Below are positions 1 to 64,000 of a stretch of 64,000 nucleotides of DNA, one piece after another; within the stretch, counting starts at the first letter, position 1, and each line of letters starts with the position of its first letter. The position numbers were made by a program, and so were the translations under genes. Below the pieces are notes generated by a model. The model did no database searches, was not told the DNA's origin, and worked only from the letters and a program-made list of their open reading frames with translations. Source of the DNA: Candidatus Dormiibacter spiritus (lineage in GTDB: Bacteria; Chloroflexota; Dormibacteria; Dormibacterales; Dormibacteraceae); contig QHBT01000069.1 of assembly GCA_003244185.1 (NCBI GenBank), positions 1 to 64,000 on the forward strand. The letters are read 5' to 3'.

Positions 1-216
1 GCCGCCACCGCCGTAATAGCCACCGCCACTGCCGCCGGTGAAACCGCCGCCGCCGCCTGAGCTGCCGCCGCCTGAGTGACCGACGCTGCCGCCCGAGTGA
101 CCGCCGCCGCCGCCGCGGGCGAAGGCCAACTCGGGAAAGATGACCTCGCTCGCCACGACGATCAGAACGGGCAGCAGCCAGCGAGCCACCGCCCTAAAGC
201 GCCGCCTGCGGCTCAC
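1..216 (-). CDS. Secreted/membrane protein with Gly-rich N-terminus, partial (possibly Tim44-like)
   Basis: The reverse strand from a GTG at 216 encodes a basic N-terminus (MSRRRRFRAVARWLL), a hydrophobic core and an AFA|RGGGG junction, a good signal peptide or membrane anchor. It runs into a Gly/Ser/His repeat region and leaves the window. A second GTG at 189 is possible but would lose the basic residues. Gly-rich regions directly after a signal peptide are common in Tim44-like and TPM-type envelope proteins, and such genes often neighbour SPFH/PspA genes, as here. The catalytic or folded domain is outside the window, so the family is only a guess. Confidence 0.6.
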   Translation of the reverse strand, partial: MSRRRRFRAVARWLLPVLIVVASEVIFPELAFARGGGGGHSGGSVGHSGGGSSGGGGGFTGGSGGGYYGGGG

Positions 217-239
217 GGCTCGCTCGCCGGCAGGCTCGC

Positions 240-291
240 TCAACCCCGAGACAGGTTCAGTCAACCCCGAGAGCGCAAGCGCCGCTCGGGG
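240..291 (-). repeat. 12-bp direct repeat with a shared complementary arm (alternative hairpins)
   Basis: TCAACCCCGAGA occurs at 240-251 and 261-272. The segment CTCGGGG at 285-291 can pair with CCCCGAG in either copy (244-250 or 265-271). The region lies between the SPFH stop and the start of the Gly-rich gene, so on the minus-strand transcript it forms an intercistronic leader with two mutually exclusive stems. No T-run follows, so a simple terminator is unlikely. Confidence 0.5.
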
Positions 292-315
292 CTCTCACTC
301 GTCGCAAGCTTCGGC

Positions 316-1563
316 TCAGGCCTGGCCGGGAGCCGGGGGCGGTTGTCCAGGCCCGGACTCTGGTGGCTGAGCCTCGCCCTCAGTCGTTCGCTGGGCCGCG
401 CCGGGCTGAGCTGAAGCGGCTTGGACCAGGCTGGTGCCGCAGTTGGGACAGAACTTGGTGCTGATCGGGCTCTGAGTCCCGCACTTGGCACAGGTTGTCA
501 TCTGCGGCGCCAAAGACGCACCGCAGCTGGAGCAGAACTTGGCGCCGGCCATATTCGACTCGCCGCAATTGGGGCAGCTGACACCGGCGGCCGGCGACTG
601 CTGACTCGGAGCGCCCAGTTGAGTGGCGCAGTTGGAGCAGAACTTGGCGGTCTCCGGATTGGCGGTTCCGCACTTGGGGCAGCGCACCTGCACCTGGGCC
701 GGCTGCTGCTGGCCGCCGGCTCCCATGGTGTTGCCCATGCCGAAGCCGACGCCCATCATGGCGGGCCCGACGGCGCCCCCGCCCTTGGCGGCGCCCTCGC
801 CGACCCCGAGCATTGCCTGGCCCTGGGCGTACTGCTGGAAGCCGCCCGCCATCCGCGTGTACTGCGCGTCGCGGCGGTAGCCCTTCAGGGTGGCCTCGTC
901 CTCCTCCTTGATGGAGATGGTGAAGTTGCCGAGGCGGACGATCTGAATGCCATAGCTGGCGACGTGCTGCTGAACCTTCTCCAGCGTGACGCGCTCGATC
1001 TCCTCCGTGTGGGAGGCGATGCCGAGGATCGGCCAGTTGGTCTGGACGATCTGGCTCGTCACGTCAGTGCGCAGGACCTTCAGCAGCTGCTCGCGCATCC
1101 AGTCGGTGATCTGATCGTTGTTGGAGACGTTCTGCGTTCCGACGAGGTTGACGATGAGCGACTGGGGCTCCAGCACCTTGAGCGAGTACTCACCAAAGAC
1201 GCGCAGGCCCACTGCCAGGGTGGTCTCCGGATCCACCACGTCGTCGACCACGCCGCCGAAGGGGAGGTTGGGGAACTCGCGAGTGGAGATGAAGTACAGC
1301 TCGGTCTTGAACATGTTGCCGCCCGTGGCAAAGTCGACAAGCATTCCGAGGAACGGTATCTCCGAGCTGTCGAGGGTGACGCGGCCGGGGTTGATGGTGC
1401 CCTGCACGCGCCCGTCCCGGAAGAAGACTGCCATCTCGTCCTGCTGGACGGTGAGCTGAGTTAGCTTGCGGATGTTCTGGTCCGGCCACTTGTAGAGAAT
1501 CTGGCTCTTGAACTCGTCTGGCCGGGCGATGAATTCGCGTCGGACCTCACCGAAAAGTCCCAT
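316..1563 (-). CDS. SPFH-domain protein with three C-terminal zinc ribbons (YdjI-like)
   Basis: A 415-residue cytosolic protein. Residues about 1-240 look like an SPFH/prohibitin-type domain of the YdjI (virion core protein-like) group. A Gly/Ala/Gln linker follows, then three CxxC-type zinc ribbons (CPKCGTANPETAKFCSNC, CPNCGESNMAGAKFCSSC, CAKCGTQSPISTKFCPNC) and a Pro-rich tail. A strong AAGGAG lies 7 bases before the ATG at 1563. YdjI-type proteins act with PspA-like and TPM-type proteins in membrane stress. The gene immediately downstream encodes a signal-peptide Gly-rich protein that could be its membrane partner. Role is inferred from family only. Confidence 0.85.
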   Translation of the reverse strand: MGLFGEVRREFIARPDEFKSQILYKWPDQNIRKLTQLTVQQDEMAVFFRDGRVQGTINPGRVTLDSSEIPFLGMLVDFATGGNMFKTELYFISTREFPNLPFGGVVDDVVDPETTLAVGLRVFGEYSLKVLEPQSLIVNLVGTQNVSNNDQITDWMREQLLKVLRTDVTSQIVQTNWPILGIASHTEEIERVTLEKVQQHVASYGIQIVRLGNFTISIKEEDEATLKGYRRDAQYTRMAGGFQQYAQGQAMLGVGEGAAKGGGAVGPAMMGVGFGMGNTMGAGGQQQPAQVQVRCPKCGTANPETAKFCSNCATQLGAPSQQSPAAGVSCPNCGESNMAGAKFCSSCGASLAPQMTTCAKCGTQSPISTKFCPNCGTSLVQAASAQPGAAQRTTEGEAQPPESGPGQPPPAPGQA

Positions 1564-1679
1564 ATTTTGCTCCTTGTCAATTTGCCCGACCGCCCAGCGT
1601 CGCCAGGATCGGGATGTCCTGTCAAAGAGGCTAACGCTTCGGCTGGGAGAGTTGGTCTACCTCACCTCCCGTGTTCGGG

Positions 1680-3032
1680 TCAGGCGCCGCCGCCCGCCGC
1701 CGTGGCGGTGAGCCGGGGATCGCCGCCCTTCGCTTCCAGCGGCTCGATCTTGCCGACTATGAAGAGGTAGGAGATGGCGCCCAGCAGGGCAAAGCCGCCC
1801 ATGGCGAAGAGCGAGATCACATAGTTGCCGGTGATCTGCAGCACCGCGCCTGTGAAGATGCTGGTGATGACGCCTGAGATGTTGGAGGCGAAGTTCTGGA
1901 TGCCGCCGATCGACGCGACCTGGTTGGGCGAGGGGGCGACGTCGGCCGGCAGGCACCAGACGCTGGCGGCGGCGAAGGTCAGACTGGCGTAGGCGACTGA
2001 GAGGAGCGCGATTGCCACGGCGGCCGAGGGCGCGAGCGCCACCAGAGCGATGACAGAAGCGCAGGCCATGCCGCCAACCAGGCACAGCTTGCGCGCCTTG
2101 GTCAGGTCCATACCGCGGCGCACCAGCGTGTCGGCGACGATGCCGCCCAGCCAGCCCCCCGGGATGGCAGCGAGGGCCGGGATGGTGCCGACAGTCCCCA
2201 GCTTGGGCAGGCTGAAGTGGCGGGCGGTGGTCAGGTAGTCAGGAAACCAGGTGATGAAGAAGTAGATGACGAAGTTCAGGCAGAAGAAGCCGATCATCAT
2301 GCCCCAGATCGTCCTGTAGCGGAACAGATCGACCCAGCGCACAGGCACGCGCTCCGCCTCCAGATCGGGGCTGCGAGAGCCCTGCTCGATATAAGCCAGC
2401 TCCTCCTGCTTCACCCAGAAATGCTGGCGGGGGCGCCGGTAGAGCAGCACGAAAGCGACAGCCCAAACCAGGCCGAGCGCCCCGGTTGCCAGGAAGGACC
2501 CTCGCCAGCCGATGTTCAGGATCAGCCAGGTCACGATGGGCAGGGAGGCCACGGTGCCGAAGCGGGCACCGCTGTCGTAGATGCTCGTGGCGGTGCCGCG
2601 CTCGCGGAGTGGAAACCACTCAGCCACTATCTTGGCGTTGCTCGGGTAGGCGCCGGATTCGCCCACTCCCAGCAGCAGCCGCAGAACGAAGAGGGAGAAG
2701 AAGCCGCGGGCCAGCGCGGTGGCGGCCGTGAAGACCGACCACCAGGCGACGGCGAACGTGTACATGATGCGGGCGCCGATCCTGTCGACCAGGTAGCCAT
2801 TGGGTAGCTGGAACACCGCGTAACTGATGAAGAAGGAGCCGATGGCGATGCCCATCAGGCCGGGCGGGATGTGAAGGTCCTTTCGGATGAGTGTGTTGGC
2901 CACACCGAGATTGGCGCGGTCGACGTAGTTGATGGTGGTCCCCACGAAGGCCAGGAGGACCATGAGCCAGCGCACCATGCCCACAGCCTTGCGCGCGGTG
3001 CTCGTCCGCTCCAGGGCCGAACTCTCAGCCAT
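1680..3032 (-). CDS. MFS transporter, anion:cation symporter type
   Basis: A 450-residue 12-helix permease. The N-terminal half has the NYVDRANLGVA motif after TM1 and RLLLGVGESGAYPSN in TM4, both typical of the ACS family (hexuronate, glucarate, phthalate, tartrate carriers). A GGAGG ribosome site precedes the ATG. It follows the dehydratase gene by 90 bp on the same strand, so it probably imports the substrate of the aldolase/dehydratase pair. The substrate cannot be read from sequence, but a sugar acid or other organic acid is most likely. Confidence 0.88.
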   Translation of the reverse strand: MAESSALERTSTARKAVGMVRWLMVLLAFVGTTINYVDRANLGVANTLIRKDLHIPPGLMGIAIGSFFISYAVFQLPNGYLVDRIGARIMYTFAVAWWSVFTAATALARGFFSLFVLRLLLGVGESGAYPSNAKIVAEWFPLRERGTATSIYDSGARFGTVASLPIVTWLILNIGWRGSFLATGALGLVWAVAFVLLYRRPRQHFWVKQEELAYIEQGSRSPDLEAERVPVRWVDLFRYRTIWGMMIGFFCLNFVIYFFITWFPDYLTTARHFSLPKLGTVGTIPALAAIPGGWLGGIVADTLVRRGMDLTKARKLCLVGGMACASVIALVALAPSAAVAIALLSVAYASLTFAAASVWCLPADVAPSPNQVASIGGIQNFASNISGVITSIFTGAVLQITGNYVISLFAMGGFALLGAISYLFIVGKIEPLEAKGGDPRLTATAAGGGA

Positions 3033-3122
3033 CTCTACCTCCTCACCTCGGTTTGCTGGCCGCGATTATGGCACGGATCCGTCTGGGCAGCGGCTGTCGT
3101 GCGCCTGGTCAGGCAACGAGGC
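3033..3122 (-). promoter_or_regulatory. Short gap with possible internal promoter for the MFS gene
   Basis: On the minus strand a CATAAT box (plus 3065-3070) lies 32 bases before the ATG, followed by a GAGGTGAGGAGG ribosome site. I see no matching -35 box. A GCCTG-AC-CAGGC dyad lies upstream. This could give the transporter extra expression. Confidence 0.3.
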
Positions 3123-4790
3123 TCAGGGCAGCGTGACGGCGCCCTCGGAGGCCGAGGTCACCTGGGCCATGTACTTGGCGAAGACGCCGCTCCGGTAGCG
3201 GGCCTCCGGCGGCGACCAGTCGCGCAGGCGCTCGGCCAAATCCACGCCCTCCACGTCGACGCGCCGGCCGGTGATGTCCACGACTATGGTGTCGCCGTCG
3301 CGGAGCGCCGCGAGCGGGCCGCCGACCGCCGCCTCGGGCGCCACGTGGCCGATCATCTGGCCCTGAGTGGCGCCTGAGAAGCGGCCGTCGGTGATCAGGC
3401 AGACCTTGTCGCCCAGGCCCTGGCCGACCAGCGCCCCCGTCACCTGCAGCATCTCCCGCATGCCCGGACCGCCCTTGGGGCCTTCGTAGCGGATCACCAC
3501 CACATCACCGGGGTCGATGTGGTTACCGAGCACGGCGGCCAGCGCGTCCTCCTCCCGGTTGAAGAGCCGAGCCGGCCCCCGATGGTGATGGGGGGCGTGA
3601 TGGGCGATCTTGATGACGCTGCCCTCCGGGGCCAGGTTGCCCTTCAGGATGACCAGGCCGCCCTCAGGGCTGAAGGGATTGCTCAGCGGCCGGATCACGT
3701 CCTGGCCAGGCGTTTCCTCCACCTGGCCGCACTCTTGAGACAGCGTGCGCCCGGTCACCGTCAACGCGGAGCCGTCGACGAAGCCACCATCGATCAAGCG
3801 CTTGGTCATCACGGCGACGCCGCCCGCCCTGTGCAGCTGGGGAGCTGCGTAGCGGCCGCCCGGCTTCAGGTCGCAGAGCAGCGGCGTGCGCTTGAAGATG
3901 ACCTCCAGGTCATCGATCTCCAGCGGCACACCAACCTCTCGGGCCAAGGCAAGCAGGTGGAGCACGGCGTTGGTCGAACCACCCGAGGCAGCCACCGCTG
4001 CGGCGGCGTTCTCGAAGGCCGGCCGGGTGAGGATCTGCGAGGGCCGGATGTCGTTCTCCAGCGCGTTGCGGACCACGTCACCCAGCCGCCGGGTCAGCTC
4101 CTCACGGGCGGGGTCGACGGCCGGAACGCCGTTGTAGCCAACCGGTGAGAGCCCTATCACCTCCATCACCATCGACATGGTGTTGGCCGTGTACTGTCCG
4201 CCGCAGGCACCCGGGCCTGGGCAGATGTGAGCCTCCAGCTCCGCCAGGTCGCTCTCGGTCATGCGACCGGCGGCGACCGCGCCGATTGCCTCGTACGCCT
4301 CGCCCACCGCGACCTGGCGGCCGCGGTACGAGCCCTCCAGGATGGAGCCGGAATAGACCAGCACCGCCGGCCTGTCGAGCCGGGCCATCGCCATCGCGGC
4401 GGCGGGCACAGTCTTGTCACAGCCGGTGATGCAGCAGAGGGCGTCGAAGTAGTGGCCCCGAGAGACGAGCTCGATCGAGTCTGCGATCAGCTCCCGCGAG
4501 ACCAGTGAGGCCTTCATTCCCTCAGTGCCCATCGTGATTCCGTCTGAGATGGCTATGGTGTTCAGCTCCATCGGGGTGAGTCCCTGCGCCCGCAAGCCCT
4601 CGGCCGCCCAGGCCGCCAGCGTCCTGTGGTTGAAGTTGCAGGGCATGGTGCCGATCCAGGAATGAGCCACTCCGACCACAGGCTGCTTCAGGTCGTCCCG
4701 GCTGAAGCCGATGTTGAGCAGGAACGAGCGCGCACCCGCGCGGTCGACGCCGTCGTAGAGGGTGCGGCTGTGGCGGCGCAGGTCGGTCAT
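3123..4790 (-). CDS. IlvD/EDD-family dehydratase (dihydroxy-acid or sugar-acid dehydratase)
   Basis: A 555-residue Fe-S dehydratase. The cluster ligands are visible as C51 (TMPCNFNH), C124 (ITGCDK, with the Mg-binding D125-K126) and C196 (GPGACGGQ). C-terminal TDGRFSGAT is the substrate-binding loop of the family. The length is that of IlvD, which makes 2-ketoacids for valine and isoleucine synthesis. The same fold dehydrates aldonates to 2-keto-3-deoxy acids. It starts inside the stop of an HpcH/HpaI aldolase (ATGA overlap) and is followed by an ACS-type carrier, and no ilvBNC gene is near. Context therefore favours a catabolic sugar-acid dehydratase, although sequence alone does not exclude IlvD. 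Confidence 0.85.
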   Translation of the reverse strand: MTDLRRHSRTLYDGVDRAGARSFLLNIGFSRDDLKQPVVGVAHSWIGTMPCNFNHRTLAAWAAEGLRAQGLTPMELNTIAISDGITMGTEGMKASLVSRELIADSIELVSRGHYFDALCCITGCDKTVPAAAMAMARLDRPAVLVYSGSILEGSYRGRQVAVGEAYEAIGAVAAGRMTESDLAELEAHICPGPGACGGQYTANTMSMVMEVIGLSPVGYNGVPAVDPAREELTRRLGDVVRNALENDIRPSQILTRPAFENAAAAVAASGGSTNAVLHLLALAREVGVPLEIDDLEVIFKRTPLLCDLKPGGRYAAPQLHRAGGVAVMTKRLIDGGFVDGSALTVTGRTLSQECGQVEETPGQDVIRPLSNPFSPEGGLVILKGNLAPEGSVIKIAHHAPHHHRGPARLFNREEDALAAVLGNHIDPGDVVVIRYEGPKGGPGMREMLQVTGALVGQGLGDKVCLITDGRFSGATQGQMIGHVAPEAAVGGPLAALRDGDTIVVDITGRRVDVEGVDLAERLRDWSPPEARYRSGVFAKYMAQVTSASEGAVTLP

Positions 4791-5638
4791 CTTCGGATCT
4801 CCTCAGTGCTGGTCTTCAACTGGCCGAGTTCGACCTGTGCCAGCGACTGGACCTGGTGAGCGGCACCCTGCCGCAGCAGCTGGGAATCGGACAGGATGTT
4901 GGTCAGCCGAAATCCGCGGCGGCGCCACTCGGTGGCTGACTCCAGGTCACCGCAGAAAAGGCCTGGCACCACCTCATGCCGGCCGCAGGCTTCCAGGATC
5001 GTCTGGATGAGCTCGATGTGCTCGGGCTCGGTGGCGGTCGGCGTCGGCCTCAGCCCGTGCGTCAGCGAGAGATCCTGCGGGCCCACATAGACCGCGTCGA
5101 CGCCTGGCACCGACAGGATCTGGTCAAGGGTCTGAACTGCTCCCACAGTTTCGATCATGAGGGTCACCACGACGCTCTCGTTGGCGGTTGCGGGCGAGTA
5201 GTCGGCGACCCCCAGCGCCGCCCGGATCGGGCCCCAGGAGCGATTGCCGGCAGGCGGGTAGCGGCAGGCCTGGACGGCGCGCTCGGCGTCGTCGGGGCTG
5301 TCGATCATCGGCACTATCACGCCCTCCGCGCCGGCGTCCAGCGCCTTCATGAGGCGGCCCGGTTCGTTCCAGGGCACTCGCACCAGAGCCGGTGTACCTG
5401 TCAGCTGCAGAGCCTGCAGCATGGTACCCAGGTGCTCCTCGCGGATCATCCCGTGCTGCATGTCGAGGCAGGCCCAGTCGTAGCCCGCGCGGCCGATCAG
5501 CTCCGCTGTGAAGCTGTCGGGGATGACGCACCAGGCGCCGAGGAGAGGACGGCCTGAGCGCAGCCGGCGGCGCAGTTCCATGAAGCGCTGAGCATACTTC
5601 CGGGCCCCAGGCGCCAACCCGAGGCCGCTGGCGAGCAC
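4787..5638 (-). CDS. HpcH/HpaI-family aldolase (class II 2-keto acid aldolase)
   Basis: A 283-residue TIM-barrel aldolase/citrate lyase family protein. Visible features are the N-terminal DWACLDMQHG, VRVPWNE, and the metal-binding pair MIET and VGPQDLS. Members cleave 2-keto-3-deoxy acids such as 2-dehydro-3-deoxyglucarate to pyruvate plus an aldehyde. The start is a GTG at 5638 with a weak AGG upstream. An internal ATG at 5582 would also leave the fold intact. The stop overlaps the dehydratase ATG, so translation of the two is coupled and a dehydratase-aldolase pathway is suggested. Confidence 0.85.
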   Translation of the reverse strand: MLASGLGLAPGARKYAQRFMELRRRLRSGRPLLGAWCVIPDSFTAELIGRAGYDWACLDMQHGMIREEHLGTMLQALQLTGTPALVRVPWNEPGRLMKALDAGAEGVIVPMIDSPDDAERAVQACRYPPAGNRSWGPIRAALGVADYSPATANESVVVTLMIETVGAVQTLDQILSVPGVDAVYVGPQDLSLTHGLRPTPTATEPEHIELIQTILEACGRHEVVPGLFCGDLESATEWRRRGFRLTNILSDSQLLRQGAAHQVQSLAQVELGQLKTSTEEIRR

Positions 5639-5676
5639 AAATGCAGCCTGCTGTTCTAGGATCTCCTCACAGCGGT

Positions 5677-5692
5677 CGCGACAGCAGTCGCG
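5677..5692. promoter_or_regulatory. Operator-like dyad between divergent genes
   Basis: CGCGAC-AGCA-GTCGCG is a perfect 6-bp inverted repeat in the 81-bp gap between the aldolase operon and the second MFS gene. Its central place suggests a shared operator for both directions. No regulator gene lies next to it. Confidence 0.45.
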
Positions 5693-5719
5693 CTTGTCGT
5701 CAACTGAGAGGAGGACTCA

Positions 5720-7069
5720 ATGCAGGCACCGGCGGATCGGCCCGCGCAGCTGCGGAAAGCTGTGGTCGCGAGCGTCATCGGCACCTCGATCGAGTGGTAC
5801 GACTTCTTCCTCTACGGCTCGGCGGCTGCGCTGGTCTTCCCCAAGCTGTTCTTCCCCAAGAGCGATCCGCTGGCGGGAGCGCTGCTTTCCTTCGGCACTC
5901 AGGCCGTCGGCTTTGCCGCCCGCCCGATCGGAGCGGCGATCTTCGGCCACTTCGGCGACCGGATCGGGCGCAAGGCGACGCTGATAGTGACGCTGCTGAC
6001 GATGGGCCTGGCCACCACTCTGATCGGACTCGTGCCTTCCTACACCTCGATCGGCGTCTGGGGCGCCATCCTGCTCATAGTGTTGCGCGTCTTCCAGGGG
6101 CTCGGCGTGGGCGGGGAGTGGGGCGGCTCGGTCCTGCTCTCCATGGAGTGGGGCAGCAATCGCCGCCGGGGCCTGGTCGCCAGCTGGCCCCAGATCGGTG
6201 TGCCGATCGGACTGATCCTCGGCAACGGCGCGCTGCTGCTGGTCAGCAACCTGACTGGCAAGGATTTCCTCAACTGGGGTTGGCGAATACCTTTTGTGGC
6301 CAGCCTGATCCTCGTCGCCATCGGCCTCTACATTCGGCTCGGCATTCTGGAGACGCCGTCTTTCGCCCGCCTGGTGAGCGAAAACAGACTGGTCAAGATC
6401 CCGCTGCTCGAGGTGCTGAAGCGGAACTGGCGGGAGGTGATACTGGCCGCGCTGGTGCGCGTCTCGGAGCAGGCGCCGTTCTACATCTTCACCTCCTTCG
6501 TGCTTCTCTACGGCACCAAGACGCTGAAGCTGAGCAACAACTTCATGCTGACGACAGTCTTCGTGGCCAGCTTTCTGTCACTGTTCACAGTGCCCTTTGC
6601 CGGTTACCTCTCAGATCGATTCGGGCGCAAGCTCATCTACGGCATCGGCGCTGCAGGGATAGGCCTTCTTGCCTTTCCCTACTTTGCCCTCCTGGACACT
6701 CGCGCGGTAGGCCTGGTTCTGCTGGGCGTAGTCGTCTCGCTCATCCCTCACGATCTTCAGTACGGGCCCCAGGCGTCGCTGATCGCCGAGAACTTCACGG
6801 GCCGGCTGCGCTACACAGGCGCCTCCATCGGCTATCAGCTGGCCTCGGTGGTGGCCGGCGGCCCGGCGCCCTTGATAGCCACCTATCTCCTGGCCACCTA
6901 CAAGAGCTCAGCGCCCATCGCGCTCTACATAGTTGGCTGCGCTGTCGTGAGTCTCATTGCCCTGGTGCTCATCCCGAACCGGCAGACTCAGGATCACAAC
7001 GTCGAGTACGACGAAGCGGTCACCGCCGCTGGCGCCCGCAGGCCCAGCACTGCCTGGCCGTCCGGCTAG
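5720..7069 (+). CDS. MFS transporter, metabolite:H+ symporter (MHS) type
   Basis: A 449-residue 12-helix permease. It has GTSIEWYDFFLYGSAAAL at TM1 and FGHFGDRIGRKATL in loop 2-3, which are diagnostic for the metabolite:H+ symporter family (shikimate, 2-oxoglutarate, proline/betaine carriers). A GGAGG site precedes the ATG. Divergent from the aldolase-dehydratase operon, it may carry an organic acid related to that pathway. Its stop overlaps the stop of the lipoyl protein in a convergent arrangement (GCTAGC). Confidence 0.88.
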   Translation: MQAPADRPAQLRKAVVASVIGTSIEWYDFFLYGSAAALVFPKLFFPKSDPLAGALLSFGTQAVGFAARPIGAAIFGHFGDRIGRKATLIVTLLTMGLATTLIGLVPSYTSIGVWGAILLIVLRVFQGLGVGGEWGGSVLLSMEWGSNRRRGLVASWPQIGVPIGLILGNGALLLVSNLTGKDFLNWGWRIPFVASLILVAIGLYIRLGILETPSFARLVSENRLVKIPLLEVLKRNWREVILAALVRVSEQAPFYIFTSFVLLYGTKTLKLSNNFMLTTVFVASFLSLFTVPFAGYLSDRFGRKLIYGIGAAGIGLLAFPYFALLDTRAVGLVLLGVVVSLIPHDLQYGPQASLIAENFTGRLRYTGASIGYQLASVVAGGPAPLIATYLLATYKSSAPIALYIVGCAVVSLIALVLIPNRQTQDHNVEYDEAVTAAGARRPSTAWPSG

Positions 7070-7314
7070 CGCTTTTCGGTGCGGAGCCTGGCCAGCAGCG
7101 CGCCGACCGGGACCGTGCCCCCCTCGGGCGCGACGATCTCGCTCAGCGTGCCGGCGACCGGTGACTCCAGCTGGTTGTTCACCTTGTCGGTCTCGACCTC
7201 GACCAGCGGCTCGCCCTCCGCCACCTGATCGCCAGGCTGCTTGAGCCAGCGGGTGACAGTACCTTCGGTCAGGGTTTCGGCCAGCTGCGGCAGCGTGAAG
7301 TCGACCTCGCTCAT
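7066..7314 (-). CDS. Stand-alone lipoyl/biotinyl-domain protein
   Basis: An 82-residue protein consisting only of a lipoyl domain of the E2 type. The modified lysine is K44 in VETDKVNNQ. ESPVAGTLSEI and the GDQVAEGEPL hairpin complete the swinging-arm fold. No peripheral-subunit-binding or catalytic domain follows, so it is not a truncated E2. It ends the coxG-peptidase-amidase run but has its own TAGGCT box 7 bases before the ATG. It could serve as an acyl or methylamine carrier, or as a spare E2 arm. The partner enzyme is unknown. Confidence 0.85.
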   Translation of the reverse strand: MSEVDFTLPQLAETLTEGTVTRWLKQPGDQVAEGEPLVEVETDKVNNQLESPVAGTLSEIVAPEGGTVPVGALLARLRTEKR

Positions 7315-7348
7315 GCCGGCAAGCCTAGCCCGAACGGCCGGTCCGTTC
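7315..7348 (-). promoter_or_regulatory. Hairpin plus leaderless-type promoter before the lipoyl gene
   Basis: A GAACGG-CCGGT-CCGTTC stem (7332-7348) follows the amidase stop. A TAGGCT -10 box (7322-7327, minus strand) then ends 7 bases before the ATG. There is no ribosome-binding site, so the lipoyl mRNA is probably leaderless. Confidence 0.45.
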
Positions 7349-8514
7349 TAGCCGGTCACCTGCGCCCAGGCTGCTTCCAGCGCCAGCGCGACCCCGACCA
7401 GCCGAGCCTCCTGGCCGAATCGGCCCACCACCTGGACGCCCACCGGCAGGCCGGAGGTTGGCGCGGGTAGGCAGATGACCGGCTGACCGGTGGTGTTGAA
7501 GGGCCGGGTCCAGCCGGCGACGGCCGCGCGGTCGTATTCCGCGCCGATGCGGGGCGGCATGATGCCAGTGGCCGGCACGAGGATGGCGTCGACGTCAGCC
7601 ATCGCGGTCTCCGCCGCCAGGCGCGCGCGTGACTGCTCCAGCAGGGCCAGGGCGTAATCGCTGCGGCTGACGCGAAGCCCCTGTTCGAGCAGCGCCCGCA
7701 CATCAGCCCCGTAGCGCTCGGGCGTGTCCTCCAGCCAGCGACGATGCAGGCTCCCGGCCTCGGCCAGCAGGATGGTCAGCCCTGGCCGCCCCAGCGCGAG
7801 CCGGTCGGGCAGCTCGATCTCGGGCAGTCCCCGGGTGGCGGCAGCGAAGACCTCGGTGACCCCGGGCTCGACGCCGTCCAGCCAGCCGGTCGGGACCGCC
7901 AGGCGCAGCTCGGTCAAGGAGGGCGTCCGCTCCGGCAGAAGGTCGCGCAGCTCGCTCATGGCTTCGAGCGCCAGCGCTGCCGTTCGCACGTCGGGCGCCA
8001 GCGGGCCGACGGTATCGAGGCTGTGGCTCAGGGGGAAGACGCCTTCGGTGGCAATGGTCCCCAGAGTTGGTTTGAACCCCACCACGCCGCAGTAGGCGGC
8101 GGGGACGCGGATCGAACCGCCGGTGTCAGTCCCCAGCGCCCAATCGCAGAGCCGAGCCGCCACCGCCGCCGCCGAGCCGCCGGACGAGCCCCCCGCCACG
8201 CGCTCTGAGTCATGCGGGTTGCGTACGGCTCCATAGTGGGGGTTCTCGCTGGTCAGGCCGAAGGCGAACTCGTGCAGGTTGGCCTTGCCCATAACGACGC
8301 AGCCGGCTTCGCGCAGGCGCCTCACCACCTGGGCGTCGTGGCCGGCGGCCTGGGCAGGCAGCTGAATGCCGCCGGCGGTCGTGACTGTCCCGGCCACGTC
8401 GACCAGATCCTTCACCGCCACCGCCGGACCGGGACCGTCCTCCTCCGTCAGCGAGATGAAGGCTCCCAGGTGGGTCTGCGCCCGCGCCCGCTCACGGGCC
8501 TCAGCCGCGGTCAC
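7348..8514 (-). CDS. Amidase-signature hydrolase (first of two)
   Basis: A 388-residue amidase-signature enzyme with the Ser-cisSer-Lys triad visible as K35 (AVKDLVD), S110 (AGGSSGG) and S134 (DTGGSIRVP), 24 residues apart as in the family. Such enzymes hydrolyse small amides, ureas or carbamates, or act as GatA. GatA is unlikely because gatB/gatC are absent. The GTG start lies 3 bases after the peptidase TGA, so translation is probably coupled. It is one of two amidases flanking the molybdenum hydroxylase genes, suggesting that amide-bond hydrolysis follows the hydroxylation. Confidence 0.85.
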   Translation of the reverse strand: MTAAEARERARAQTHLGAFISLTEEDGPGPAVAVKDLVDVAGTVTTAGGIQLPAQAAGHDAQVVRRLREAGCVVMGKANLHEFAFGLTSENPHYGAVRNPHDSERVAGGSSGGSAAAVAARLCDWALGTDTGGSIRVPAAYCGVVGFKPTLGTIATEGVFPLSHSLDTVGPLAPDVRTAALALEAMSELRDLLPERTPSLTELRLAVPTGWLDGVEPGVTEVFAAATRGLPEIELPDRLALGRPGLTILLAEAGSLHRRWLEDTPERYGADVRALLEQGLRVSRSDYALALLEQSRARLAAETAMADVDAILVPATGIMPPRIGAEYDRAAVAGWTRPFNTTGQPVICLPAPTSGLPVGVQVVGRFGQEARLVGVALALEAAWAQVTG

Positions 8515-8517
8515 CCC

Positions 8518-10338
8518 TCAGTACAGGAAGTGCAGATGCTCGCTCAGGAAGCGGGCGGCCGAGCCGTAGGCGCGGACCTGGTTGGCGGTCTTGCTGAAGC
8601 CGTGACCCTCGTCCTCGAAGACCAGGTACTCGACAGGCCGGCCGAGCTCGCGCAGGCGCTGCACCATCTGGTCGGACTCCGCCTTCACCACCCTGGGGTC
8701 CGTGGCGCCCTGAATGACGAGCAGCGGCGCCCGGGCCTGCTCGACGTAGGTGATGGGGGAGCGCTCGACGAGGAGGTCCCGGTCGGACTCCGGGTCACCG
8801 ACCCACACTTTCATGAACCGCTTCCAGAAGGGAGGCACAGAGGCGGCGAAGGAGATCAGATTGCTGGGTCCGAAGAGGTCCACCGCGCAGGCCCAGTACT
8901 CCGGTAGCCGAGTCAGAGCCGAGAGGGTTGCGAATCCACCGAAGGAGCCGCCCATGACGGCGATCCGCTGGGGATCGATCCAGCTCTGCTTCTGCAGCCA
9001 GCGCGCCGCTGCCTCGATGTCGCGCAGCTCGCCGCCACCCCAATCGCGGTGGATCAGCCTCTGATAGGACTTGCCGTAGCCAGTGCTGCCGCGGATGTTG
9101 GGCGCCAGCACAGCCACTCCGCGGCTGACCAGGTACTGGAAGGCGCCCCAAGAGTTGGAGTACCCGGGCCGCTCCTGCGATTCCGGTCCGCCGTGGATCC
9201 AGAGGACCGCCGGCTGGACACCATTGTTCTCACGCGGCCGATAGAGCCAGGCCGGGATCTCCCGATCGAAGCTGGGATAGCCGATCAGCTCCGCCTCGGC
9301 CAGCTCACTTGTCGGGACGCTGCCCTGAAAGCTCTCGGTGAGGGCTGTCGTCTGCCGCTGCTCGAGGTCGGCTACATACAGGTCCAGAGGCCGCCGGCCG
9401 GTGCCGGCTACCACCGCCACGCGCCGGCCATCGCCGGAGAAGGCGAAGAGCAGACAGTGGCCGGCCGGAATGGCAGGCACCGGCAGCTCGCGTCCCGTCT
9501 CCAGCTCGACGGCGTGGAGAACTGACCGCCCGGCTTCGTTCACTGTGAAGGCAGCGCGGCGGCCGTCCCGGCTCAAGTCGGCATGCTCGACGCTCCAGTC
9601 CCCCTGCCAGACCGGTTCCAGCTCGCCACTTGCAAGATCCTGAAGGCCGAGCCAGTGATGCTCGCGACCGCGGTCGGTGAGCCGCAGCAGCCGGCCGTCT
9701 GCGGCCAGTCCGATCGACTGGTTGTACTCCTCGCCCTCGTGCGCCGTCAGCAGGCTGGGAGTGCCACCGCCGGAGTCGAGGAGGAAGAGGTCCTGATCCG
9801 AGTTGGCGCGGAAGCGGCCGACCACCAGCTGGCTGCCGTCGGCGGTCCACGGGCCGGGGAACCAGTAGCCGGGCTCAAGAAGGAGCGATTGGATCTTATC
9901 GCTATCCAGATCCAACAGGTAGAGGCTGCGGTCCTGGGGACGCTCGGCGTTGCCGCTGAAGACGTGGCGCTTTCGGTCCGGATCCGTGAAGCCGGGCAGA
10001 TACTGGACGTCCTTCCGCCGGGTCAGGTCGCTCAGCTCGCCCGCGCGAAGATGAAGGCTATGCAGCTGCCATTGCTCGTTGCCATGGTGGTCGACGCCCA
10101 ACAGGATCTCATCCTCCCGGGGCCAGCTCACGTGCCGGGCCGACTCCTCGACGAACCTGGTGCGCTGGACACCTTCGCCGCCAGCCGCCGGCTGCGTCCA
10201 GAGGTTGAGCTGACCTTCGGCCTCCCAGACGTAGGCGATCTGGCTGCCGTCCGGCGAAAACGCCAGGGAGCTCAGATAGCTGAACCGGCGGATCGCCAGG
10301 TAGCTCTCGAGAGGATGGCGCAAGGCGGGCTGCGGCAC
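8518..10338 (-). CDS. S9-family serine peptidase (acylaminoacyl-peptidase type)
   Basis: A 606-residue protein. The first half is a WD-like beta-propeller (LAFSPDGSQIAYVW and repeats) and the second half an alpha/beta hydrolase. The triad residues lie in GGSFGGFAT (Ser), GATDPRVV (Asp) and DEGHGFSK (His). The open frame continues upstream to 11151, but that extension runs out of frame over coxG. I start it at a GTG at 10338 that overlaps the coxG stop as TAGTG. There is no signal peptide, so it is probably cytosolic. Its place in the cox island is unusual, and it may process peptides or act on an amide or ester. Confidence 0.85.
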   Translation of the reverse strand: MPQPALRHPLESYLAIRRFSYLSSLAFSPDGSQIAYVWEAEGQLNLWTQPAAGGEGVQRTRFVEESARHVSWPREDEILLGVDHHGNEQWQLHSLHLRAGELSDLTRRKDVQYLPGFTDPDRKRHVFSGNAERPQDRSLYLLDLDSDKIQSLLLEPGYWFPGPWTADGSQLVVGRFRANSDQDLFLLDSGGGTPSLLTAHEGEEYNQSIGLAADGRLLRLTDRGREHHWLGLQDLASGELEPVWQGDWSVEHADLSRDGRRAAFTVNEAGRSVLHAVELETGRELPVPAIPAGHCLLFAFSGDGRRVAVVAGTGRRPLDLYVADLEQRQTTALTESFQGSVPTSELAEAELIGYPSFDREIPAWLYRPRENNGVQPAVLWIHGGPESQERPGYSNSWGAFQYLVSRGVAVLAPNIRGSTGYGKSYQRLIHRDWGGGELRDIEAAARWLQKQSWIDPQRIAVMGGSFGGFATLSALTRLPEYWACAVDLFGPSNLISFAASVPPFWKRFMKVWVGDPESDRDLLVERSPITYVEQARAPLLVIQGATDPRVVKAESDQMVQRLRELGRPVEYLVFEDEGHGFSKTANQVRAYGSAARFLSEHLHFLY

Positions 10339-11087
10339 TAGCGGCGGCGGAAGATTCCCTTCACACGCTCCCAGAGAACTGAGAAGAGCACGCCGAAGGC
10401 ATTGACTGGCTTGGCCGCCGTGCCCGGCGCCGAGGCCGGTTGGCTGGAGACGGGCGAAGGTCCGGCCTTCGCCATCTCGGCCTGGTCTGCCGCCGGCGGG
10501 GTGAAGCCTGCTCGCTGAGGCTCGCCGGCCTCGGCGGCGGCAACCGCCGGCTCCCCGGCGGCGGCCGGCTGGGTGGAGGGGCCGGCCGTTCCGGCGGCGC
10601 CGGTTTCCCCGGTGGCTGGCGGGGCAGAGGCTGCCGCCGGTGCGGCCTCCAGATGAGCCTTGATGCAGTCGCCCATCTGCCCGACCAGCCGGCGCGAGAC
10701 GTCCTCCATGATGCCGCGGCCGAAGTTCGCCACCCGGCCCGCCACGTTGAAGTCGCTCATCAGCTTGACCAGCGAACCGCCCGGCGCCTCGAGCACAGTC
10801 ATGGTGGCGGTCGCACGGGCAGAGCCGGAGCCGGTCGTCTCCTTGCCTTCGGCCTGGATCTTGGCAGTGCGGCTGGCCTCGTCCTGCTCGATGAGCCGGG
10901 CGGTGCCGTTGTAGGAGACGGTGATGGGTCCCACCTTGATCTTCACCTTGCCTCTGAAGGTGGAGGGATCGACGACCTCGGTCAACTCGGCTCCTGGCAT
11001 GCAGCCGGCGACTCGGTTGACGTCCAGAAGAAACGCATAGACCTCGTCGGGCGGCGCGCCGATGTTCAGCTCGTTCTCGATCTGCAC
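10338..11087 (-). CDS. coxG: CoxG-like SRPBCC protein with hydrophobic C-terminal tail
   Basis: A 249-residue protein. Residues 1-150 form a CoxG/SRPBCC domain (NIGAPPDEVYAFLLDVNRVA and MPGAELTEV). An Ala/Pro/Glu-rich linker of about 75 residues follows, then a short hydrophobic/basic end (FGVLFSVLWERVKGIFRRR). In CO oxidisers CoxG helps attach the hydroxylase to the membrane, and the tail fits that. It is divergent from coxS and leads the leftward run. The start is a GTG at 11087 without a clear ribosome site. Confidence 0.85.
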   Translation of the reverse strand: MQIENELNIGAPPDEVYAFLLDVNRVAGCMPGAELTEVVDPSTFRGKVKIKVGPITVSYNGTARLIEQDEASRTAKIQAEGKETTGSGSARATATMTVLEAPGGSLVKLMSDFNVAGRVANFGRGIMEDVSRRLVGQMGDCIKAHLEAAPAAASAPPATGETGAAGTAGPSTQPAAAGEPAVAAAEAGEPQRAGFTPPAADQAEMAKAGPSPVSSQPASAPGTAAKPVNAFGVLFSVLWERVKGIFRRR

Positions 11088-11111
11088 TTGAGACTTCCCA
11101 CTGCACAGTGT

Positions 11112-11149
11112 GCCCTAGAGGGCCTAGGCTTTGCTCTCTAAGAGATCTC
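11112..11149. promoter_or_regulatory. Cluster of dyads in the coxG/coxS divergent region
   Basis: Three inverted repeats lie in the 120-bp gap: GCCCT-AG-AGGGC (11112-11123), TCTCT-A-AGAGA (11135-11145) and GAGATCTC (11142-11149). They are good candidates for regulator sites controlling both arms of the island. No regulator gene is adjacent, and I saw no convincing -35/-10 pair. Confidence 0.45.
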
Positions 11150-11207
11150 AACGCGGCGCCGTGACGGCGCTGGCGCTGACCCGCAGAACTGTTCAGGAGG
11201 CGGTGGG

Positions 11208-11714
11208 ATGAAGCACCGGATAGCTGTAACCGTCAACGGTAAGGAGCGCGAGGCCGAGGTGGAGCCGAGATTGCTCCTCGTACACTTCTTGCGCGACAAC
11301 CTCGGGCTGACCGGGACTCACATCGGCTGCGACACCAGCCAATGCGGAGCCTGCACCATCCACCTGGACGGCAAGGCCGTCAAGTCCTGCACGCTCTTCG
11401 CAGTCCAGGCCCAGGGTCACGAGCTGAAGACCATCGAGGGCCTTGCCGCCCCGGACGGCGCGCTTCACCCAATCCAGCAGGCTTTCTGGGACGAACACGG
11501 CCTCCAGTGCGGCTACTGCACCCCCGGCTTCATCATGGCCGCCGCCTATCTCCTGCAACAGAACCCCAAGCCCAGTGAGGACGACATCAAGAAGGGTCTG
11601 GAGGGCAACCTCTGCCGCTGCACCGGCTACGTCAACATCATCAAGGCTGTGCAGACTGCATCCCGCACCATGAGCGGGGCGGCCGAAGCCCAGCCCGCTG
11701 CCAGCGGAGGCTAG
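11208..11714 (+). CDS. coxS: Molybdenum hydroxylase 2x[2Fe-2S] small subunit
   Basis: A 168-residue iron-sulfur subunit. The plant-ferredoxin-type cluster is CDTSQCGAC with the fourth Cys in KSC. The second cluster is CGYC and CRC in the all-helical domain. It passes electrons from the molybdenum centre to FAD in CoxM. A strong AGGAGG precedes the ATG. The gene order S-L-M is that of form II CODH-like enzymes. Confidence 0.95.
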
Positions 11715-11718
11715 AGAG

Positions 11719-14301
11719 ATGGCGATCAGCACAATGATCGGAGCCAAGATCCACAGGCGGGAGGACCCGCGTCTGGTCAGCGGCCACGGCCGCTACGTCG
11801 ACGATCTGAGCCTGACCAACTGCGCCTACCTGCAGGTTGTGCGCAGCCCCTTCGCCCACGCCCGCATCACCCACATCGACAGCGAGGCGGCTCGCCAAGC
11901 CCCGGGCGTTCTGGCCGTCTATACGGCCCAGGACTTTGCGGAGGTGATCAGCGGCGCCATGCCGGTGGCCCCCGCCTTCGTGGCGGAAAAGAAGACAGTG
12001 CCCGACCGGCGACCCATCGCCGGTGAGGAGACAAGCTTTCAGGGCGAGCCAGTGGCGGTGGTGGTGGCGGAGACGCGCTACCAGGCCGCTGACGCGGCGC
12101 AGCTGGTCTCGGTCGACTACGAGCCGCTGCCGGCCGTCATGGACCTGGAGGCGGCGATCCAGGAGGGCAGCCCCAAGACGCATCTTGACCTGCCCGACAA
12201 CTTTGCCTGGGACCTGACCTATGCCGATGACACCGAGCGGGCCTTCAGCGAAGCGGAGGTGGTGGTCAAGCAGCGCATCCTGCAGCAGCGTCTCGTGCCG
12301 ATGGCGATGGAACCCCGCGTGGTCATGGCGGAATGGCGCGAGGCTGACGGCAACATGACGCTCTGGCTCTCGAGCCAGAATCCGCACTTCATCCGGCTCT
12401 TTGTGGGCGGCGCCATGGGCATTCCGGAGAGCCGCTTCCGCGTCATCTCACCTGACGTGGGCGGCGGCTTTGGCAGCAAGATCAGCCCCTATCCCGAGGA
12501 CTACCTGGTGCCGGCCGCGGCCAAGCTGCTCGGCCAGCCCGTCAAGTGGACAGAGACCCGGACCGAGAACATCCAGGCCACGACTCACGGCCGGGGTCAG
12601 GTTTTCGACGTCGAGCTGGCCGGACTGCGCGACGGCACGATGCTCGGCATGCGCGTCACGCAGTATCTCGACTGTGGGGCCTACGTGGGAACCTTCGGCG
12701 CCTTCCAGGCCTGCGCCTGCCTGCTGCCCGGGCAGGGCTACAAGTTCCAGCAGATTGCCTCCCGCACCGTGGGAGTACTGACCAACCGGGTGCCGACCGA
12801 TCCCTATCGGGGAGCCGGGCGGCCGGAGGCGACCCACCTCTGCGAGCGAATGGTCGACATCTTCGCGGCCGAGATCAAGAGGGACCCGGCGGAGGTGCGG
12901 CGCAAGAACTTCGTCCAGCCGGATGAGTTTCCTTACACCAATAACTTCGGCCTCAGCTATGACTCCGGCAACTACGAGGGCACTCTGAACCGGGCCCTCG
13001 AGCTGGCCGGGTACGAAAAGTTCCGGCAGGAGCAGGAGGGGGCCCGGAAGGAGGGTCGGCTGCTGGGCATCGGCATCTCCACCTGGATCGAGATCTGCGG
13101 CTTTGGACCCAGCGCCGCCACAGCGCCCGCCACCGGCGGTCTGGCGCTCACCGAGTCGTCTCACGTGCGGGTTTTTCCGACCGGCTCGGTGGCGGTCTAC
13201 ACGGGCACTCACTCCCACGGTCAGGGCCACGAGACCACGTTCGCGCAGCTGGTGGCAGACACGTTGGGCGTGCCCTACGACTCGATCGACATCCATCACG
13301 GCGATACCGCCGAGGGGCCGGCGTTCGGCTACGGCACCTACGGCAGCCGCTCCCTCGCGGTGGGCGGCATGTCGATAGTGAAAGCGGCCCAGAAAGTTCG
13401 CGAGAAGGCGCGCAAGATCGCTGCTCACATGCTGGAGGCGGCCGACGAGGACGTCATCTTCGACCAGGGGCACTTCGCCGTCAAGGGCTCGCCAGACAAG
13501 CGGAAGACCTTCGCCGAGGTCGCTTTCGCCGCCTACGGCATGGGCCTGCCTGAGGACATGGAACTGGGCCTGGAGGCCGTCGCCTACTTCGACCCTCCCA
13601 ACTTCGTCTGGCCGTTCGGCGCGCACATCTGCGCGGTCGAGGTCGACCCGACCACCGGCAGCGTGGAGCTCTTGAAGTACGTGGCGGTGGACGACTGCGG
13701 AACGGTCATCAATCCGATGATCGTCGAGGGCCAGCTGCACGGCGGCATCGCCCAGGGCATTGCTCAAGCGCTGTTCGAAGAGGTCGTCTATGACAGCGAG
13801 GGCACGCTCAAGACCGGCACGCTGCTCGACTACAGCCTGCCCACCATCGCGGAGATGCCGAAGCTCACGCTTGACAGCACAGTCACGCCGTCGCCCACCA
13901 ATGAGCTGGGTGTCAAGGGCATCGGCGAGGCCGGCACCATCGCCTCCAGCGCGGCGGTGATCAACGCGCTCTGCGACGCGCTCTCACCACTCGGCTTGAA
14001 ACACATCGACATGCCGGCCAGCCCGGACCGCCTCTGGCAGCAGATCACTGAGCGACAGGGCAAGGGCGCTGGCTCCGGCGAAGGCGCGACCCAGCCGCCC
14101 GCGCCGGCAACGTCCGGCCAGCTCTCGACCGGCGCGGCCGGTGGCTCCACGGTGGCGGAGCCGCAGCGCGGCGGCACCAGTGAGACGGCCCTGCCCGGCA
14201 GTGAGAGTGAGGGTGGCGGTCTGTGGGGGACAGGCGGTGAAGTTCCGCCACCCCATGAGGCAGGTCCCCAGTTGGGCAACAACCAGGAGGGCAACCGATG
14301 A
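11719..14301 (+). CDS. Form II CoxL-like molybdopterin catalytic subunit
   Basis: An 860-residue large subunit of the xanthine-oxidase family. The active-site loop reads PYRGAGR (Y363-R368), the form II signature, not the AYXCSFR of true form I CO dehydrogenase, so CO oxidation is uncertain. The catalytic Glu is E737 in VKGIGEAGT. Gly-rich VGGGFGSK contacts the cofactor. After about residue 775 comes an unusual tail of roughly 80 Gly/Ser/Pro/Glu-rich residues. The gap to coxS is 4 bases, and coxM starts inside its stop. Possible substrates are aldehydes or N-heterocycles. The flanking amidases favour a product that is opened as an amide or lactam. Confidence 0.93.
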   Translation: MAISTMIGAKIHRREDPRLVSGHGRYVDDLSLTNCAYLQVVRSPFAHARITHIDSEAARQAPGVLAVYTAQDFAEVISGAMPVAPAFVAEKKTVPDRRPIAGEETSFQGEPVAVVVAETRYQAADAAQLVSVDYEPLPAVMDLEAAIQEGSPKTHLDLPDNFAWDLTYADDTERAFSEAEVVVKQRILQQRLVPMAMEPRVVMAEWREADGNMTLWLSSQNPHFIRLFVGGAMGIPESRFRVISPDVGGGFGSKISPYPEDYLVPAAAKLLGQPVKWTETRTENIQATTHGRGQVFDVELAGLRDGTMLGMRVTQYLDCGAYVGTFGAFQACACLLPGQGYKFQQIASRTVGVLTNRVPTDPYRGAGRPEATHLCERMVDIFAAEIKRDPAEVRRKNFVQPDEFPYTNNFGLSYDSGNYEGTLNRALELAGYEKFRQEQEGARKEGRLLGIGISTWIEICGFGPSAATAPATGGLALTESSHVRVFPTGSVAVYTGTHSHGQGHETTFAQLVADTLGVPYDSIDIHHGDTAEGPAFGYGTYGSRSLAVGGMSIVKAAQKVREKARKIAAHMLEAADEDVIFDQGHFAVKGSPDKRKTFAEVAFAAYGMGLPEDMELGLEAVAYFDPPNFVWPFGAHICAVEVDPTTGSVELLKYVAVDDCGTVINPMIVEGQLHGGIAQGIAQALFEEVVYDSEGTLKTGTLLDYSLPTIAEMPKLTLDSTVTPSPTNELGVKGIGEAGTIASSAAVINALCDALSPLGLKHIDMPASPDRLWQQITERQGKGAGSGEGATQPPAPATSGQLSTGAAGGSTVAEPQRGGTSETALPGSESEGGGLWGTGGEVPPPHEAGPQLGNNQEGNR

Positions 14302-15110
14302 TCCCCGCCGCATTCGAATACGCCCGCGCGGGCTCGGTCGAGGAGGCGGCCAGCCTGCTCCAGAAGCACGGCGAGGACGCCAAGGTGCTCGCGGGCGGCC
14401 ACAGCTTGATTCCGCTCATGCGGCTGCGCTTGGCCCAACCCAGCGCGCTGATCGACATCAACGGCTTGAAGGAACTTGATTACATCCACGTCGAGGGCGG
14501 CCGGCTCAGGCTCGGCGCACTCACCCGGCACGTGACCATTCAGCACTCAGCAGAGGTGCGCCAAAACCTCCCGCTGCTGGCCGACATCGCGTCCGAAGTG
14601 GGCGACAACCAGGTGCGGAACATGGGCACCATCGGCGGGGTGTTCGCCCACGCCGACTCGGCCGGCGACTACCCGACGCTGGCCGTGATGCTGGATGCGG
14701 AGGTGGTCACCAACCGGCGCCGAATACCGGCGCGCGAGTTCTTCCAGGACCTGTTCACCACACCGCTCGAGGCCAATGAGCTCGTCTGCGAGGTGAGCTT
14801 TCCCGTCGCTCCTGGGTCGCACCGTTACATCAAGTTCCGCCGGCGCCTGTTCGACTGGGCCATCGTGGGAGCTGCCGCCCAGCAGGTGGATGGCGGCTGG
14901 CGGGTGGGGCTCACCAACTGCGGGCCCACACCTGTGCGCTGCACGGCTGTCGAACGCGCATTGAGTGAGGGGGCATCGGTTGCTGACGCGGCCGCACGAG
15001 CTGCTGAAGGGCTTTCCCCCAGCGGCGACCTGCGCGCCTCACCCGAGTACAAAAAGCATCTGGCCACTGTCCTGGTGCGGCGAGCGGTGGAGCAGGCCCA
15101 AGCCGGCTAG
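14298..15110 (+). CDS. coxM: Molybdenum hydroxylase FAD subunit
   Basis: A 270-residue FAD-binding subunit with LAGGHSLIPLMRLRL (FAD pyrophosphate loop) and MGTIGGVFAHADSAGDYP (isoalloxazine side). The C-terminal domain is of the CO dehydrogenase flavoprotein type. The ATG overlaps the coxL stop (ATGA). It completes the S-L-M trimer and delivers electrons to quinone or another acceptor. Quinone is plausible because the men genes lie nearby. Confidence 0.94.
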   Translation: MIPAAFEYARAGSVEEAASLLQKHGEDAKVLAGGHSLIPLMRLRLAQPSALIDINGLKELDYIHVEGGRLRLGALTRHVTIQHSAEVRQNLPLLADIASEVGDNQVRNMGTIGGVFAHADSAGDYPTLAVMLDAEVVTNRRRIPAREFFQDLFTTPLEANELVCEVSFPVAPGSHRYIKFRRRLFDWAIVGAAAQQVDGGWRVGLTNCGPTPVRCTAVERALSEGASVADAAARAAEGLSPSGDLRASPEYKKHLATVLVRRAVEQAQAG

Positions 15111-15160
15111 CCGCTCAGCGCGTTGTTGGCGAAGGCCCTGATCCGGCCAGGAGAGGGCGC

Positions 15161-16573
15161 ATGACCGAGGAGCTGTGGCGCTGGGACGCCGTCCGGGTGG
15201 CCCAGGCGATACGGACGCGCGCCGTCTCCAGTCGGGAGGTGGTCGAATCCTGCCTGAGCCGCCTGGAAGCCGTGAACCCGGCGCTCAACGCGGTCACCGT
15301 GGTCCTGGGCGAGGAAGCTCTGACGGCGGCCGACAGCGCTGACAATGGTGTCGCTCGGGGAGAGGCGCTGGGATCGCTGCACGGGGTGCCGGTGACGATC
15401 AAGGAGAACGTCGACGTGGCCGGGCAGGCGACTCCGAACGGGATCGAGGCCTACGCCGACCTCATCGCGCCTGACGACAGCCCCCAGGTGGCGGCCTGGA
15501 AGGCTGCCGGAGCGATCATCGTCGGCCGGACCAACACGCCGGCGTTCAGCCTCCGCTGGGACACGGACAACGCGCTTCGCGGTCGCACCTGCAATCCGTG
15601 GTCCCCGGCCCATACGCCTGGCGGGTCCAGCGGCGGTGCCGCCGCTTCGGTCGCCTGCGGCATCACGCCGCTGGCCCATGGCAACGACTACGGCGGATCG
15701 ATCCGCTACCCCGCCTACTGCTGCGGTCTGGTCGGCATCAGGCCCAGTCTGGGCCGGGTCCCCGCCTACAACCCGAGCGCTTCGGCTGAGCGGCCCATCA
15801 CCGGCCAGATCATGTCAGTGCAGGGCCCGCTCGCACGGCGGGTGCACGACGTTCGAGCCGGCCTGGCCGCCATGGTCAGGTCCGACCCGCGCGATCCCTG
15901 GTGGGTGCCGGCGCCGCTGGAGGGTCCGCCGGCGCGCCGGCCCATCCGAGTCGCCGTGACGGCAGACCCGGCCGGGCTGGGTGTGGATCCCAGGGTCGCC
16001 GATGCGGTGCGCCGCGCTGCGGGCTGGCTGGCCGATGCCGGCTACGCCGTCGAGGAGATCGAACCACCGGCGGTTGACAGAGTGGCTGAGCTATGGGAGC
16101 TCCTCGTCATGGCGGATACCCGGGTGATGACGGCGCCCGACATCGAGGCCAAAGGAGATGTCGGGATCCGCCGCGCCGTCGGCTTCATGCTTGGCAACCG
16201 TCAGGAGCTGGATCTGGCGGGGTATATCCGAGGCCTGGCCGAGCGCGCCGGGCACTTGCGAGCCTGGTCGCTCTTCAGCGCCGAGCATCCGCTCGTGCTG
16301 GGTCCGGTTTCAACCGAACCACCCTTTGCGGTCGGCTTCGATACCGGCGAGGCGTCAGGCATGGCGAGGACGCTCCGCGCGCAGCGTCTGCTGGTGGCTG
16401 TCAACGTGCTCGGCCTGCCAGCAGTGGCCGTGCCCACCGGCCAGTCGGGCGCCCTCCCGCTGGGGGTGCAGATCATAGGTCAGCGATTCCGAGAGGACCT
16501 CTGCCTGGACGCGGCCGAGGTCATCGAGGCCCGAGCGCCCTCGCCCACCCCGATCGATCCCCGGTCGGGATAG
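15161..16573 (+). CDS. Amidase-signature hydrolase (second of two)
   Basis: A 470-residue amidase with triad K81 (VTIKENVDV), S156 (TPGGSSGGA) and S180 (NDYGGSIRYP). It is longer than the first amidase and only distantly similar. An AGGAG site precedes the ATG. It sits between coxM and coxD, 50 bp after coxM, so it is probably co-transcribed with the hydroxylase. A role on the hydroxylated product (amide or lactam) is an inference from position. Confidence 0.88.
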   Translation: MTEELWRWDAVRVAQAIRTRAVSSREVVESCLSRLEAVNPALNAVTVVLGEEALTAADSADNGVARGEALGSLHGVPVTIKENVDVAGQATPNGIEAYADLIAPDDSPQVAAWKAAGAIIVGRTNTPAFSLRWDTDNALRGRTCNPWSPAHTPGGSSGGAAASVACGITPLAHGNDYGGSIRYPAYCCGLVGIRPSLGRVPAYNPSASAERPITGQIMSVQGPLARRVHDVRAGLAAMVRSDPRDPWWVPAPLEGPPARRPIRVAVTADPAGLGVDPRVADAVRRAAGWLADAGYAVEEIEPPAVDRVAELWELLVMADTRVMTAPDIEAKGDVGIRRAVGFMLGNRQELDLAGYIRGLAERAGHLRAWSLFSAEHPLVLGPVSTEPPFAVGFDTGEASGMARTLRAQRLLVAVNVLGLPAVAVPTGQSGALPLGVQIIGQRFREDLCLDAAEVIEARAPSPTPIDPRSG

Positions 16574-16609
16574 CGACCTGCCCGGCGTCACTCCAACCGC
16601 CTCGGGACA

Positions 16610-16624
16610 TAGGCTTAGAGGCCG
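16610..16624 (+). promoter_or_regulatory. Leaderless-type -10 box before coxD
   Basis: TAGGCT at 16610-16615 ends 9 bases before the coxD ATG. An internal promoter could uncouple the maturation genes from coxSLM. Confidence 0.4.
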
Positions 16625-17512
16625 ATGAGCTCCCCGGTCAGTATCGAAGCGGTCATGGCCGGGCTGGAGGAGCGGCGGTACATAGGTGACCGGCCGTTGG
16701 CAACCTCCATCTTCCTGGCGCTGGCGCTCGGCCGGCCGCTATTCATCGAAGGCGAGGCAGGCGTGGGCAAGACGGAGGCGGCCAAGGTCATGGCCCAGGT
16801 CCTGGGCGCGCGCCTGATCAGGCTGCAGTGCTACGAGGGGATCGACGTGGCCCACGCGCTCTACGAGTGGAACTACCCGCGCCAGCTGCTGCACATCCGC
16901 CTGCTCAACGACTCAGCGGATCGGGCGGCTGCCGAGCAGGAGATCTACGCCAAGGAGTTCCTGCTCCGGCGGCCGCTCCTGGACGCTATCGACAACGACG
17001 ACCCTGTGCCCCCCGTGCTGCTGATCGACGAGATCGACCGCTCCGATGAGGAGTTCGAAGCCTTCCTGCTCGAACTGCTCAGCGACTTTCAGGTCTCCAT
17101 CCCCGAGCTGGGCACGATCCACGCCCGGCGGCCGCCCTTCGTCGTCGTGACTTCCAACCGGACCCGCGAGGTACACGACGCCCTGAAGCGGCGCTGCCTC
17201 TATCACTGGATCGACTACCCGAGCGTGGAGAAGGAGCTTGCCATCGTGCGGGCCCGGGCGCCGGAGGCGGCCGAGCAGCTGGCACACGACGTGACAGCCC
17301 TCGTTCATGGCCTCCGCGAGCTGGACCTGTACAAGGCGCCGGGCGTGGCGGAGACGCTGGATTGGGCGCGGGCCCTTGCCCAGCTCGGCGCCACGCGCAT
17401 CGACACCTCACTGGTGGACGCCACGCTGGGGGCTGCGCTGAAATACCAGGAGGACCTGGAGCGAGCGCGCGAGCAGCTGCCCGAACTGGTCGAGCAGGCG
17501 CGGGGCGCTTGA
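16625..17512 (+). CDS. coxD: MoxR-type AAA+ ATPase, CoxD-like
   Basis: A 295-residue AAA+ ATPase. The Walker A motif is GEAGVGKT (43-50) and Walker B is LLIDEIDRSDEE. CoxD is needed to insert the sulfido-copper or mature the Mo site in CO dehydrogenase. In form II clusters it is a general maturation chaperone. It works with the VWA protein CoxE, which follows after one gene. Confidence 0.92.
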   Translation: MSSPVSIEAVMAGLEERRYIGDRPLATSIFLALALGRPLFIEGEAGVGKTEAAKVMAQVLGARLIRLQCYEGIDVAHALYEWNYPRQLLHIRLLNDSADRAAAEQEIYAKEFLLRRPLLDAIDNDDPVPPVLLIDEIDRSDEEFEAFLLELLSDFQVSIPELGTIHARRPPFVVVTSNRTREVHDALKRRCLYHWIDYPSVEKELAIVRARAPEAAEQLAHDVTALVHGLRELDLYKAPGVAETLDWARALAQLGATRIDTSLVDATLGAALKYQEDLERAREQLPELVEQARGA

Positions 17513-17549
17513 CTGCAACAAACCCGGCACCCTGCTGGTTTTGGGTTTT

Positions 17550-18491
17550 GTGAAGGTCAGCGCAAAGGGAGGCCCACTCGGCAACTGGCAGGTCCAGCTC
17601 CTCATCCTCGGCGCCATCTGGGGCCACAGCTTCCTCTTCATCAAGCTTGCGGATGCCGCGTTCTCACCGGCTCAGGTCACGCTCGCCAGGCTCGCCATCG
17701 GCACGGCCGTCCTGGTGCCCTTCCTCCTCTTTCGGCGCGAGAAGCTGCCGCGCAGCCCGAGGGCCTGGCTTCTGCTCGGGGTGGCGGGGATCCTCTTCAA
17801 TGTGGTGCCCTACACACTGTTCGCCTTTGCCGAGACCCACATCTCCTCGGTGCTGGCCGGGATTTGGAACGCGACCACTCCGCTCCTGACGCTGGTGGTG
17901 GCACTCGCTCTGCTGCCCGGCGAGCGGGCGACGCGCCCAAGTGTGGTCGGGTTGGTGCTGGGGTTGGTCGGCGTGCTGCTGATCCTGCACCCCTGGCAGG
18001 GGCTGGGCGGAGCGCAGCTGATCGGCAACCTGGCCTGCCTGCTCGCGGCCGCCTTCTACGCGGTTGCCTTCGTCTACACGCGGCGGTTTCTCAGCGACCT
18101 ACCTGCCTCTGCGGCTTCCCTGGCAGCGGTTCAGCTGCTTACAGGCACGCTGTTCCTAGCCGTGCTCACGCCGTTCCTGGGGCCGCTGCCACACCAGTTT
18201 CCGCTGCCAGCCGTGCTGGCGCTGGTCGGGCTGGGCGCCCTCGGCACCGGCCTGGCCTACATGCTGAACATGGGCATCGTGCGCGCTGCCGGGCCGACCG
18301 CCGCCAGCACTGTGACGTATGTGGTGCCTGTCTTCGCCACCGTCGCCGGGCTTCTGTTCCTGGGCGAGCGGGTCGGCTGGTGGGAGCCGATCGGCGGGGC
18401 TGTCGTCCTGGTGGGGCTGGCGCTCACGCAGGGTAGGCTGCGCTGGCCCGGCCGACAAGCGCTGCCTGCGGGCGAGCGCCGGGCCGCCTGA
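17550..18491 (+). CDS. EamA/DMT-family permease
   Basis: A membrane protein of about 313 residues with ten predicted helices and two EamA repeats. It belongs to the drug/metabolite transporter superfamily. I prefer a GTG at 17550, although a TTG at 17541 adds three residues. Neither has a ribosome site. It lies between coxD and coxE, which are normally adjacent, so it may export or import the substrate or product of the hydroxylase. Confidence 0.85.
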   Translation: MKVSAKGGPLGNWQVQLLILGAIWGHSFLFIKLADAAFSPAQVTLARLAIGTAVLVPFLLFRREKLPRSPRAWLLLGVAGILFNVVPYTLFAFAETHISSVLAGIWNATTPLLTLVVALALLPGERATRPSVVGLVLGLVGVLLILHPWQGLGGAQLIGNLACLLAAAFYAVAFVYTRRFLSDLPASAASLAAVQLLTGTLFLAVLTPFLGPLPHQFPLPAVLALVGLGALGTGLAYMLNMGIVRAAGPTAASTVTYVVPVFATVAGLLFLGERVGWWEPIGGAVVLVGLALTQGRLRWPGRQALPAGERRAA

Positions 18492-18509
18492 CGCGAAGTT
18501 CGGCAGGTC

Positions 18510-19673
18510 ATGGCAGTCCAGGCCCCTGATCTCCTGCCCCGGCTGGCCGCGTTCGCCCGCCTCTTGCACGACGCCGGGTTGGACGGCGGTCCGGGCCGGC
18601 TGACCACAGCCACCAAGGCGCTCGGTTTCATCGACCTGCGGGATCGAGCCGGCTTTCGGGATACCCTGCGCGCCTGCTTCGTGGGCCGCCGCGAGGAGCT
18701 GCCTGTCTTTGAGGCCGCTTTCGACATCTTCTGGGCGCCTCCCGACCCCCGGGTCAGAGCCGGTTTCCTGCCCGGCAAGTCGCGTCCGCTGCCGCTGGCG
18801 CCGGATCGGGCCAGGAGCTGGATGCAGGCGCTGGGTCTGAACCAGGGCGCACAGCGACCTGGCGACCTGCAGGAGGTGGTCAACGAGAGTTCCGGCTACT
18901 CCGCCGACGAGCTGCTGCGGCACAAGGACTTCGACGAGATGTCATGGGAGGAGACGGAGCAGGTGAAGCGCTTGCTCCAGCAATCGCCGTGGCGCATCGC
19001 CGAGCGCCGGACCCGCCGCTCTCGCCCAGCGCGCCGCGGCGAAGTCGACCTCGCCCGCACAGCGCGGCAGTCGATCAGCTCTAGCGGCGAGCTGATCCGG
19101 CTCCTGCACCGTCAGCCGCAGCTGCGTCGGCGGCCGCTGGTGCTGATCTGTGATGTCAGCGGCTCGATGGAGCGCTATTCACGCCTGCTGCTGATCTTTG
19201 CCCACGCGACGGCAAGGCGGGAGCGGCTGGAGACGTTTGTCTTCTCCACCCGGCTGACCCGGATCACGCGCCTCTTGCGAAAGCGGGAGATTGAGCCAGC
19301 CCTGTCAGAAGTGAGCAAGCGGGTGCACGACTTCAGCGGTGGGACGCGCATAGGAGAGGCGCTGGCGGAGTTCAACCGGCGCTGGGCCCGGCGAGTGCTG
19401 GGGCACGGGGCGGTGGTGGTCCTGGTCAGCGATGGCTGGGATCGGGGAGACCCAGAACTGTTGGCGCGCGAGGTGAGCCGGCTGCGGCGCATGTCGCACA
19501 GGCTGATCTGGCTCAACCCGTTGCTGGGCTCGGCCGGATACGAGCCGGTGACGCGGGGGATGGCGGCTGCGCTGCCGCACACTGACGACTTCCTGGCCGC
19601 GCACAACCTGAAGGCGCTTGACGAGCTGGGGTCCCTGCTGGCGGGCCTGGGCCGCCGGCGTACGGTGAGATAG
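18510..19673 (+). CDS. coxE: VWA-domain protein, CoxE-like
   Basis: A 387-residue protein with a C-terminal von Willebrand A domain. The MIDAS motif is CDVSGSM, followed by VVLVSDGWDRGD. The N-terminal half is charged and helical. CoxE forms a chaperone pair with the AAA+ protein CoxD in maturation of molybdenum hydroxylases. It is followed by coxF with only 3 bases between. Confidence 0.92.
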   Translation: MAVQAPDLLPRLAAFARLLHDAGLDGGPGRLTTATKALGFIDLRDRAGFRDTLRACFVGRREELPVFEAAFDIFWAPPDPRVRAGFLPGKSRPLPLAPDRARSWMQALGLNQGAQRPGDLQEVVNESSGYSADELLRHKDFDEMSWEETEQVKRLLQQSPWRIAERRTRRSRPARRGEVDLARTARQSISSSGELIRLLHRQPQLRRRPLVLICDVSGSMERYSRLLLIFAHATARRERLETFVFSTRLTRITRLLRKREIEPALSEVSKRVHDFSGGTRIGEALAEFNRRWARRVLGHGAVVVLVSDGWDRGDPELLAREVSRLRRMSHRLIWLNPLLGSAGYEPVTRGMAAALPHTDDFLAAHNLKALDELGSLLAGLGRRRTVR

Positions 19674-19676
19674 CCC

Positions 19677-20630
19677 ATGCGTGAGATTGCCGCCGAGTAC
19701 AGCGCCTGGCGGCAGGAGGGGGAGCGGCTGGCGCTGGCCACAGTTGTGTCCACCTGGGGCTCCAGCCCGCGACCACTGGGCTCTCGTTTGCTGGTCAGCG
19801 GTACCGGGCGCATGGCCGGCTCTGTCTCGAATGGCTGCATCGAAGGGGCGGTGTTCGAAGAGCTACAGAAGACGCTGAAGAACGGTGAGGCTCGCCTGGT
19901 CGATTTCGGCGTGGCCGACGACCTCGCCTTCGAGGTGGGCCTGGCCTGCGGCGGGCACATCCAGCTGTTCCTCCAGAAAGCGACCGAGCAGCACGACCGG
20001 GCCGTTGAGCTGGTGACGGCCGAGCGGCCTTTCACCCTCCTGACCGATCTGACGAGCGGTGAGGTGGAGCTGCTGCCGGGTCCGCCGACTTCAGAGCTGC
20101 CGCGAAGGGACGGGGACCGCTTCGAGGAGCCCTTCGGGCGTCCGCCCCACCTGATCATCGTAGGCGCCATCCACATTGCGATTCCTCTGCACCGCCTGGC
20201 GCGCGTCATCGGTTACCGCGTCACTGTGGTGGATGCTCGCTCGCAGTTCGCCACCGAAGAGCGCTTTCCTGAGGCTGACGAGATTGTCATCGCCTGGCCC
20301 GACGATGCGCTGAAGGGCATGGAGGTGGATCGTTCCACGGCTGTGGTCATCCTCACCCACGATCCCAAGTTCGACCTGCCGGCACTGCGGAGTGTTCTCA
20401 AGACCGCCGCCGGTTACATAGGCGCGATCGGCTCCCGCAAGACGAGCCAGAACCGTTTGGAGCAGCTGCGCTCGGAGGGCTTCAACGAGGAGCAGCTGGC
20501 GCGCATCCATGGACCAATCGGACTGGATCTGGGCGGCCGCGGCGCCGAGGAGACCGCGCTCGCCATATTGGCGGAAATCACAGCTGTCCGCTTCGGTGGC
20601 GCCGCTGCCGGCACGGCAGCTAACACTTAG
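19677..20630 (+). CDS. coxF: XdhC/CoxF-family maturation factor
   Basis: A 317-residue protein. The N-terminal XdhC_CoxI domain carries STWGSSPRPLGSRLLV and SVSNGCIEGAV with the conserved Cys. The C-terminal Rossmann domain begins LIIVGAIHIAIPL, where GAGHV is usual, so the nucleotide loop is altered. XdhC proteins bind molybdenum cofactor and aid its sulfuration and insertion. The stop overlaps the HNH gene stop by 4 bases on the other strand. Confidence 0.88.
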   Translation: MREIAAEYSAWRQEGERLALATVVSTWGSSPRPLGSRLLVSGTGRMAGSVSNGCIEGAVFEELQKTLKNGEARLVDFGVADDLAFEVGLACGGHIQLFLQKATEQHDRAVELVTAERPFTLLTDLTSGEVELLPGPPTSELPRRDGDRFEEPFGRPPHLIIVGAIHIAIPLHRLARVIGYRVTVVDARSQFATEERFPEADEIVIAWPDDALKGMEVDRSTAVVILTHDPKFDLPALRSVLKTAAGYIGAIGSRKTSQNRLEQLRSEGFNEEQLARIHGPIGLDLGGRGAEETALAILAEITAVRFGGAAAGTAANT

Positions 20631-21820
20631 GGCGGCAGGGCCTGCAGGGATCCACCCATTTCACGCATCAGGCGCCAGCCTTGCTCGTGTACTTGCCGAT
20701 GATGGCGGCGGCAGAGCAGGACCAAATTGCCGAGCTTCGTCTCGCCGCCGTCCGCCCAATGGACGATGTGATGGGCGTCAGTCCACCCGGGAGGCCGGTC
20801 ACAGCCGGGAAACCGGCAGCCTCCGTCCCGCTGCCAGAGTGCCCTTCGCGTCGCTCCCGAAACGACGCGTGACATGTGGCTCAGGGCGTCAGCGCAGCCC
20901 TCGCCGTTCTGGCCGCTGGTGTCCGTGCTGAGGCCGGCATCACAGGCGAGGAGGTGAGCCGTCTCGGCCGGCACCATCTGCTGGCCGTTCAGCTCCGGCG
21001 CGGCGGCACCCATCAGCTTTTGCAGGGCGCCTAGCCCGGCGAGCAGGTGCAGGTGCGGCTTCTGGCCGCCACGCTGAGGAAGCGAGCCGGAATCGAGGTT
21101 CTGCCGGCAGAGCTCCAGCAAGGCATCTGCCCGTCGCTGGCCGGCCGAGCGGTGATCGTCGCCGGCGGGGGGCGGCAGTAGCGCATTGAGCGCGGTCTTG
21201 AGAACCTCTCCGCTCTCGGCGTCGAACATGCCGTTCAGGAAGTAGATGCCGTCCCAGGTCTGACTCAAGTCGAAGTATCGCCGTTCAAAGGTGGCGTCGA
21301 CTTCGCGAGCGACGCCGTCAGGATCGGTGCAGTAGCGGAAACGCTCGGTGACGATGCGGAGCTGCCGCGGATCCAGCTCACGCGCAGCCCCGACGAGGAT
21401 GGGTTCTGCCTCTCGCGTCGGCTCGACGCCCACCTGTTCGCAAGTTCGGCACAGCAACGAGGCATGCTGCAGGCTGATCGCACCCTCGCCAAAGGCTGAC
21501 GCGGTTTTCGGCAGGTCTTCCAACCGGCGCCCCAGCCTGACCCGATCTGCCGCTGCGGCGGCGGAAAGGTGGCATTCGCGGCGAAGCCAGGCCTGAGTGC
21601 TCAAGGCGCCTGTCGCCACCCAACCTTGGTTCTGATCAAGAATTCTGGTCCGCCGGGTAAATTCTGCCTGCAGGCGGTTGATGGCCCGGTTGAGCTGGGT
21701 CAGCTCATCCGTTTGGACTGAGCACGGATACGCCCTGACATTCTGCGCCAGGTCGCTGATCACGCCATGAAGACGGTCGACCAGCGGCGCCCGGTCTGCT
21801 GACTCAGGAACCGAACCCAT
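20627..21820 (-). CDS. DUF222 / HNH endonuclease-domain protein
   Basis: A 397-residue protein with an N-terminal DUF222 helical region and a C-terminal HNH nuclease (DAHHIVHWADGGET, NLVLLCRRHH). Proteins of this type are abundant, multi-copy and variable in Actinobacteria. Their role is unknown, and some behave like mobile or selfish elements. No terminal repeats or recombinase are visible here. A TATACT box (21827-21832) lies 6 bases before the ATG. Confidence 0.88.
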   Translation of the reverse strand: MGSVPESADRAPLVDRLHGVISDLAQNVRAYPCSVQTDELTQLNRAINRLQAEFTRRTRILDQNQGWVATGALSTQAWLRRECHLSAAAAADRVRLGRRLEDLPKTASAFGEGAISLQHASLLCRTCEQVGVEPTREAEPILVGAARELDPRQLRIVTERFRYCTDPDGVAREVDATFERRYFDLSQTWDGIYFLNGMFDAESGEVLKTALNALLPPPAGDDHRSAGQRRADALLELCRQNLDSGSLPQRGGQKPHLHLLAGLGALQKLMGAAAPELNGQQMVPAETAHLLACDAGLSTDTSGQNGEGCADALSHMSRVVSGATRRALWQRDGGCRFPGCDRPPGWTDAHHIVHWADGGETKLGNLVLLCRRHHRQVHEQGWRLMREMGGSLQALPP

Positions 21821-21982
21821 GTTCGTAGTATATCACCTCTGACCGCGTCGTGTCCAAACACTTCCAGTAAGCGCAACACAACCAAGACGCCCCTGGTCGA
21901 CTGCTCAGCGACGGACACGGTAGTGGATATATGCGGCCGCCGGCAGACCGGGAACCGCAGCTCGATCATTGACAGGACACAC
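21821..21982. promoter_or_regulatory. Intergenic region with leaderless-type promoter for the HNH gene
   Basis: The minus-strand TATACT-ACGAAC-ATG arrangement is near consensus for a leaderless start. The rest of the 162-bp gap holds a spaced GGACACG/CGTGTCC inverted repeat but no open frame I can support. Confidence 0.5.
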
Positions 21983-23242
21983 TCAGGAGCAGACTGCCGC
22001 GCGTCGCAGCAGCAGGGCGCGCTCTCTTTCGTTTCGCGTCAGGGAGGCGGCGCGCTCGAACTCCGCCTGGGCCTCCGCCAAACGGCCGAGCTTGGCGAGG
22101 AGGTCGCCCCGCACGCTGGGCAAGAGGTAGTACCCCTGCAGCGAAGCCTCAGCGACCAGCTGATCCGCCAGCTCGAGACCGGCCGCTGGGCCGAAGGCCA
22201 TCGCCACCGCGACCGCCCGGTTCAACTCGACGACGGGCGACGGCGCCAGTTGGGCGAGCGCATCGTAGAGCGCGACTATCCGCGCCCAGTCCGTCTCACC
22301 GGGCGTGGGCGCGCGAGCGTGGCAGGCGGCGATCGCTGCCTGGAGGCCGTAGGGGCCAAGCCCCCCGCCCAACCGCTCGGCCCGCTGCAGGGCCCCGAGC
22401 CCCCGCTGGATGAGGATGTGATCCCAGCGCCCGCGGTCCTGGTCCAGCAGCAGAACCGGCTCCCCAGCGGGGCCGACCCGTGCTGCCAGGCGCGAAGCCT
22501 GGATCTCTAGGAGCGCGACGAGCCCGTGAACCTCGGCTTCCTGGGGCAGAAGCCCGGCGAGAATCCGGCCCAGGCGGAGCGCCTCCTGGCACGGCTGAGG
22601 TCGCGTCCAGTCGTCACCGGCGGTTGCCGAGTAGCCCTCATTGAAGATCAGGTAAATGACTTCCAGCACCGAGGACAGACGCTCGGCGAGCTCGGGCCCC
22701 TGGGGCACCTCGAAGGGAACCTGAGCTTCGGCGAGAGTTCGCTTCGCCCTGACAATTCGCTGGCCGATGGTCGCCGCCGAGACCAGAAAAGCGTGCGCTA
22801 TCTCGTCCGTCTTGAGACCACCAAGCACGCGCAGCGTGAGCGCCACCCGCGACTCGGGGGAGAGGACAGGATGGCAGGCAACGAACACCAGGCGGAGGAG
22901 GTCGTCACCAATTTCGCCCTCGAACGCGGCGTCGAGATCGGGCGAGATATTGCCAGAGTCGACCTCCAAATCGCGACCGAGCTCATCCAGCTTGTTCGCC
23001 AGCCGCTCCCTCCGGCGCCAGTGGTCGATCGCGCGACGCTTCGCTATGGCCATGAGCCAGGCGCCCGCGTTGCGCGGTACGCCCGACTCCGGCCACCGTT
23101 CGAGCGCTGCGACCAGCGCATCTTGGGCCAGCTCCTCCGCCAGATCGAGGCTGCCCACGATCCGGGTCAGACTGGCGATCAGCCTCGCCGACTCAATCCC
23201 CCAGACCGCCTCGATGGCACTCTGCGTCTCGCGATCCGTCAT
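21983..23242 (-). CDS. ECF sigma factor with C-terminal TPR-like domain (ECF42 type)
   Basis: A 419-residue sigma factor. Region 2 is ELAQDALVAALERWP, and region 4 lies around DEIAHAFLVSAATIGQRIVRAK. A long C-terminal helical DUF6596/TPR-like extension is typical of the group. These factors have no anti-sigma gene and are encoded next to a DGPF-domain protein, as here (23292-23726). The extension is needed for activity in studied members. It probably drives its own operon, including the DGPF gene. The start is the ATG at 23242. Confidence 0.9.
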   Translation of the reverse strand: MTDRETQSAIEAVWGIESARLIASLTRIVGSLDLAEELAQDALVAALERWPESGVPRNAGAWLMAIAKRRAIDHWRRRERLANKLDELGRDLEVDSGNISPDLDAAFEGEIGDDLLRLVFVACHPVLSPESRVALTLRVLGGLKTDEIAHAFLVSAATIGQRIVRAKRTLAEAQVPFEVPQGPELAERLSSVLEVIYLIFNEGYSATAGDDWTRPQPCQEALRLGRILAGLLPQEAEVHGLVALLEIQASRLAARVGPAGEPVLLLDQDRGRWDHILIQRGLGALQRAERLGGGLGPYGLQAAIAACHARAPTPGETDWARIVALYDALAQLAPSPVVELNRAVAVAMAFGPAAGLELADQLVAEASLQGYYLLPSVRGDLLAKLGRLAEAQAEFERAASLTRNERERALLLRRAAVCS

Positions 23243-23291
23243 GAGGGTTCATCAGCGCTAGGTCGGCGGCACAGGATCCAGCGCGCGGCCG

Positions 23292-23726
23292 CTACTGCTT
23301 GGAGGCCTTCCGCTGCAGCTCCTCGCGCAGCGCCTGCTCGCGCTCCGCCTCTTCAGCCGGAAAGACCTCGGGTGGAAAGTCCGAAGCTTCGAAAACCTGT
23401 CGGACCTCGACCTCACCTTCCTGCAGAGGACTGCGCTTGGCCCATTCGATCGCCTCTTCCTTTGACCGCACCTGGAGCAGCCAGTAGCCGGCGATCAGCT
23501 CCTTGGTCTCCGTGAAGGGGCCGTCGGTGACAGTCCGGTTCTCACCCGAAAACTTGATCCGGGCCCCTTTCGAGCTGGGCTGGAGCCCTTCGGCCGCCAG
23601 CAGCACGCCAGCCTCGGCCACCTCCTCGTTGAATCTGGCCATCGCGGCAAAGACCTCTGGACCGGGCACGACCCCGGCCTCGGTGTCCTGGTTTGCCTTG
23701 AGCAGCAGCATGAATCGCATGGTCAA
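23292..23726 (-). CDS. YCII/DGPF-domain protein
   Basis: A 144-residue protein with an N-terminal MRFMLLLKA strand and the family motif TVTDGPFTETKELIAGYW. DGPF proteins are the usual partner of ECF42 sigma factors, and their biochemical role is not established. AAGGAG lies upstream of the ATG. The C-terminal 30 residues are a charged helix. It is first in the operon with the sigma gene 49 bp downstream. Confidence 0.9.
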   Translation of the reverse strand: MTMRFMLLLKANQDTEAGVVPGPEVFAAMARFNEEVAEAGVLLAAEGLQPSSKGARIKFSGENRTVTDGPFTETKELIAGYWLLQVRSKEEAIEWAKRSPLQEGEVEVRQVFEASDFPPEVFPAEEAEREQALREELQRKASKQ

Positions 23727-23909
23727 TGTCTCCTTCTGGACTGAGTGAAGCTAAGTCTCCGGGCGGGTTCAGGGGCGCCGGACAAGCTCCAACCAGGACG
23801 TCGAACAAGGCCTGCGACATTCGACATCTGGAAAAAGGGCTGGTGGGTTGTCGAGTGGAGACCTGAGCCATTGCCGGCCGGTCCGGCGAGAGCAAAAGAA
23901 GGCGCTGTC
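23727..23909. other. Intergenic region, no gene supported
   Basis: This gap of 183 bp holds the ribosome site of the DGPF gene and presumably the promoter of the sigma operon. A GC-rich partial dyad (GCCGGCCGGTCCGGC) lies near 23875. Plus-strand open frames here overlap the methyltransferase gene and show no protein-like features. Confidence 0.4.
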
Positions 23910-24812
23910 TCACCTCGGGTGGCGGCTGGTCGCTCTGCGCAAGCAGAAGCTGAAGTTCGGCCGGCGCCAGAAGATCCGGCAGCCGACGAGAGCCTCAGTC
24001 ACGGCCGGCGACGCATCGAGCACGTACGACGAGATTGTCCGCAGCACGCTCTCATCCGCCTCGCCCTCCATCCCCTCGCCGCTCAGACCCGACTTCGGTA
24101 CCAGTTCTCCGCGTAAGGGAAGAAATCCGCAGCCTTGCAGGAACTCTCCCCGGAGCCGGTCAGCTTCCCGGACGAAGGTCGCGCAGAGATGAGGGCAAGG
24201 GCGCTCACCACCCTCCAGGAGCGCCATCGGCACCACGAGCCGCCCTCCTTGGTGGAGCTGCCACAGCCACTGAGGCGAGAGGTCGGCAGCTGACGCGGTC
24301 ACCACAATGCGATCGAACGGAGCCCGCTCCGGCCACCCCTGGGCTCCGTCCTGCCGCCTCACCTCCGCGCCGCTGACGCCGGCTCGAGCCAGGTTCTCCT
24401 GCGCCCGAGCGCAGAGGTCCTCGTCCACGTCCAGGCTGACCACGTATCCCGTCGGCCCCACTAGATGGGCCAAAAGCGCGGCGTTGTAGCCCGTGCCCGT
24501 GCCGACCTCGAGAGCGCTGTTGCCCGGCTCCACCTGCAGCTGCTGCAGCATGATGGCGACCATCGCCGGTTGGGAGGCCGAGCTGAGCGCGACTCCGTCG
24601 TCGCCGGTCTTCGTGCGCACTGCCTCGTCGGCATAGGCCTCGGCCAGGCTCAGGCCCGGCAGGAAATGATGCCGCGGCGTGGCCCGAAAGGCTGCTGCAA
24701 CCGCCGGCTGACTGATAGTGCCCGAGTCGATCAGCGAGGCGATCAGCCGCTCGTTGAGCCGCCGCCCCTCCAGCTCCGAGTCCACTGCTCCGGCACCTGC
24801 AGACACGGACAC
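23910..24812 (-). CDS. Protein-L-isoaspartate O-methyltransferase family
   Basis: A 300-residue SAM-dependent methyltransferase with SASQPAMVAIMLQQL and the SAM site ALEVGTGTGYNAAL. It repairs isoaspartyl residues in aged proteins. It has about 90 residues beyond the core, ending in a basic tail. The open frame continues upstream across the AP endonuclease, but that part is out of frame with a real gene. I start at the GTG at 24812, which overlaps the endonuclease stop as TAGTG. A GTG two codons later is also possible. Confidence 0.85.
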   Translation of the reverse strand: MSVSAGAGAVDSELEGRRLNERLIASLIDSGTISQPAVAAAFRATPRHHFLPGLSLAEAYADEAVRTKTGDDGVALSSASQPAMVAIMLQQLQVEPGNSALEVGTGTGYNAALLAHLVGPTGYVVSLDVDEDLCARAQENLARAGVSGAEVRRQDGAQGWPERAPFDRIVVTASAADLSPQWLWQLHQGGRLVVPMALLEGGERPCPHLCATFVREADRLRGEFLQGCGFLPLRGELVPKSGLSGEGMEGEADESVLRTISSYVLDASPAVTEALVGCRIFWRRPNFSFCLRRATSRHPR

Positions 24813-25657
24813 TAACCGGCCAGCCGGAGCAGGATCTCCACGTTGGCGGCGTCGGGCCCATTCTGTTCGAAACCGGGCACCTCCAAGATGAACGGGATCT
24901 TTTCCAGGCAGGTTTGGTGAAGCAGGGCGTGGAAGCAATCCTCGCCGATCAGGCCAAGTCCAATATTGGCGTGGCGGTCCCGGTTGGAGCCGAGGCCGAA
25001 CTGGGAGTCGTTGCAATGGACAACTTCCAGCCGCTCCAGGCCGACCACTCGCTGCCACTCGGCCAGCGTCTCCTCCACCGCCTCGGGTGTCCGCATCTCG
25101 TAGCCGGAGGCGAACGCGTGACAGGTGTCGAAGCAGGTGTTGACGCGGCTGTCGTCGACAGCGTCGAGCATCGCCCGCAGCTCCTCGAAGCGCGCTCCGA
25201 CGCAGCCTCCCGCGCCGGCATTGTTCTCGATCAGCAGGCGAGCTCGCTGGGGATCGGCGCGCTCCATGACGCTCTTCAGATGCTCGGTGATGATGGGCAG
25301 CACGGCTTCAAAGCCGGCGCCCTTGTGGCTGCCCGTGTGGAAGATCACGCCGTCGATGCCCAGCTCGTCAGCTGCCCGGAGGTAGCCTGCCAGCGTGCTC
25401 TCGGAGCGCTGCCGAAGCTTCGGATCAGGCCCTGCCAGGTTGATCAGGTAGACGGCGTGAAAGTAGAACGGAGGTCGCCCGGCCGCGTCGGCGGCGGCGC
25501 GGAACTTCTCGATGCGCTCTGGATCCAGCTTGGGCGAGCCCCAGAATCCGGGCGGTGTGGGATGGACCTGGATCGCGGCGGCGCCCATCGCCGCGGCGCG
25601 CTCATAGGCGTGATGAAGTCCGCCGGTCGAGTCGACATGGGCGCCAATCAGCGGCAT
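24812..25657 (-). CDS. nfo: Deoxyribonuclease IV / AP endonuclease (xylose-isomerase-like barrel)
   Basis: A 281-residue TIM barrel with the metal-binding motifs of endonuclease IV: FHTGSHKG, LLIENNAG, CFDTCHAFASGY, VVHCNDS, RHANIG and FILEVPG. It cuts abasic sites in DNA. The ATG at 25657 (MPLIGAHVDSTGG) is the natural start. A longer frame to 25705 adds unrelated residues. A TACGCT box lies 7 bases upstream and there is no ribosome site, so the mRNA is probably leaderless. Confidence 0.9.
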   Translation of the reverse strand: MPLIGAHVDSTGGLHHAYERAAAMGAAAIQVHPTPPGFWGSPKLDPERIEKFRAAADAAGRPPFYFHAVYLINLAGPDPKLRQRSESTLAGYLRAADELGIDGVIFHTGSHKGAGFEAVLPIITEHLKSVMERADPQRARLLIENNAGAGGCVGARFEELRAMLDAVDDSRVNTCFDTCHAFASGYEMRTPEAVEETLAEWQRVVGLERLEVVHCNDSQFGLGSNRDRHANIGLGLIGEDCFHALLHQTCLEKIPFILEVPGFEQNGPDAANVEILLRLAG

Positions 25658-25670
25658 GATAGACAGCGTA
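25658..25670 (-). promoter_or_regulatory. Leaderless-type promoter of the AP endonuclease gene
   Basis: On the minus strand TACGCT (25665-25670) is followed by 7 bases and the ATG at 25657. Confidence 0.45.
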
Positions 25671-25704
25671 GAGTGCCGCGAAGCCATGGTCAGGAGAGGC
25701 GCCA

Positions 25705-27294
25705 ATGACCGTATCTGAGCAGACGACCTCGCAGTCAGCCACGCGGCCGGTCTACCGGCAGGAGCTGACCCCGCTCAGCTTCCTCGAGCGCTCGGCCGCG
25801 GTCCACGCCAGCCGGACAGCTGTCATCGACGGCGAATCGCGCTTCACCTACTCCGAATGGCTGGTGCGAGCTCGCCGCTTCGCCGGCGCGCTGGCGGCCG
25901 CCGGGGTGGGGAAGGGCGACCGCGTGGCCTTCCTGGCCTATAACTCGGAGCCGCTCCAGCTGGCCCACTTCGCGGTGCCAATGGTCGGTGCGATAGTCGT
26001 CGCCATCAACACCCGGCTCAGCCCGGATGAGATCGGCTACATCCTGGAGCACTCGGGTTCGCAGCTCGTCTTCCACTCACCCGACCTCTTGGAGCAGCTG
26101 GCCCAGGCGCCCAAGGGAGTGCGCAAAGTCTCGCTCGGCGCCCACTTCGAGGAGTTCGTCGCCGCTGGCTCCGAAGAGCCCAGCGAACCGGTGCCGCAGG
26201 ACGAGTACGAGGTGATCGCCATCGACTACACCTCAGGCACGACAGGCCGGCCTAAGGGAGTGATGTACCACCATCGCGGGGCCTATCTGAACGCAGTGGC
26301 GATGGCGATGGACCTCCGGCTCGACTGCGATTCCCGCTACCTCTGGACGCTGCCCATGTTCCACTGCAACGGCTGGTGCTTCACCTGGGCCACAGTCGCC
26401 GCGGGCGCCACCAGCGTGTGCATTCCCAAGGTCGACCCGCCTCTTGTCTGGCGGCTGCTCAAGTCGGGCCAGGCGACAGCTTTCTGCGGCGCTCCGACTG
26501 TGCTCATCATGCTCGTCAACGACCAGGCGGCGGAGCGCCTGGCAGGGCCTGTACGGGTCCTCACCGCCGGCGCCCCGCCATCGCCCACGATCATCTCCGA
26601 GATGCAGCAGCTCAACTTCGACCTCCAGCACGTCTACGGTTTGACCGAAACCTACGGGCCCTACACGATCAACGTGCCACCGCCCGGCAGTGAGCAGCTG
26701 CCGCCGGTCGAGCAGGCGACCCGCCGCGCCAGGCAGGGCCACCCGAACCTGCTGGCCGGTGAGGTGCGGGTCGTCGATGCCGAGCTGAATGACGTCCCCC
26801 GCGATGGCGAGACCCTGGGCGAGGTGGTGATGCGTGGGAACGTCGTGATGAAGGGCTACTTCGCCAACGAGGAGGCCACCGAGGCGGCCTTTGCCGGCGG
26901 CTGGTTTCACTCGGGGGACATCGGGGTGATGCATCCCGACGGGGGCATCGAGCTGCGCGATCGGAAGAAGGACATCATCATCTCGGGCGGTGAGAACATC
27001 TCCACCATCGAGGTGGAGCAGGCGGTGGTCAGTCACCCCGCGGTGATGGAGGTGGCTGTCATCGCCATCCCCGACGAGAAGTGGGGTGAGGTGCCCAAAG
27101 CCTTTGTGACCCTGAAACCGGGCGGGCAGGCCACCGCCGAGGAGATCATCGCTCACTGCCGGGGTCGGTTGGCCGGGTTCAAGGTGCCCAAGGCAGTCGA
27201 CTTCGGCGAGCTGCCGAAGACGTCGACAGGCAAGATCCAGAAGTTCCTGCTCCGCGACCGGGAATGGGGTCCCGGCCAGCGCCGCATCAACTGA
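25705..27294 (+). CDS. AMP-forming acyl-CoA synthetase
   Basis: A 529-residue adenylating enzyme. The P-loop is DYTSGTTGRPKGVMYHH. GLTETYGP is the A5 motif, and FHSGDIGVMHPDGGIELRDR is the hinge. The catalytic Lys lies in PKTSTGKIQK. It resembles medium/long-chain FadD-like ligases. AGGAG lies upstream of the ATG. It precedes the men genes and faces menE tail to tail with 12 bp between. Whether it serves menaquinone synthesis or general fatty acid use is open. Confidence 0.88.
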   Translation: MTVSEQTTSQSATRPVYRQELTPLSFLERSAAVHASRTAVIDGESRFTYSEWLVRARRFAGALAAAGVGKGDRVAFLAYNSEPLQLAHFAVPMVGAIVVAINTRLSPDEIGYILEHSGSQLVFHSPDLLEQLAQAPKGVRKVSLGAHFEEFVAAGSEEPSEPVPQDEYEVIAIDYTSGTTGRPKGVMYHHRGAYLNAVAMAMDLRLDCDSRYLWTLPMFHCNGWCFTWATVAAGATSVCIPKVDPPLVWRLLKSGQATAFCGAPTVLIMLVNDQAAERLAGPVRVLTAGAPPSPTIISEMQQLNFDLQHVYGLTETYGPYTINVPPPGSEQLPPVEQATRRARQGHPNLLAGEVRVVDAELNDVPRDGETLGEVVMRGNVVMKGYFANEEATEAAFAGGWFHSGDIGVMHPDGGIELRDRKKDIIISGGENISTIEVEQAVVSHPAVMEVAVIAIPDEKWGEVPKAFVTLKPGGQATAEEIIAHCRGRLAGFKVPKAVDFGELPKTSTGKIQKFLLRDREWGPGQRRIN

Positions 27295-27306
27295 ATCTGC
27301 CTGAGC

Positions 27307-28653
27307 TTAGTCAGGCAGAGAGCGGCGGGCCACCTTGCCGCCCGAGTTGCGCGGCAGCTCACTGACTCGGTGCCAGCGCCGAGGCACCTTGAAGGAAGGC
27401 AGTCGCGCCCGGCACCAACCCTCCAGGTCCTCCACCGAGGCTTCGCCGATCAGCCAGGCGCCCACCACCTGGCCCCAAAGCGGATCGGGGCGGCCGGCGA
27501 CGGCGGCGTCCCGCACGCCCGGGTGCGCTCGCAGAACAGCTTCCACCTCCTCCGGCCTGACGCTCTCGCCGCCCGTGATGATGGTGTCGTCGCTGCGTCC
27601 CAGGACCGTCAGCACGCCGTCTCGCAGGAGCCCCAGATCACCAGTGGCAAAACGGCCGCCCGCACGCGAGGGCTTCAGCTCAGGGGTGACGTAACCGGGC
27701 GAGAGGCAGGCGCCGCTGACGATGATCTGTCCGTCCTCCAGGTCCACCTGTGCGTGGGCGCCGACGAGTCCGGCGGTCCCGGCCAGCTCCCTGGCTCGGC
27801 CGGGCGGCACCACCGCCACCTGGGAGGCGCTCTCCGTGAGGCCGTAGCTGGGACAGACGTTCAGCCCCAGATCTGCCCAGGCCCTCACCTGATCCGCCGG
27901 AGCGGGTGCGCCGCCGATCAGGATCGCGCGCAACCTGCGCAGCCCCTCCAGGCCGCCTGCATCGAGCAGCCTGGTCAGCATTGTCGGCACCAGGGCGGCC
28001 AGGGTCGGCCGTTCGGATTCCATGGCGTCCAGCACCAGCGCCGGCTCGAACTCGGGCAGCGCAACCACCGGCTGGTTCAAGAAGACCGAGCGGAAAAGGA
28101 TGGCCAGGCCGCCAGCGTGATGAGGCGACAGCACTTGCAGCCAGCGATCCTCAGGGCCCGCGCTCAGTGCCGAAGCGCAGCCCTGAGCTGAGGCCGCGTG
28201 GTTCGCCAACGTCAGTCGCACGCCCTTGGGCTGCCCCGTGGTACCTGAGGTGTAGAGCACGCAGACGTCCTCCGCAGCGCCTGTTGCAGGTTCCAAAGCC
28301 GTCGGCTCCAGCAGCCCCTCCCGGACGAGGAAGCGCGGCCGCGAATCCGCCAGAATCCGCTCCACCTCGGCGGCCGGCGCCCGGAGCGGGATGGGGACCA
28401 GTGCTGCGCCAGAGCGCAGAGACGCGTGCAGCAGAGCCGAGAAGCGGACGCCGGCAGGCTCCTGCACGGCCACCCGCTCGCTAGGTCTCAGCCCTGCCGC
28501 CTCAAATCTGCCGGCCCAGGCGTGAGCGAGCTGATCCAGATCGAACCACGTCACCCAATAACCGGCGCCCCTGTCACTCAGGGCCCGGCGGGGACCGTGC
28601 CGGGCGGCCAGTTGTCGCAAGGGATCCATCGGTTCGTTGAAGTTCACTACCAT
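27307..28653 (-). CDS. menE: o-Succinylbenzoate-CoA ligase
   Basis: A ligase of about 448 residues of the ANL family: [50 protein letters not shown] and the SGGKVARR lysine motif. MenE activates o-succinylbenzoate for ring closure by MenB, whose gene starts 23 bp away on the other strand. The open frame extends to 28707, but I take ATG 28653 (MVVNFNEP). ATG 28629 (MDPLRQL) is nearly as good. Neither has a ribosome site. Confidence 0.85.
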
Positions 28654-28680
28654 TACACCATGCGAGCATCTGCTCCATGA
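28648..28680 (+). promoter_or_regulatory. Leaderless-type promoter and six-codon upstream ORF before menB
   Basis: TACCAT (28648-28653) ends 6 bases before an ATG at 28660. That ATG opens the reading frame MRASAP, whose TGA (28678-28680) overlaps the menB ATG (28677) as ATGA. A ribosome starting on the leaderless end could translate the short ORF and restart at menB. Confidence 0.45.
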
Positions 28681-29504
28681 GTGCTGACTTGAACAATTGG
28701 CAGCCATCCGGGGCCTACGAGGACATCCACTACGACACCCAGGGCGGGGTCGCCAAGATCACCATCAACCGGCCTGAAGTGCGCAATGCGTTCCGGCCGA
28801 CCACGCTGTTCGAGCTCAGCAACGCTTTCAACGTGGCCCGCGACGATCCGACCATCGGCGTCATCATCCTGACCGGCGCCGGAACCGAGGCGTTCTGTTC
28901 CGGCGGCGACCAGCGCATCCGCGGGGATGACGGCTACCGCGACGCTCAGGGCATCGGCCGCCTGAACGTCCTCGACCTCCAGATCCAGATCCGTCGAACC
29001 CCCAAGCCGGTCGTGGCCATGGTGGCCGGCTTCGCGGTGGGCGGCGGTCACGTCCTCCACGTCGTCTGCGACCTCACGATCGCCGCTGACAATGCCCGCT
29101 TCGGGCAGACAGGGCCCCGGGTCGGCAGCTTCGATGGCGGCTATGGCTCAGGGCTGCTGGCCCGCATAGTGGGTCAGAAGAAGGCTCGGGAGATCTGGTT
29201 TCTCTGCGAGCAGTACGACGCCCAGCAGGCGCTGGAGATGGGCCTGGTGAACCGGGTGGTGCCGCTCCGCGATCTGGAAGCGGAGACTTTGCAGGTCTGC
29301 CAGAGAATGCTCGAGCACAGCCCCCTCGCCCTGCGCCTGCTCAAGGCTTCCCTCAACGCAGCCGACGACGGCCTGGCGGGCATCCAGCAGCTGGCCGGCG
29401 ATGCGACGCTGCTCTACTACATGAACGAAGAGGCGCAGGAAGGCCGGGACGCCTACGTCCAGAAGCGCAAGGCTGATTTCGCCCGCTTCCCCAAGCGTCC
29501 ATAG
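28677..29504 (+). CDS. menB: 1,4-Dihydroxy-2-naphthoyl-CoA synthase
   Basis: A 275-residue crotonase-fold enzyme. The N-terminal [31 protein letters not shown] and [18 protein letters not shown] motifs and the C-terminal FARFPKRP tail are characteristic of MenB. It cyclises o-succinylbenzoyl-CoA. The start has no ribosome site and appears coupled to a short upstream ORF. MenA follows 4 bases after the stop. Confidence 0.95.
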
Positions 29505-29508
29505 CGTC

Positions 29509-30408
29509 CTGAGACCGGAAGTCCGCCCCCCGCTGAGCAAGCCGCTGATCTGGTGGCTGGCCGCTCGGCCGGCGACATTGGCGGCAAGCGTGGCGCCCGT
29601 TCTGGCGGGGACTGCCATCGCCGCCCATGACCACTCGATCCGTCCACTCCCTGGCTTCGGTGCCCTGCTGGTGGCGATCGCGATGCAGATCGGAGTCAAC
29701 TACGCCAACGACTACTCGGATTTCGCCCGAGGCACCGACACCCCGCTCAGGGTGGGCCCGATCCGGGCGGCAGCGTCGGGAGTGATTCCGCCGCGCCAGG
29801 TGAAGTACGCCGCCCTGGCCGCCTTTGCCCTCGCCTCCGGCGCCGGGCTGGCTGTTGCGTTGGCCAGCGACTGGCGGCTCATAGCTGTTGGTGCGCTGGC
29901 GGTGGTGGCCGGCTGGCTCTACACCGGCGGTCCTCGACCGTATGGCTATCTCGGGCTGGGCGAACTGTTCGTGTTCATCTTCTTCGGCCTCTTCGCCACC
30001 GCCGGCACAGTCTACGTGCACGAGCACCACATCCCCGCTGCGGCCTGGGCGGCGGGCTGCGCAACCGGCTTTCTGGCCTGTGCGATCCTGGCGCTGAACA
30101 ACCTGCGGGACCTGGCGACGGACTCGGCCGCCGGCAAGCGAACTCTGGCCGTGCGAATAGGGCGGGGTGCCACCCGTACCCTGATCACCCTGCTGCTGGC
30201 AGGTTCGCTCGGGATCCCCTTCCTCGCGGCAGTAGCCGGCTGGGTGCCGCGGCTGGCGGCGCTGCCGGCGCTGACAGTCACCATGGTCGCCGGCGTCATC
30301 CGAGATTCCGGTTCGCGGGAGCCTGCCGTCCTCATCAGCGCCCTGAAGCGCACAGGCATCATCGAGGTCTGGTGGGCGCTGCTATGGGCTGCCGGCCTGC
30401 TCCTGTGA
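29509..30408 (+). CDS. menA: 1,4-Dihydroxy-2-naphthoate polyprenyltransferase, probable CTG start
   Basis: A membrane UbiA-family prenyltransferase with about nine helices. The first Asp-rich motif is NYANDYSDFARGTD and the second is NLRDLATDSAAGK. MenA joins the prenyl tail to dihydroxynaphthoate. The conserved N-terminal segment KPLIWWLAARPATL is encoded in frame, but the first ATG/GTG/TTG is a TTG at 29578, after it. No canonical start exists between an in-frame TGA at 29422 and 29578. CTG 29509 (LRPEVRPPLSK) is the likely start, giving 299 residues. It sits 4 bases after the menB stop. Confidence 0.88.
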   Translation: MRPEVRPPLSKPLIWWLAARPATLAASVAPVLAGTAIAAHDHSIRPLPGFGALLVAIAMQIGVNYANDYSDFARGTDTPLRVGPIRAAASGVIPPRQVKYAALAAFALASGAGLAVALASDWRLIAVGALAVVAGWLYTGGPRPYGYLGLGELFVFIFFGLFATAGTVYVHEHHIPAAAWAAGCATGFLACAILALNNLRDLATDSAAGKRTLAVRIGRGATRTLITLLLAGSLGIPFLAAVAGWVPRLAALPALTVTMVAGVIRDSGSREPAVLISALKRTGIIEVWWALLWAAGLLL

Positions 30409-31382
30409 GCGGCCTGGAGCTGATCCCGATCCGAAGGCCGGCGGCCGGAGCGTTCCGGGAATCGGTGCTGGTGATCCGCTCTGAGGGCCGGCTCCAAGGC
30501 CTGGGGGAGGCGCCCGTGACGGCCGGCCGGAGCGGGTCCCTGGCGGAGCTGCTGGCTGAGCTGGAAGGCGAGAGCACTCCTGGGCCGGCCGCCCGCTGCG
30601 GCTTGCAGACCGCGGAATTGGACTTGGCGGCGCGGCGTCGAGGCGTCCCGCTCACAGAGCTGCTGGGCGGTCCCCGCCGAAATCGCGTCGAGTGCACAGC
30701 GCTCGTCACTGCTGAAGCTCCTGACAGGGTGGTGGCGGAGGTGGAGAGTTGGGCCTCTCTCGGCTTCGCAGCTTTCAAGCTGAAGTCGGCCGGCCGGGCG
30801 CTGGAGACCGACTTGGAGAGACTGGGCGCGGCTCGCTTCGCCGCCGGCGCAAGCGCCCGTCTGCGCCTGGACTTCAACGGTTCGCTGAGTTGGCTGGAAG
30901 CGTCCGAGCGGTTGCGGGCGCTGGCCGGCTTCCAATTGGAGCTGATCGAGCAGCCGCTGGGGGCGGCCGCCCCGCCGTCCGATTGGGCGCACCTCCGCTC
31001 CCAGTCTCACCTGCCGCTGGCGGCCGACGAGTCGCTGGCCGATCCAGACTTCGCGGCAGCCCTGCTGTCGCTGGGAGTGCTGCCGGCGGTCAAGCTCGCC
31101 ACCGTCGGTGGACCCCAGCGGGCCTTGGCACTGGCCGCCGGCTCCCGGTGCGGCGCCACACTAGGTTCGAGTTTCGAGTCCTCGATCGGCCTCGCGGCGG
31201 CGCTGCATGTCGCCTGCGCCTTGGAGCGTGAGCCGCTGGCCTGCGGGCTGGCCACGGATTGGCTGGGAGGATCGGAGCTGGCAGCTGGGCTCGACTGGGA
31301 AGGCCCTCATCTTCTGCTGCCAAGCCGCTCTGGGCTGGGGGTCGAACTGGATCGAGCTGCGCTCGAGCGCTACCGGCCGTGA
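30405..31382 (+). CDS. menC: o-Succinylbenzoate synthase
   Basis: A 325-residue enolase-superfamily enzyme with the KxK acid-base pair in FKLKSAG, metal ligands in RLDFNGS, LIEQPL and AADESLAD, and the second Lys in AVKLATVGG. It dehydrates SHCHC to o-succinylbenzoate. I start at the GTG at 30405, which overlaps the menA stop as GTGA. An in-frame ATG at 30384 is less likely. Its 3' end overlaps menH by 13 bases. Confidence 0.9.
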   Translation: MSGLELIPIRRPAAGAFRESVLVIRSEGRLQGLGEAPVTAGRSGSLAELLAELEGESTPGPAARCGLQTAELDLAARRRGVPLTELLGGPRRNRVECTALVTAEAPDRVVAEVESWASLGFAAFKLKSAGRALETDLERLGAARFAAGASARLRLDFNGSLSWLEASERLRALAGFQLELIEQPLGAAAPPSDWAHLRSQSHLPLAADESLADPDFAAALLSLGVLPAVKLATVGGPQRALALAAGSRCGATLGSSFESSIGLAAALHVACALEREPLACGLATDWLGGSELAAGLDWEGPHLLLPSRSGLGVELDRAALERYRP

Positions 31383-32077
31383 AGGTGCCGCGCGAGAATA
31401 CGCGCCACCCTACCCGGCTGCTCCAAATGCACCACATGGCCCGCATCGGGCACGATCTCAAGAGAACAGTGAGGCAGTATCAGAGCCAGTCGCCGGGCGT
31501 AAGCGACATAGCGCTCGTCCTCGCCGCCCGCGATGACCAGCGTGGGCGCCTCGATGGCGGCGAGCCGCGACCAGAAAGGTGGCTCAGCGGCCGCGCCCAT
31601 GCCGCGGAGCTGCGCGGCCAGATGCGTCGGGTCGTGCCGGCGCCGCGCCGCCGCGAGCGCCTCGGCGAGGTCCGGGCGACGCTGGCGCAGGCCCGCAAAT
31701 GGCTGCAGCAGCGCCCAGTGCTCGGCGAACCATTCGCTACCCTCGACCTCGATCTTGCCGGCCAGTTCCTCGTCGGCGCGCAGGCGGGCCGCTCGGGTTT
31801 GGCCCTCAAAGCCTGCCTGCGCGCTGATGACAGTCAGCGTGCGCAGCTTCAACACGCCCCTGGCCGCCGCGTAGAGGGCCAGGCGGCCGCCCTGGCTGTA
31901 GCCGATCAGATCCAGCGGCCCGGCTCCGCTGGAGGACGCTTCCAGCTCGGCCGAGGCCGCCGACAGTGTGGTCGCAGCCAGCTCAGGGCAAAGCCAGGGC
32001 TGGGAGCTGCCAGTCAGGCGAGCCTGCTCGGCCCAGCTCTCGGGTCCCTGGCTGAACCCGGGCAGGGCTAGCACCAT
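31370..32077 (-). CDS. menH: Alpha/beta hydrolase, probable SHCHC synthase
   Basis: A 235-residue hydrolase with the nucleophile elbow IGYSQGGRLAL, the acid in AGGEDERYV and the His in DAGHVVHLE. MenH removes pyruvate from SEPHCHC. Position between menC and menD supports this role. I use ATG 32077 (MVLALPGFSQGP). The frame extends to 32218, but the extra residues look random. The start codon shares bases with the divergent menD start. A TAACCT box lies 11 bases upstream, inside menD. Confidence 0.82.
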   Translation of the reverse strand: MVLALPGFSQGPESWAEQARLTGSSQPWLCPELAATTLSAASAELEASSSGAGPLDLIGYSQGGRLALYAAARGVLKLRTLTVISAQAGFEGQTRAARLRADEELAGKIEVEGSEWFAEHWALLQPFAGLRQRRPDLAEALAAARRRHDPTHLAAQLRGMGAAAEPPFWSRLAAIEAPTLVIAGGEDERYVAYARRLALILPHCSLEIVPDAGHVVHLEQPGRVARILARHLHGR

Positions 32078-33797
32078 GTCTGAAGGCGAGGTTACACAGG
32101 CCTTCGCGGCGACTTTCGTCGATGAGCTGGCCCGGAGCGGGCTGCGCCATGCCTGTGTGGCACCCGGCTCCCGCTCAGCGCCGCTGGCCATGGCTTTCGC
32201 CCGCCACCCAAGCGTCAAGGTCTGGGTTCACATAGACGAGCGCAGCGCAGCTTTCTTCGCCCTGGGTCTGGCCAAGGCGCAGGAGTGGCCGGTGGCGCTG
32301 CTGTGCACCTCCGGTACGGCGGCCGCGGAGTTCCACCCCGCCGTGCTGGAGGCTTCCTACTCGCGAACTCCCCTGCTCGTGCTCACCGCCGACCGTCCGC
32401 CTGAGCTCCGCGATGTCGGGGCCAACCAGGCAGTCGAGCAGAGCCGCCTCTATGGCGGCGCCACTCGTTGGTTCTTCGATCCCGGCCTGCCCGACGAAGA
32501 CCCCGCCGCGCCCAGGCGTTGGCGGCGGCTGGCCGCACGAGCGCTGGTCGAGACTCGAGGGGAGCTGCCAGGGCCGGTCCACCTCAACCTGCCGTTTCGG
32601 GAGCCGCTCAGCCCCAAACCGGGCCGCGTGCCGAGAGCTGTGCCGGTCGACGCCGATCCCCTCTGGCTCTGGCGTGGCCCGAGTCAGCCGTCGGAGGAGC
32701 TGGTGGACAGGATCGCGACTGCGCTGGCCCGGGCGGACCGGCCGCTGCTGGTGGCGGGGGAGATGCGGGATGGCGCTCGGCTGCGCCACGCACTCGACGC
32801 GCTCCTGACGCGATTGGACGCGCCGCTTCTGGCGGAGCCCACCTCGCAGCTGCGGCGGAGGGCCGGTCTGGGAGTGGTGGAGTCCTACGACGCTCTCCTG
32901 CGCGACCCCAGTTGGGCCCGAGCCCACGTTCCCGACCTGGTGCTCCGGCTGGGCGCACCGCCAACCTCCAAGGCGCTGAACCAGTTCCTTCTTCGCTATC
33001 ACCCCCGCACCATCCTCATCGATGAGGCGGGCGGCTGGCGTGATCCCGACCTGCTGGCGGCCGAGATAGTGCGCTGCGATCCGCTGCCGCTCCTGGAGCA
33101 GCTGGAGGGGAAGCTGCGGGAGGGCGATGGCATCTGGCAGCACGTCTGGCGGGACGCCTCGGCGACCGCCATGGCGGCGCTCGACCGCAAGCTGTATCAG
33201 TCGCCATTGCACGAAGGCCACGTGGTCAGGGCCCTCGCTTCCGAGCTGCCCGAGCCGGCCACTGTCTTTGCCGGCTCTTCGCTGGCCATCCGGGACGTCG
33301 ATGTGTTCTGGCCCGGGTCGGCGCCGGGAGTTCGCTTCCTCGCCAACCGCGGTGCCAGCGGCATCGATGGCCTCGTGTCCACCGGGCTGGGGGCCGCCGC
33401 CGCCGACGCCGGCAACCCCACGGTTCTCCTCCTGGGCGATTTGAGCCTCTACCACGACATGAATGGGCTCTGGGCGGCCAAGCGGCACGGCATCCGAGCA
33501 GTGATAGTCGTGCTCGACAACAACGGCGGCGGCATCTTCGACTACCTTCCGGCGGCGCAGCACCCAGACGTGTTCGAGGAGCTGTTCACGACGCCGCTGG
33601 GTCTTCGCCTGGAGGACGTGGCGCTGCTCTACGACCTCTACTTCTGCGCGGTGACCGATCCCGGGGACCTGCCCTATGCGCTGGAGCGCGCGCTGCTTGC
33701 CGACCGTTCCACGCTCGTCTGCGCCCGCTTCTCACGAGAGCAGAGCCTGGCCGGCCACCAGGCCTGCTGGGCGGCGGTGGCAGGGGCGCTCCGCTGA
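32076..33797 (+). CDS. menD: 2-Succinyl-5-enolpyruvyl-6-hydroxy-3-cyclohexene-1-carboxylate synthase
   Basis: A 573-residue ThDP enzyme: VAPGSRSAPLAMAFARHP, LLCTSGTAAAEFHPAVLEA, LTADRPPELRDVGANQ, and the ThDP-binding GDLSLYHDMNGL and NNNGGGIFDYLP-like region. It joins isochorismate and 2-oxoglutarate in menaquinone synthesis. The ATG at 32076 is the first sensible start. The frame extends upstream to 31968 but with no homology-like residues. The 5' end overlaps the divergent menH start (CATG). Confidence 0.93.
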   Translation: MSEGEVTQAFAATFVDELARSGLRHACVAPGSRSAPLAMAFARHPSVKVWVHIDERSAAFFALGLAKAQEWPVALLCTSGTAAAEFHPAVLEASYSRTPLLVLTADRPPELRDVGANQAVEQSRLYGGATRWFFDPGLPDEDPAAPRRWRRLAARALVETRGELPGPVHLNLPFREPLSPKPGRVPRAVPVDADPLWLWRGPSQPSEELVDRIATALARADRPLLVAGEMRDGARLRHALDALLTRLDAPLLAEPTSQLRRRAGLGVVESYDALLRDPSWARAHVPDLVLRLGAPPTSKALNQFLLRYHPRTILIDEAGGWRDPDLLAAEIVRCDPLPLLEQLEGKLREGDGIWQHVWRDASATAMAALDRKLYQSPLHEGHVVRALASELPEPATVFAGSSLAIRDVDVFWPGSAPGVRFLANRGASGIDGLVSTGLGAAAADAGNPTVLLLGDLSLYHDMNGLWAAKRHGIRAVIVVLDNNGGGIFDYLPAAQHPDVFEELFTTPLGLRLEDVALLYDLYFCAVTDPGDLPYALERALLADRSTLVCARFSREQSLAGHQACWAAVAGALR

Positions 33798-33917
33798 CAG
33801 ACGCTAAAGTCCGCGCCTAGCCAGGCTGCCGGATGTTTACAGCTTGCGCATGCGCTGCGGGCGCGCGCGCGAAAACTCGAAAGACACCTGCTGGTTTCTG
33901 GTACCGTCCGGCGGCGG

Positions 33918-34409
33918 TTGGCCCGGACCGCACTCTCGATCGACAAGGTCCTGGCGCTGCTGGCGCAGACACCGCCGCGCCTCGCCGCGCTCACAGCCGG
34001 TCTGACCACAGCTCAACTGCATGCGGCCCCCCAACACAGCGAGTGGTCGGCAAACGATGTGCTTGCCCACCTCCGTGCGTGTGCTGACGTCTGGGGCTGC
34101 TGCATTGCGAGGATGATCGCTGAGAACCATCCGACGCTGCGGGCTGTCAATCCCCGCACCTGGATCCGGAAGACTGACTATCTCGAACTGGATTTCCAGT
34201 CCTCGCTGGGCTCATTTGCCGCGCAGCGTGCCGATCTGATGGCCGTCCTGAAACCGTTGCCGCAGGACGGCTGGTCACGGTCGGCGACGGTGACCGGAGC
34301 GGGCACGGTGCTCGAGCGGACAGTTCACTCCTATGCGCAGTGGCTGGCTCTCCATGAACGGCCGCACGTGAAGCAGGTCGGGCGGATCGTCAGCAGAGCT
34401 CACGCGTAG
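33918..34409 (+). CDS. DinB-superfamily protein
   Basis: A 163-residue four-helix protein of the DinB/DfsB-like group. SEWSANDVLAHLRACADVWG carries the first metal His, and a later HSYAQWLALHERPH carries others. Members include thiol-dependent S-transferases, but a specific role is not visible. The TTG at 33918 is the only usable start. A TACCGT box lies 10 bases upstream. It separates menD from menF. Confidence 0.7.
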   Translation: MARTALSIDKVLALLAQTPPRLAALTAGLTTAQLHAAPQHSEWSANDVLAHLRACADVWGCCIARMIAENHPTLRAVNPRTWIRKTDYLELDFQSSLGSFAAQRADLMAVLKPLPQDGWSRSATVTGAGTVLERTVHSYAQWLALHERPHVKQVGRIVSRAHA

Positions 34410-34494
34410 CGGCGGCCGGCCGGCCCTGTTTCGTCACGGCCGGTTAGGGTCGGCCCCGCACACATGCGCACGCGCAGGCTGACTCGACACCCTG
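34410..34494. other. Convergent intergenic spacer
   Basis: The 85-bp gap between the DinB gene and menF holds CCGGCC and GGCCGG arms 12 bases apart (about 34421-34444), a possible bidirectional hairpin. There is no clear T-run. Confidence 0.3.
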
Positions 34495-35757
34495 TTAGGT
34501 GGAGATCGCGCCCAGCAGAGCTTTCAGCTTCAGCTCAGTCTCCGCCAGCTCGGCGGCTGGGTCGGAGTCAGGCATGATCCCCACGCCGGCGTAGAGGCGC
34601 GCGCCGTCGCCGTCCAGCAGGCCGCAGCGGATGGCGACAGCCAGCTCACCGTCGCCCCGGGAGTCAAGCCAGCCCACGGCCCCCGCATACCAGCCGCGCT
34701 CCATCTCTTCCAGCTCGGCCAGCATCTCCCGGGCGTTGGCGGCGGGAGAGCCGTTGACCGCCGGCGTGGGATGGAGCTCGGCGGCCACCTCCAGCAGGTT
34801 GGGAACCGGCGGCGTCAGCCGCGCTCGTACCTCGGTTGCGAGATGCTGGATGTTGGTCAGCCGCACTACCTCTGGTGGGCGCTGCTCGACCACGGCGCCG
34901 AAGCGGGCCAACGCCTGACGCACGTGGCGGGCGGTGATCCGGTGCTCCTCGGAGTCCTTCGCGCTCGCGCGCAGTTCCTCGGCGAGCTGCTCGTCCTCCG
35001 CTTCGTTGCGGCCACGCGCGATGCTGCCGGCCATGGGCTGGGAGACTGCGCGGGAGCCCGCCCGGCGGAGCAGCAGCTCGGGTGAGGCGCCGGCCAGCGC
35101 TGTGCCGTCGGCGCCGCTGACCAAGTAGATATAGCAGGCCGGATAGGAAGCCCGCAACGAGCGAAGCACCGCCCCTGCGGCCAGCACCCCGTCGGCATGG
35201 GCGAAGACCTGCCGAGCCAGGACCACCTTCGCCGCCGCTCCCGCGCGTAATCGCCGGCTGGCTTCGGCCACAGCAGCTGACCAGCTTTCGGGGCTGCGCT
35301 CGCTTTCGACGCTGAGACGGCGGGCTGCGGGCGCCTGGGCGAAGGGGCGGCAGTCCAAGAGCGACTCGTCGCCGGAGAGGAAGGTCCTGCCGCGCACTCT
35401 GGTCACGGCGAGCTGAGGCACCCGGAAGAGCAGGGAGGGGAAGCCCAGCCAGGGCGCCTCTGGCTCGCGGTCGGGATCGAAGGCGAAGCCGCCCAGCGCC
35501 ACCCGGCCGGTGCCCGGCAGCGCTTCCTCCTCGACGGCCTGATCCGAGGTGAAGCGGCGCCAGAGCCGGCCGGCCGCCGCCAGCCTGCGGTGGCCCGGCT
35601 CCTCATCCAGCCGGGTGCCAGCAGCCGTCGCCAGCGCCACGCCCTCGACAGTGGCGACCAGGTCGTAGCTGCGGCCCAAGCCCAGAATTGAGACGGCGTC
35701 GGGCAGCGGTCGTTCCAGCAGCATGGTCTCCAAGCCAGCGTCTCGGGCTGCGCTCAT
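34495..35757 (-). CDS. menF: Isochorismate synthase
   Basis: A chorismate-utilising enzyme of 420 residues. KVVLARQVFAHAD, GASPELLLRR, QPMAGSIARGRN, ELHPTPAVNG and YAGAVGWLDSRGD are isochorismate synthase motifs. It supplies isochorismate to MenD. The ATG at 35757 lacks a ribosome site. The frame stays open upstream to a CTG at 35826 that overlaps the merR stop as CTGA and would add 23 residues with a plausible helix. I annotate the ATG, and the CTG is a real alternative. Confidence 0.9.
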   Translation of the reverse strand: MSAARDAGLETMLLERPLPDAVSILGLGRSYDLVATVEGVALATAAGTRLDEEPGHRRLAAAGRLWRRFTSDQAVEEEALPGTGRVALGGFAFDPDREPEAPWLGFPSLLFRVPQLAVTRVRGRTFLSGDESLLDCRPFAQAPAARRLSVESERSPESWSAAVAEASRRLRAGAAAKVVLARQVFAHADGVLAAGAVLRSLRASYPACYIYLVSGADGTALAGASPELLLRRAGSRAVSQPMAGSIARGRNEAEDEQLAEELRASAKDSEEHRITARHVRQALARFGAVVEQRPPEVVRLTNIQHLATEVRARLTPPVPNLLEVAAELHPTPAVNGSPAANAREMLAELEEMERGWYAGAVGWLDSRGDGELAVAIRCGLLDGDGARLYAGVGIMPDSDPAAELAETELKLKALLGAIST

Positions 35758-35822
35758 GAGGCTGATCAGATCAGGGCTGCTCTCCAGCTCGCGGACTAAA
35801 GGCGGCCCGACCGGCGCCTTAC

Positions 35823-36518
35823 TCAGAGGGGGCGCTCGATGCGCTCTCGCGCGGCGCGGAGCAGAGCGCGTTCGAAATGACGGCGGACAAGTGCGCTGCT
35901 CGCTTCGAGGAGTTCTTGGAAGACCAGCAGCAGCCGCCGCTCAGCTTCCTCCGCCGGCAATCCCTCCGCCTGGATCCGCTCGCGGACATTATGGTCGAAG
36001 AGATCGACTGCGCGTGCCGCCGTCCGCTCGATCGAGACCGAGTGCTCCGCCGCCAGCTCCAATAGCGGGCCCAGCGGGACGCCCGCCTCGACCAGCTTCA
36101 GTCCGGCGCCAACCGCCTCCAGGTCTCGCGCCGGGTAGCGGGCCTCATCGCCCTCCCCGACGGCAACCAGCAGCCCGGCTTGCTCGAGGTTCCGCAAGAG
36201 CGCGGCGGGTACGCCGCTGCGATTGGCCATCTCGTCCAGCGTCAGTGTCTCCGGCGCCACCTCGGTGGTCACCGCCTGAACCAGCGATTCGTCTGACGAT
36301 TCCAATTCGCCCGCCAGGAAACGCCGAATGACGCCCAGCGTGAAGCCCCGCTGCTGCAGAGCCTTGATCCGCCCCAGGCGTTCCACATGCTCGGCTCCGT
36401 ACCAGGTGACCCTGCCCTCGCGGCGGGGAGGTTCCAACAGTCCCTTGCCCTGGTAGAAGCGGATCGTGTCGACAGCCACCCCCGCGACCTGCCCCAACTG
36501 TTCGATCCGATACTCCAC
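35823..36518 (-). CDS. MerR-family transcriptional regulator
   Basis: A 231-residue regulator with an N-terminal winged helix (YRIEQLGQVAGVAVDTIRFY, and KGLLEPPRREGRVTWYG as wing). The C-terminal 130 residues are a helical effector domain without Cys metal ligands, so an organic effector is more likely than a metal. It is directly upstream of menF and probably controls it. GTG 36518 follows a TAGAGT box by 8 bases, with a GAGT-N4-ACTC dyad between them. Confidence 0.88.
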   Translation of the reverse strand: MEYRIEQLGQVAGVAVDTIRFYQGKGLLEPPRREGRVTWYGAEHVERLGRIKALQQRGFTLGVIRRFLAGELESSDESLVQAVTTEVAPETLTLDEMANRSGVPAALLRNLEQAGLLVAVGEGDEARYPARDLEAVGAGLKLVEAGVPLGPLLELAAEHSVSIERTAARAVDLFDHNVRERIQAEGLPAEEAERRLLLVFQELLEASSALVRRHFERALLRAARERIERPL

Positions 36519-36532
36519 GAGTGAATACTCTA
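36519..36532 (-). promoter_or_regulatory. Leaderless-type promoter with overlapping dyad before merR
   Basis: The plus strand reads GAGTGAATACTCTA. On the minus strand TAGAGT is followed by ATTCACTC and the GTG start. The dyad GAGT-GAAT-ACTC overlaps the -10 box, a fitting place for autoregulation. Confidence 0.45.
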
Positions 36533-36578
36533 ATGGTCGTCTCCCGCCGAGCGGCCGGGAGGTCAGCCGGCGTTCGGT

Positions 36579-37712
36579 TCAGCCGCTGCAGCTGGCGGGT
36601 GTGGCAGGACGCTCCCCCAGCGTGACTTGAAGGTCGACCTTCTGGCCACCTCGGACAAGGCTCATGGCCACGCTGTCGCCCGGGTTGTGCAGCTGCAGCA
36701 CGCCGGCGAAGGTGATGCCGTTGTTGAGCGGTCGCCCATCCAGGTTCTCGATCACGTCGTGGGCCTTGACGCCGCCTTGCTCGGCCGGGCTGCCTGGCAC
36801 CACACAGCTCACCACCACGCCGTAGCCCTGCACGTCCTGGGTGACGAGAGCGTCCTCGACCGGCAGGTAACTGACGCCTGCATAGGGGTGCCCCGGGGTC
36901 CTGCCTGCTATCAGGTTGCCGGCGATCCGCTGCACCACCCGGCTGGGAATTGCGAAGCCGACGCTGTTGGCGTTCGTGTCGCCGGCGGTGTTCATTCCCA
37001 CCACCCGGCCCGCCCCGTCGGCCAGCGGGCCACCAGAGTTGCCCGGATTGATGGGAGCGTCGGTTTGCAGTACGTCAGGCAGGCTCTCGCTCGCCTGGCC
37101 CGAAGTGCCGACGTTGGTGAGCGTCCGGTGCAGAGCGGAGATCACCCCGACGGTGACCGAGCCGAAGCCCTGACCACCCAGCGCGCTGCCGATCGCAACC
37201 ACCGGCTGGCCGGGCTTCAACTGCGTGGAGTCCGCGAACTCCGACTTGGGAAGTGTGTCAGGAACCTTGAGCACGGCCACGTCCTCCAGGGGATCGGTGC
37301 CCTGCAGAGCCGCTACGAAGTGGCGGCCGTCGGGCATCAGCACCTGCACCTTCTGCGCCTTGTCGATCACGTGATTGTTGGTGGCCAGATAGCTCTGGCC
37401 GCCGTTCACATCGATCACGAAACCGCTGCCCTCGGCGACGTGTCCGCCGGCCAGGTTGACTATGACGAGGCCCACCGCCGGGGCCAGCACAGCTGCCGCG
37501 TGAGTCGCGTCGAAAGCCGAGCCCTGCGAGCTGGCTGACGGAGGCGCCAGAGACGGGAGCGGGGTGCTTCGGGAACCGGACGGGCTGGGTGAAGTCGCCC
37601 GAGCGCTGCGGTTGACCAGGTGCGGCACCGGTGGCGCGCAGGCAGAGGCAAAGAAGGCGGCCAACGCCAGCAGCGCGAGGATGGCAGCGAGCGGGCGGGG
37701 CTGACGCATCAT
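36579..37712 (-). CDS. HtrA/DegP-like serine protease, lipoprotein, with PDZ domain
   Basis: A 377-residue S1C protease. The N-terminus (MMRQPRPLAAILALLALAAF) ends in a possible lipobox ASAC, then a Ser/Pro linker. The triad is His in ATNNHVID, Asp in PLEDVAVL and Ser in NPGNSGGPL. One PDZ domain follows (SPAEQGGVKAHDVIENLDGR). It acts in envelope protein quality control. The open frame runs upstream out of frame over the transglycosylase, and the ATG at 37712 overlaps that gene's TGA. Confidence 0.88.
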   Translation of the reverse strand: MMRQPRPLAAILALLALAAFFASACAPPVPHLVNRSARATSPSPSGSRSTPLPSLAPPSASSQGSAFDATHAAAVLAPAVGLVIVNLAGGHVAEGSGFVIDVNGGQSYLATNNHVIDKAQKVQVLMPDGRHFVAALQGTDPLEDVAVLKVPDTLPKSEFADSTQLKPGQPVVAIGSALGGQGFGSVTVGVISALHRTLTNVGTSGQASESLPDVLQTDAPINPGNSGGPLADGAGRVVGMNTAGDTNANSVGFAIPSRVVQRIAGNLIAGRTPGHPYAGVSYLPVEDALVTQDVQGYGVVVSCVVPGSPAEQGGVKAHDVIENLDGRPLNNGITFAGVLQLHNPGDSVAMSLVRGGQKVDLQVTLGERPATPASCSG

Positions 37713-38563
37713 CCGTAAGTGTTCCAGTAGTACAGCTTTTCCAACCAGGCCGGGTCGCTGCGAAGCGCCTCGGCGTAGCCGCTGATGGCTGCCAGGTAAT
37801 CGTTGTCGTGGTTGTAGGCGAGGACCGAGCGGTCCATGTTGGCCGGTGCGCCGGCCCTCAGCAGATAGCGGGCGGCGGCTGCGATGCTGTCGCGGGAGCT
37901 CATGATGTCCCCACCCTGGCCGACCTCCTGCCAGGTGGAAGGCAGGAACTGCATGGGCCCCAGCGCGCCGGCGCTCGAGGGGCCGTTGGTGCGACCGAAG
38001 TCCGATTCCACGTAATTGATCGCGGCCAGGTAGCTCCAATTCACGCCGTAGCGAGCCTGCGCCTCCTGGTAGTAGCTGAGCAGGGTGGCGACGGGCTCCG
38101 AATCCGGGAAGTGACGGTTGTGGCGAGGCTGAACCTGGCTCAAGTCCTGGTAGCCGGCCAGACGCCAAACGCCCCGCAGCGCTCTGGCGGCGGCGCTGAC
38201 GGCAGGCCGGCGCTCGGCCGGCAGCGAGGCCAGGTTCGTGGCTTCGGCCCCCGGCGTCCCGGCGACGCGGTAGATCGCCGCCTGCTCATCGCGCAGCGCC
38301 TGCCGATAGTCGTATTCACTCCGCTCCACTTGGGCGTCGTGTCGCATCTGGTCGAGGGGTGTGGTGCCGGCCGGCTGGGCGCGCAGGCTGTCGGCTTTGG
38401 CGCGGGCAGCCTGGACCCGATCCTGGGCGCCGAGCAGCTGCCGGGGTAGCTCATTGGCTGCCGGGCGAGCAACTGCCAGGCTCCTGGCCGTGGCTGGCAG
38501 CGCAGCGATGAGGACCGGTAGGAGCAAGAGCAGCGGCAGGCGGCGGGCAGGCAGCAAAACCAT
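37709..38563 (-). CDS. Lytic transglycosylase (SLT domain)
   Basis: A 284-residue exported protein. The signal peptide is MVLLPARRLPLLLLLPVLIAA. A charged coiled-coil-like region follows, then an SLT domain with the catalytic Glu in NYVESDFGR and GALGPMQFLPSTW. It cleaves peptidoglycan. The ATG at 38563 gives the best signal peptide. A GTG at 38593 is possible, but a TATAGT box lies between the two. It is coupled to the HtrA gene by ATGA. Confidence 0.87.
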   Translation of the reverse strand: MVLLPARRLPLLLLLPVLIAALPATARSLAVARPAANELPRQLLGAQDRVQAARAKADSLRAQPAGTTPLDQMRHDAQVERSEYDYRQALRDEQAAIYRVAGTPGAEATNLASLPAERRPAVSAAARALRGVWRLAGYQDLSQVQPRHNRHFPDSEPVATLLSYYQEAQARYGVNWSYLAAINYVESDFGRTNGPSSAGALGPMQFLPSTWQEVGQGGDIMSSRDSIAAAARYLLRAGAPANMDRSVLAYNHDNDYLAAISGYAEALRSDPAWLEKLYYWNTYG

Positions 38564-38695
38564 GCCGACTATACGGGTGGACGCTGTGTTCACTACGGAC
38601 CGTTCAGGGGCCGTCCTGGTGGGGTTGCTAAGCCCACCCGTGGCCTTCTGGATCGCGGCAGCGCGCCGATGTCCGCCCCCGCAGCGTCACGAATG

Positions 38696-39460
38696 TTAGA
38701 TAGTGCTGCTGAGGGAATAGCCGCGGGCCGTCGAGGAGAGAAACCGGCCGCCCAGTCCCGGCTCCAGCTCGTCCAACTTTCGGCGCAGGGTCAGCAGTGC
38801 CGAGTGCACGGTTGAGCGCGCAGCGTCAGGGCGGAAGAGCCCGGCCTCAATGAGGTCGCCCGCCGTGGCCGCCTTCGACCCGTGGGAGAGGTGGACGAGC
38901 AGCGAGGTCTGCTGTGAGGTGAGCCGGATTTGCTTGCTGCCGAGGCTAACCGTGCGGCGGACCGGGTCGAATTCGAGCCGGCCAAACATATAGCTGCCGC
39001 CGCGGCTGCCGCCACCCTCGGCCAAGCGGGCGCCCAGGTCGGAGTAGATGTGGCCCAGCCCGGCGGCTCCCTTGACGAAATAGCTGCTTGCGCCGAGCTC
39101 GAACGCTCGACGGATGGAGGCGGAACTCGCGTTGGCTGCCGAGAGTACCACCACCGGCAGTCCGGGATGGTGCTGGCGGATCCAGCGGAGCAGCTCGAAC
39201 CCGGTTTCCTCGCGCTCATCGAGGATGAGGTCCAGGAGAATGCCGGCGATCCGTTCCTCGCCCAGCACGCGGCGCGCCGTCTCGGCATCGGCGGCGGTCC
39301 GGGGCTGGTAACCAAGCAGCTTGAGGTCAAGCTCCAGCTGAGCAAGCATGGGAGCCTCGTCCTCCACGACGAGCACTGTCGAGGCGATCACCTCGTCGGG
39401 TCGGAAGACGTCCAGACCTTGGGGCAGGGGGGGCCGGGGTCGATTCCGGGGTATCGGCAC
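38696..39460 (-). CDS. Response regulator with OmpR-type winged-helix domain
   Basis: A 254-residue regulator. The receiver domain (residues about 27-145) has VVEDEAP, the phospho-acceptor D77 in GILLDLILDE, and K in SSYFVKG. The C-terminal winged helix ends RFLSSTARGYSLSS. An unusual 26-residue Pro/Arg-rich N-terminus precedes the receiver. The GTG at 39460 lies 9 bases after a TACGAT box. It is divergent from the kinase-like gene at 39545, its likely partner. Confidence 0.88.
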   Translation of the reverse strand: MPIPRNRPRPPLPQGLDVFRPDEVIASTVLVVEDEAPMLAQLELDLKLLGYQPRTAADAETARRVLGEERIAGILLDLILDEREETGFELLRWIRQHHPGLPVVVLSAANASSASIRRAFELGASSYFVKGAAGLGHIYSDLGARLAEGGGSRGGSYMFGRLEFDPVRRTVSLGSKQIRLTSQQTSLLVHLSHGSKAATAGDLIEAGLFRPDAARSTVHSALLTLRRKLDELEPGLGGRFLSSTARGYSLSSTI

Positions 39461-39544
39461 TCTGTGAGGATCGTATAAGAGCGCGAGTGCCGATGCAGCA
39501 CTCAGCGCTGGCGGAAGGGTCGAAAGCGGTTATCTTCCTCACTG
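39461..39544. promoter_or_regulatory. Divergent leaderless-type promoters of the two-component pair
   Basis: Leftward: TACGAT-CCTCACAGA-GTG. Rightward: TATCTT (39531-39536)-CCTCACTG-ATG. Both -10 boxes are followed by the same CCTCAC sequence, which hints at a shared control element at the transcript 5' ends. Confidence 0.5.
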
Positions 39545-40312
39545 ATGACGGAGGCTGCCAGATTGACCGGCCCAGGGAGCGACTCCACGCCGATGTGGGT
39601 TCGCATCGGCGGAGTTCTACAGGAGGTACCTGGCGGCCGCCGGCACGGACCCGCTAACCAACCGCCGCCGGGCGGCCCTTGGACCGAGTTGCGCATCGGC
39701 GGCCGTCTCTGCGGCTGGGCGCGTGATCCGGCACACGGCCGCGCAGCCGCCCGCCAGGCGGAACTGCTGGCCCAACAGCTGGCGGACGAAAGCCGCACCC
39801 GGCTCATCGAACGTCTCGGCCACAAGCTGCGTTCCTCGCTGCTTGCGCTGCGCGAGCTGACCCGGCAGTCGGCCTACGGCCGCCCGGTTTCCGTCGAAGA
39901 CATTCATGACCTGGCCCTCGAGGTCGGCCGGCGTGCTGAGGGTCTGGAGCTGCTGGCGGTCGAACCGAGGGATGAGCAGCGCGCGGTGGTTCTGGGCGCC
40001 GTCCTCAACCTGGCGGCGCCGGGGGCGCAGCGCAGCGTGCCCACCCAGGCGCGTGTCACTGCCTCCGAGCCATCGCTGCTGCAGGCGCTGAGCCGCGCGT
40101 ATGACTGGCTTGGGGGCGCCGGCTCCTGCTTCAGCGCTACGGCCTCAGGAGACTGGTGGCGACTGCGCCTGGAACCGGCCGGCGAACGGGTGCCTCTACC
40201 TGTCCCCGAGCTGGGTGAGCCTTTGATCCGCCTCCTAGTGGAGACGCGGCTGGGCGGCTGGTTCGATCCCGAGGAGGGCGATCTGGCGAGCATCTACTTG
40301 CCGGCCGCCTGA
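39545..40312 (+). CDS. Degenerate histidine-kinase-like protein (possible Spo0B-type phosphotransferase)
   Basis: A 255-residue soluble protein. After about 80 residues comes a helical hairpin with H93 in RLGHKLRSSLLAL, resembling a HisKA phospho-acceptor helix. The C-terminal 130 residues resemble a HATPase fold in length. However, the N-box position reads SLLQALSRAYDWL without Asn, and no DxGxG or G2 loop is present. ATP binding is therefore unlikely. The divergent response regulator is the obvious partner. A phosphotransfer or scaffold role is inferred, not shown. Confidence 0.6.
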   Translation: MTEAARLTGPGSDSTPMWVRIGGVLQEVPGGRRHGPANQPPPGGPWTELRIGGRLCGWARDPAHGRAAARQAELLAQQLADESRTRLIERLGHKLRSSLLALRELTRQSAYGRPVSVEDIHDLALEVGRRAEGLELLAVEPRDEQRAVVLGAVLNLAAPGAQRSVPTQARVTASEPSLLQALSRAYDWLGGAGSCFSATASGDWWRLRLEPAGERVPLPVPELGEPLIRLLVETRLGGWFDPEEGDLASIYLPAA

Positions 40313-40313
40313 G

Positions 40314-40868
40314 CTGAGCGGGGAGATCGCGACCCGCGTCCGGCTCCGCGAGGCGACCTCGAGAGACGGCCCTCTGCTCGATCGCTGGAACAGCTCGCCG
40401 CTCTATCGCGGCTTCTTCAACGACTTCGGTTCGGCGCCGGCGGCCTCGCTCTCCCGGGTGCTGGCGAGACAAGGGCTGATCAGCGACGAGCGCGGCCTGC
40501 TCATCGTCGAGCGAAGTGCCGACGCTGCGCCGCTGGGCACCGTGACGTGGCACGCTGTGAGCCATGGACCCAATCCGGAATCCCGGGCCTGGAACATCGG
40601 CATCGCCCTGGTCCCGGAGGCGCGCGGCCACGGTTACGGGGTGGAGGCGCAGCAGCTGCTGGCCAGACGGCTCTTGGCCACCACGCAGGTGAATCGGCTC
40701 GAAGCGTCGACTGATGTGGAAAACCTCGCGGAGCAGCGAGCGCTGGATAAAGCCGGCTTCAGCCGGGAGGGCGTTCTCCGCGGAGCCCAGTTCCGAGCGG
40801 GCGGCTGGCATGACATGGTCATCTACTCGCTGCTGCGCCAGGACGTCAGCGCCGAGCGGAGGGGATGA
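40314..40868 (+). CDS. GNAT N-acetyltransferase, probable CTG start
   Basis: A 184-residue RimJ/RimL-like acetyltransferase. Strand 1 is VRLREATSRD, the acetyl-CoA loop region is LVPEARGHGYGVEAQ, and EASTDVENLAEQRALDKAGF is typical of the family. The first canonical start that I can find lies after strand 1, so it would remove part of the fold. CTG 40314, just after the upstream TGA, is the best start (LSGEIATRVRLRE). The substrate is unknown. Confidence 0.8.
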   Translation: MSGEIATRVRLREATSRDGPLLDRWNSSPLYRGFFNDFGSAPAASLSRVLARQGLISDERGLLIVERSADAAPLGTVTWHAVSHGPNPESRAWNIGIALVPEARGHGYGVEAQQLLARRLLATTQVNRLEASTDVENLAEQRALDKAGFSREGVLRGAQFRAGGWHDMVIYSLLRQDVSAERRG

Positions 40869-40872
40869 GAAA

Positions 40873-40968
40873 GTGCCCATCGGCGTGCCGCTCCTGCCGC
40901 TCGGCCTCGCCATCGTGCTGGCGATCCTCATAGTCGTCGCCATCTCGCGCAGCCGACCGCAGCCTTAG
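40873..40968 (+). CDS. 31-residue single-pass membrane peptide
   Basis: From GTG 40873 the frame encodes a short N-terminus, a hydrophobic helix (LPLGLAIVLAILIVVAI) and a basic SRSRPQP tail. GGAGGGG lies about 9-10 bases upstream, one of the better ribosome sites in this region. It starts 4 bases after the GNAT stop. The function is unknown. Confidence 0.6.
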   Translation: MPIGVPLLPLGLAIVLAILIVVAISRSRPQP

Positions 40969-40993
40969 AGCTCTTCCTGCGCGGGCACGCCTG

Positions 40994-41755
40994 ATGACCA
41001 CAGTGCGCCGGGTCCTGGCCGGCAACGCCGGCCCCTACACCGGTCCCGGCACCAACACCTGGGTGGTGGGCGACGAGCCCGTCAAGCTGGTGATAGACCC
41101 CGGCCCGGACTCATCTGCGCACCGCCGGCGCATAGTTGCGGCGCTGGGCCAGCAGGCGCTGGGAGCCGTGCTGGTGACGCACTCACACGCGGATCACCTG
41201 GAGGGTGCCGAGCGGCTCGCCGCGGCCCACCATGCCCGCGTCTTGCGCTTCCCCGAACTGCAGCACGGGGAGGTGGTGCGCAGCGGTCGGCTGAGCGTGA
41301 TCGCGCTGCATACGCCCGGCCACGCCGCTGACCACCTCGCCTTCTGGCTGGCTGAGGACAGAGTGCTGTTCAGCGGCGATCTCATCCTGGGTCGCGGCAG
41401 CTCGATGGTCACCTATCCGGAAGGCGACGTCGCCCAGTCCCTTCGCTCGCTGGACCTGGTCGCCGAGCTGAAACCGCGCCTCATCTTTCCGGGTCATTGG
41501 GATCCGATCGAGGATCCGGCCGCCAAGATCGCCGAATACAGGCAGCATCGCCTGCAACGCGAGTTCCAGGTGCTCAGCGCCCTGGCCGCCGGTCCCACCG
41601 ATCTGGGCGGGCTGGCCGACCGCGTCTATGCCGAGCTGGAGGCCGGCTCAGCACTGCGGCCGGCAGCCGAGATGACGCTGCAGGCACACCTGCGGAAGCT
41701 GATCCAGGAAGGCCGGGCGAGCGAGGCCAACGGCCTCTACAGCCGGACGGGTTGA
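40994..41755 (+). CDS. MBL-fold metallo-hydrolase (LACTB2-like)
   Basis: A 253-residue metallo-beta-lactamase-fold enzyme: THSHADHLEG (HxHxDH), LHTPGHAADHL, FSGDLILGRGS and FPGHWDP are the zinc ligands. A C-terminal winged-helix-like domain (LQAHLRKLIQEGRA) follows, as in LACTB2-type endoribonucleases and related hydrolases. The substrate is not evident. It ends just before the M-box region. Confidence 0.85.
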   Translation: MTTVRRVLAGNAGPYTGPGTNTWVVGDEPVKLVIDPGPDSSAHRRRIVAALGQQALGAVLVTHSHADHLEGAERLAAAHHARVLRFPELQHGEVVRSGRLSVIALHTPGHAADHLAFWLAEDRVLFSGDLILGRGSSMVTYPEGDVAQSLRSLDLVAELKPRLIFPGHWDPIEDPAAKIAEYRQHRLQREFQVLSALAAGPTDLGGLADRVYAELEAGSALRPAAEMTLQAHLRKLIQEGRASEANGLYSRTG

Positions 41756-41790
41756 GGCACAGGGTCGCCGAGTGAACCCGGGGCCAGTGA

Positions 41791-41796
41791 TATCCT
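41791..41796 (+). promoter_or_regulatory. Putative -10 box of the riboswitch transcript
   Basis: TATCCT lies 18 bases before the first riboswitch stem, so transcription would begin near 41803, just ahead of the aptamer. Confidence 0.45.
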
Positions 41797-41813
41797 GATT
41801 CAGCAGTTTGCTG

Positions 41814-41963
41814 CACCTCGTTAGGCGAGGCAACCACACGGAAAAAAGGCACCTGATCTAAAACGTCGAGGGACGCGCCAGATCAGGCCAGGTGCTCCGG
41901 CCAAGGGGGGCCGGGCTGACGAATCTAAGCCGTGCGGCGCCAAGAGCTAAAACGAGTGGGGTG
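41814..41963 (+). ncRNA. M-box (ykoK) Mg2+ riboswitch
   Basis: The aptamer core matches the M-box consensus: CTCGTTAGGCGAGGC, an ACGGAAAAAAGGC segment, AAAACGTCGAGGGACGC, and a 3' part with GAGCTAAAACGAG. P1 is closed by CTCGTT (41818 on) with AACGAG, extended by CACC/GGTG. M-boxes sense Mg2+ and shut off Mg transport genes. The downstream NRAMP-type transporter and MgtE-like protein fit. No T-run terminator is seen. A GGCGGC-CTC-GCCGCC stem follows at 41969-41983. Confidence 0.9.
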
Positions 41964-41968
41964 CATAC

Positions 41969-41983
41969 GGCGGCCTCGCCGCC
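41969..41983 (+). other. GC hairpin just after the M-box
   Basis: GGCGGC-CTC-GCCGCC is a perfect 6-bp stem 5 bases after P1. With no U-tract it may be a pause or Rho-linked element of the expression platform. Confidence 0.4.
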
Positions 41984-42024
41984 CTGAGCCTGCCCAAGGC
42001 GCCATCCCGCTCGGAGGTTCAGCA

Positions 42025-42117
42025 ATGAGGGGCGTTGACAGGAGGCGTATGAGTCCCGACCAACGGAACTTGAAAGACGTCCCTGTGCCCCGTCTGGGAA
42101 GCGCTCGCAGCAGCTAG
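42025..42117 (+). CDS. 30-residue leader peptide between riboswitch and transporter
   Basis: A short ORF starts at ATG 42025, with CGGAGG 7 bases upstream, and encodes MRGVDRRRMSPDQRN followed by a Pro/Asp-containing half (LKDVPVPRLG). A second in-frame ATG at 42049 follows an AGGAGG. It ends 60 bases before the transporter gene. Leader peptides in Mg2+ transporter leaders (MgtL in enterics) sense proline and Mg-dependent translation. A similar role is an inference. TGCCCCG inside the ORF (42087-42093) can pair with CGGGGCA further down. Confidence 0.5.
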   Translation: MRGVDRRRMSPDQRNLKDVPVPRLGSARSS

Positions 42118-42177
42118 CTCATCTCCGGTCGGAGTGCGGGGCAGAGGAAAACGCACTCAACCAAAAGGAGGTGTTAG

Positions 42178-43845
42178 ATGAGCAACCAGCGCGGATCTTC
42201 GGTCGAGCCCCGCGGCGGCATTGATCCGATAAGTACTTCGCGGGCCGTCCTGGATCCGGCTCACGTCGGCGACATCACAGGTGCGCTGGGGACTATCAGG
42301 CTCGGTTCAGGGCCGCCTCGCTCGCTGCGCCAGCGATTGCTCGTCCTCCTGGCGGTCATCGGTCCCGGCATCATAGTCATGGTCGGTGACAACGACGCCG
42401 GGGGGGTCGCCACCTACGCTCAGGCCGGCCAAAACTACGGCACCAGCCTTTTGTGGGAGCTGCTGCTGCTGATCCCGGTCCTGATTGTGAACCAGGAGAT
42501 GGTGGTGCGGCTGGGCGCCGTGACCGGAATGGGTCACGGCAAGATGATTTTTGAGCGCTTCGGCAGGTGGTGGGGGATTTTCGCAGTCGGAGATCTCTTT
42601 CTGCTCAACTTTCTGACCCTGGTAACCGAGTTCATAGGTGTCAGCCTGGCACTGGAGCACTTCGGCCTGAGCCCTTATATATCGGTTCCACTCGCCGGCC
42701 TGGCGCTCATCGTCGTGACCGCATCCGGCAGCTTCCGCAGGTGGGAGCGAGTGCTCTTCGTCTTCGTCGCTGCCAATTTCCTGGTGATCCCGCTGGTAGT
42801 GATCAGCCACCCGCAGATCGGTCCGGTCCTGCACGACTTCGTGGTGCCGGGGATTCAGGGCGGACTGACCGGCGACTCCGTCCTGCTGGTGATCGCCATT
42901 GTCGGCACGACGGTGGCCCCCTGGCAGCTGTTCTTCCAGCAGTCGAACATTGTCGACAAGCGCATCACACCGCGCTGGATCTCCTACGAGCGGGCGGACA
43001 CAGTCCTGGGCTCAGTCATCACGGTCATCGGTGCGGCAGCGCTCGTCGTGACTTGCGCGGCAGCGTTCGGGGGCTCAGGTGACTTCGGCCACTTCACTGA
43101 CGCCGGTCAGACCGGGCACAGTCTCAGCCGGGTCTTGGGCAAACCCGCGGGCGCAATGTTTGCCATTGTGCTCCTCAACGCGTCACTGATCGGTGCGTCG
43201 GCTGTGGCGCTGGCCACCTCCTACGCCGCCGGGGATACCTTCGGCGTGCGACACTCGCTGCACTGGAATTTTCGAGAGGCGCGGGGCTTCTACGCCAGCT
43301 TCGCGGCTCTTGTCGTTGGCGCCGCCGCCATCGTGCTGATACCCCACGCGCCGCTCGGGCTGATCACCACGGCTGTACAGGCCCTGGCCGGGCTTCTCTT
43401 GCCGAGCGCCAGCGTTTTTCTGCTCCTCCTCTGCAACGACCGGGCCGTGCTCGGGCCGTGGGTGAACCCGGCCTGGCTGAACGCGATCGCGGCGGTCATC
43501 ATCACAGTGCTGCTGACGCTGTCTGGGATCCTGACTGTGACCACGCTGTTCCCCGGGGTTGACGTCAAGAGCCTGGCCGAGGTGATGGCGGCACTGGTGC
43601 TGGCTGCATTGCTCAGCCTCGGCGCCTTCCTGGCGGTGAGGGGCAGAGGACCCAGGACTGACCGGACCGCAGCTCGGCGTCAGAGGCAGCAGGGCTGGAC
43701 CATGCCGCCCCTGGCGCTGCTGGATCGGCCGACCTGGTCGCCGATGCGGCGGTTCGGCATGTCCGCTCTGCGTGCGTACCTGGTCATCGCCGCGCTGTTG
43801 TTGGTGGTGAAAAGCATCCAGCTGGCGGCTGGCGCTCATAGTTAG
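42178..43845 (+). CDS. NRAMP-family divalent metal transporter, NRMT (Mg2+)-like
   Basis: A 555-residue protein with about 11 helices. TM1 has the metal-binding segment MVGDNDAGGVATY (residues 68-80) where classical NRAMPs have DPGN. TM6 reads GTTVAPWQ (A247) where classical proteins have the Mn/Fe-selecting Met in AxxMPHN. Loss of this Met is the hallmark of NRAMP-related magnesium transporters. Control by the M-box supports Mg2+ import. AAAAGGAGG precedes the ATG. Confidence 0.88.
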   Translation: MSNQRGSSVEPRGGIDPISTSRAVLDPAHVGDITGALGTIRLGSGPPRSLRQRLLVLLAVIGPGIIVMVGDNDAGGVATYAQAGQNYGTSLLWELLLLIPVLIVNQEMVVRLGAVTGMGHGKMIFERFGRWWGIFAVGDLFLLNFLTLVTEFIGVSLALEHFGLSPYISVPLAGLALIVVTASGSFRRWERVLFVFVAANFLVIPLVVISHPQIGPVLHDFVVPGIQGGLTGDSVLLVIAIVGTTVAPWQLFFQQSNIVDKRITPRWISYERADTVLGSVITVIGAAALVVTCAAAFGGSGDFGHFTDAGQTGHSLSRVLGKPAGAMFAIVLLNASLIGASAVALATSYAAGDTFGVRHSLHWNFREARGFYASFAALVVGAAAIVLIPHAPLGLITTAVQALAGLLLPSASVFLLLLCNDRAVLGPWVNPAWLNAIAAVIITVLLTLSGILTVTTLFPGVDVKSLAEVMAALVLAALLSLGAFLAVRGRGPRTDRTAARRQRQQGWTMPPLALLDRPTWSPMRRFGMSALRAYLVIAALLLVVKSIQLAAGAHS

Positions 43846-43874
43846 GCTAGTGGGACACTAGGAGGTAAATCACT

Positions 43875-45149
43875 TTGGCCCGGCTGCACTTCTCGAAGCT
43901 GAACGATCAGCCCCTGCTGACCGCGTCAGGGAGCGAGGTGGGCAAGATTGTCGACGGTGTGGTGAAGCTGGTCGATGGCGGCCTGCCCACGGTTACTGGC
44001 GTGCTCGTCCACCGGGACGGCAAGGACGTCTTCGTTTCCGCGCGGGATCTGAGCGAGCTCTCCGCCAACGGCTGCAGGCTGCGCACCGAGAGCGTCGACA
44101 GCCGTCCCTTCGAACGGCGGCCCGGAGAAGTCCTGCTGGAGGGCGATGTCCAGGGTCACTCGGTCATCGATGTCGATGCGGCTCGCCTGGTGCGGGTCAA
44201 GGACCTTGTGCTGGAAGGTGAGCAGGGTTCCTGGCGGGTGGTCGGCATAGTGCCCTCACCTCCCTCCCGACTCCTGGCCGCGTTCGGGCTGGGCAGGGTC
44301 CAGCAGAGCGAGATCGACTGGGCACGCGTGGAGCCGCTGGTGAGTCACGTGCCGTCGGCTCAGGTGGGCCCCTCCTCCCGCCTGGCCAAACTCAGGCCGG
44401 CTGATATCGCTGACATCGTGGAAGAGGCCTCGCATGATGAGGGCGAGGAGATCCTGGACGCGGTCCAGCACGACCACGAGCTCGAAGCTGACGTTTTCGA
44501 GGAGCTGGACGAGGAGCATCAGCTGGAGTTCATCAAGGGCCGGAGCCGGGAGGAGGTGGCAACCATCCTCGCCAACATGGACCCCGACGCCGCGACCGAC
44601 ATGCTGATGGAGCTGGACCAGGAGCAGCGCCGACCTGTGCTCGAGCTGCTGCCTCCCGAGCAGCAGGCCAAGGTTCGCAAGCTGCTCGGCTACAACCCGG
44701 AAACCGCGGGCGGCCTGATGAGCAACGAATTCATTGCTCTGCCCTCTGCACTGACGGTGGAGCAAAGCATCCGCCGGCTCCGTGAGTTGGAGGACGTGCC
44801 CGCCACCCTGACCACGCTCTACACCCTGGTCGACGGTCGTTTGTCAGGAGCTGTTGGTCTGGCGGAGCTGCTCTGCGCTGAAGTGTCAGCGACTCTTCTC
44901 GATCTCTCTCCCTCCGACCCGATTGCCGTCTACGCCGATGCCGACCTGCCCTCGGTGGCTGTCCAGATGGCCGACTACAACCTGTCTTCACTGCCGGTGG
45001 TCGATGAGCAGGGCGGCATCCTAGGTGTGGTCAGCTATGACGACCTCCTCGAGGCCATGCTGCCGGAGGAATGGCGCTGGCGCGGCCGGCCCGAACAGGC
45101 GCGCAGGTATCAGCCGCCGAAACCCGCCGAAAACGACGTCCAGGTCTGA
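43875..45149 (+). CDS. Soluble MgtE-like regulatory protein (PRC barrel, MgtE_N, CBS pair)
   Basis: A 424-residue protein. The N-terminal 130 residues look like PRC-barrel segments (FSKLNDQPLLTASGSEVGKI). An MgtE N superhelical domain follows (LRPADIADIVEEA, ILANMDPDAATDML, GYNPETAGGLMSNEF), then a CBS pair (SLPVVDEQGGILGVVSYDD). The MgtE membrane domain is absent. The start is TTG 43875 with a strong AGGAGG 9 bases upstream. It probably senses Mg2+ and controls the adjacent NRAMP-type transporter. Confidence 0.88.
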   Translation: MARLHFSKLNDQPLLTASGSEVGKIVDGVVKLVDGGLPTVTGVLVHRDGKDVFVSARDLSELSANGCRLRTESVDSRPFERRPGEVLLEGDVQGHSVIDVDAARLVRVKDLVLEGEQGSWRVVGIVPSPPSRLLAAFGLGRVQQSEIDWARVEPLVSHVPSAQVGPSSRLAKLRPADIADIVEEASHDEGEEILDAVQHDHELEADVFEELDEEHQLEFIKGRSREEVATILANMDPDAATDMLMELDQEQRRPVLELLPPEQQAKVRKLLGYNPETAGGLMSNEFIALPSALTVEQSIRRLRELEDVPATLTTLYTLVDGRLSGAVGLAELLCAEVSATLLDLSPSDPIAVYADADLPSVAVQMADYNLSSLPVVDEQGGILGVVSYDDLLEAMLPEEWRWRGRPEQARRYQPPKPAENDVQV

Positions 45150-45169
45150 CCCGAGCGGGAACTGCGCGG

Positions 45170-45820
45170 TCAGCGAATTCCGCGCCAGTCGTCGACCGGG
45201 GCGCCCGGCCAGCCGGCAGGTAGGACCGCCGGGTCCGGCTGGGGGCCGGCGAGGAGGGGCGCCGGGTCCAACGCTCTGCCCGCGAAGCGGATCTCGAAGT
45301 GGAGGTGGGGACCAGTCGAGTTGCCGGTGGTGCCGACCAGCCCGATCTGCTGGCCTGCCCGGACCGGCGCTCCCCAGCCGACGGCCGCCTGCGATAGGTG
45401 GCCGTAGGCGGTGGCATAGCCGCCAGGGTGCTGAATGATGATGTGGATGCCGTACCGGCCCCGGTTGGGGAAGGCGTAGGCGATACCGTCGGCTGCGGCC
45501 GCGACGGGCGTGCCCTGAGGCTGCGCTATGTCAATGCCCTGGTGAAAGCCGGTCGGGCAATCAGCAGTGCCCCGCTCGGCAGCCAATCCAGTGCAGCCAA
45601 AGGGTTGCGAGATGGATCCCCGCACAGGCCAGTTGAAGGCGGGGCGCGGACCACTCGCCGGCGCTGCCAGATAGGGCAGCCACTCGGGAATGTCATCGCC
45701 GTGGTCCACGTCGGGGGCCGGGCTGGGCGCCGGCAGCGGCTGCCGCTCCGCGGGACGTTGGCCGGGCGTGGCGGCGGCCAGCAGGAGCAGGGGCGCAAGG
45801 ATCAGAAAGAGGCGGCGCAC
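45170..45820 (-). CDS. M23-family peptidoglycan endopeptidase
   Basis: A 216-residue exported peptidase. GTG 45820 gives a signal peptide (MRRLFLILAPLLLLAAATPG), a Pro-rich linker, and a LytM domain with zinc ligands in GFHQGIDIAQ and GPHLHFEI. A longer frame to 45898 would bury the signal peptide. A TACGAT box lies 8 bases upstream. It faces rlmN across only 19 bp. Confidence 0.88.
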   Translation of the reverse strand: MRRLFLILAPLLLLAAATPGQRPAERQPLPAPSPAPDVDHGDDIPEWLPYLAAPASGPRPAFNWPVRGSISQPFGCTGLAAERGTADCPTGFHQGIDIAQPQGTPVAAAADGIAYAFPNRGRYGIHIIIQHPGGYATAYGHLSQAAVGWGAPVRAGQQIGLVGTTGNSTGPHLHFEIRFAGRALDPAPLLAGPQPDPAVLPAGWPGAPVDDWRGIR

Positions 45821-45839
45821 CGGCCAGTATCGTAGCGGC
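45821..45839. promoter_or_regulatory. 19-bp bidirectional promoter with overlapping -10 boxes
   Basis: The whole gap is CGGCCAGTATCGTAGCGGC. Rightward TATCGT (45828-45833) ends 6 bases before the rlmN GTG. Leftward TACGAT (45829-45834) ends 8 bases before the M23 GTG. The two boxes share five base pairs, so only one polymerase can bind at a time. Both mRNAs would be leaderless. Confidence 0.6.
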
Positions 45840-46910
45840 GTGATCTCACTGGCGGCGAAGCCGGCTCTCAGCGGACTGACCGACGACGAGCTCAGCAAAT
45901 GGCTGGCTGCCCGGGACCAGCCGTTCTATCGCGCTCGGCAGATCCGGCAGGACCTTTGGCGCGGAGTGGCGATCGAGGCCATGAGCGAGCTGCCGAGCGA
46001 GCTTCGTCGGCAACTGGCGGAGGACTTCCGCAGCCACTCCTTGGAGGAGATCCGGCGCACTGAGGCCGATCAAGCCTCCACCACCAAGCTGCTCTATCGA
46101 TTGGAGGACGGGTACACGGTGGAGGCGGTGGTGATGCGCTACGAGCGCCGGAGCACCCTCTGCATCTCCTCGCAGGTTGGCTGTCCCATCGGCTGTCCGT
46201 TCTGCGCCACCGGGCAGGGTCCCTTCGGCCGCAACCTGCGCAGCCATGAGATCGTCGATCAGGGCGTGGACGCCGCCAGGCTCCTGCGTGAAGAGGACAG
46301 GCGACTCTCCCACATAGTTTTCATGGGCATGGGAGAGCCCATGGCGAACTATGAAGCTGTGCTGGCCGCGGTGCGCCGCCTGGTCGAGCCGGGCGGTCTC
46401 GGCATCAGCCCTCGCCGGATCACAGTCTCAACCGCCGGGCTCGTGCCGCGGATCGAGCGCTTGGCGGACGAGGGGCTGCCCGTGACGCTGGCGATCTCGC
46501 TCCATGCGGCTCGCGACGACCTGCGCGATGACCTGGTACCCATCAACCGCAAGTACCCGCTGGCCGCTGTCGTGGCTGCGGCTGACCGCTTCGGTCAAAA
46601 AACAGGTCGTCGCGTGAGCTACGAGTGGGTGGTGCTGGCCGGCGTGAACGACTCGGAGCGCGATGCGCTGGAGCTGGGCAACCTGCTTCGGGGCCGCCTT
46701 GCGCACGTCAACCTCATCCCCTTCAACCCCGTCGACGACACGCCCTACAAGGAGCCGGAGCCACCGGCGCTCCGCCGGTTCGCAGCTCAGATCCGCGCCC
46801 AGGGCCTGAACGTAACGCTGCGCGACACGCGCGGGCGGGAGGGGGACGCCGCCTGCGGCCAGCTCAGAGCCCGGGTCGAGCGTGAGCTGCTGCAGCCGAA
46901 GGAAGTCTGA
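45840..46910 (+). CDS. rlmN: 23S rRNA (adenine-C2)-methyltransferase, radical SAM
   Basis: A 356-residue radical SAM enzyme. The cluster motif is GCPIGCPFCATGQ, and FMGMGEPMANYEAV follows. The methyl-carrying Cys lies near the C-terminus in GDAACGQLR. RlmN methylates A2503 of 23S rRNA and A37 of some tRNAs. I start at GTG 45840, preceded by a TATCGT box. Upstream frame to 45690 is not homologous. The stop overlaps the next gene as CTGA. Confidence 0.93.
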   Translation: MISLAAKPALSGLTDDELSKWLAARDQPFYRARQIRQDLWRGVAIEAMSELPSELRRQLAEDFRSHSLEEIRRTEADQASTTKLLYRLEDGYTVEAVVMRYERRSTLCISSQVGCPIGCPFCATGQGPFGRNLRSHEIVDQGVDAARLLREEDRRLSHIVFMGMGEPMANYEAVLAAVRRLVEPGGLGISPRRITVSTAGLVPRIERLADEGLPVTLAISLHAARDDLRDDLVPINRKYPLAAVVAAADRFGQKTGRRVSYEWVVLAGVNDSERDALELGNLLRGRLAHVNLIPFNPVDDTPYKEPEPPALRRFAAQIRAQGLNVTLRDTRGREGDAACGQLRARVERELLQPKEV

Positions 46911-47590
46911 CCTCGCTCTACGCCGGCACCTCCGGCTTCGCGTATCCGAGCTGGAAGGGCGGTTTTTATCCGACCAAGCTCGCCGCCCGGCGCATGCTCG
47001 CCTACTACGCCGAGCGGCTGAACGGCGTGGAGCTGAACGGCACCTTCTATCAGCTGCCCCCGGTGACCACCCTGGCCGGCTGGGCGGGCCAGGTGCATCA
47101 AGACTTCCGCTTCTGCTGCAAGGCAAGCCGCGGCCTGACCTACTCGGCGGCAGCCTTCGACAAGGCGGGACTGGCGGCGACGCTGGGCGAGCGGTTGGGC
47201 GCACTCGGCGACAGGCTCGGCCCCACGCTCGTCCAGTGGCCCCCGGGGCGCCAGCGTGACGAGCAGCTGCTGGAACGACTGCTTACCGCCTTCGCCCGGC
47301 CGGCGGCTGTGGAGTTCCGGCACGAGTCCTGGTTCTGTGCGCCGGTCTACGACTGCCTTCGGCGGCACGGTGCTGCCCTCTGCCGAACTGACGCCGAGGA
47401 GTGGCCGCTGGCGCCGATGACCGAGACCGGGCAATTCGCCTATGTCCGTCTCCGGCGCTCCTACGAGCGCCCCGCCCTGGAGCGCTGGCGACGCGAGCTG
47501 CGGGCTCTGGCGGCCGGCGGCAGCGTCGTCCACGTTTACTTCAAACACGATCCCGAGGGTCCGGAGCGGGCCGGGTTCATGCTGGAGTAG
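46907..47590 (+). CDS. DUF72-family protein, probable CTG start
   Basis: A 227-residue TIM-barrel protein of the YecE/DUF72 family. The conserved N-terminus LYAGTSGFAYPSWKGGFYP is present but lies before the first ATG (46994). Going back to an in-frame TGA at 46883 there is no ATG, GTG or TTG, only CTG 46907, which overlaps the rlmN stop (CTGA). AAGGA sits just upstream. HVYFKHDPEG is the C-terminal conserved motif. The function of the family is unsettled. Confidence 0.87.
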   Translation: MTSLYAGTSGFAYPSWKGGFYPTKLAARRMLAYYAERLNGVELNGTFYQLPPVTTLAGWAGQVHQDFRFCCKASRGLTYSAAAFDKAGLAATLGERLGALGDRLGPTLVQWPPGRQRDEQLLERLLTAFARPAAVEFRHESWFCAPVYDCLRRHGAALCRTDAEEWPLAPMTETGQFAYVRLRRSYERPALERWRRELRALAAGGSVVHVYFKHDPEGPERAGFMLE

Positions 47591-48421
47591 ATGAGCAACC
47601 CGCCGCCCTCTCGCACCAGCCCAGGTCCCGACCTGGGTCTGTTCGGCCCCGGCTCGGCAGCCTGGCGGCTGCACTCTGAGCCGGCCCTGCTGGTCGGCGG
47701 CCTCTCGGCACTCATGTGGCAGGCTCTGCACCCGCTGGCGATAGCGGCCGTGGCCGATCACAGTGACTACCGGAAGGACGTCTGGGGCCGCTACGACCGA
47801 ACCAGCAACTACGTCATGACCACCATCTTTGGCACCACCAAACAGGCCCAGGCGTTGGGCGCCCGGGTGCGGGCAGTGCACGTGCCCATCCACGGTGTGG
47901 ACAAGGTGACAGGTCTGCCCTACGCGGCGGACGACCCAACGCTTCTGCTCTGGATTCACGGGACGCTGGTGGCAAGCTTCCTGGCCGCCTACCGGCGGTT
48001 CGTCCGCCCCCTGTCAGCAGGCGAGGCCGATGGCTATGTGGCTGAGATGGTCAGACAGGCGGAACTGGTGGGCCTGAAAGCCGGTGCGGTGCCTGCCAGT
48101 GAAGCGGCCAACCTGGCCTTCCTCGACTCCTCCGCGCACCTTCTGCAGGTCACCCGGCCGGCGCGCGAGGCCGTGGACACGGTGCTGCATCCGCCGCTGC
48201 CCGTCTTTCTGCGTCCCGTCTGGGCGGTCGCCGGCCAGGCGGCCATCTCGATCCTGCCGGAGGGCGCCCTGCAGCTCTACGGCATGCGCCGGCCGCGGCT
48301 GGCTGCCGCGGCCGTTCGACCCCTGGTGGGCGGCGGGGCCTGGTTCGCCGGTCGCTTCCTGAAGCCGCCGCCAGTGCTCCGCCAGGCTCGGGCTCGGGCT
48401 GCCGCCGGCGGGAGGCGCTAG
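47591..48421 (+). CDS. MpaB-like (DUF2236) oxygenase-family protein
   Basis: A 276-residue helical protein. MWQALHPLAIAAVADHSDY, RVRAVHVPIHG and LLLWIHGTLVASF carry the conserved His residues of the latex-clearing-protein/MpaB family, which binds heme b in studied members. The ATG directly follows the DUF72 stop. The substrate is unknown. Such genes are common in Actinobacteria. Confidence 0.87.
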   Translation: MSNPPPSRTSPGPDLGLFGPGSAAWRLHSEPALLVGGLSALMWQALHPLAIAAVADHSDYRKDVWGRYDRTSNYVMTTIFGTTKQAQALGARVRAVHVPIHGVDKVTGLPYAADDPTLLLWIHGTLVASFLAAYRRFVRPLSAGEADGYVAEMVRQAELVGLKAGAVPASEAANLAFLDSSAHLLQVTRPAREAVDTVLHPPLPVFLRPVWAVAGQAAISILPEGALQLYGMRRPRLAAAAVRPLVGGGAWFAGRFLKPPPVLRQARARAAAGGRR

Positions 48422-48428
48422 TGGTGCA

Positions 48429-49277
48429 CTAGCCCTGAGGGGCGGTCGGCGCCGTCGGCAGCTCGGTGTCCGAGCGACTGCGTTTCTCCCAGGCCAGCCA
48501 GACAGCGCTCAGGACTGCGGCCGCCAGGATCATCGCCAGTGACGCCCACTGCGCCTGGCGCAGGCCGTAGAGCAGAGAGTCCTCGCGCAGGAAGCTCAGA
48601 CAGAAGCGGCCGAACGAGTAGAGGGCCAGCCAGAGCAGCCCGACCACCCCGGTCGGCAGGCGCAGCTTGAGCCGCCGGTAAGTCAGGAGAGCGCCAGCGA
48701 ATACGAGCAGGTTCCAAAGCAGCTCGTAGCCGACCTCCAGGTGGACCGAGCGGCCGGGCTGACCGAGTGTCTCGGGGTTTACGTACTCGACTGCGAAGGG
48801 CAGGTTTGATGAGATGGCGTGGTGCTCGCCGTTGATCACGTCGCCGATCCTGCCGATGGCAAAGCCGAGCGCGTTGGCGGGACCCACAGCGTCCAGGATC
48901 TGGCGGTAGTCGATTCCGTGCCGGAGCGACCAGGCCAGGCCGCCCAGGAGGCCGCCAAAGATGCCGCCCCACTGGCTGATGCCGCCCTCGTTCAGGAAGA
49001 CGACCTTCTGCCAGGCGCCGACGAACAACTGGTAGTTCTCCCAGACGTAGAGGAGGCGGGCGCCGATGATGCCGGCCACGACCATCCAGACAGCCATGTC
49101 GTAGACCTGCTCGCCGCTGATGCCTTCGCCGGCCAGCAGGTACTGGCCGACGCGCGCCGCCGCGATGATGCCTATGACGCTGAACACGCCGTGCCAGGTG
49201 ATGAGCAGCGGCCCGAGGCGGGCCACGTTGGGGTTGAGGTCGATCACAATCGTGGCGAAGTAGGCGCTCGGCGTCAT
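48429..49277 (-). CDS. lgt: Prolipoprotein diacylglyceryl transferase
   Basis: A 282-residue membrane enzyme with seven predicted helices. WGGIFGGLLGGL and the signature GRIGDVINGEHH are visible. The usual Asn of GRxGN is Asp here. It transfers diacylglyceryl to the lipobox Cys of prolipoproteins, such as the HtrA-like protein at 36579. ATG 49277 overlaps the gltX stop (ATGA). The frame further upstream is inside gltX and is not coding. Confidence 0.93.
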   Translation of the reverse strand: MTPSAYFATIVIDLNPNVARLGPLLITWHGVFSVIGIIAAARVGQYLLAGEGISGEQVYDMAVWMVVAGIIGARLLYVWENYQLFVGAWQKVVFLNEGGISQWGGIFGGLLGGLAWSLRHGIDYRQILDAVGPANALGFAIGRIGDVINGEHHAISSNLPFAVEYVNPETLGQPGRSVHLEVGYELLWNLLVFAGALLTYRRLKLRLPTGVVGLLWLALYSFGRFCLSFLREDSLLYGLRQAQWASLAMILAAAVLSAVWLAWEKRSRSDTELPTAPTAPQG

Positions 49278-50665
49278 GCCGGCACTCCCCGCAGGCGGCG
49301 CAGCGCCTCCTCCTTGCCCAGCAGCGCCAGCGTGTGGTGAAGCGGCGGCGAAACCTTGCCGGCGACGCACCAGCGGATGGGTGAAAAGAACCTGCCGCGG
49401 CTCCACTCGTGCGCCTGCCGCACTGCCTCGAGGGCCAGCTCGATGCTCGCTGGCGTCCAGTCGTTGAGCTCGCTCAGCGCCGATGCCGCCTTCGCGACCA
49501 TGCGCTCCTGGTCAGCTGTCAGCTCCGTCCGAGCGGGGGGCTGAGTCAGATAGCCGAGGAGCTCCTCGGCCTGCCCCAACCGGGCCAGCCTATCCTTCAG
49601 CGCGGGCGCCGCCTGCCGGACCACTGTCTCGGACAGGTTGGGCAGATAGGCGCGCAGCCGTTGGGCGAGCTCCGCATCGCTGAGCGAGCGGATGTAGTGG
49701 CCGTTCAGCCAGTCCAGCTTCTCCCAGTCGAACATGGCGGCCGCATGTTGAACGCGGCTGAGGTCGAACACCCCGGTCAGCTCGGCCAGCGAGAACACCT
49801 CCTGCTCGGTGCCGGGATTCCAGCCCAGCAGTGCCAGGTAGTTCAGCATCGCCTCGGGCAGGTAGCCGCGCTGCTGGAAATAGCTGAGCCGCGTTTCCGG
49901 GTGAAGGCGCTTGCTCAGCTTCTTGCGATCCTTGCCGGTTATGACGGGCAGGTGCGCGAACGCCTGCGGGCGGGGCCTGCCCAGGGCGTCAGCAACCAGT
50001 AGCTGGATGGGGGTGTTGGAGAGATGCTCGTCACCGCGCAGGATGTGTGTCACCTCCATCAGCGCGTCATCCACAGGGCTGGCGAAGTTGTAGGTCGGGT
50101 AGCCGTTCGACTTGACTATCACCGGGTCACCCAGAAGAGCGTTCTCGAACTGCACCTCGCCCCGGATCAGGTCGCTGAAGCTGGTGAAGCCGATGTCCGG
50201 CACCTGGAGCCGGACTGTGAAATCACGGCTGCGGTAGTCGGCGGGCGGGTCCTGGAGGCAGCGGCGGGAGTAGCGATAGGGCACCTTCTGCCGCTCCGCT
50301 ACCTTCCGCTCGGCCTGCAGCTCCTCACGGGTGCAGTAGCAGCGGTAGGCGCTCTTTGCCTCCAGCAGCTGAGCGGCAGCCTGCTTGTAGGTATCGAGCC
50401 TTTCGCTCTGCCGGTAGGGCCCGCGGGCGCCGCCCAGGTCCGGTCCCTCGTCCCAGCTGAGGTTCAGCCAGTGGAGACCTTCATAGACCGCCGCCTCGTA
50501 CTCAGGCCGGTTGCGCTCCAGGTCGGTGTCATCCAGGCGCAGCACGAGGGAACCGCCGCGCTGACGCGCGAAAAGGAGGTTGAAGAGAGCGGTGCGCGCG
50601 GTACCCAGGTGGACGTAACCGGTGGGGCTGGGCGCGATCCGCACCCGCAGGGGCGGCGCAGACAC
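49274..50665 (-). CDS. gltX: Glutamyl-tRNA synthetase
   Basis: A 463-residue class I synthetase: RIAPSPTGYVHLGTART (HIGH motif as HLGT), CYCTREEL in the zinc-like insertion, and KDRKKLSKR (KMSKS equivalent). The C-terminal anticodon domain is complete. GTG 50665 (MSAPPLRVRIAPSP) is the natural start with TACTAT 6 bases upstream. The longer frame to 50734 overlaps the divergent gene. Whether it is discriminating or also charges tRNA-Gln cannot be told. Confidence 0.95.
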   Translation of the reverse strand: MSAPPLRVRIAPSPTGYVHLGTARTALFNLLFARQRGGSLVLRLDDTDLERNRPEYEAAVYEGLHWLNLSWDEGPDLGGARGPYRQSERLDTYKQAAAQLLEAKSAYRCYCTREELQAERKVAERQKVPYRYSRRCLQDPPADYRSRDFTVRLQVPDIGFTSFSDLIRGEVQFENALLGDPVIVKSNGYPTYNFASPVDDALMEVTHILRGDEHLSNTPIQLLVADALGRPRPQAFAHLPVITGKDRKKLSKRLHPETRLSYFQQRGYLPEAMLNYLALLGWNPGTEQEVFSLAELTGVFDLSRVQHAAAMFDWEKLDWLNGHYIRSLSDAELAQRLRAYLPNLSETVVRQAAPALKDRLARLGQAEELLGYLTQPPARTELTADQERMVAKAASALSELNDWTPASIELALEAVRQAHEWSRGRFFSPIRWCVAGKVSPPLHHTLALLGKEEALRRLRGVPA

Positions 50666-50684
50666 CCGTCCATAGTAAGTGCTG
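50666..50684. promoter_or_regulatory. Very short divergent promoter region of gltX and the S51 gene
   Basis: Only 13 bases separate gltX GTG 50665 from GTG 50679 (19 to ATG 50685). Leftward TACTAT-GGACGG-GTG is clear. A rightward -10 box is not obvious. Confidence 0.45.
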
Positions 50685-51395
50685 ATGTGTGGCCCGCTGC
50701 TCGTCAACGGCGGCGATGAGCTGCAGCCAGGCAACGAAGCTCAGGACCGCAGCCTGGTCGCCGCGGCCGCCGGTCGGCCTATCTTCCTGGTGCCCACAGC
50801 TGCCGTGCGCCAGGACCTGCCGGCCCTGCTGACGCTGGGCCGAAGCTGGTTTGCCGGCCTGGGCGCGGAGGCCAGGGAGCTGCCCGTGCGGCGGCCGGCG
50901 GACGCCAGATCCGCGGAGCTGGCCGCCATGGCCGCTGCCGCCGGCGCCATCTATCTGCTTGGGGGCGACCCAGGCTACGCCGTCAAGGCGCTGGCCGGCT
51001 CGCCCGTCTGGGCGGCGATCCTGACGGCCTGGCGAGGGGGAGCGGGGCTGGCGGGCTCCTCAGCCGGCGCGATGGCCTTCGGCGCCAGCACGCTGGTGAT
51101 GGCCCGCTGGCCGCGGCACCTGGAGCGCAAAGCCATCCCGGCACTCGGTCTCCTGCGGGGGCTCGCCGTCATTCCGCACCACGATCAGTTCGGCCACCGC
51201 TGGCAGGTGCTGGGTGGCGCGTCAGAGCTGGAGCTGCTGCGGCTCGACAGCCGGACTGCCGCCGTTCATCACGCGGGTCTCTGGCGTGCGCTCGGCGCCG
51301 GCGAGGTCAGCTTCCGCGGCCGGCGCTTCACAGCCGGTCAGGAGATCGTCGGGCTGCCGCCGCCAGATCCCGAGCAGCCCTCGCCGCGATGTTGA
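50679..51395 (+). CDS. Peptidase S51 / cyanophycinase-like protein
   Basis: A 238-residue class I glutamine-amidotransferase-fold protein. AGSSAGAMAFG holds the Ser nucleophile, IYLLGGDPGYAVKAL is upstream, and VIPHHDQFGHR follows. Such enzymes hydrolyse Asp-dipeptides or cyanophycin. Start is GTG 50679 or ATG 50685, and neither has a ribosome site. Confidence 0.82.
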   Translation: MLMCGPLLVNGGDELQPGNEAQDRSLVAAAAGRPIFLVPTAAVRQDLPALLTLGRSWFAGLGAEARELPVRRPADARSAELAAMAAAAGAIYLLGGDPGYAVKALAGSPVWAAILTAWRGGAGLAGSSAGAMAFGASTLVMARWPRHLERKAIPALGLLRGLAVIPHHDQFGHRWQVLGGASELELLRLDSRTAAVHHAGLWRALGAGEVSFRGRRFTAGQEIVGLPPPDPEQPSPRC

Positions 51396-51413
51396 CCGCC
51401 TAAGCTCAAACCG

Positions 51414-52355
51414 ATGCCGCGTGCCCGCCGCTCGCAAGACGAATTGCCCAACCCGGGCGCCGACGAGGCACCCACGAGCCCGCCGCAGCCTCCCCTGCGC
51501 TCTGGCTTCGTGGAGGCGGGGGAATACCGGCTCCACCACACCAGCGCTGGTTCGGGCGCACCCCTGGTCCTCGTTCACGGCCTCGGCTCGGCCGGTTACA
51601 TCGAGTGGCGTCACAATCTGACGGAACTGGCCCGGCGACGGCGCGTCCTGGCGCCCGACCTGCCTGGGTTCGGCCGTTCTGCCAAACCGGACATCGTCTA
51701 TGGAGTGCCTCTCTTTGCCGACGCGCTGGAGGCCTACCTGGACGCCCTGCGGCTTAGCCGGGTGGATCTGGTGGGCGCGTCTTTGGGGGGTCGCGTCGCC
51801 ATCGAGCTGGCGCTGCGGCAGCCTGAACGAATCCGCCGCCTGGTGCTGGTCAACGCACTCGGTGTGGGCCGCGCGGCGCCCAAGCCGTACTACCCGCTGG
51901 TGGCTGTGCCGCGGCTGGGTGAGGCGGTGCTGGGCGCCATCCGGCTGGGCCTGCACCGGCTGCCTCCAGGCACGCTGCGCAGCTTCTCCGGCCGCTACGC
52001 GGGGCGCTCCCTGGCGGCGGAGGGAGAACGATTCGAGGAGGATTACTTCGCTGACCTCCGGGAGCTGCACGCCGCCCAGGGATACCACCGCGCGTATTTG
52101 GCAACCGTCCGCTCTCTGGCCCGGCCCCAAGCCTTCCTGGGGACCGACCAGACTGAGCGGCTGGCGAAGTCGGCAGTGTCGGTCGGTCTGCTCTGGGGTG
52201 AGCTCGACCCGCTCTTCCCGGTCCAGTTGGCGAGGCGGGCGCACAGCCTGCTTCCGGGCTCGTCTTTGCGGGTGATCGTGGGTGCCGGCCACACGCCGCA
52301 GGCAGAGCGGCCGGCGGAGTTCAACCAGGCGCTGATCGAACTCTTGCGTGGCTGA
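51414..52355 (+). CDS. Alpha/beta hydrolase
   Basis: A 313-residue hydrolase with LVHGLGSAGYIEW (oxyanion), VGASLGGRVAIEL (Ser), WGELDPLFPV (Asp) and GAGHTPQAERP (His). The first 35 residues are a polar, Pro-rich extension. A TAAGCT box ends 7 bases before the ATG. The stop overlaps the acyltransferase start, so a lipid-related role is plausible. Confidence 0.86.
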   Translation: MPRARRSQDELPNPGADEAPTSPPQPPLRSGFVEAGEYRLHHTSAGSGAPLVLVHGLGSAGYIEWRHNLTELARRRRVLAPDLPGFGRSAKPDIVYGVPLFADALEAYLDALRLSRVDLVGASLGGRVAIELALRQPERIRRLVLVNALGVGRAAPKPYYPLVAVPRLGEAVLGAIRLGLHRLPPGTLRSFSGRYAGRSLAAEGERFEEDYFADLRELHAAQGYHRAYLATVRSLARPQAFLGTDQTERLAKSAVSVGLLWGELDPLFPVQLARRAHSLLPGSSLRVIVGAGHTPQAERPAEFNQALIELLRG

Positions 52356-53118
52356 CGCCCGGCTCCCCGAGATCTATCGGGGACCGCAGGCGCGGGCGGC
52401 GGCGCTGCTCTGGCTCGACCCTTCAGTGCATCCAGACCCGCTGCGCCCCGCCCGGTTCTATGTGATGCTGTTCTGGCTGGTCAGGCTCGTGATCCGCCTC
52501 TTCTTCCGGCTTCGCGTGGAGGGGCTGAAGAACCTGCCGGCGCCGCCCTACCTGATCGCCGCCAACCACCAGGCTTGGTACGACTCGGCCTTCATCATCG
52601 CCAGCCTGAGACCGGTGCCGATGGTCTACACAATGGCCCGACGCGACACCGTCTTCAACCGCGGCTGGAAGCGCTGGTTAGTGACTCGGATCGGCGTCTT
52701 CCCAATCCAGCCACAGAACGGCGAACTCGATCAGCGAGGCCTGGAGACCGTCTATCAGATCCTGGATCGGCGCGGTCCAGTTCTCATGTTCCCAGAGGGC
52801 GGCTACTCGCGGGGGTCCGATCTCAGGCCGCTCAAGTCGGGCATCGCCCACTTCTCTCTTCAGGCCGGTGTTCCGATCTGCCCGGTGGCGGTAAGCGGGC
52901 TGGAGAGGCTGCGGCCCTTTCGGCGCGTGACAGTCTCGATCGGACCGCCCATCTGGCCGGATCCGCCCCGCTGGTGGAGCCTGAACCGCCGGGTGAGCGA
53001 TGTGCTGGACCGGGTGAGGGGTGGCATCCTGGGGCGGTTCGGCCGCCGCCGCGAGCGAAAGCCCCGCCGTCGCTGGTGGCGCCCGCGCTGGAGCCGAGGA
53101 CAAGAGCCTTCAATCTGA
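52348..53118 (+). CDS. 1-Acyl-glycerol-3-phosphate acyltransferase (PlsC family)
   Basis: A 256-residue membrane-associated acyltransferase. A hydrophobic segment (MLFWLVRLVIRLFF) precedes the catalytic NHQAWYD (HX4D). FPEGGYSRG is the second motif. The tail is very Arg-rich, consistent with binding of acidic membrane lipids. GTG 52348 lies inside the hydrolase gene, 8 bases of overlap. It acts in phospholipid synthesis. Confidence 0.88.
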   Translation: MADARLPEIYRGPQARAAALLWLDPSVHPDPLRPARFYVMLFWLVRLVIRLFFRLRVEGLKNLPAPPYLIAANHQAWYDSAFIIASLRPVPMVYTMARRDTVFNRGWKRWLVTRIGVFPIQPQNGELDQRGLETVYQILDRRGPVLMFPEGGYSRGSDLRPLKSGIAHFSLQAGVPICPVAVSGLERLRPFRRVTVSIGPPIWPDPPRWWSLNRRVSDVLDRVRGGILGRFGRRRERKPRRRWWRPRWSRGQEPSI

Positions 53119-53175
53119 CGGCAGCAACTGCTGCGGTTCTAACCGTCGGCCAGGCTCAGGCGTCCTCGGGCTGGC

Positions 53176-53403
53176 TTACTTGACCACGAGGCACGTGATC
53201 GTCTTGAAGACGCCCTCGACCTTCTGGATCTTCTCCACTATGACCCGGCCCACCTGATTGACGTCAGGCGCCTCGCAGACGGCTATGACGTCATATTCAC
53301 CGGTGATCGCATCGGCGCCGACCACGCCTTCCTGGCCCTTGATCCGCTCAGCGACGTCTATCGCCCGCCCGGGCGAAGCGTTGATCAGCACATACGCCTT
53401 CAC
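53176..53403 (-). CDS. Lrp/AsnC ligand-binding (RAM) domain protein
   Basis: A 75-residue stand-alone RAM domain (KAYVLINASPGRAIDVAERI, TGEYDVIAVCEAPD). It lacks the Lrp helix-turn-helix. GGAGG lies 7 bases before GTG 53403, which I prefer to ATG 53418. Single-domain forms may bind amino acids and modulate Lrp-type regulators or enzymes. The divergent-like position beside a Thr/Ser dehydratase suggests amino acid sensing, but this is speculative. Confidence 0.85.
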   Translation of the reverse strand: MKAYVLINASPGRAIDVAERIKGQEGVVGADAITGEYDVIAVCEAPDVNQVGRVIVEKIQKVEGVFKTITCLVVK

Positions 53404-53463
53404 CTGAACCACCTCCATTCGGACACATCCACCCTGAGCCGATAGCGTATAGCGTGCGGCGCA

Positions 53464-54441
53464 TCAGCGGCTGCGCAGCGCCCGCATCATCACCTCTTCG
53501 GTGACGTTGCCGCCGGAGAGCACCAGGACCACCCGCTCGTCGGGCTCAGCCGTGTAGCGATAGAGCAGCGCTGCCAAAGACGCGGCGCCCGACGGCTCCG
53601 CCAGGAGGTGCTCCCACTCGAACAGAAGCCGGATGGCGCGAAGCATCTCATCCTCACCGACCCGGATCATCTCGTCCACCCGGTTCTTCAAGAGTTCGAA
53701 GTTGAGCCGCCCGGGCCCGCTGGCAGCCAGGCCGTCGGCCATCGTCTGCACCCGGTCCAGGACCACCTGCTGGCCCGCGGCCAGAGAGCGGGTGAGGCCA
53801 TCGGCGCCCTGAGGTTCCACACCTATCAGGCGGACCGCAGGCCGCCTGGCCTTCAGGTAGAGCGCGATGCCGGCCAGCAGGCCACCACCACCCACCGGCA
53901 CCAGCACTGTGTCTGTCTCCGGCAGCTGTTCCCCAATCTCCACTCCGACCGTCCCCTGACCAGCGATGACTTGAGGGTCGTCGAAGGCGTGCACCAGAGT
54001 GGCTCCGCTTGCCGCCTGAGCTCTTGTCGCCTCCTGGTACGCCTCCTGGTAGCTGCGGCCGGCCGGGACGACCCGAGCGCCGAGCCTCTTCATCGATTCG
54101 ACCTTGAGCAAATTCGCGTTCTCGGGTACGAAGACGGTGGCAGCAATCCCGAACGCGGCGGCGGCGTAGGCGACGCCCTGGCCGTGGTTGCCCGCGGAAG
54201 CCGTGATGACGCCGGCCCGCCGGTCGGCGGCGCTCATCCGGATGAGCTTGTTGAGGGCTCCCCTCACCTTGAAGGAGCGGGTTGGTTGGATCGACTCGAT
54301 CTTGAGGAAGACCTGACAACCGGCTTTCACTGTGAGCGCGCGCGACTGCTGAAGGGGAGTGGCTGGAAGGTACGGGTTGAGGGAGCGGGCGGCTTCTTCG
54401 ACCAACTCGGGCCGGATTCCAGCCTCCGTGCCCACTTCCAT
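53464..54441 (-). CDS. PLP-dependent threonine/serine dehydratase
   Basis: A 325-residue type II PLP enzyme. The PLP lysine is in SFKVRGALNKL, ASAGNHGQGVAYAA follows, and PVGGGGLLAGIALY is the phosphate loop. No ACT domain is present, so it is the short catabolic type rather than full IlvA. It deaminates Thr or Ser to 2-oxo acids. TAAGAT ends 9 bases before the ATG at 54441. Confidence 0.9.
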   Translation of the reverse strand: MEVGTEAGIRPELVEEAARSLNPYLPATPLQQSRALTVKAGCQVFLKIESIQPTRSFKVRGALNKLIRMSAADRRAGVITASAGNHGQGVAYAAAAFGIAATVFVPENANLLKVESMKRLGARVVPAGRSYQEAYQEATRAQAASGATLVHAFDDPQVIAGQGTVGVEIGEQLPETDTVLVPVGGGGLLAGIALYLKARRPAVRLIGVEPQGADGLTRSLAAGQQVVLDRVQTMADGLAASGPGRLNFELLKNRVDEMIRVGEDEMLRAIRLLFEWEHLLAEPSGAASLAALLYRYTAEPDERVVLVLSGGNVTEEVMMRALRSR

Positions 54442-54499
54442 GTCGCCCCAATCTTAGGTAGGCGCTAGGGACGGGCGGCTAACATCGGGGCTGCCAGCC

Positions 54500-54823
54500 A
54501 TGACATCAGATGAGCGATACGCAGAACTGGTCAAGGCCTACCTGATTCAACCTGGAGTGAGCCAGGAGGGCAGAGGCTTCGGTGCATCCTCACTCAGGGT
54601 GGGTGGCAGGATCTTTGCGATGCTCTCCTCCAGCGGCCAGTTCGTGGTCAAGCTCCCAGGGCGGCGGGTGAAGGAGTTGATCGCGTCCGGGGACGGCGAC
54701 CGCTTCGATCCTCGAGGCGGCCGGCCGCTGAAGGAGTGGTTGGCGCTGCGGGACTCCTCGAGCCAGGACTGGGACGCCCTGACGCGCGAAGCGCTGGAGT
54801 TCGTGCGCTCCAACAGCAGCTAA
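54500..54823 (+). CDS. Small TfoX/YjbR-like protein
   Basis: A 107-residue protein of the TfoX N-terminal / MmcQ-YjbR-like fold: FGASSLRVGGRIFAML, FVVKLPGRRVKELI and a C-terminal EWLALRDSSSQDW region. No catalytic residues are evident. It is divergent from the dehydratase. A TAACAT lies 14 bases before the ATG. Confidence 0.7.
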   Translation: MTSDERYAELVKAYLIQPGVSQEGRGFGASSLRVGGRIFAMLSSSGQFVVKLPGRRVKELIASGDGDRFDPRGGRPLKEWLALRDSSSQDWDALTREALEFVRSNSS

Positions 54824-54874
54824 TCGCTTGGACCGCCTGCGACCGGTTCTACCGAGCGGACTAGCATCGGGATC

Positions 54875-55045
54875 ATGAACGATCGAGAGCGCAGCCTGGC
54901 TGCCGTCGAGCGAGAGAGCTCGCGGGTGGCGAACAGGGAGCGCAAGCTGCGCGGTCCGCGGGTGGTGGTCGACAATCCCGGACTCAAGGCGCAGGCTCTG
55001 CGACTGGCTCAGCGCAGGCGGGGCGGCCCCGCAAAGAGCGGCTGA
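54875..55045 (+). CDS. 56-residue basic hypothetical protein
   Basis: ATG 54875 opens a small frame: MNDRERSLAAVERESSRVAN, a basic stretch, GPRVVVDNPGLKAQALRLAQ and a basic end. It is mostly helical and charged. TAGCAT ends 7 bases before the ATG, the same leaderless layout as its neighbours, which is the best evidence that it is real. The function is unknown. Nucleic acid binding is possible from charge. Confidence 0.6.
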   Translation: MNDRERSLAAVERESSRVANRERKLRGPRVVVDNPGLKAQALRLAQRRRGGPAKSG

Positions 55046-55088
55046 GCCGGCAGGCTGCAGCCTGCCGGCACGTACAGTCGTGTCAGGA

Positions 55089-55988
55089 ATGCCGCAAAGA
55101 CGTGTTCGCCGCGCCATCTTCCCGGCCGCCGGGCTTGGTACCCGCTTCCTCCCCATCACCAAAGCCCAGCCCAAGGAGATGCTGCCGCTGGTCGACAAAC
55201 CGACCATCCAGTACGGCGTGGAGGAGGCGATCGCGTCAGGCATCGAGCAGGTGATCATGGTCACCGGGGGTGGCAAGCGGGCGATAGTGGATCACTTCGA
55301 TCGCTCGTTGGATCTCGAGTTCTATTTGCGAGAGCGCGACCGGGCTGATCTGCTCCAGATTCTGGCGGAGGTCGACGCGCTGAGCGACCGGGTGGACCTC
55401 AACTACGTGCAGCAGCGGCAGCCGTTGGGCCTTGGTCATGCCGTGTGGACTGCTCGCCGCCTCGTCGAGGGCGAGGCGTGCGCTGTGCTTTTGGCCGATG
55501 ACGTCATCTTGGGCACGGTGCCAGTTCTGAAGCAGCTCATCGACGCGCACGTCGAGACCGGCGCCACGGTTTTGGCGGTCCGCCGGGTCGCTCCTGACGA
55601 AGTCAGCCGCTATGGCATCGTCGCCACCGGCGCCAGGAACGGCCGGCTCCACGAGGTGCTCGACACTGTCGAGAAGCCGCCGCTGAAGGAGGCGCCGAGC
55701 GACCTCGCGATTTTCGGCCGCTATGTGCTGACACCTGAGGTCCTGACCGCGCTCGACTCGACCGATCCGGGCGCCGGCAGGGAGATTCAGCTCACCGACG
55801 CGATCAAGAGCACAATCGCCGGCGGCCGCGTCGTCGCTGTGGAGTTTGAAGGTGAGTACTACGACACCGGGACCATCGCCGGATATCTGAAGTCCAACCT
55901 CGCCCTGGCGCTCCAGCGCGACGACCTTCGCGAGGAGATGCTGGCAGTCATCCGGGAGCTGGTCAGCAGCGCCGAAGTCCGAGCCTAG
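55089..55988 (+). CDS. galU: UTP-glucose-1-phosphate uridylyltransferase
   Basis: A 299-residue nucleotidyltransferase: FPAAGLGTRFLPITKAQPKE, EQVIMVTGGGKRAI, LLADDVILG and YYDTGTIAGYLKSN. It makes UDP-glucose for envelope glycans. ATG 55089 is preceded by TACAGT with 10 bases between. GTG 55080 is the alternative start. Confidence 0.94.
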   Translation: MPQRRVRRAIFPAAGLGTRFLPITKAQPKEMLPLVDKPTIQYGVEEAIASGIEQVIMVTGGGKRAIVDHFDRSLDLEFYLRERDRADLLQILAEVDALSDRVDLNYVQQRQPLGLGHAVWTARRLVEGEACAVLLADDVILGTVPVLKQLIDAHVETGATVLAVRRVAPDEVSRYGIVATGARNGRLHEVLDTVEKPPLKEAPSDLAIFGRYVLTPEVLTALDSTDPGAGREIQLTDAIKSTIAGGRVVAVEFEGEYYDTGTIAGYLKSNLALALQRDDLREEMLAVIRELVSSAEVRA

Positions 55989-56058
55989 CCGGCGAGGGCC
56001 GCTCGTATACTCCGGCTTACGCCCGGGCTCCGTGGGGGCCGCTCGCTGGATCGATGAC

Positions 56059-56316
56059 ATGGCAGTTTCAGGACGAAGACGACCCGACGACGACCGGACC
56101 GTGCGCTTCGAGACGGCTGAGAAGGATTTCGAAGTGGAGGTCGAGCGCACGCTCAACAAGTGGTGCGTCTCTGTCTATCAGCTCCCTGAGCGGAATGTTC
56201 TGGCCCAGGACTTCTTTCCCGAGCGCTGGAAGGCGCTGGCCCGAGCTCAGGACTTCCTGCGCTTGCTGAACCAGCGCAAGGGCCGCGAGGAAGAGGAAGC
56301 GCGCGACGACGACTAG
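56059..56316 (+). CDS. Hypothetical charged protein
   Basis: An 85-residue protein rich in Asp, Glu and Arg with a central WCVSVYQLPERNVLAQDFFP segment. I do not recognise the family. Start is ATG 56059, or GTG 56032, which lies 20 bases after a TATACT box (56006-56011). A highly acidic C-terminus (REEEEARDDD) is notable. Confidence 0.6.
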   Translation: MAVSGRRRPDDDRTVRFETAEKDFEVEVERTLNKWCVSVYQLPERNVLAQDFFPERWKALARAQDFLRLLNQRKGREEEEARDDD

Positions 56317-56353
56317 CCTGGCGCAGACTCTGGTTGCCTAGAGTCGGCGTGCT

Positions 56354-56572
56354 TTGAACCGCTCTTTCCTCATTCGCGAATGGGGCGCTGTCACTTTTGT
56401 GGTGACAGTTCTGATCGGCCTCATAGTGGTGCCGCTGGCGCTCTACTTCGGCAATCAATCAGGCGCCGGCTCGGCTCCGGCGCCCACGCCAAGCGTCACG
56501 GCCTCGGCTTCGCCACCGGTGGCTGCCTCACCGGCAGCCTCGGCTCGACCCAGCGCCTCGCCAACTCCCTAG
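56354..56572 (+). CDS. Small single-pass membrane protein with Ser/Ala/Pro tail
   Basis: A 72-residue protein: a short N-terminus, one hydrophobic helix (VTFVVTVLIGLIVVPLALYF) and an extracytoplasmic low-complexity tail of Ala, Ser and Pro. Start is TTG 56354 with TAGAGT ending 9 bases before. The family is not recognised. It precedes the NfeD-flotillin pair and may be part of that membrane module. Confidence 0.6.
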   Translation: MNRSFLIREWGAVTFVVTVLIGLIVVPLALYFGNQSGAGSAPAPTPSVTASASPPVAASPAASARPSASPTP

Positions 56573-56607
56573 ACCCGAAGCTCCTTCTCCGGCGTTGTCT
56601 TTACAGG

Positions 56608-56832
56608 ATGATGATGGCGAGAATGGCGGATCAGCGGGTGATCGGGAAGGTCGGTCGGGTGACCGGCACCGTCGGGCCCGGCCGCCTGGGCGAGGTCATG
56701 ATCGAAGTTCGCGGTGGCAGCGAAGCGTTCAACGCGTACCCGGCTGAGCCGGACCAGATCATCGCCCGGGGCAGCCGCGTGGTCATAGTTGAGCATCTGC
56801 CCCCACGCACGGTGATCGTCAGCCCGGTCTAG
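56608..56832 (+). CDS. NfeD-like OB-fold protein
   Basis: A protein of about 74 residues with a beta-rich NfeD C-terminal-like domain (VIGKVGRVTGTVGPGRLGEV, YPAEPDQIIARGSRVVIVEH). No membrane helix. NfeD proteins are the usual partners of flotillins, and the flotillin gene follows after 19 bp. Several ATGs (56608, 56611, 56614, 56623) are possible starts, and the exact one is uncertain. Confidence 0.75.
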   Translation: MMMARMADQRVIGKVGRVTGTVGPGRLGEVMIEVRGGSEAFNAYPAEPDQIIARGSRVVIVEHLPPRTVIVSPV

Positions 56833-56851
56833 AGGGGCAAGGAGGAAGCTA

Positions 56852-58333
56852 GTGCAGTTTTTCATCGGTTCGGTCGTCGGTCTCGTCGTCGGCGCAGTAG
56901 TAGTGGCCCTGATCCTGCTCTTCATCCTGTTCCGGCTCATGTGGCGGGTGGCCGAGCCGAATGAGGCACTGATCATCTCAGGTCTCCGCCACGGAGGCGG
57001 ATCGGAACAGAACCTTGGTTTCAAGATAGTCACGGGCAAGGGCACGCTGGTGGTGCCGGGCGTGCAGGCAGTGCGCCGGCTCTCGCTCGATCTGCATGAG
57101 ACCGAGCTGCAGATCGACTGTGTGACGCACCAGGGCATCCCGCTCAAGATCCGCGGTGTGGTCATCTACAAGGTCGGCGACGACATGGTTTCAATCGCGA
57201 ACGCGGCGCGGCGCTTCCTGGACCAGCAGAACCAGATGGACCAGAAGGTTCACAACCTGTTCGCCGGCCACCTGCGCGCGATCGTGGGCAACATGACAGT
57301 CGAAGACATGATCCGGGACCGGGAGAAGCTGACCGGCCTCGCCCGCGAGCATGTCGGGACGGAGATGGAAAAGCTGGGTCTGATTGTCGATTCGACGCAG
57401 GTGCAGGAGATCATCGACCCCACCGGCTACATCGAGAACCTTGCCCAGCCGCACGCGTGGGCGGTGGCCCGAGAAGCTCGCATCGCCAAAGCCCAGGCCG
57501 ACCGAGACGCGACCGAAAAGGAGCAGGAGGCGGAGGCGATCAAAGCCCAGGCTCGGCGCGACGCACAGATGAAGCAGGCAGGCTACCAGGCCGAGGTGGA
57601 CCAGGTTTCCGCCCAGGCCCGTCAGGCGGGCCCGCTCTCCGATGCGACTGCCCGGCAGAAGGTGGTGGTCGAGGAGACGAAGGTCGCCGAGCTGGAGGCG
57701 CAGCGGGTCGAGCAGCAGCTCCAGGTGCAGGTACGCAAGCCGGCCGACGCCAGGGCCTACGAGCAGGTGACGCTGGCGGGAGCGGAACGAGAGTCGCACA
57801 TCGCCCAGGCCCAGGGCCGAGCCCGCGAAGTGGAGCTGCAGGCCGCGGCCGATGCCAGCAAGGTCAAGCTCCAGGCAGGCGCGGAGGCTGAGCGGGTGAA
57901 GCTGCAGGCGGGTGCCAATTCGGAGCAGACCCGGATGCTGGGCATCGCCGAGGCGGATGCGACGCGGGCCAAGGGCTTGGCCGAAGGCGATGCGATCAAG
58001 GCCCGAGGCATGGCTGAGGCCGACGCGATCAAGGCCCGGGCGGACGCTCTGGCCAGCAACCAGGATGCGGTCATCGGCCAGCAGCTGGCCGAGAAATGGC
58101 CTGCCATCGTGGAAGCGGCGGCGAAGCCGTTCGGGGACATCGACCAGCTGATCGTGCTGAACGGCGCGCAGGGCATCTCAGACACGCTGGCGCAGGCGTT
58201 GAGCCAGGGCGCCACCGGCCTGAAGCTGGCGCGCAACCTGCTCAGCGGGGGCAGGTCTGAACCTGGCGGCGAATCGTCGCCGAGCAACGGCCAGGGTGTC
58301 CAACCGCCACCCGAAGAGCCGCCCCGCCGTTAG
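56852..58333 (+). CDS. floT: Flotillin-family membrane scaffold protein
   Basis: A 493-residue protein. One N-terminal transmembrane helix (SVVGLVVGAVVVALILLFIL) precedes an SPFH domain. A long coiled coil rich in Ala/Glu/Gln follows, with tandem EADA(I/T)KARG-type repeats near residue 380. A Pro-rich tail ends it. It assembles membrane microdomains. AAGGAGG lies 6 bases before GTG 56852. The order NfeD-flotillin-PspA-like is consistent with a membrane-stress module. Confidence 0.92.
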   Translation: MQFFIGSVVGLVVGAVVVALILLFILFRLMWRVAEPNEALIISGLRHGGGSEQNLGFKIVTGKGTLVVPGVQAVRRLSLDLHETELQIDCVTHQGIPLKIRGVVIYKVGDDMVSIANAARRFLDQQNQMDQKVHNLFAGHLRAIVGNMTVEDMIRDREKLTGLAREHVGTEMEKLGLIVDSTQVQEIIDPTGYIENLAQPHAWAVAREARIAKAQADRDATEKEQEAEAIKAQARRDAQMKQAGYQAEVDQVSAQARQAGPLSDATARQKVVVEETKVAELEAQRVEQQLQVQVRKPADARAYEQVTLAGAERESHIAQAQGRAREVELQAAADASKVKLQAGAEAERVKLQAGANSEQTRMLGIAEADATRAKGLAEGDAIKARGMAEADAIKARADALASNQDAVIGQQLAEKWPAIVEAAAKPFGDIDQLIVLNGAQGISDTLAQALSQGATGLKLARNLLSGGRSEPGGESSPSNGQGVQPPPEEPPRR

Positions 58334-58361
58334 TGTCCCGCGACACTGGTTGAGGTTCAAC
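58332..58361 (+). promoter_or_regulatory. Two intercistronic hairpins before the PspA-like gene
   Basis: AGTGTC-CCGC-GACACT (58332-58347) is followed by GTTGA-GGT-TCAAC (58349-58361). The GAGG ribosome site lies within the second hairpin, so folding could limit translation of the downstream gene. Confidence 0.45.
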
Positions 58362-58363
58362 TG

Positions 58364-59104
58364 ATGGCCGGCGGCTTCCTCCGCTCCCTCTTCGCCGGCG
58401 AGCCTGAAGGCAAGGCGCCCGATCCGCTGGCAGCGCTCGACAGTATCTGCGAGGCGCAGCTGGAGCTGCGCCAGCAGATCCGCCAGGCGGTGGCCGAGGT
58501 GGTCGCTGCCCGGACTCGACTCGAGATGCACGGCCGCCACCTGGACGCCGAGGTGGCCCGGGAGGGGACGCGGCCCCGCTCCCACCTCGTTGCCGACCCG
58601 GATGCCGACCACTTGGGAGAGGCCGCCTCGCGGCGAGTGACCATCGCTCAGCAGGCTGCTCGCGTGCGGGCCGAAGCTGGACAGCTGGCGGACGACGAAG
58701 AGCGCCTCCGCCAGGCCGGCCGGCGCCTCGATGCTGAGATCGATCGATTCCGGACCGACCTGCACCTACTCCGCGCTCGGCTCGGCTCGGCCCAGGCGCG
58801 GGCTCGGGCGGGACAGGCAGGCGCAGCCCTGGCCGGGGACGAAGGAGCCGTGCAGGTGGAACTGGTGAGAGCTCGAGCTGAGCTGGCGGCGGTCCAGACG
58901 CATGCCGACGGTCTGGAGAGGCTCCTCGCAGGCCGCTCGCCCGGAGGCCGGATCGGCGCCGAGGACCCGTTCCTGCGCGAGCTTCAACTGAGTTCGGCGG
59001 AGTTCGAAGCGGCGGCCGAGCTGGCGCGCCACCGGGGCCTGAACGCTCCCGCAGCTGACGCCGTCGCGGATGAGCCGCCCAGCAGCCAGGATTCGCCCCG
59101 CTGA
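58364..59104 (+). CDS. PspA/IM30-like coiled-coil protein
   Basis: A 246-residue helical protein with long heptad regions rich in Ala, Arg, Glu and Leu (ICEAQLELRQQIRQAVAEVV, QLADDEERLRQAGRRLDAEI). Length and helix layout resemble PspA/ESCRT-III-like proteins, but the sequence is divergent and the call is tentative. Its place after NfeD and flotillin supports a membrane-repair role. The stop overlaps the next gene as CTGA. Confidence 0.6.
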   Translation: MAGGFLRSLFAGEPEGKAPDPLAALDSICEAQLELRQQIRQAVAEVVAARTRLEMHGRHLDAEVAREGTRPRSHLVADPDADHLGEAASRRVTIAQQAARVRAEAGQLADDEERLRQAGRRLDAEIDRFRTDLHLLRARLGSAQARARAGQAGAALAGDEGAVQVELVRARAELAAVQTHADGLERLLAGRSPGGRIGAEDPFLRELQLSSAEFEAAAELARHRGLNAPAADAVADEPPSSQDSPR

Positions 59105-60000
59105 GCGGCCGGCCGCCCGACGCCGGGCTGTTACCGCAGTGGGGCGTCAACTTCAGCCCGCGCCACGCCGCCCACGTGGGGCTTGACGCGCCGGCCGCTT
59201 TCCAAGCCCTCCTGACAGCAGGCTTTCGTGGCTTCCGACTGAGCTGCTTCTGGGATGAGGTGGCAGGCGGCCGCTCAGAGCTGGAGGTGTACCTGGATGC
59301 GGCAGCCGCCGCCGGGGCCCGGGTGCTGCTCACGGTCGGCATGAAGGGCATGCGCTGGCCCGAGTTCTATGTCCCAGACGGGCGCGAGCAGGAAGCGGTG
59401 CTCGAATTCGTGGCGCAGTCGGTGCGCCGTCATCGCACTCATCCGGCGGTGGCGGCGTGGCAGGTCGAGAACGAGCCGCGCAACCGCTCAGGGCCGGAGA
59501 ACGCCCTGGTCGAGCTCGGGCTGCTCAGAGCTGAGCTGGCGATCGTGCGCGAGCTAGACTCCCGGCCGGTCGTGCTGAACTGCTTTCGCCACTTCACTCT
59601 GCGCAGCGAGTGGGCGTCCCGGCCATCACGCTGGCGGAGTGCCCAAGCGCAGCTGCTGCCGCTGCTGCTGCCTGGTGACGTGCTGGGGCTCGACGTTTAC
59701 ACAGATATGCCGGGCAGCCGGGCCCGACCCACCTGGCCCTGGGAGGCGGCCTGGCTTCGGCGGCGCGTCCAGCGGGCCGGCCGCCGGGCGTGGGTGATCG
59801 AGGCGCAGGCCGAGCCCTGGGGTGAGGCCGGCCACGACCCGGGGCGCCTGCCTGTCTTGGCCCGCCGCTTGGCGCAGCTGCGATTTGAGACAGTGGTGCT
59901 CTGGGGTGCCGAACACTGGCTGCTGCGAAAAGAGGACGGCGATGACAGGTGGTGGCAGGCCGCGGTCAGCCTATTGAACGGTCCGGCGGCTCCGGACTAG
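59101..60000 (+). CDS. Glycoside hydrolase-like (clan GH-A) protein, probable CTG start
   Basis: A 299-residue TIM barrel. The acid/base is in WQVENEPRN and the nucleophile in VIEAQAEPW, as in GH5-like enzymes. No signal peptide is visible. The first canonical start is GTG 59176, after strand 1 (LLPQWGVNFSPRHAAHVGL). Two in-frame stops upstream leave only CTG 59101 (overlapping the TGA of the previous gene) or CTG 59128. Substrate is unknown. It may act inside the cell or leave by another route. Confidence 0.78.
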   Translation: MSGRPPDAGLLPQWGVNFSPRHAAHVGLDAPAAFQALLTAGFRGFRLSCFWDEVAGGRSELEVYLDAAAAAGARVLLTVGMKGMRWPEFYVPDGREQEAVLEFVAQSVRRHRTHPAVAAWQVENEPRNRSGPENALVELGLLRAELAIVRELDSRPVVLNCFRHFTLRSEWASRPSRWRSAQAQLLPLLLPGDVLGLDVYTDMPGSRARPTWPWEAAWLRRRVQRAGRRAWVIEAQAEPWGEAGHDPGRLPVLARRLAQLRFETVVLWGAEHWLLRKEDGDDRWWQAAVSLLNGPAAPD

Positions 60001-60038
60001 GCAGCTCGCGAGCTCTTGGGATCCACTGCAGCGTCGTT

Positions 60039-60542
60039 TCAGGCCACCAGGAGGTCCTCACCGTTGCTGCTGGTGATGTCTGCCAGCCGCAGCGTGAGCT
60101 CCGCGAGCGTGGCGTCGGAGTGGAGCACGCCAACCTCGATCGACTCGCTGAGGCGCAGGTGGGCCACCTCCGCGCAGTCCCGGAGGAAGGGGAAGACCAC
60201 AGGCCGCACCAGGTTGAGCAGGTAGTCTGGCTCCGGCCTGACCAGCGCTCCGTCCTCGGCGGCAGGGGCGCTCCCGTGGAAGGCGATGATCACCACCTCG
60301 TCGCTGAGGGCGACCGGGTCCCGCCAGCCATGATCCGCCGCCGATGTCGCCGCCAGCATGTGCAGTCTGTGCATCAACCTCGCCATGGGCCGGGCAGGCC
60401 CTTCGATCCAGAGCGGGACATCCCGCAGCGGAGAGAACAGTCCCTGCTCGGGATAGCGGGCGGAGAAGCCCAACTCCTCGACGCCCGAGAACGGCGCCGG
60501 CACCCGCAGCGTCAGCGAAGGCAACGGAAAGTGGGTGGCCAT
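60039..60542 (-). CDS. Hypothetical protein
   Basis: A 167-residue protein with a mix of strand and helix (LTLRVPAPFSGVEELGF, EVVIIAFHGSAP, YLLNLVRPVVFPFLRD). No signal peptide or membrane helix. I do not recognise the family. An AT-rich ATTAAT lies 5 bases before the ATG on its strand, shared with the divergent CoA-transferase region. Confidence 0.6.
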   Translation of the reverse strand: MATHFPLPSLTLRVPAPFSGVEELGFSARYPEQGLFSPLRDVPLWIEGPARPMARLMHRLHMLAATSAADHGWRDPVALSDEVVIIAFHGSAPAAEDGALVRPEPDYLLNLVRPVVFPFLRDCAEVAHLRLSESIEVGVLHSDATLAELTLRLADITSSNGEDLLVA

Positions 60543-60584
60543 GGCTGATTAATGCATGAATGGCGTGAAGCTGCCAAGTACACA

Positions 60585-60607
60585 GGAGGCTGACAATGTC
60601 GCTGTGA
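60585..60607 (+). promoter_or_regulatory. Three-codon upstream ORF with perfect ribosome site
   Basis: AGGAGG lies 6 bases before ATG 60596, which encodes only MSL. Its TGA (60605-60607) overlaps GTG 60604 of the CoA transferase as GTGA. This would load ribosomes directly on the true start. An in-frame ATG 60556 further up has no ribosome site. Confidence 0.45.
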
Positions 60608-61671
60608 GCCTGGCCGGGGTGCGCGTGCTGGATCTGACCCGCCTCCTGCCCGGCGGCTTCTGCAGCCTGCTCCTCGCTGAGCAGGGCGCCGAGGTGACGA
60701 AGCTGGAGGCCCCAGAAGGTGACCCTCTCCGCCGCTATCCGCCGGTCGTCGACGGCCAGAGCGTGCTCTTCGACGCGATCTCTGCCGGCAAGCGCAGCGC
60801 CGTGCTGGACCTGAAAGCGGAAGCCGGGCGCGAGGCCCTGCTGCGTCTGGCCGCTCACAGCGACGTGTTGCTGGAGGGGAACCGGCCAGGAACCCTCGAG
60901 CGCCTGGGGTTGGGCTGGCCGGTACTGAGGGCAGCCAATCCTCGGCTGATCCTATGCTCGCTCACGGGTTACGGGCAAACCGGCAAGTTGGCGGCCCGGG
61001 CCGGGCACGACCTCAACTACGTGGCCCTGGCCGGGGTCCTGGCCCTGAACCGGCCGCGGGGCGGAGAACCTCATCCGCTCAGTGTGCAGGTGGCGGATCT
61101 GGGCGGCGCGCAGATGGCCGCCTTCCACATCGCGGTCGCCCTCTACGACGTTGCCCGGGGCGGCGCCGGTAGGCACCTGGACGTGAGCCTGGCCCGGACG
61201 GCGCACCGCTGGCTGGAGCTGACGGCGGCCGAGCAGGCCGCGGCGCCCAGCGAGCTGGCGCCTCAGCTGAGCGGCCGCTATGCCTGTTATGACGTCTACG
61301 CCTGCCGCGACGGTGGCTTTCTCTCCCTGGCGGCGCTGGAGCCGAAGTTCTGGGCCAACCTCTGCCGGGCGCTCGGCCGCCCTGATTTGACACGGCGGCA
61401 GTTCCAGCCCGACCAGGCGGCACTGCGGCAGGAGCTGCAGGCCATCTTCGGAGCCAGAGGACGCGATGAGTGGGCCCAACGGCTGGCCGGTGAGGACGTC
61501 TGCTGCGAGCCGGTGCTGGAGCTGTCTCAAGTCAGGTCAGGCGTCCAGTGGCCTGCCCGGTCGCCTCGGCGGCCGGCGCCCCGATTGGGGGAGCACACCG
61601 CTGAGGTGCTGGCAGAGGTAGGGCTCGGCAGCGGCGCGACAGGCGGTGTCGGGGGCCCTGGGCTCGGCTAG
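60604..61671 (+). CDS. Class III CoA transferase (CaiB/BaiF family)
   Basis: A 355-residue protein: SLAGVRVLDLTRLLPGGF at the N-terminus, VLLEGNRPGTLERLGLG, and catalytic Asp in GHDLNYVALAGV. It resembles alpha-methylacyl-CoA racemase or formyl-CoA transferase types. GTG 60604 gives the typical family start. ATG 60556 adds 16 non-conserved residues. Its stop overlaps that of coaE on the other strand. Confidence 0.87.
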   Translation: MSLAGVRVLDLTRLLPGGFCSLLLAEQGAEVTKLEAPEGDPLRRYPPVVDGQSVLFDAISAGKRSAVLDLKAEAGREALLRLAAHSDVLLEGNRPGTLERLGLGWPVLRAANPRLILCSLTGYGQTGKLAARAGHDLNYVALAGVLALNRPRGGEPHPLSVQVADLGGAQMAAFHIAVALYDVARGGAGRHLDVSLARTAHRWLELTAAEQAAAPSELAPQLSGRYACYDVYACRDGGFLSLAALEPKFWANLCRALGRPDLTRRQFQPDQAALRQELQAIFGARGRDEWAQRLAGEDVCCEPVLELSQVRSGVQWPARSPRRPAPRLGEHTAEVLAEVGLGSGATGGVGGPGLG

Positions 61672-62270
61672 GCCAGGCCGGCAGCGACCTGCGACCAGAC
61701 CCTGTCGACCTCGGCCGGCAGCCGGTCCAGCGGGCCCGAGTTGTCGATGACGTAGGGCGTCAACCGTCGCTTCTCCTCGATCGGCAGCTGGGCAGCTATG
61801 CGCGCCTCAGCGTCGGCCGGAGCCATGCCGCGCTGCTCGACCAGGCGCTGGAGTTGAGCGGCACGCGGCGCGTAGACCACCATGACGGCGCTGAACCCCT
61901 CGGCTCCTCGCGCCTCGTAGAGCAAGGGGATGGACTGCACAACCATCGGCTCGCCACGGTCGGCCAGCTCGCGCTGCCGCTCAGCCATCCAGGCCCGGAC
62001 CCGAGGGTGGACTATGGCATTGAGCCGCGCCAGCCGGTCGGGATCGCCAAAAGCCAAGGCAGCCAGCCGCTGGCGGTCCAAGTCTCCAGTCTCTGTCAAG
62101 ATCTCGCTGCCGAACTCTTTGACGAGCTCCGCCAACCCCTCGCTGCCGGCTGCCTGGACGGCGCGGGCGGCCTCATCGGCGTCGATGACGGGCAGACCCC
62201 GACGAACCAGCAGCTCGGCGGCTGCGCTCTTGCCCGTGCCGATTCCGCCGGTCAGTCCCACCAGCTTCAT
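61668..62270 (-). CDS. coaE: Dephospho-CoA kinase
   Basis: A 200-residue P-loop kinase: GLTGGIGTGKSAAAELL, VIDADEAARAV and IPLLYEARG. It performs the last step of coenzyme A synthesis. TAGAGT ends 9 bases before the ATG, and no ribosome site is present. Confidence 0.95.
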   Translation of the reverse strand: MKLVGLTGGIGTGKSAAAELLVRRGLPVIDADEAARAVQAAGSEGLAELVKEFGSEILTETGDLDRQRLAALAFGDPDRLARLNAIVHPRVRAWMAERQRELADRGEPMVVQSIPLLYEARGAEGFSAVMVVYAPRAAQLQRLVEQRGMAPADAEARIAAQLPIEEKRRLTPYVIDNSGPLDRLPAEVDRVWSQVAAGLA

Positions 62271-62336
62271 GCCACCGCGACTCTAGCCCGCCCTGGGCAA
62301 CTGTGAGTGGTGATCGGTTCCCTACGATGTGGCTCG
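62271..62336. promoter_or_regulatory. Divergent leaderless-type promoters of coaE and the FixC-like gene
   Basis: Leftward TAGAGT-CGCGGTGGC-ATG and rightward TACGAT (62323-62328)-GTGGCTCG-ATG. Both lack ribosome sites. Confidence 0.5.
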
Positions 62337-63674
62337 ATGAGTGAGGAGGAGAAGCTTGACGCCATAGTGGTGGGCGCCGGCCCCGCCGGTATCGCGGCAG
62401 CGATCACCATGGCCAAAGCCGGTCTCCAGGTGGCTCTGATCGAGAAGGGCGCCAAACCGGGTTCTAAGAACGTCATGGGCGGCATTCTCTACACGCACTT
62501 CCTGGAGGCAGTGGTCGGCGAGAGGTGGCAACAAGCACCGCTGGAGCGGCCCATCATCGAAGAGCAGCGCTGGCTGATGACCGAGGAGGCCGCCATCCGA
62601 CTGGTCGGCTACAAGAACCTTCGCAACCGCGCCCACCCGCACTCCTTCTCGGTCTTGAGGGCCCGCTTCGACGCCTGGTTCGCCGCCCAGGCGGAGGAGG
62701 CCGGCGCTTTCCTGTTGCCCGAGACGGTGGTTGAACAGCTGGTGGTCGAGAACGGCCGCGTGGTCGGGGTGAAGACCGCGACGGAGGAGCTGCGGGCCGA
62801 CGTGACAGTGGTTTGCGAGGGCGTCGGGCTGGGCAGCAAGCTGCTGGAGCGCGCCGGCCTGAAGAAGCCGCTGCGGGCGAATCAGGTGGCCATGGCTGTG
62901 AAGGAGGTGATCAGCCTCGATCCCGGGTTGATCGAATCGCGCTTCAACTGCGAACCCGGCGAAGGAGCTTCCATCGAGTGCTACGGCGACGCCACCCGCG
63001 GCCTCTCCGGCTTCATGTTCATCTACACCAACCGGGACACCCTGAGCGTCGGCGGGGGAGCCCTCCTGAGCGAGATGAGCGACACCCGGCTGAGCCGGGC
63101 GGAACTGGCCGAGCGCGCGCCAAATGCGGTCCTGGAGCACTTCAAGTCGCACCCGGCGATCCGACCTCTCCTGGCCGGAGGCGAGACTGTCGAGTTCCTG
63201 GCCAAAATGATCCCGGAGGGCGGCCATCGCGCCATTCCCAAGCTCTACGGTGACGGTTACGTCGTCTGCGGGGATGCCGCCATGCTCTCAAATCCAGTGC
63301 ACCGAGAGGGCTCGAACCTGGCGATGGAGTCAGGCCGGCTGGCCGGCGAGACAATCATTCACGCCAAGGAGAAGGGCGAGTTCAGCGCGTCCTCGCTGCG
63401 CGAGTACAAGGGCAAGCTCGACCAGAGCTGGATCATGGCCGACATGCGCAAGTACGACAAGGCGGTGCCTTTGCTCGAGCACAACCCGCGTCTGCTCGGC
63501 AGGTACCCAGGCATCATGGACAGTGCGCTGGATGAGTTCTTCCGGGTCGACGGCGTCTCCAAGTGGGAGAAGCAGCGCCGCATCAGCAAGATGGTCCGCA
63601 AAGAGGGGGGCCTGCGCCTGATCCGCGACAGCGTGAAGGCGGGCCTCACCCTCTACCGGCCCTTCCGCCGCTAA
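62337..63674 (+). CDS. FixC / ETF-quinone oxidoreductase-like flavoprotein
   Basis: A 445-residue FAD protein: AIVVGAGPAGIAAAITMAKA, GSKNVMGGILYTHFLEAV, and GDAAMLSNPVHREGSNLAME near the FAD end. It is the FixC type and passes electrons from ETF to quinone. No FixX ferredoxin and no etfAB lie next to it in the window. The ATG 62337 follows a TACGAT box by 8 bases. The frame to 62307 is an extension without support. Menaquinone from the men genes is a likely acceptor. Confidence 0.9.
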   Translation: MSEEEKLDAIVVGAGPAGIAAAITMAKAGLQVALIEKGAKPGSKNVMGGILYTHFLEAVVGERWQQAPLERPIIEEQRWLMTEEAAIRLVGYKNLRNRAHPHSFSVLRARFDAWFAAQAEEAGAFLLPETVVEQLVVENGRVVGVKTATEELRADVTVVCEGVGLGSKLLERAGLKKPLRANQVAMAVKEVISLDPGLIESRFNCEPGEGASIECYGDATRGLSGFMFIYTNRDTLSVGGGALLSEMSDTRLSRAELAERAPNAVLEHFKSHPAIRPLLAGGETVEFLAKMIPEGGHRAIPKLYGDGYVVCGDAAMLSNPVHREGSNLAMESGRLAGETIIHAKEKGEFSASSLREYKGKLDQSWIMADMRKYDKAVPLLEHNPRLLGRYPGIMDSALDEFFRVDGVSKWEKQRRISKMVRKEGGLRLIRDSVKAGLTLYRPFRR

Positions 63675-63685
63675 GGTAACCGACC

Positions 63686-64000
63686 TCAGCCGACTGGGCG
63701 GGCGCGCACCTGGAGGCGGTGGTAGCCGGAGGCGCCATTGGGGAAGCTGGGAGCCTCCTGGCTGGTCTGCACCTCTCCGGAACCGTCCCGCGCCCGCACC
63801 ACCAGCGTGTAGGCCCCTTCTTGGGCCGGCCGCCAGGTGGCCCGCCAGCGGGTCCAGGTCAGCTCGGAGAGCGGCGCTTCCAGCTCGGCCGGATGCCAGC
63901 TGCGGCCCCCATCCGCACTCCACTCCACCGCGTGCACGCCCCGCACCCCGGCGAAGGCGACTCCAGCCAGCTGCACAGGGCTGAGCAGGGAGGAGCCGAG
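63686..64000 (-). CDS. Sulfite-oxidase-type Mo-co dimerisation domain, C-terminal part
   Basis: The visible 104 residues (VQLAGVAFAGVRGVHAVEWS, ADGGRSWHPAEL, GYHRLQVRARPVG) match the Ig-like dimerisation domain at the end of sulfite-oxidase-family molybdoenzymes. The catalytic domain with the Mo-binding Cys is outside the window. It converges on the FixC-like gene with 11 bp between. Confidence 0.82.
   Translation of the reverse strand, partial: LGSSLLSPVQLAGVAFAGVRGVHAVEWSADGGRSWHPAELEAPLSELTWTRWRATWRPAQEGAYTLVVRARDGSGEVQTSQEAPSFPNGASGYHRLQVRARPVG

Follow-up and report, generated by a model that had tools for sequence, protein, structure and literature searches.

The M-box (ykoK) Mg2+ riboswitch aptamer in the 64,000-nucleotide stretch of DNA analyzed here (the window) lies on the forward strand at positions 41810–41967. 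Its match to the Rfam covariance model RF00380 scored 77.7 bits, against a gathering threshold of 44, and covered model positions 1–169 of 169, indicating a full-length, somewhat diverged aptamer, and it was the only M-box found in its genome. We assign the aptamer based on this model match and infer that it acts as a switch. A leader of 210 nt separates it from a gene (42178–43845, forward strand) for an Nramp-family transporter (PF01566, E 1.3e-79), a probable, putative Mg2+ transporter of the NrmT type as judged from its sequence. Shin et al. (2014, PMC4072509) reported NrmT under M-box control mostly in Clostridia and Deltaproteobacteria. The window is similar to that system in having an M-box 5' of an Nramp-related gene, and differs in having a leader ORF, as the text of PMC4072509 makes no mention of one. 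Adjoining the Nramp gene, and probably in one operon with it, is a gene (43875–45149, forward strand) for an MgtE-like protein with PRC-barrel (PF05239), MgtE_N (PF03448) and CBS (PF00571) domains and without the MgtE membrane domain PF01769. No tRNA-like elements were found in the window.

Between the aptamer and the transporter gene is a 30-codon leader ORF (uORF; MRGVDRRRMSPDQRNLKDVPVPRLGSARSS, 42025–42117, forward strand) with the ribosome site GGAGG (42013–42017) seven bases 5' of its first ATG. The same frame can be read from a second in-frame ATG at 42049 (MSPDQRNLKDVPVPRLGSARSS, 42049–42117, forward strand), which follows AGGAGG (42040–42045) at a short spacing of 3 nt. A sequence-only reading of this DNA had pointed out the ORF with its good ribosome site, the second start and the placement between M-box and transporter, and all of these were borne out; when the leader was dinucleotide-shuffled 1000 times, a closed ORF of at least 20 codons preceded by GGAGG arose only 21 times. 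That reading had also drawn attention to Pro and Asp codons in the second half of the ORF, which are present but do not belong to its conserved part, namely the N-terminus with an SPxQ core at the second start.

The window uORF was compared with a family of leader peptides, described below, that we identified behind M-boxes in other genomes. Scored against the family profile with the 64-kb window as background, the second start reached 1.2 bits and the first start −7.7 bits, and the second start ranked third of the 126 SD-preceded starts in the window. Its score is nonetheless below the tenth percentile of the family (3.2 bits; median 11.9). The order M-box, uORF, Nramp gene is common to the window and its same-class relatives L003 and L004, both of which have clear family uORFs at the corresponding place. 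The SD of the window uORF (CTCGGAGG) is identical to that of the L004 uORF, the residues SPDQ align in frame with SPHQ of L004 and L013, and the first four codons from the second start are those of a mycobacterial uORF (L199). Based on these sequence comparisons, the second start, beginning MSPD, appears to suit the family better than the first. Whichever start is used, the N-terminus (MSPDQ or MRGVD) contains one acidic residue; the mgtL/mgtQ type is characterized by a pair of acidic residues (adjacent or one apart) close to the start, and no such pair was found in the window uORF.

A DNA search with the window uORF against 110 genomes of the class identified a similar leader only in G001, a genome of the same genus. 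The sequence-only reading had named conservation of start and frame, and coding bias in the substitutions, as the test of its idea. G001 retains both uORF starts, the frame and the stop, but all four changes in the uORF are nonsynonymous and none is synonymous, numbers too few to decide on selection. In the transporter gene of the same pair, pS was 0.235 and pN was 0.011; given that pS, the probability of zero synonymous changes in some 22 uORF sites is about 0.003. Conservation of the leader outside the ORF equals that inside it. Because synonymous changes were absent from the uORF and frequent in the gene, the constraint on this pair of leaders looks like constraint at the RNA level, with no peptide-level constraint visible.

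These comparisons bear directly on the possibility that the window ORF is a by-product of a conserved expression platform, in which RNA structure is selected and translation is incidental. The substitution pattern, the even conservation inside and outside the ORF and the weak family profile score all favor this explanation. Against it are the retention of the ribosome site, both starts, the frame and the stop, the occurrence of such a leader ORF in only 2% of shuffles, the in-frame SPxQ core, and the clear family members at that place in L003 and L004, which have the same gene order. We consider this explanation somewhat unlikely.

The predicted folding of the window leader offers a route by which the aptamer could influence the uORF. 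The 3' strand of the aptamer stem P1 (ACGAGTGGGGTGC, 41952–41964), a candidate anti-sequestering strand, may pair with a platform strand (GCGCCATCCCGCTCG, 41999–42013) whose 3' end is at the uORF ribosome site (dG −21.0, p 0.025 vs shuffles). The platform strand has the same sequence in G001. Similar helices built from different sequences were found in L003 (p 0.01) and L212 (p 0.035), and in about half of the leaders tested the helix was not significant. A candidate anti-SD (CTGAGCCT, 41984–41991) is complementary to AGGTTCAG (42015–42022), across the uORF ribosome site, and the two form an 8-bp pairing when the leader is folded computationally with the aptamer left out; in G001 one of these eight pairs is missing. 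For the uORF SD, modelled openness increased from 0.49 to just 0.65 in the window and was unchanged in G001. Fold-based switching is clear in L003 and L004, weak in the window and absent in G001.

Further downstream, the stretch directly 3' of the uORF stop (CTCATCTCC, 42118–42126), one base of which differs in G001, can pair with the ribosome site and start of the transporter gene in the predicted fold. Modelled openness of the gene SD was 0.40 with no ribosome present and 0.52 when a ribosome occupied the uORF stop, and this effect is so small that we retain the opening of the transporter ribosome site by uORF translation only as an idea. A hairpin (GAGTGCG...CGCACTC, 42132–42158) without a U-tract is located 5' of the gene ribosome site and is retained in G001. 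The 7-bp pairing that the sequence-only reading had proposed between TGCCCCG (42086–42092) and CGGGGCA (42137–42143) did not hold up, being equalled by 266 of 1000 shuffles and having two of its seven pairs broken in G001. Neither an intrinsic terminator nor an antiterminator was found in the window leader; a second intrinsic terminator with a competing hairpin at the uORF end, as in the Chloroflexia-type attenuator described below, is likewise absent from it. Since it lacks an intrinsic terminator, the output of the window M-box is probably translational.

Taken with the shared gene order, SD and SPxQ core, these results suggest that the window uORF is a diverged member of the leader-peptide family. 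We regard its membership as likely rather than proven, because its profile score is below the tenth percentile, the change in SD openness is small and peptide-level constraint was not seen in the comparison with G001.

The family itself was identified by comparing 162 M-box leaders (132 and a further 30) from the class of the window, its phylum, two further classes, the mycobacterial order, the phylum holding that order, and the Alicyclobacillus order. The phylum labels used here were inferred for Chloroflexota, follow from shared mycobacterial genomes for Actinomycetota, and follow from named Alicyclobacillus records for Bacillota. Most aptamers are followed by a short ORF that has its own SD and shares its N-terminal residues with the others, and such ORFs were found in all three phyla: 96 uORFs in the first 132 leaders, with the 30 Bacillota leaders adding 20 more and at least six forms with TTG starts. 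The N-termini include MDAGPSSS, MDDGSHRSQ, MDEGGH and MDDDSH in Chloroflexota; MDGDGS, MDDDGSPHQ and MEPGSS in the class of the window; MSPGDSP, MSSSDSP and MISGDSP in mycobacteria; MESDPGSR and MPEDGE in other Actinomycetota; and MDAGPSHQ, MDIGPS and MDSDPGSRR in Alicyclobacillales. The beginnings MDAGPS, MDDGSH, MSPGDSP and MESDPG are mutually alike. Presence of a uORF varied with the distance of the gene from the aptamer, with a uORF in 76 of 91 leaders when this exceeded 200 nt and in none of 10 when it was below 100 nt. The downstream genes tested encode Nramp, MgtE, MgtC, P-type cation ATPase and ABC permease proteins.

The family set was partly chosen by eye and includes a few uORFs with CTG, ATA and ATT starts. 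A selection made on the ribosome site alone, blind to the peptide, yielded 41 distinct N-termini that agree with the set chosen by eye. Asp or Glu made up 28% of residues 2–5 in this peptide-blind set, versus 4% at residues 10–20, 9% in downstream genes and 1–4% in other frames. An acidic residue occurs at positions 2–6 in 89 of 92 distinct N-termini, and 39 have at least two within positions 2–7. Two acidic residues are adjacent or one apart in 38 of the 92, and the remaining 54 have no such close pair. In the larger groups, pN/pS at codons 2–10 was 0.31 (13 sequences), 0.39 (9), 0.30 (9) and 0.08 (3), versus 0.75–1.56 at the later codons of those four groups. Several groups did not have a pN/pS below 1 at codons 2–10, among them the Roseiflexus type (1.32), in which there were few synonymous changes to count. 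Together, these sequence comparisons indicate that a leader-peptide family exists with a constrained N-terminus, and that codons 2–10, and not the later codons, are under protein-level selection in the larger groups.

The codons chosen for the early serines are also unusual. In codons 2–9 of the uORFs of about 107 distinct leaders (e.g., L098, L106, L199, L224), AGT encodes 114 of 171 serines (67%), versus 93 of 1364 (7%) in the downstream genes; in the Bacillota uORFs it encodes 29 of 39 early serines. Plain selection on the peptide leaves this preference unexplained. One explanation for it is that what is conserved at the start is a nucleotide or codon signal, recognized by an RNA-binding factor, by Rho or through tRNA-specific pausing, rather than a nascent chain read in the ribosome tunnel, and that the peptide is secondary. 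Serine-codon-specific translation is known in B. subtilis (PMC3862929), which lends this explanation some support. Against it, the spacing between the start and AGT changes in whole-codon steps, with AGT kept in frame, and the other codons vary synonymously, with pN/pS about 0.3 in the larger groups. On balance, we judge such a codon element unlikely as the basis of the conservation.

Several uORFs have unusual presumed starts behind their ribosome sites: CTG (L013, L197, L212), ATA (L157, L160), ATT (L204) and TTG (L223, L227, L229, L240, L244, L247), suggesting that weak initiation has been selected. An overlapping frame ending in YGRWP and a stop, noticed by eye at the start of some Chloroflexota uORFs, was inconsistent in other lineages and was set aside. 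In mycobacterial leaders L041, L087 and L200–L205, a second small SD-started ORF of 45–85 codons lies 3' of the uORF, about 215–300 nt after the aptamer, and has a conserved TPQERANL(Y/Q) motif in several of them. Two near-identical tandem M-boxes (L167 and L176) are on one contig, 616 nt apart.

In Chloroflexota and Bacillota the uORF is commonly flanked by terminators. Among 53 leaders from these phyla, 50 have an intrinsic terminator 5' of the uORF (7.3 in shuffles) and 34 have one 3' of it (9.3 in shuffles). In the Chloroflexus/Roseiflexus class this second terminator usually begins some 15–36 nt after the uORF stop. Within the Roseiflexus/Chloroflexus group, pairing joins the final uORF codons and the stop to the second terminator (its 5' flank and 5' arm), forming an antiterminator of 19 bp in which 97.7% of cells are paired and six pairs show compensatory changes, with both partners altered. 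No shuffle among 500 did as well, and slid versions of the pairing were far worse. As the terminator needs this 5' arm for its own stem, the two structures are mutually exclusive. Beyond this clade, most leaders with a second terminator had no significant pairing in tests of the uORF-end duplex, and the Fisher-combined p over all second terminators was given no weight, the sequences being related. The alignment thus supports the antiterminator for one clade only, Roseiflexus/Chloroflexus.

Two other leader structures were noted by eye. In L245 the uORF is missing 3' of the first terminator, and the sequence there (GTGCGCCCGGCATGGGCG...) looks like the 5' end of a group II intron that has inserted into the leader. 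In the L223/L229/L240 group of Alicyclobacillales, the stretch holding the uORF ribosome site (GGTGGTAGG) has a complement in a CCTACTACACC-like sequence just 5' of the gene ribosome site, and the pairing would enclose the entire uORF.

The family is also found without an M-box. A search of 251 Chloroflexota genomes with a pattern for MDAGPS starts identified 21 sites, versus seven for a reversed control. Eight of the 21 are M-box leaders already known and one (L253) looks like a chance match inside a gene. The other 12 (L254, L263–L273; mostly one family) have a strong SD and no M-box, no Rfam matches were obtained in these loci, and 200–850 nt downstream of each is a PRC/MgtE_N-like (MgtE-type) gene, two of which were checked with Pfam and the others by likeness of translation. 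In three of these loci that are close relatives of one another (L267, L268, L271), the uORF end is complementary to an arm of a downstream hairpin (p 0.005–0.01). An extended −10-like sequence (TGCTATACT) is located roughly 100–160 nt 5' of the uORF in these M-box-free loci.

The closest known counterpart is the mycobacterial uORF2, or Rv1805A, which is carried with an M-box by the pe20 and rv1535 leaders. Reporters showed that uORF2 is expressed under M-box control with the involvement of Rho, a translational platform was proposed for the pe20 M-box, and the peptide was called mycobacteria-specific (D'Halluin et al. 2026, PMC12810186). As in the family described here, an M-box is followed, before the operon, by a short ORF with its own SD and conserved N-terminal residues, and the mycobacterial uORFs in our set fit the uORF2 description in having Pro at position 7, as in MSPGDSP. 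Also alike are the lack of an intrinsic terminator, as in the window, alternative pairing that involves the P1 end and an anti-SD, and the existence of an M-box-free homologue (Rv0115A). However, the family extends to Chloroflexota, other Actinomycetota and Bacillota, and its members in Chloroflexota and Bacillota have intrinsic terminators. A further difference is that the uORF2 peptide was proposed to act on the transporter. If this applied to the family, the peptide would be a trans-acting small subunit or regulator of the transporter, the role that PMC12810186 suggests for Rv1805A, and conservation of the N-terminus over three phyla favors that role. Yet only about ten N-terminal residues are conserved while the later codons drift near neutrality, the downstream transporters are of different types, the uORF end is used as RNA, and serine codon identity matters beyond the residue. 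We consider action in trans very improbable.

A functional parallel is provided by leader ORFs in which early acidic residues impair or abort translation and so raise expression of Mg2+ transporters, namely Salmonella mgtQ (PMC8092293) and E. coli mgtL (PMC11282234). These are also short uORFs 5' of Mg2+ transporter genes with early Asp or Glu (Asp2/Glu5 in mgtQ, EPDP in mgtL), and their RNA competes with an inhibitory structure. They differ in lacking an M-box, and in that mgtL works via Rho and mgtQ on a ribosome site, whereas the Chloroflexota form works on an intrinsic terminator; many family members also have a single acidic residue. The likeness to the enteric mgtA leader drawn by the sequence-only reading is one of analogy, with no homology claimed. 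The Chloroflexia form is also similar to trp-type transcription attenuation in that completion of a leader ORF decides between two exclusive hairpins. Unlike trp-type leaders, this form has no run of regulatory amino-acid codons, the presumed signal being Mg2+ on the ribosome, and it is preceded by a riboswitch and another terminator.

Based on these observations, we propose that control occurs in two stages. In the first, the M-box, via competition for the P1 3' strand, would set whether the uORF ribosome site is open, with an output that is probably at the level of translation and may also involve Rho, like that of the mycobacterial pe20 M-box. The second stage would be the family uORF, located behind M-boxes in three phyla or M-box-free before MgtE-type genes, in which only the first ten or so codons are kept as peptide and the 3' end serves as RNA. 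In the better-preserved members the uORF 3' end forms the antiterminator that competes with the second terminator. A ribosome completing the uORF would destroy the antiterminator and turn the gene off; at low Mg2+, loss or stalling of the ribosome at the early acidic codons would spare it and turn the gene on. By analogy with mgtL and mgtQ, destabilization of the ribosome at these codons is perhaps the Mg2+ signal, a suggestion we do not regard as established because many members (e.g., MDAGPS and MSPGDSP) have a single acidic residue.

We therefore favor, with reasonable though far from full confidence, the explanation that an ancient cis-acting leader peptide gives Mg2+-transporter genes a second, ribosome-based control and that the window copy is a diverged member. 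The dual control by riboswitch and leader peptide that the sequence-only reading suggested is right in outline, as the architecture recurs with a conserved N-terminal peptide in three phyla, although the case is weaker for the window and the specific supports offered, the pairing and the second-half codons, fail. The idea points to something larger than that reading had seen. More tentatively, and with slightly less than even confidence, we speculate that one ancient element (M-[D/E/S]-x-[G/D]-[P/D]-S-, with the serine from AGU) is a second, ribosome-made Mg2+ sensor that operates with or without an M-box, serves several transporter classes in at least three phyla, and has been plugged into terminators, ribosome sites or Rho according to lineage. 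If this is correct, many M-boxes would be the first half of a tandem device, the second half of which is a translated peptide able to stand alone. Mycobacterial Rv1805A would be re-read as a leader acting in cis and not as a protein specific to one genus, counterparts of mgtL and mgtQ would exist outside the enterics, and it would become directly testable whether ribosomes act as Mg2+ sensors across bacteria.
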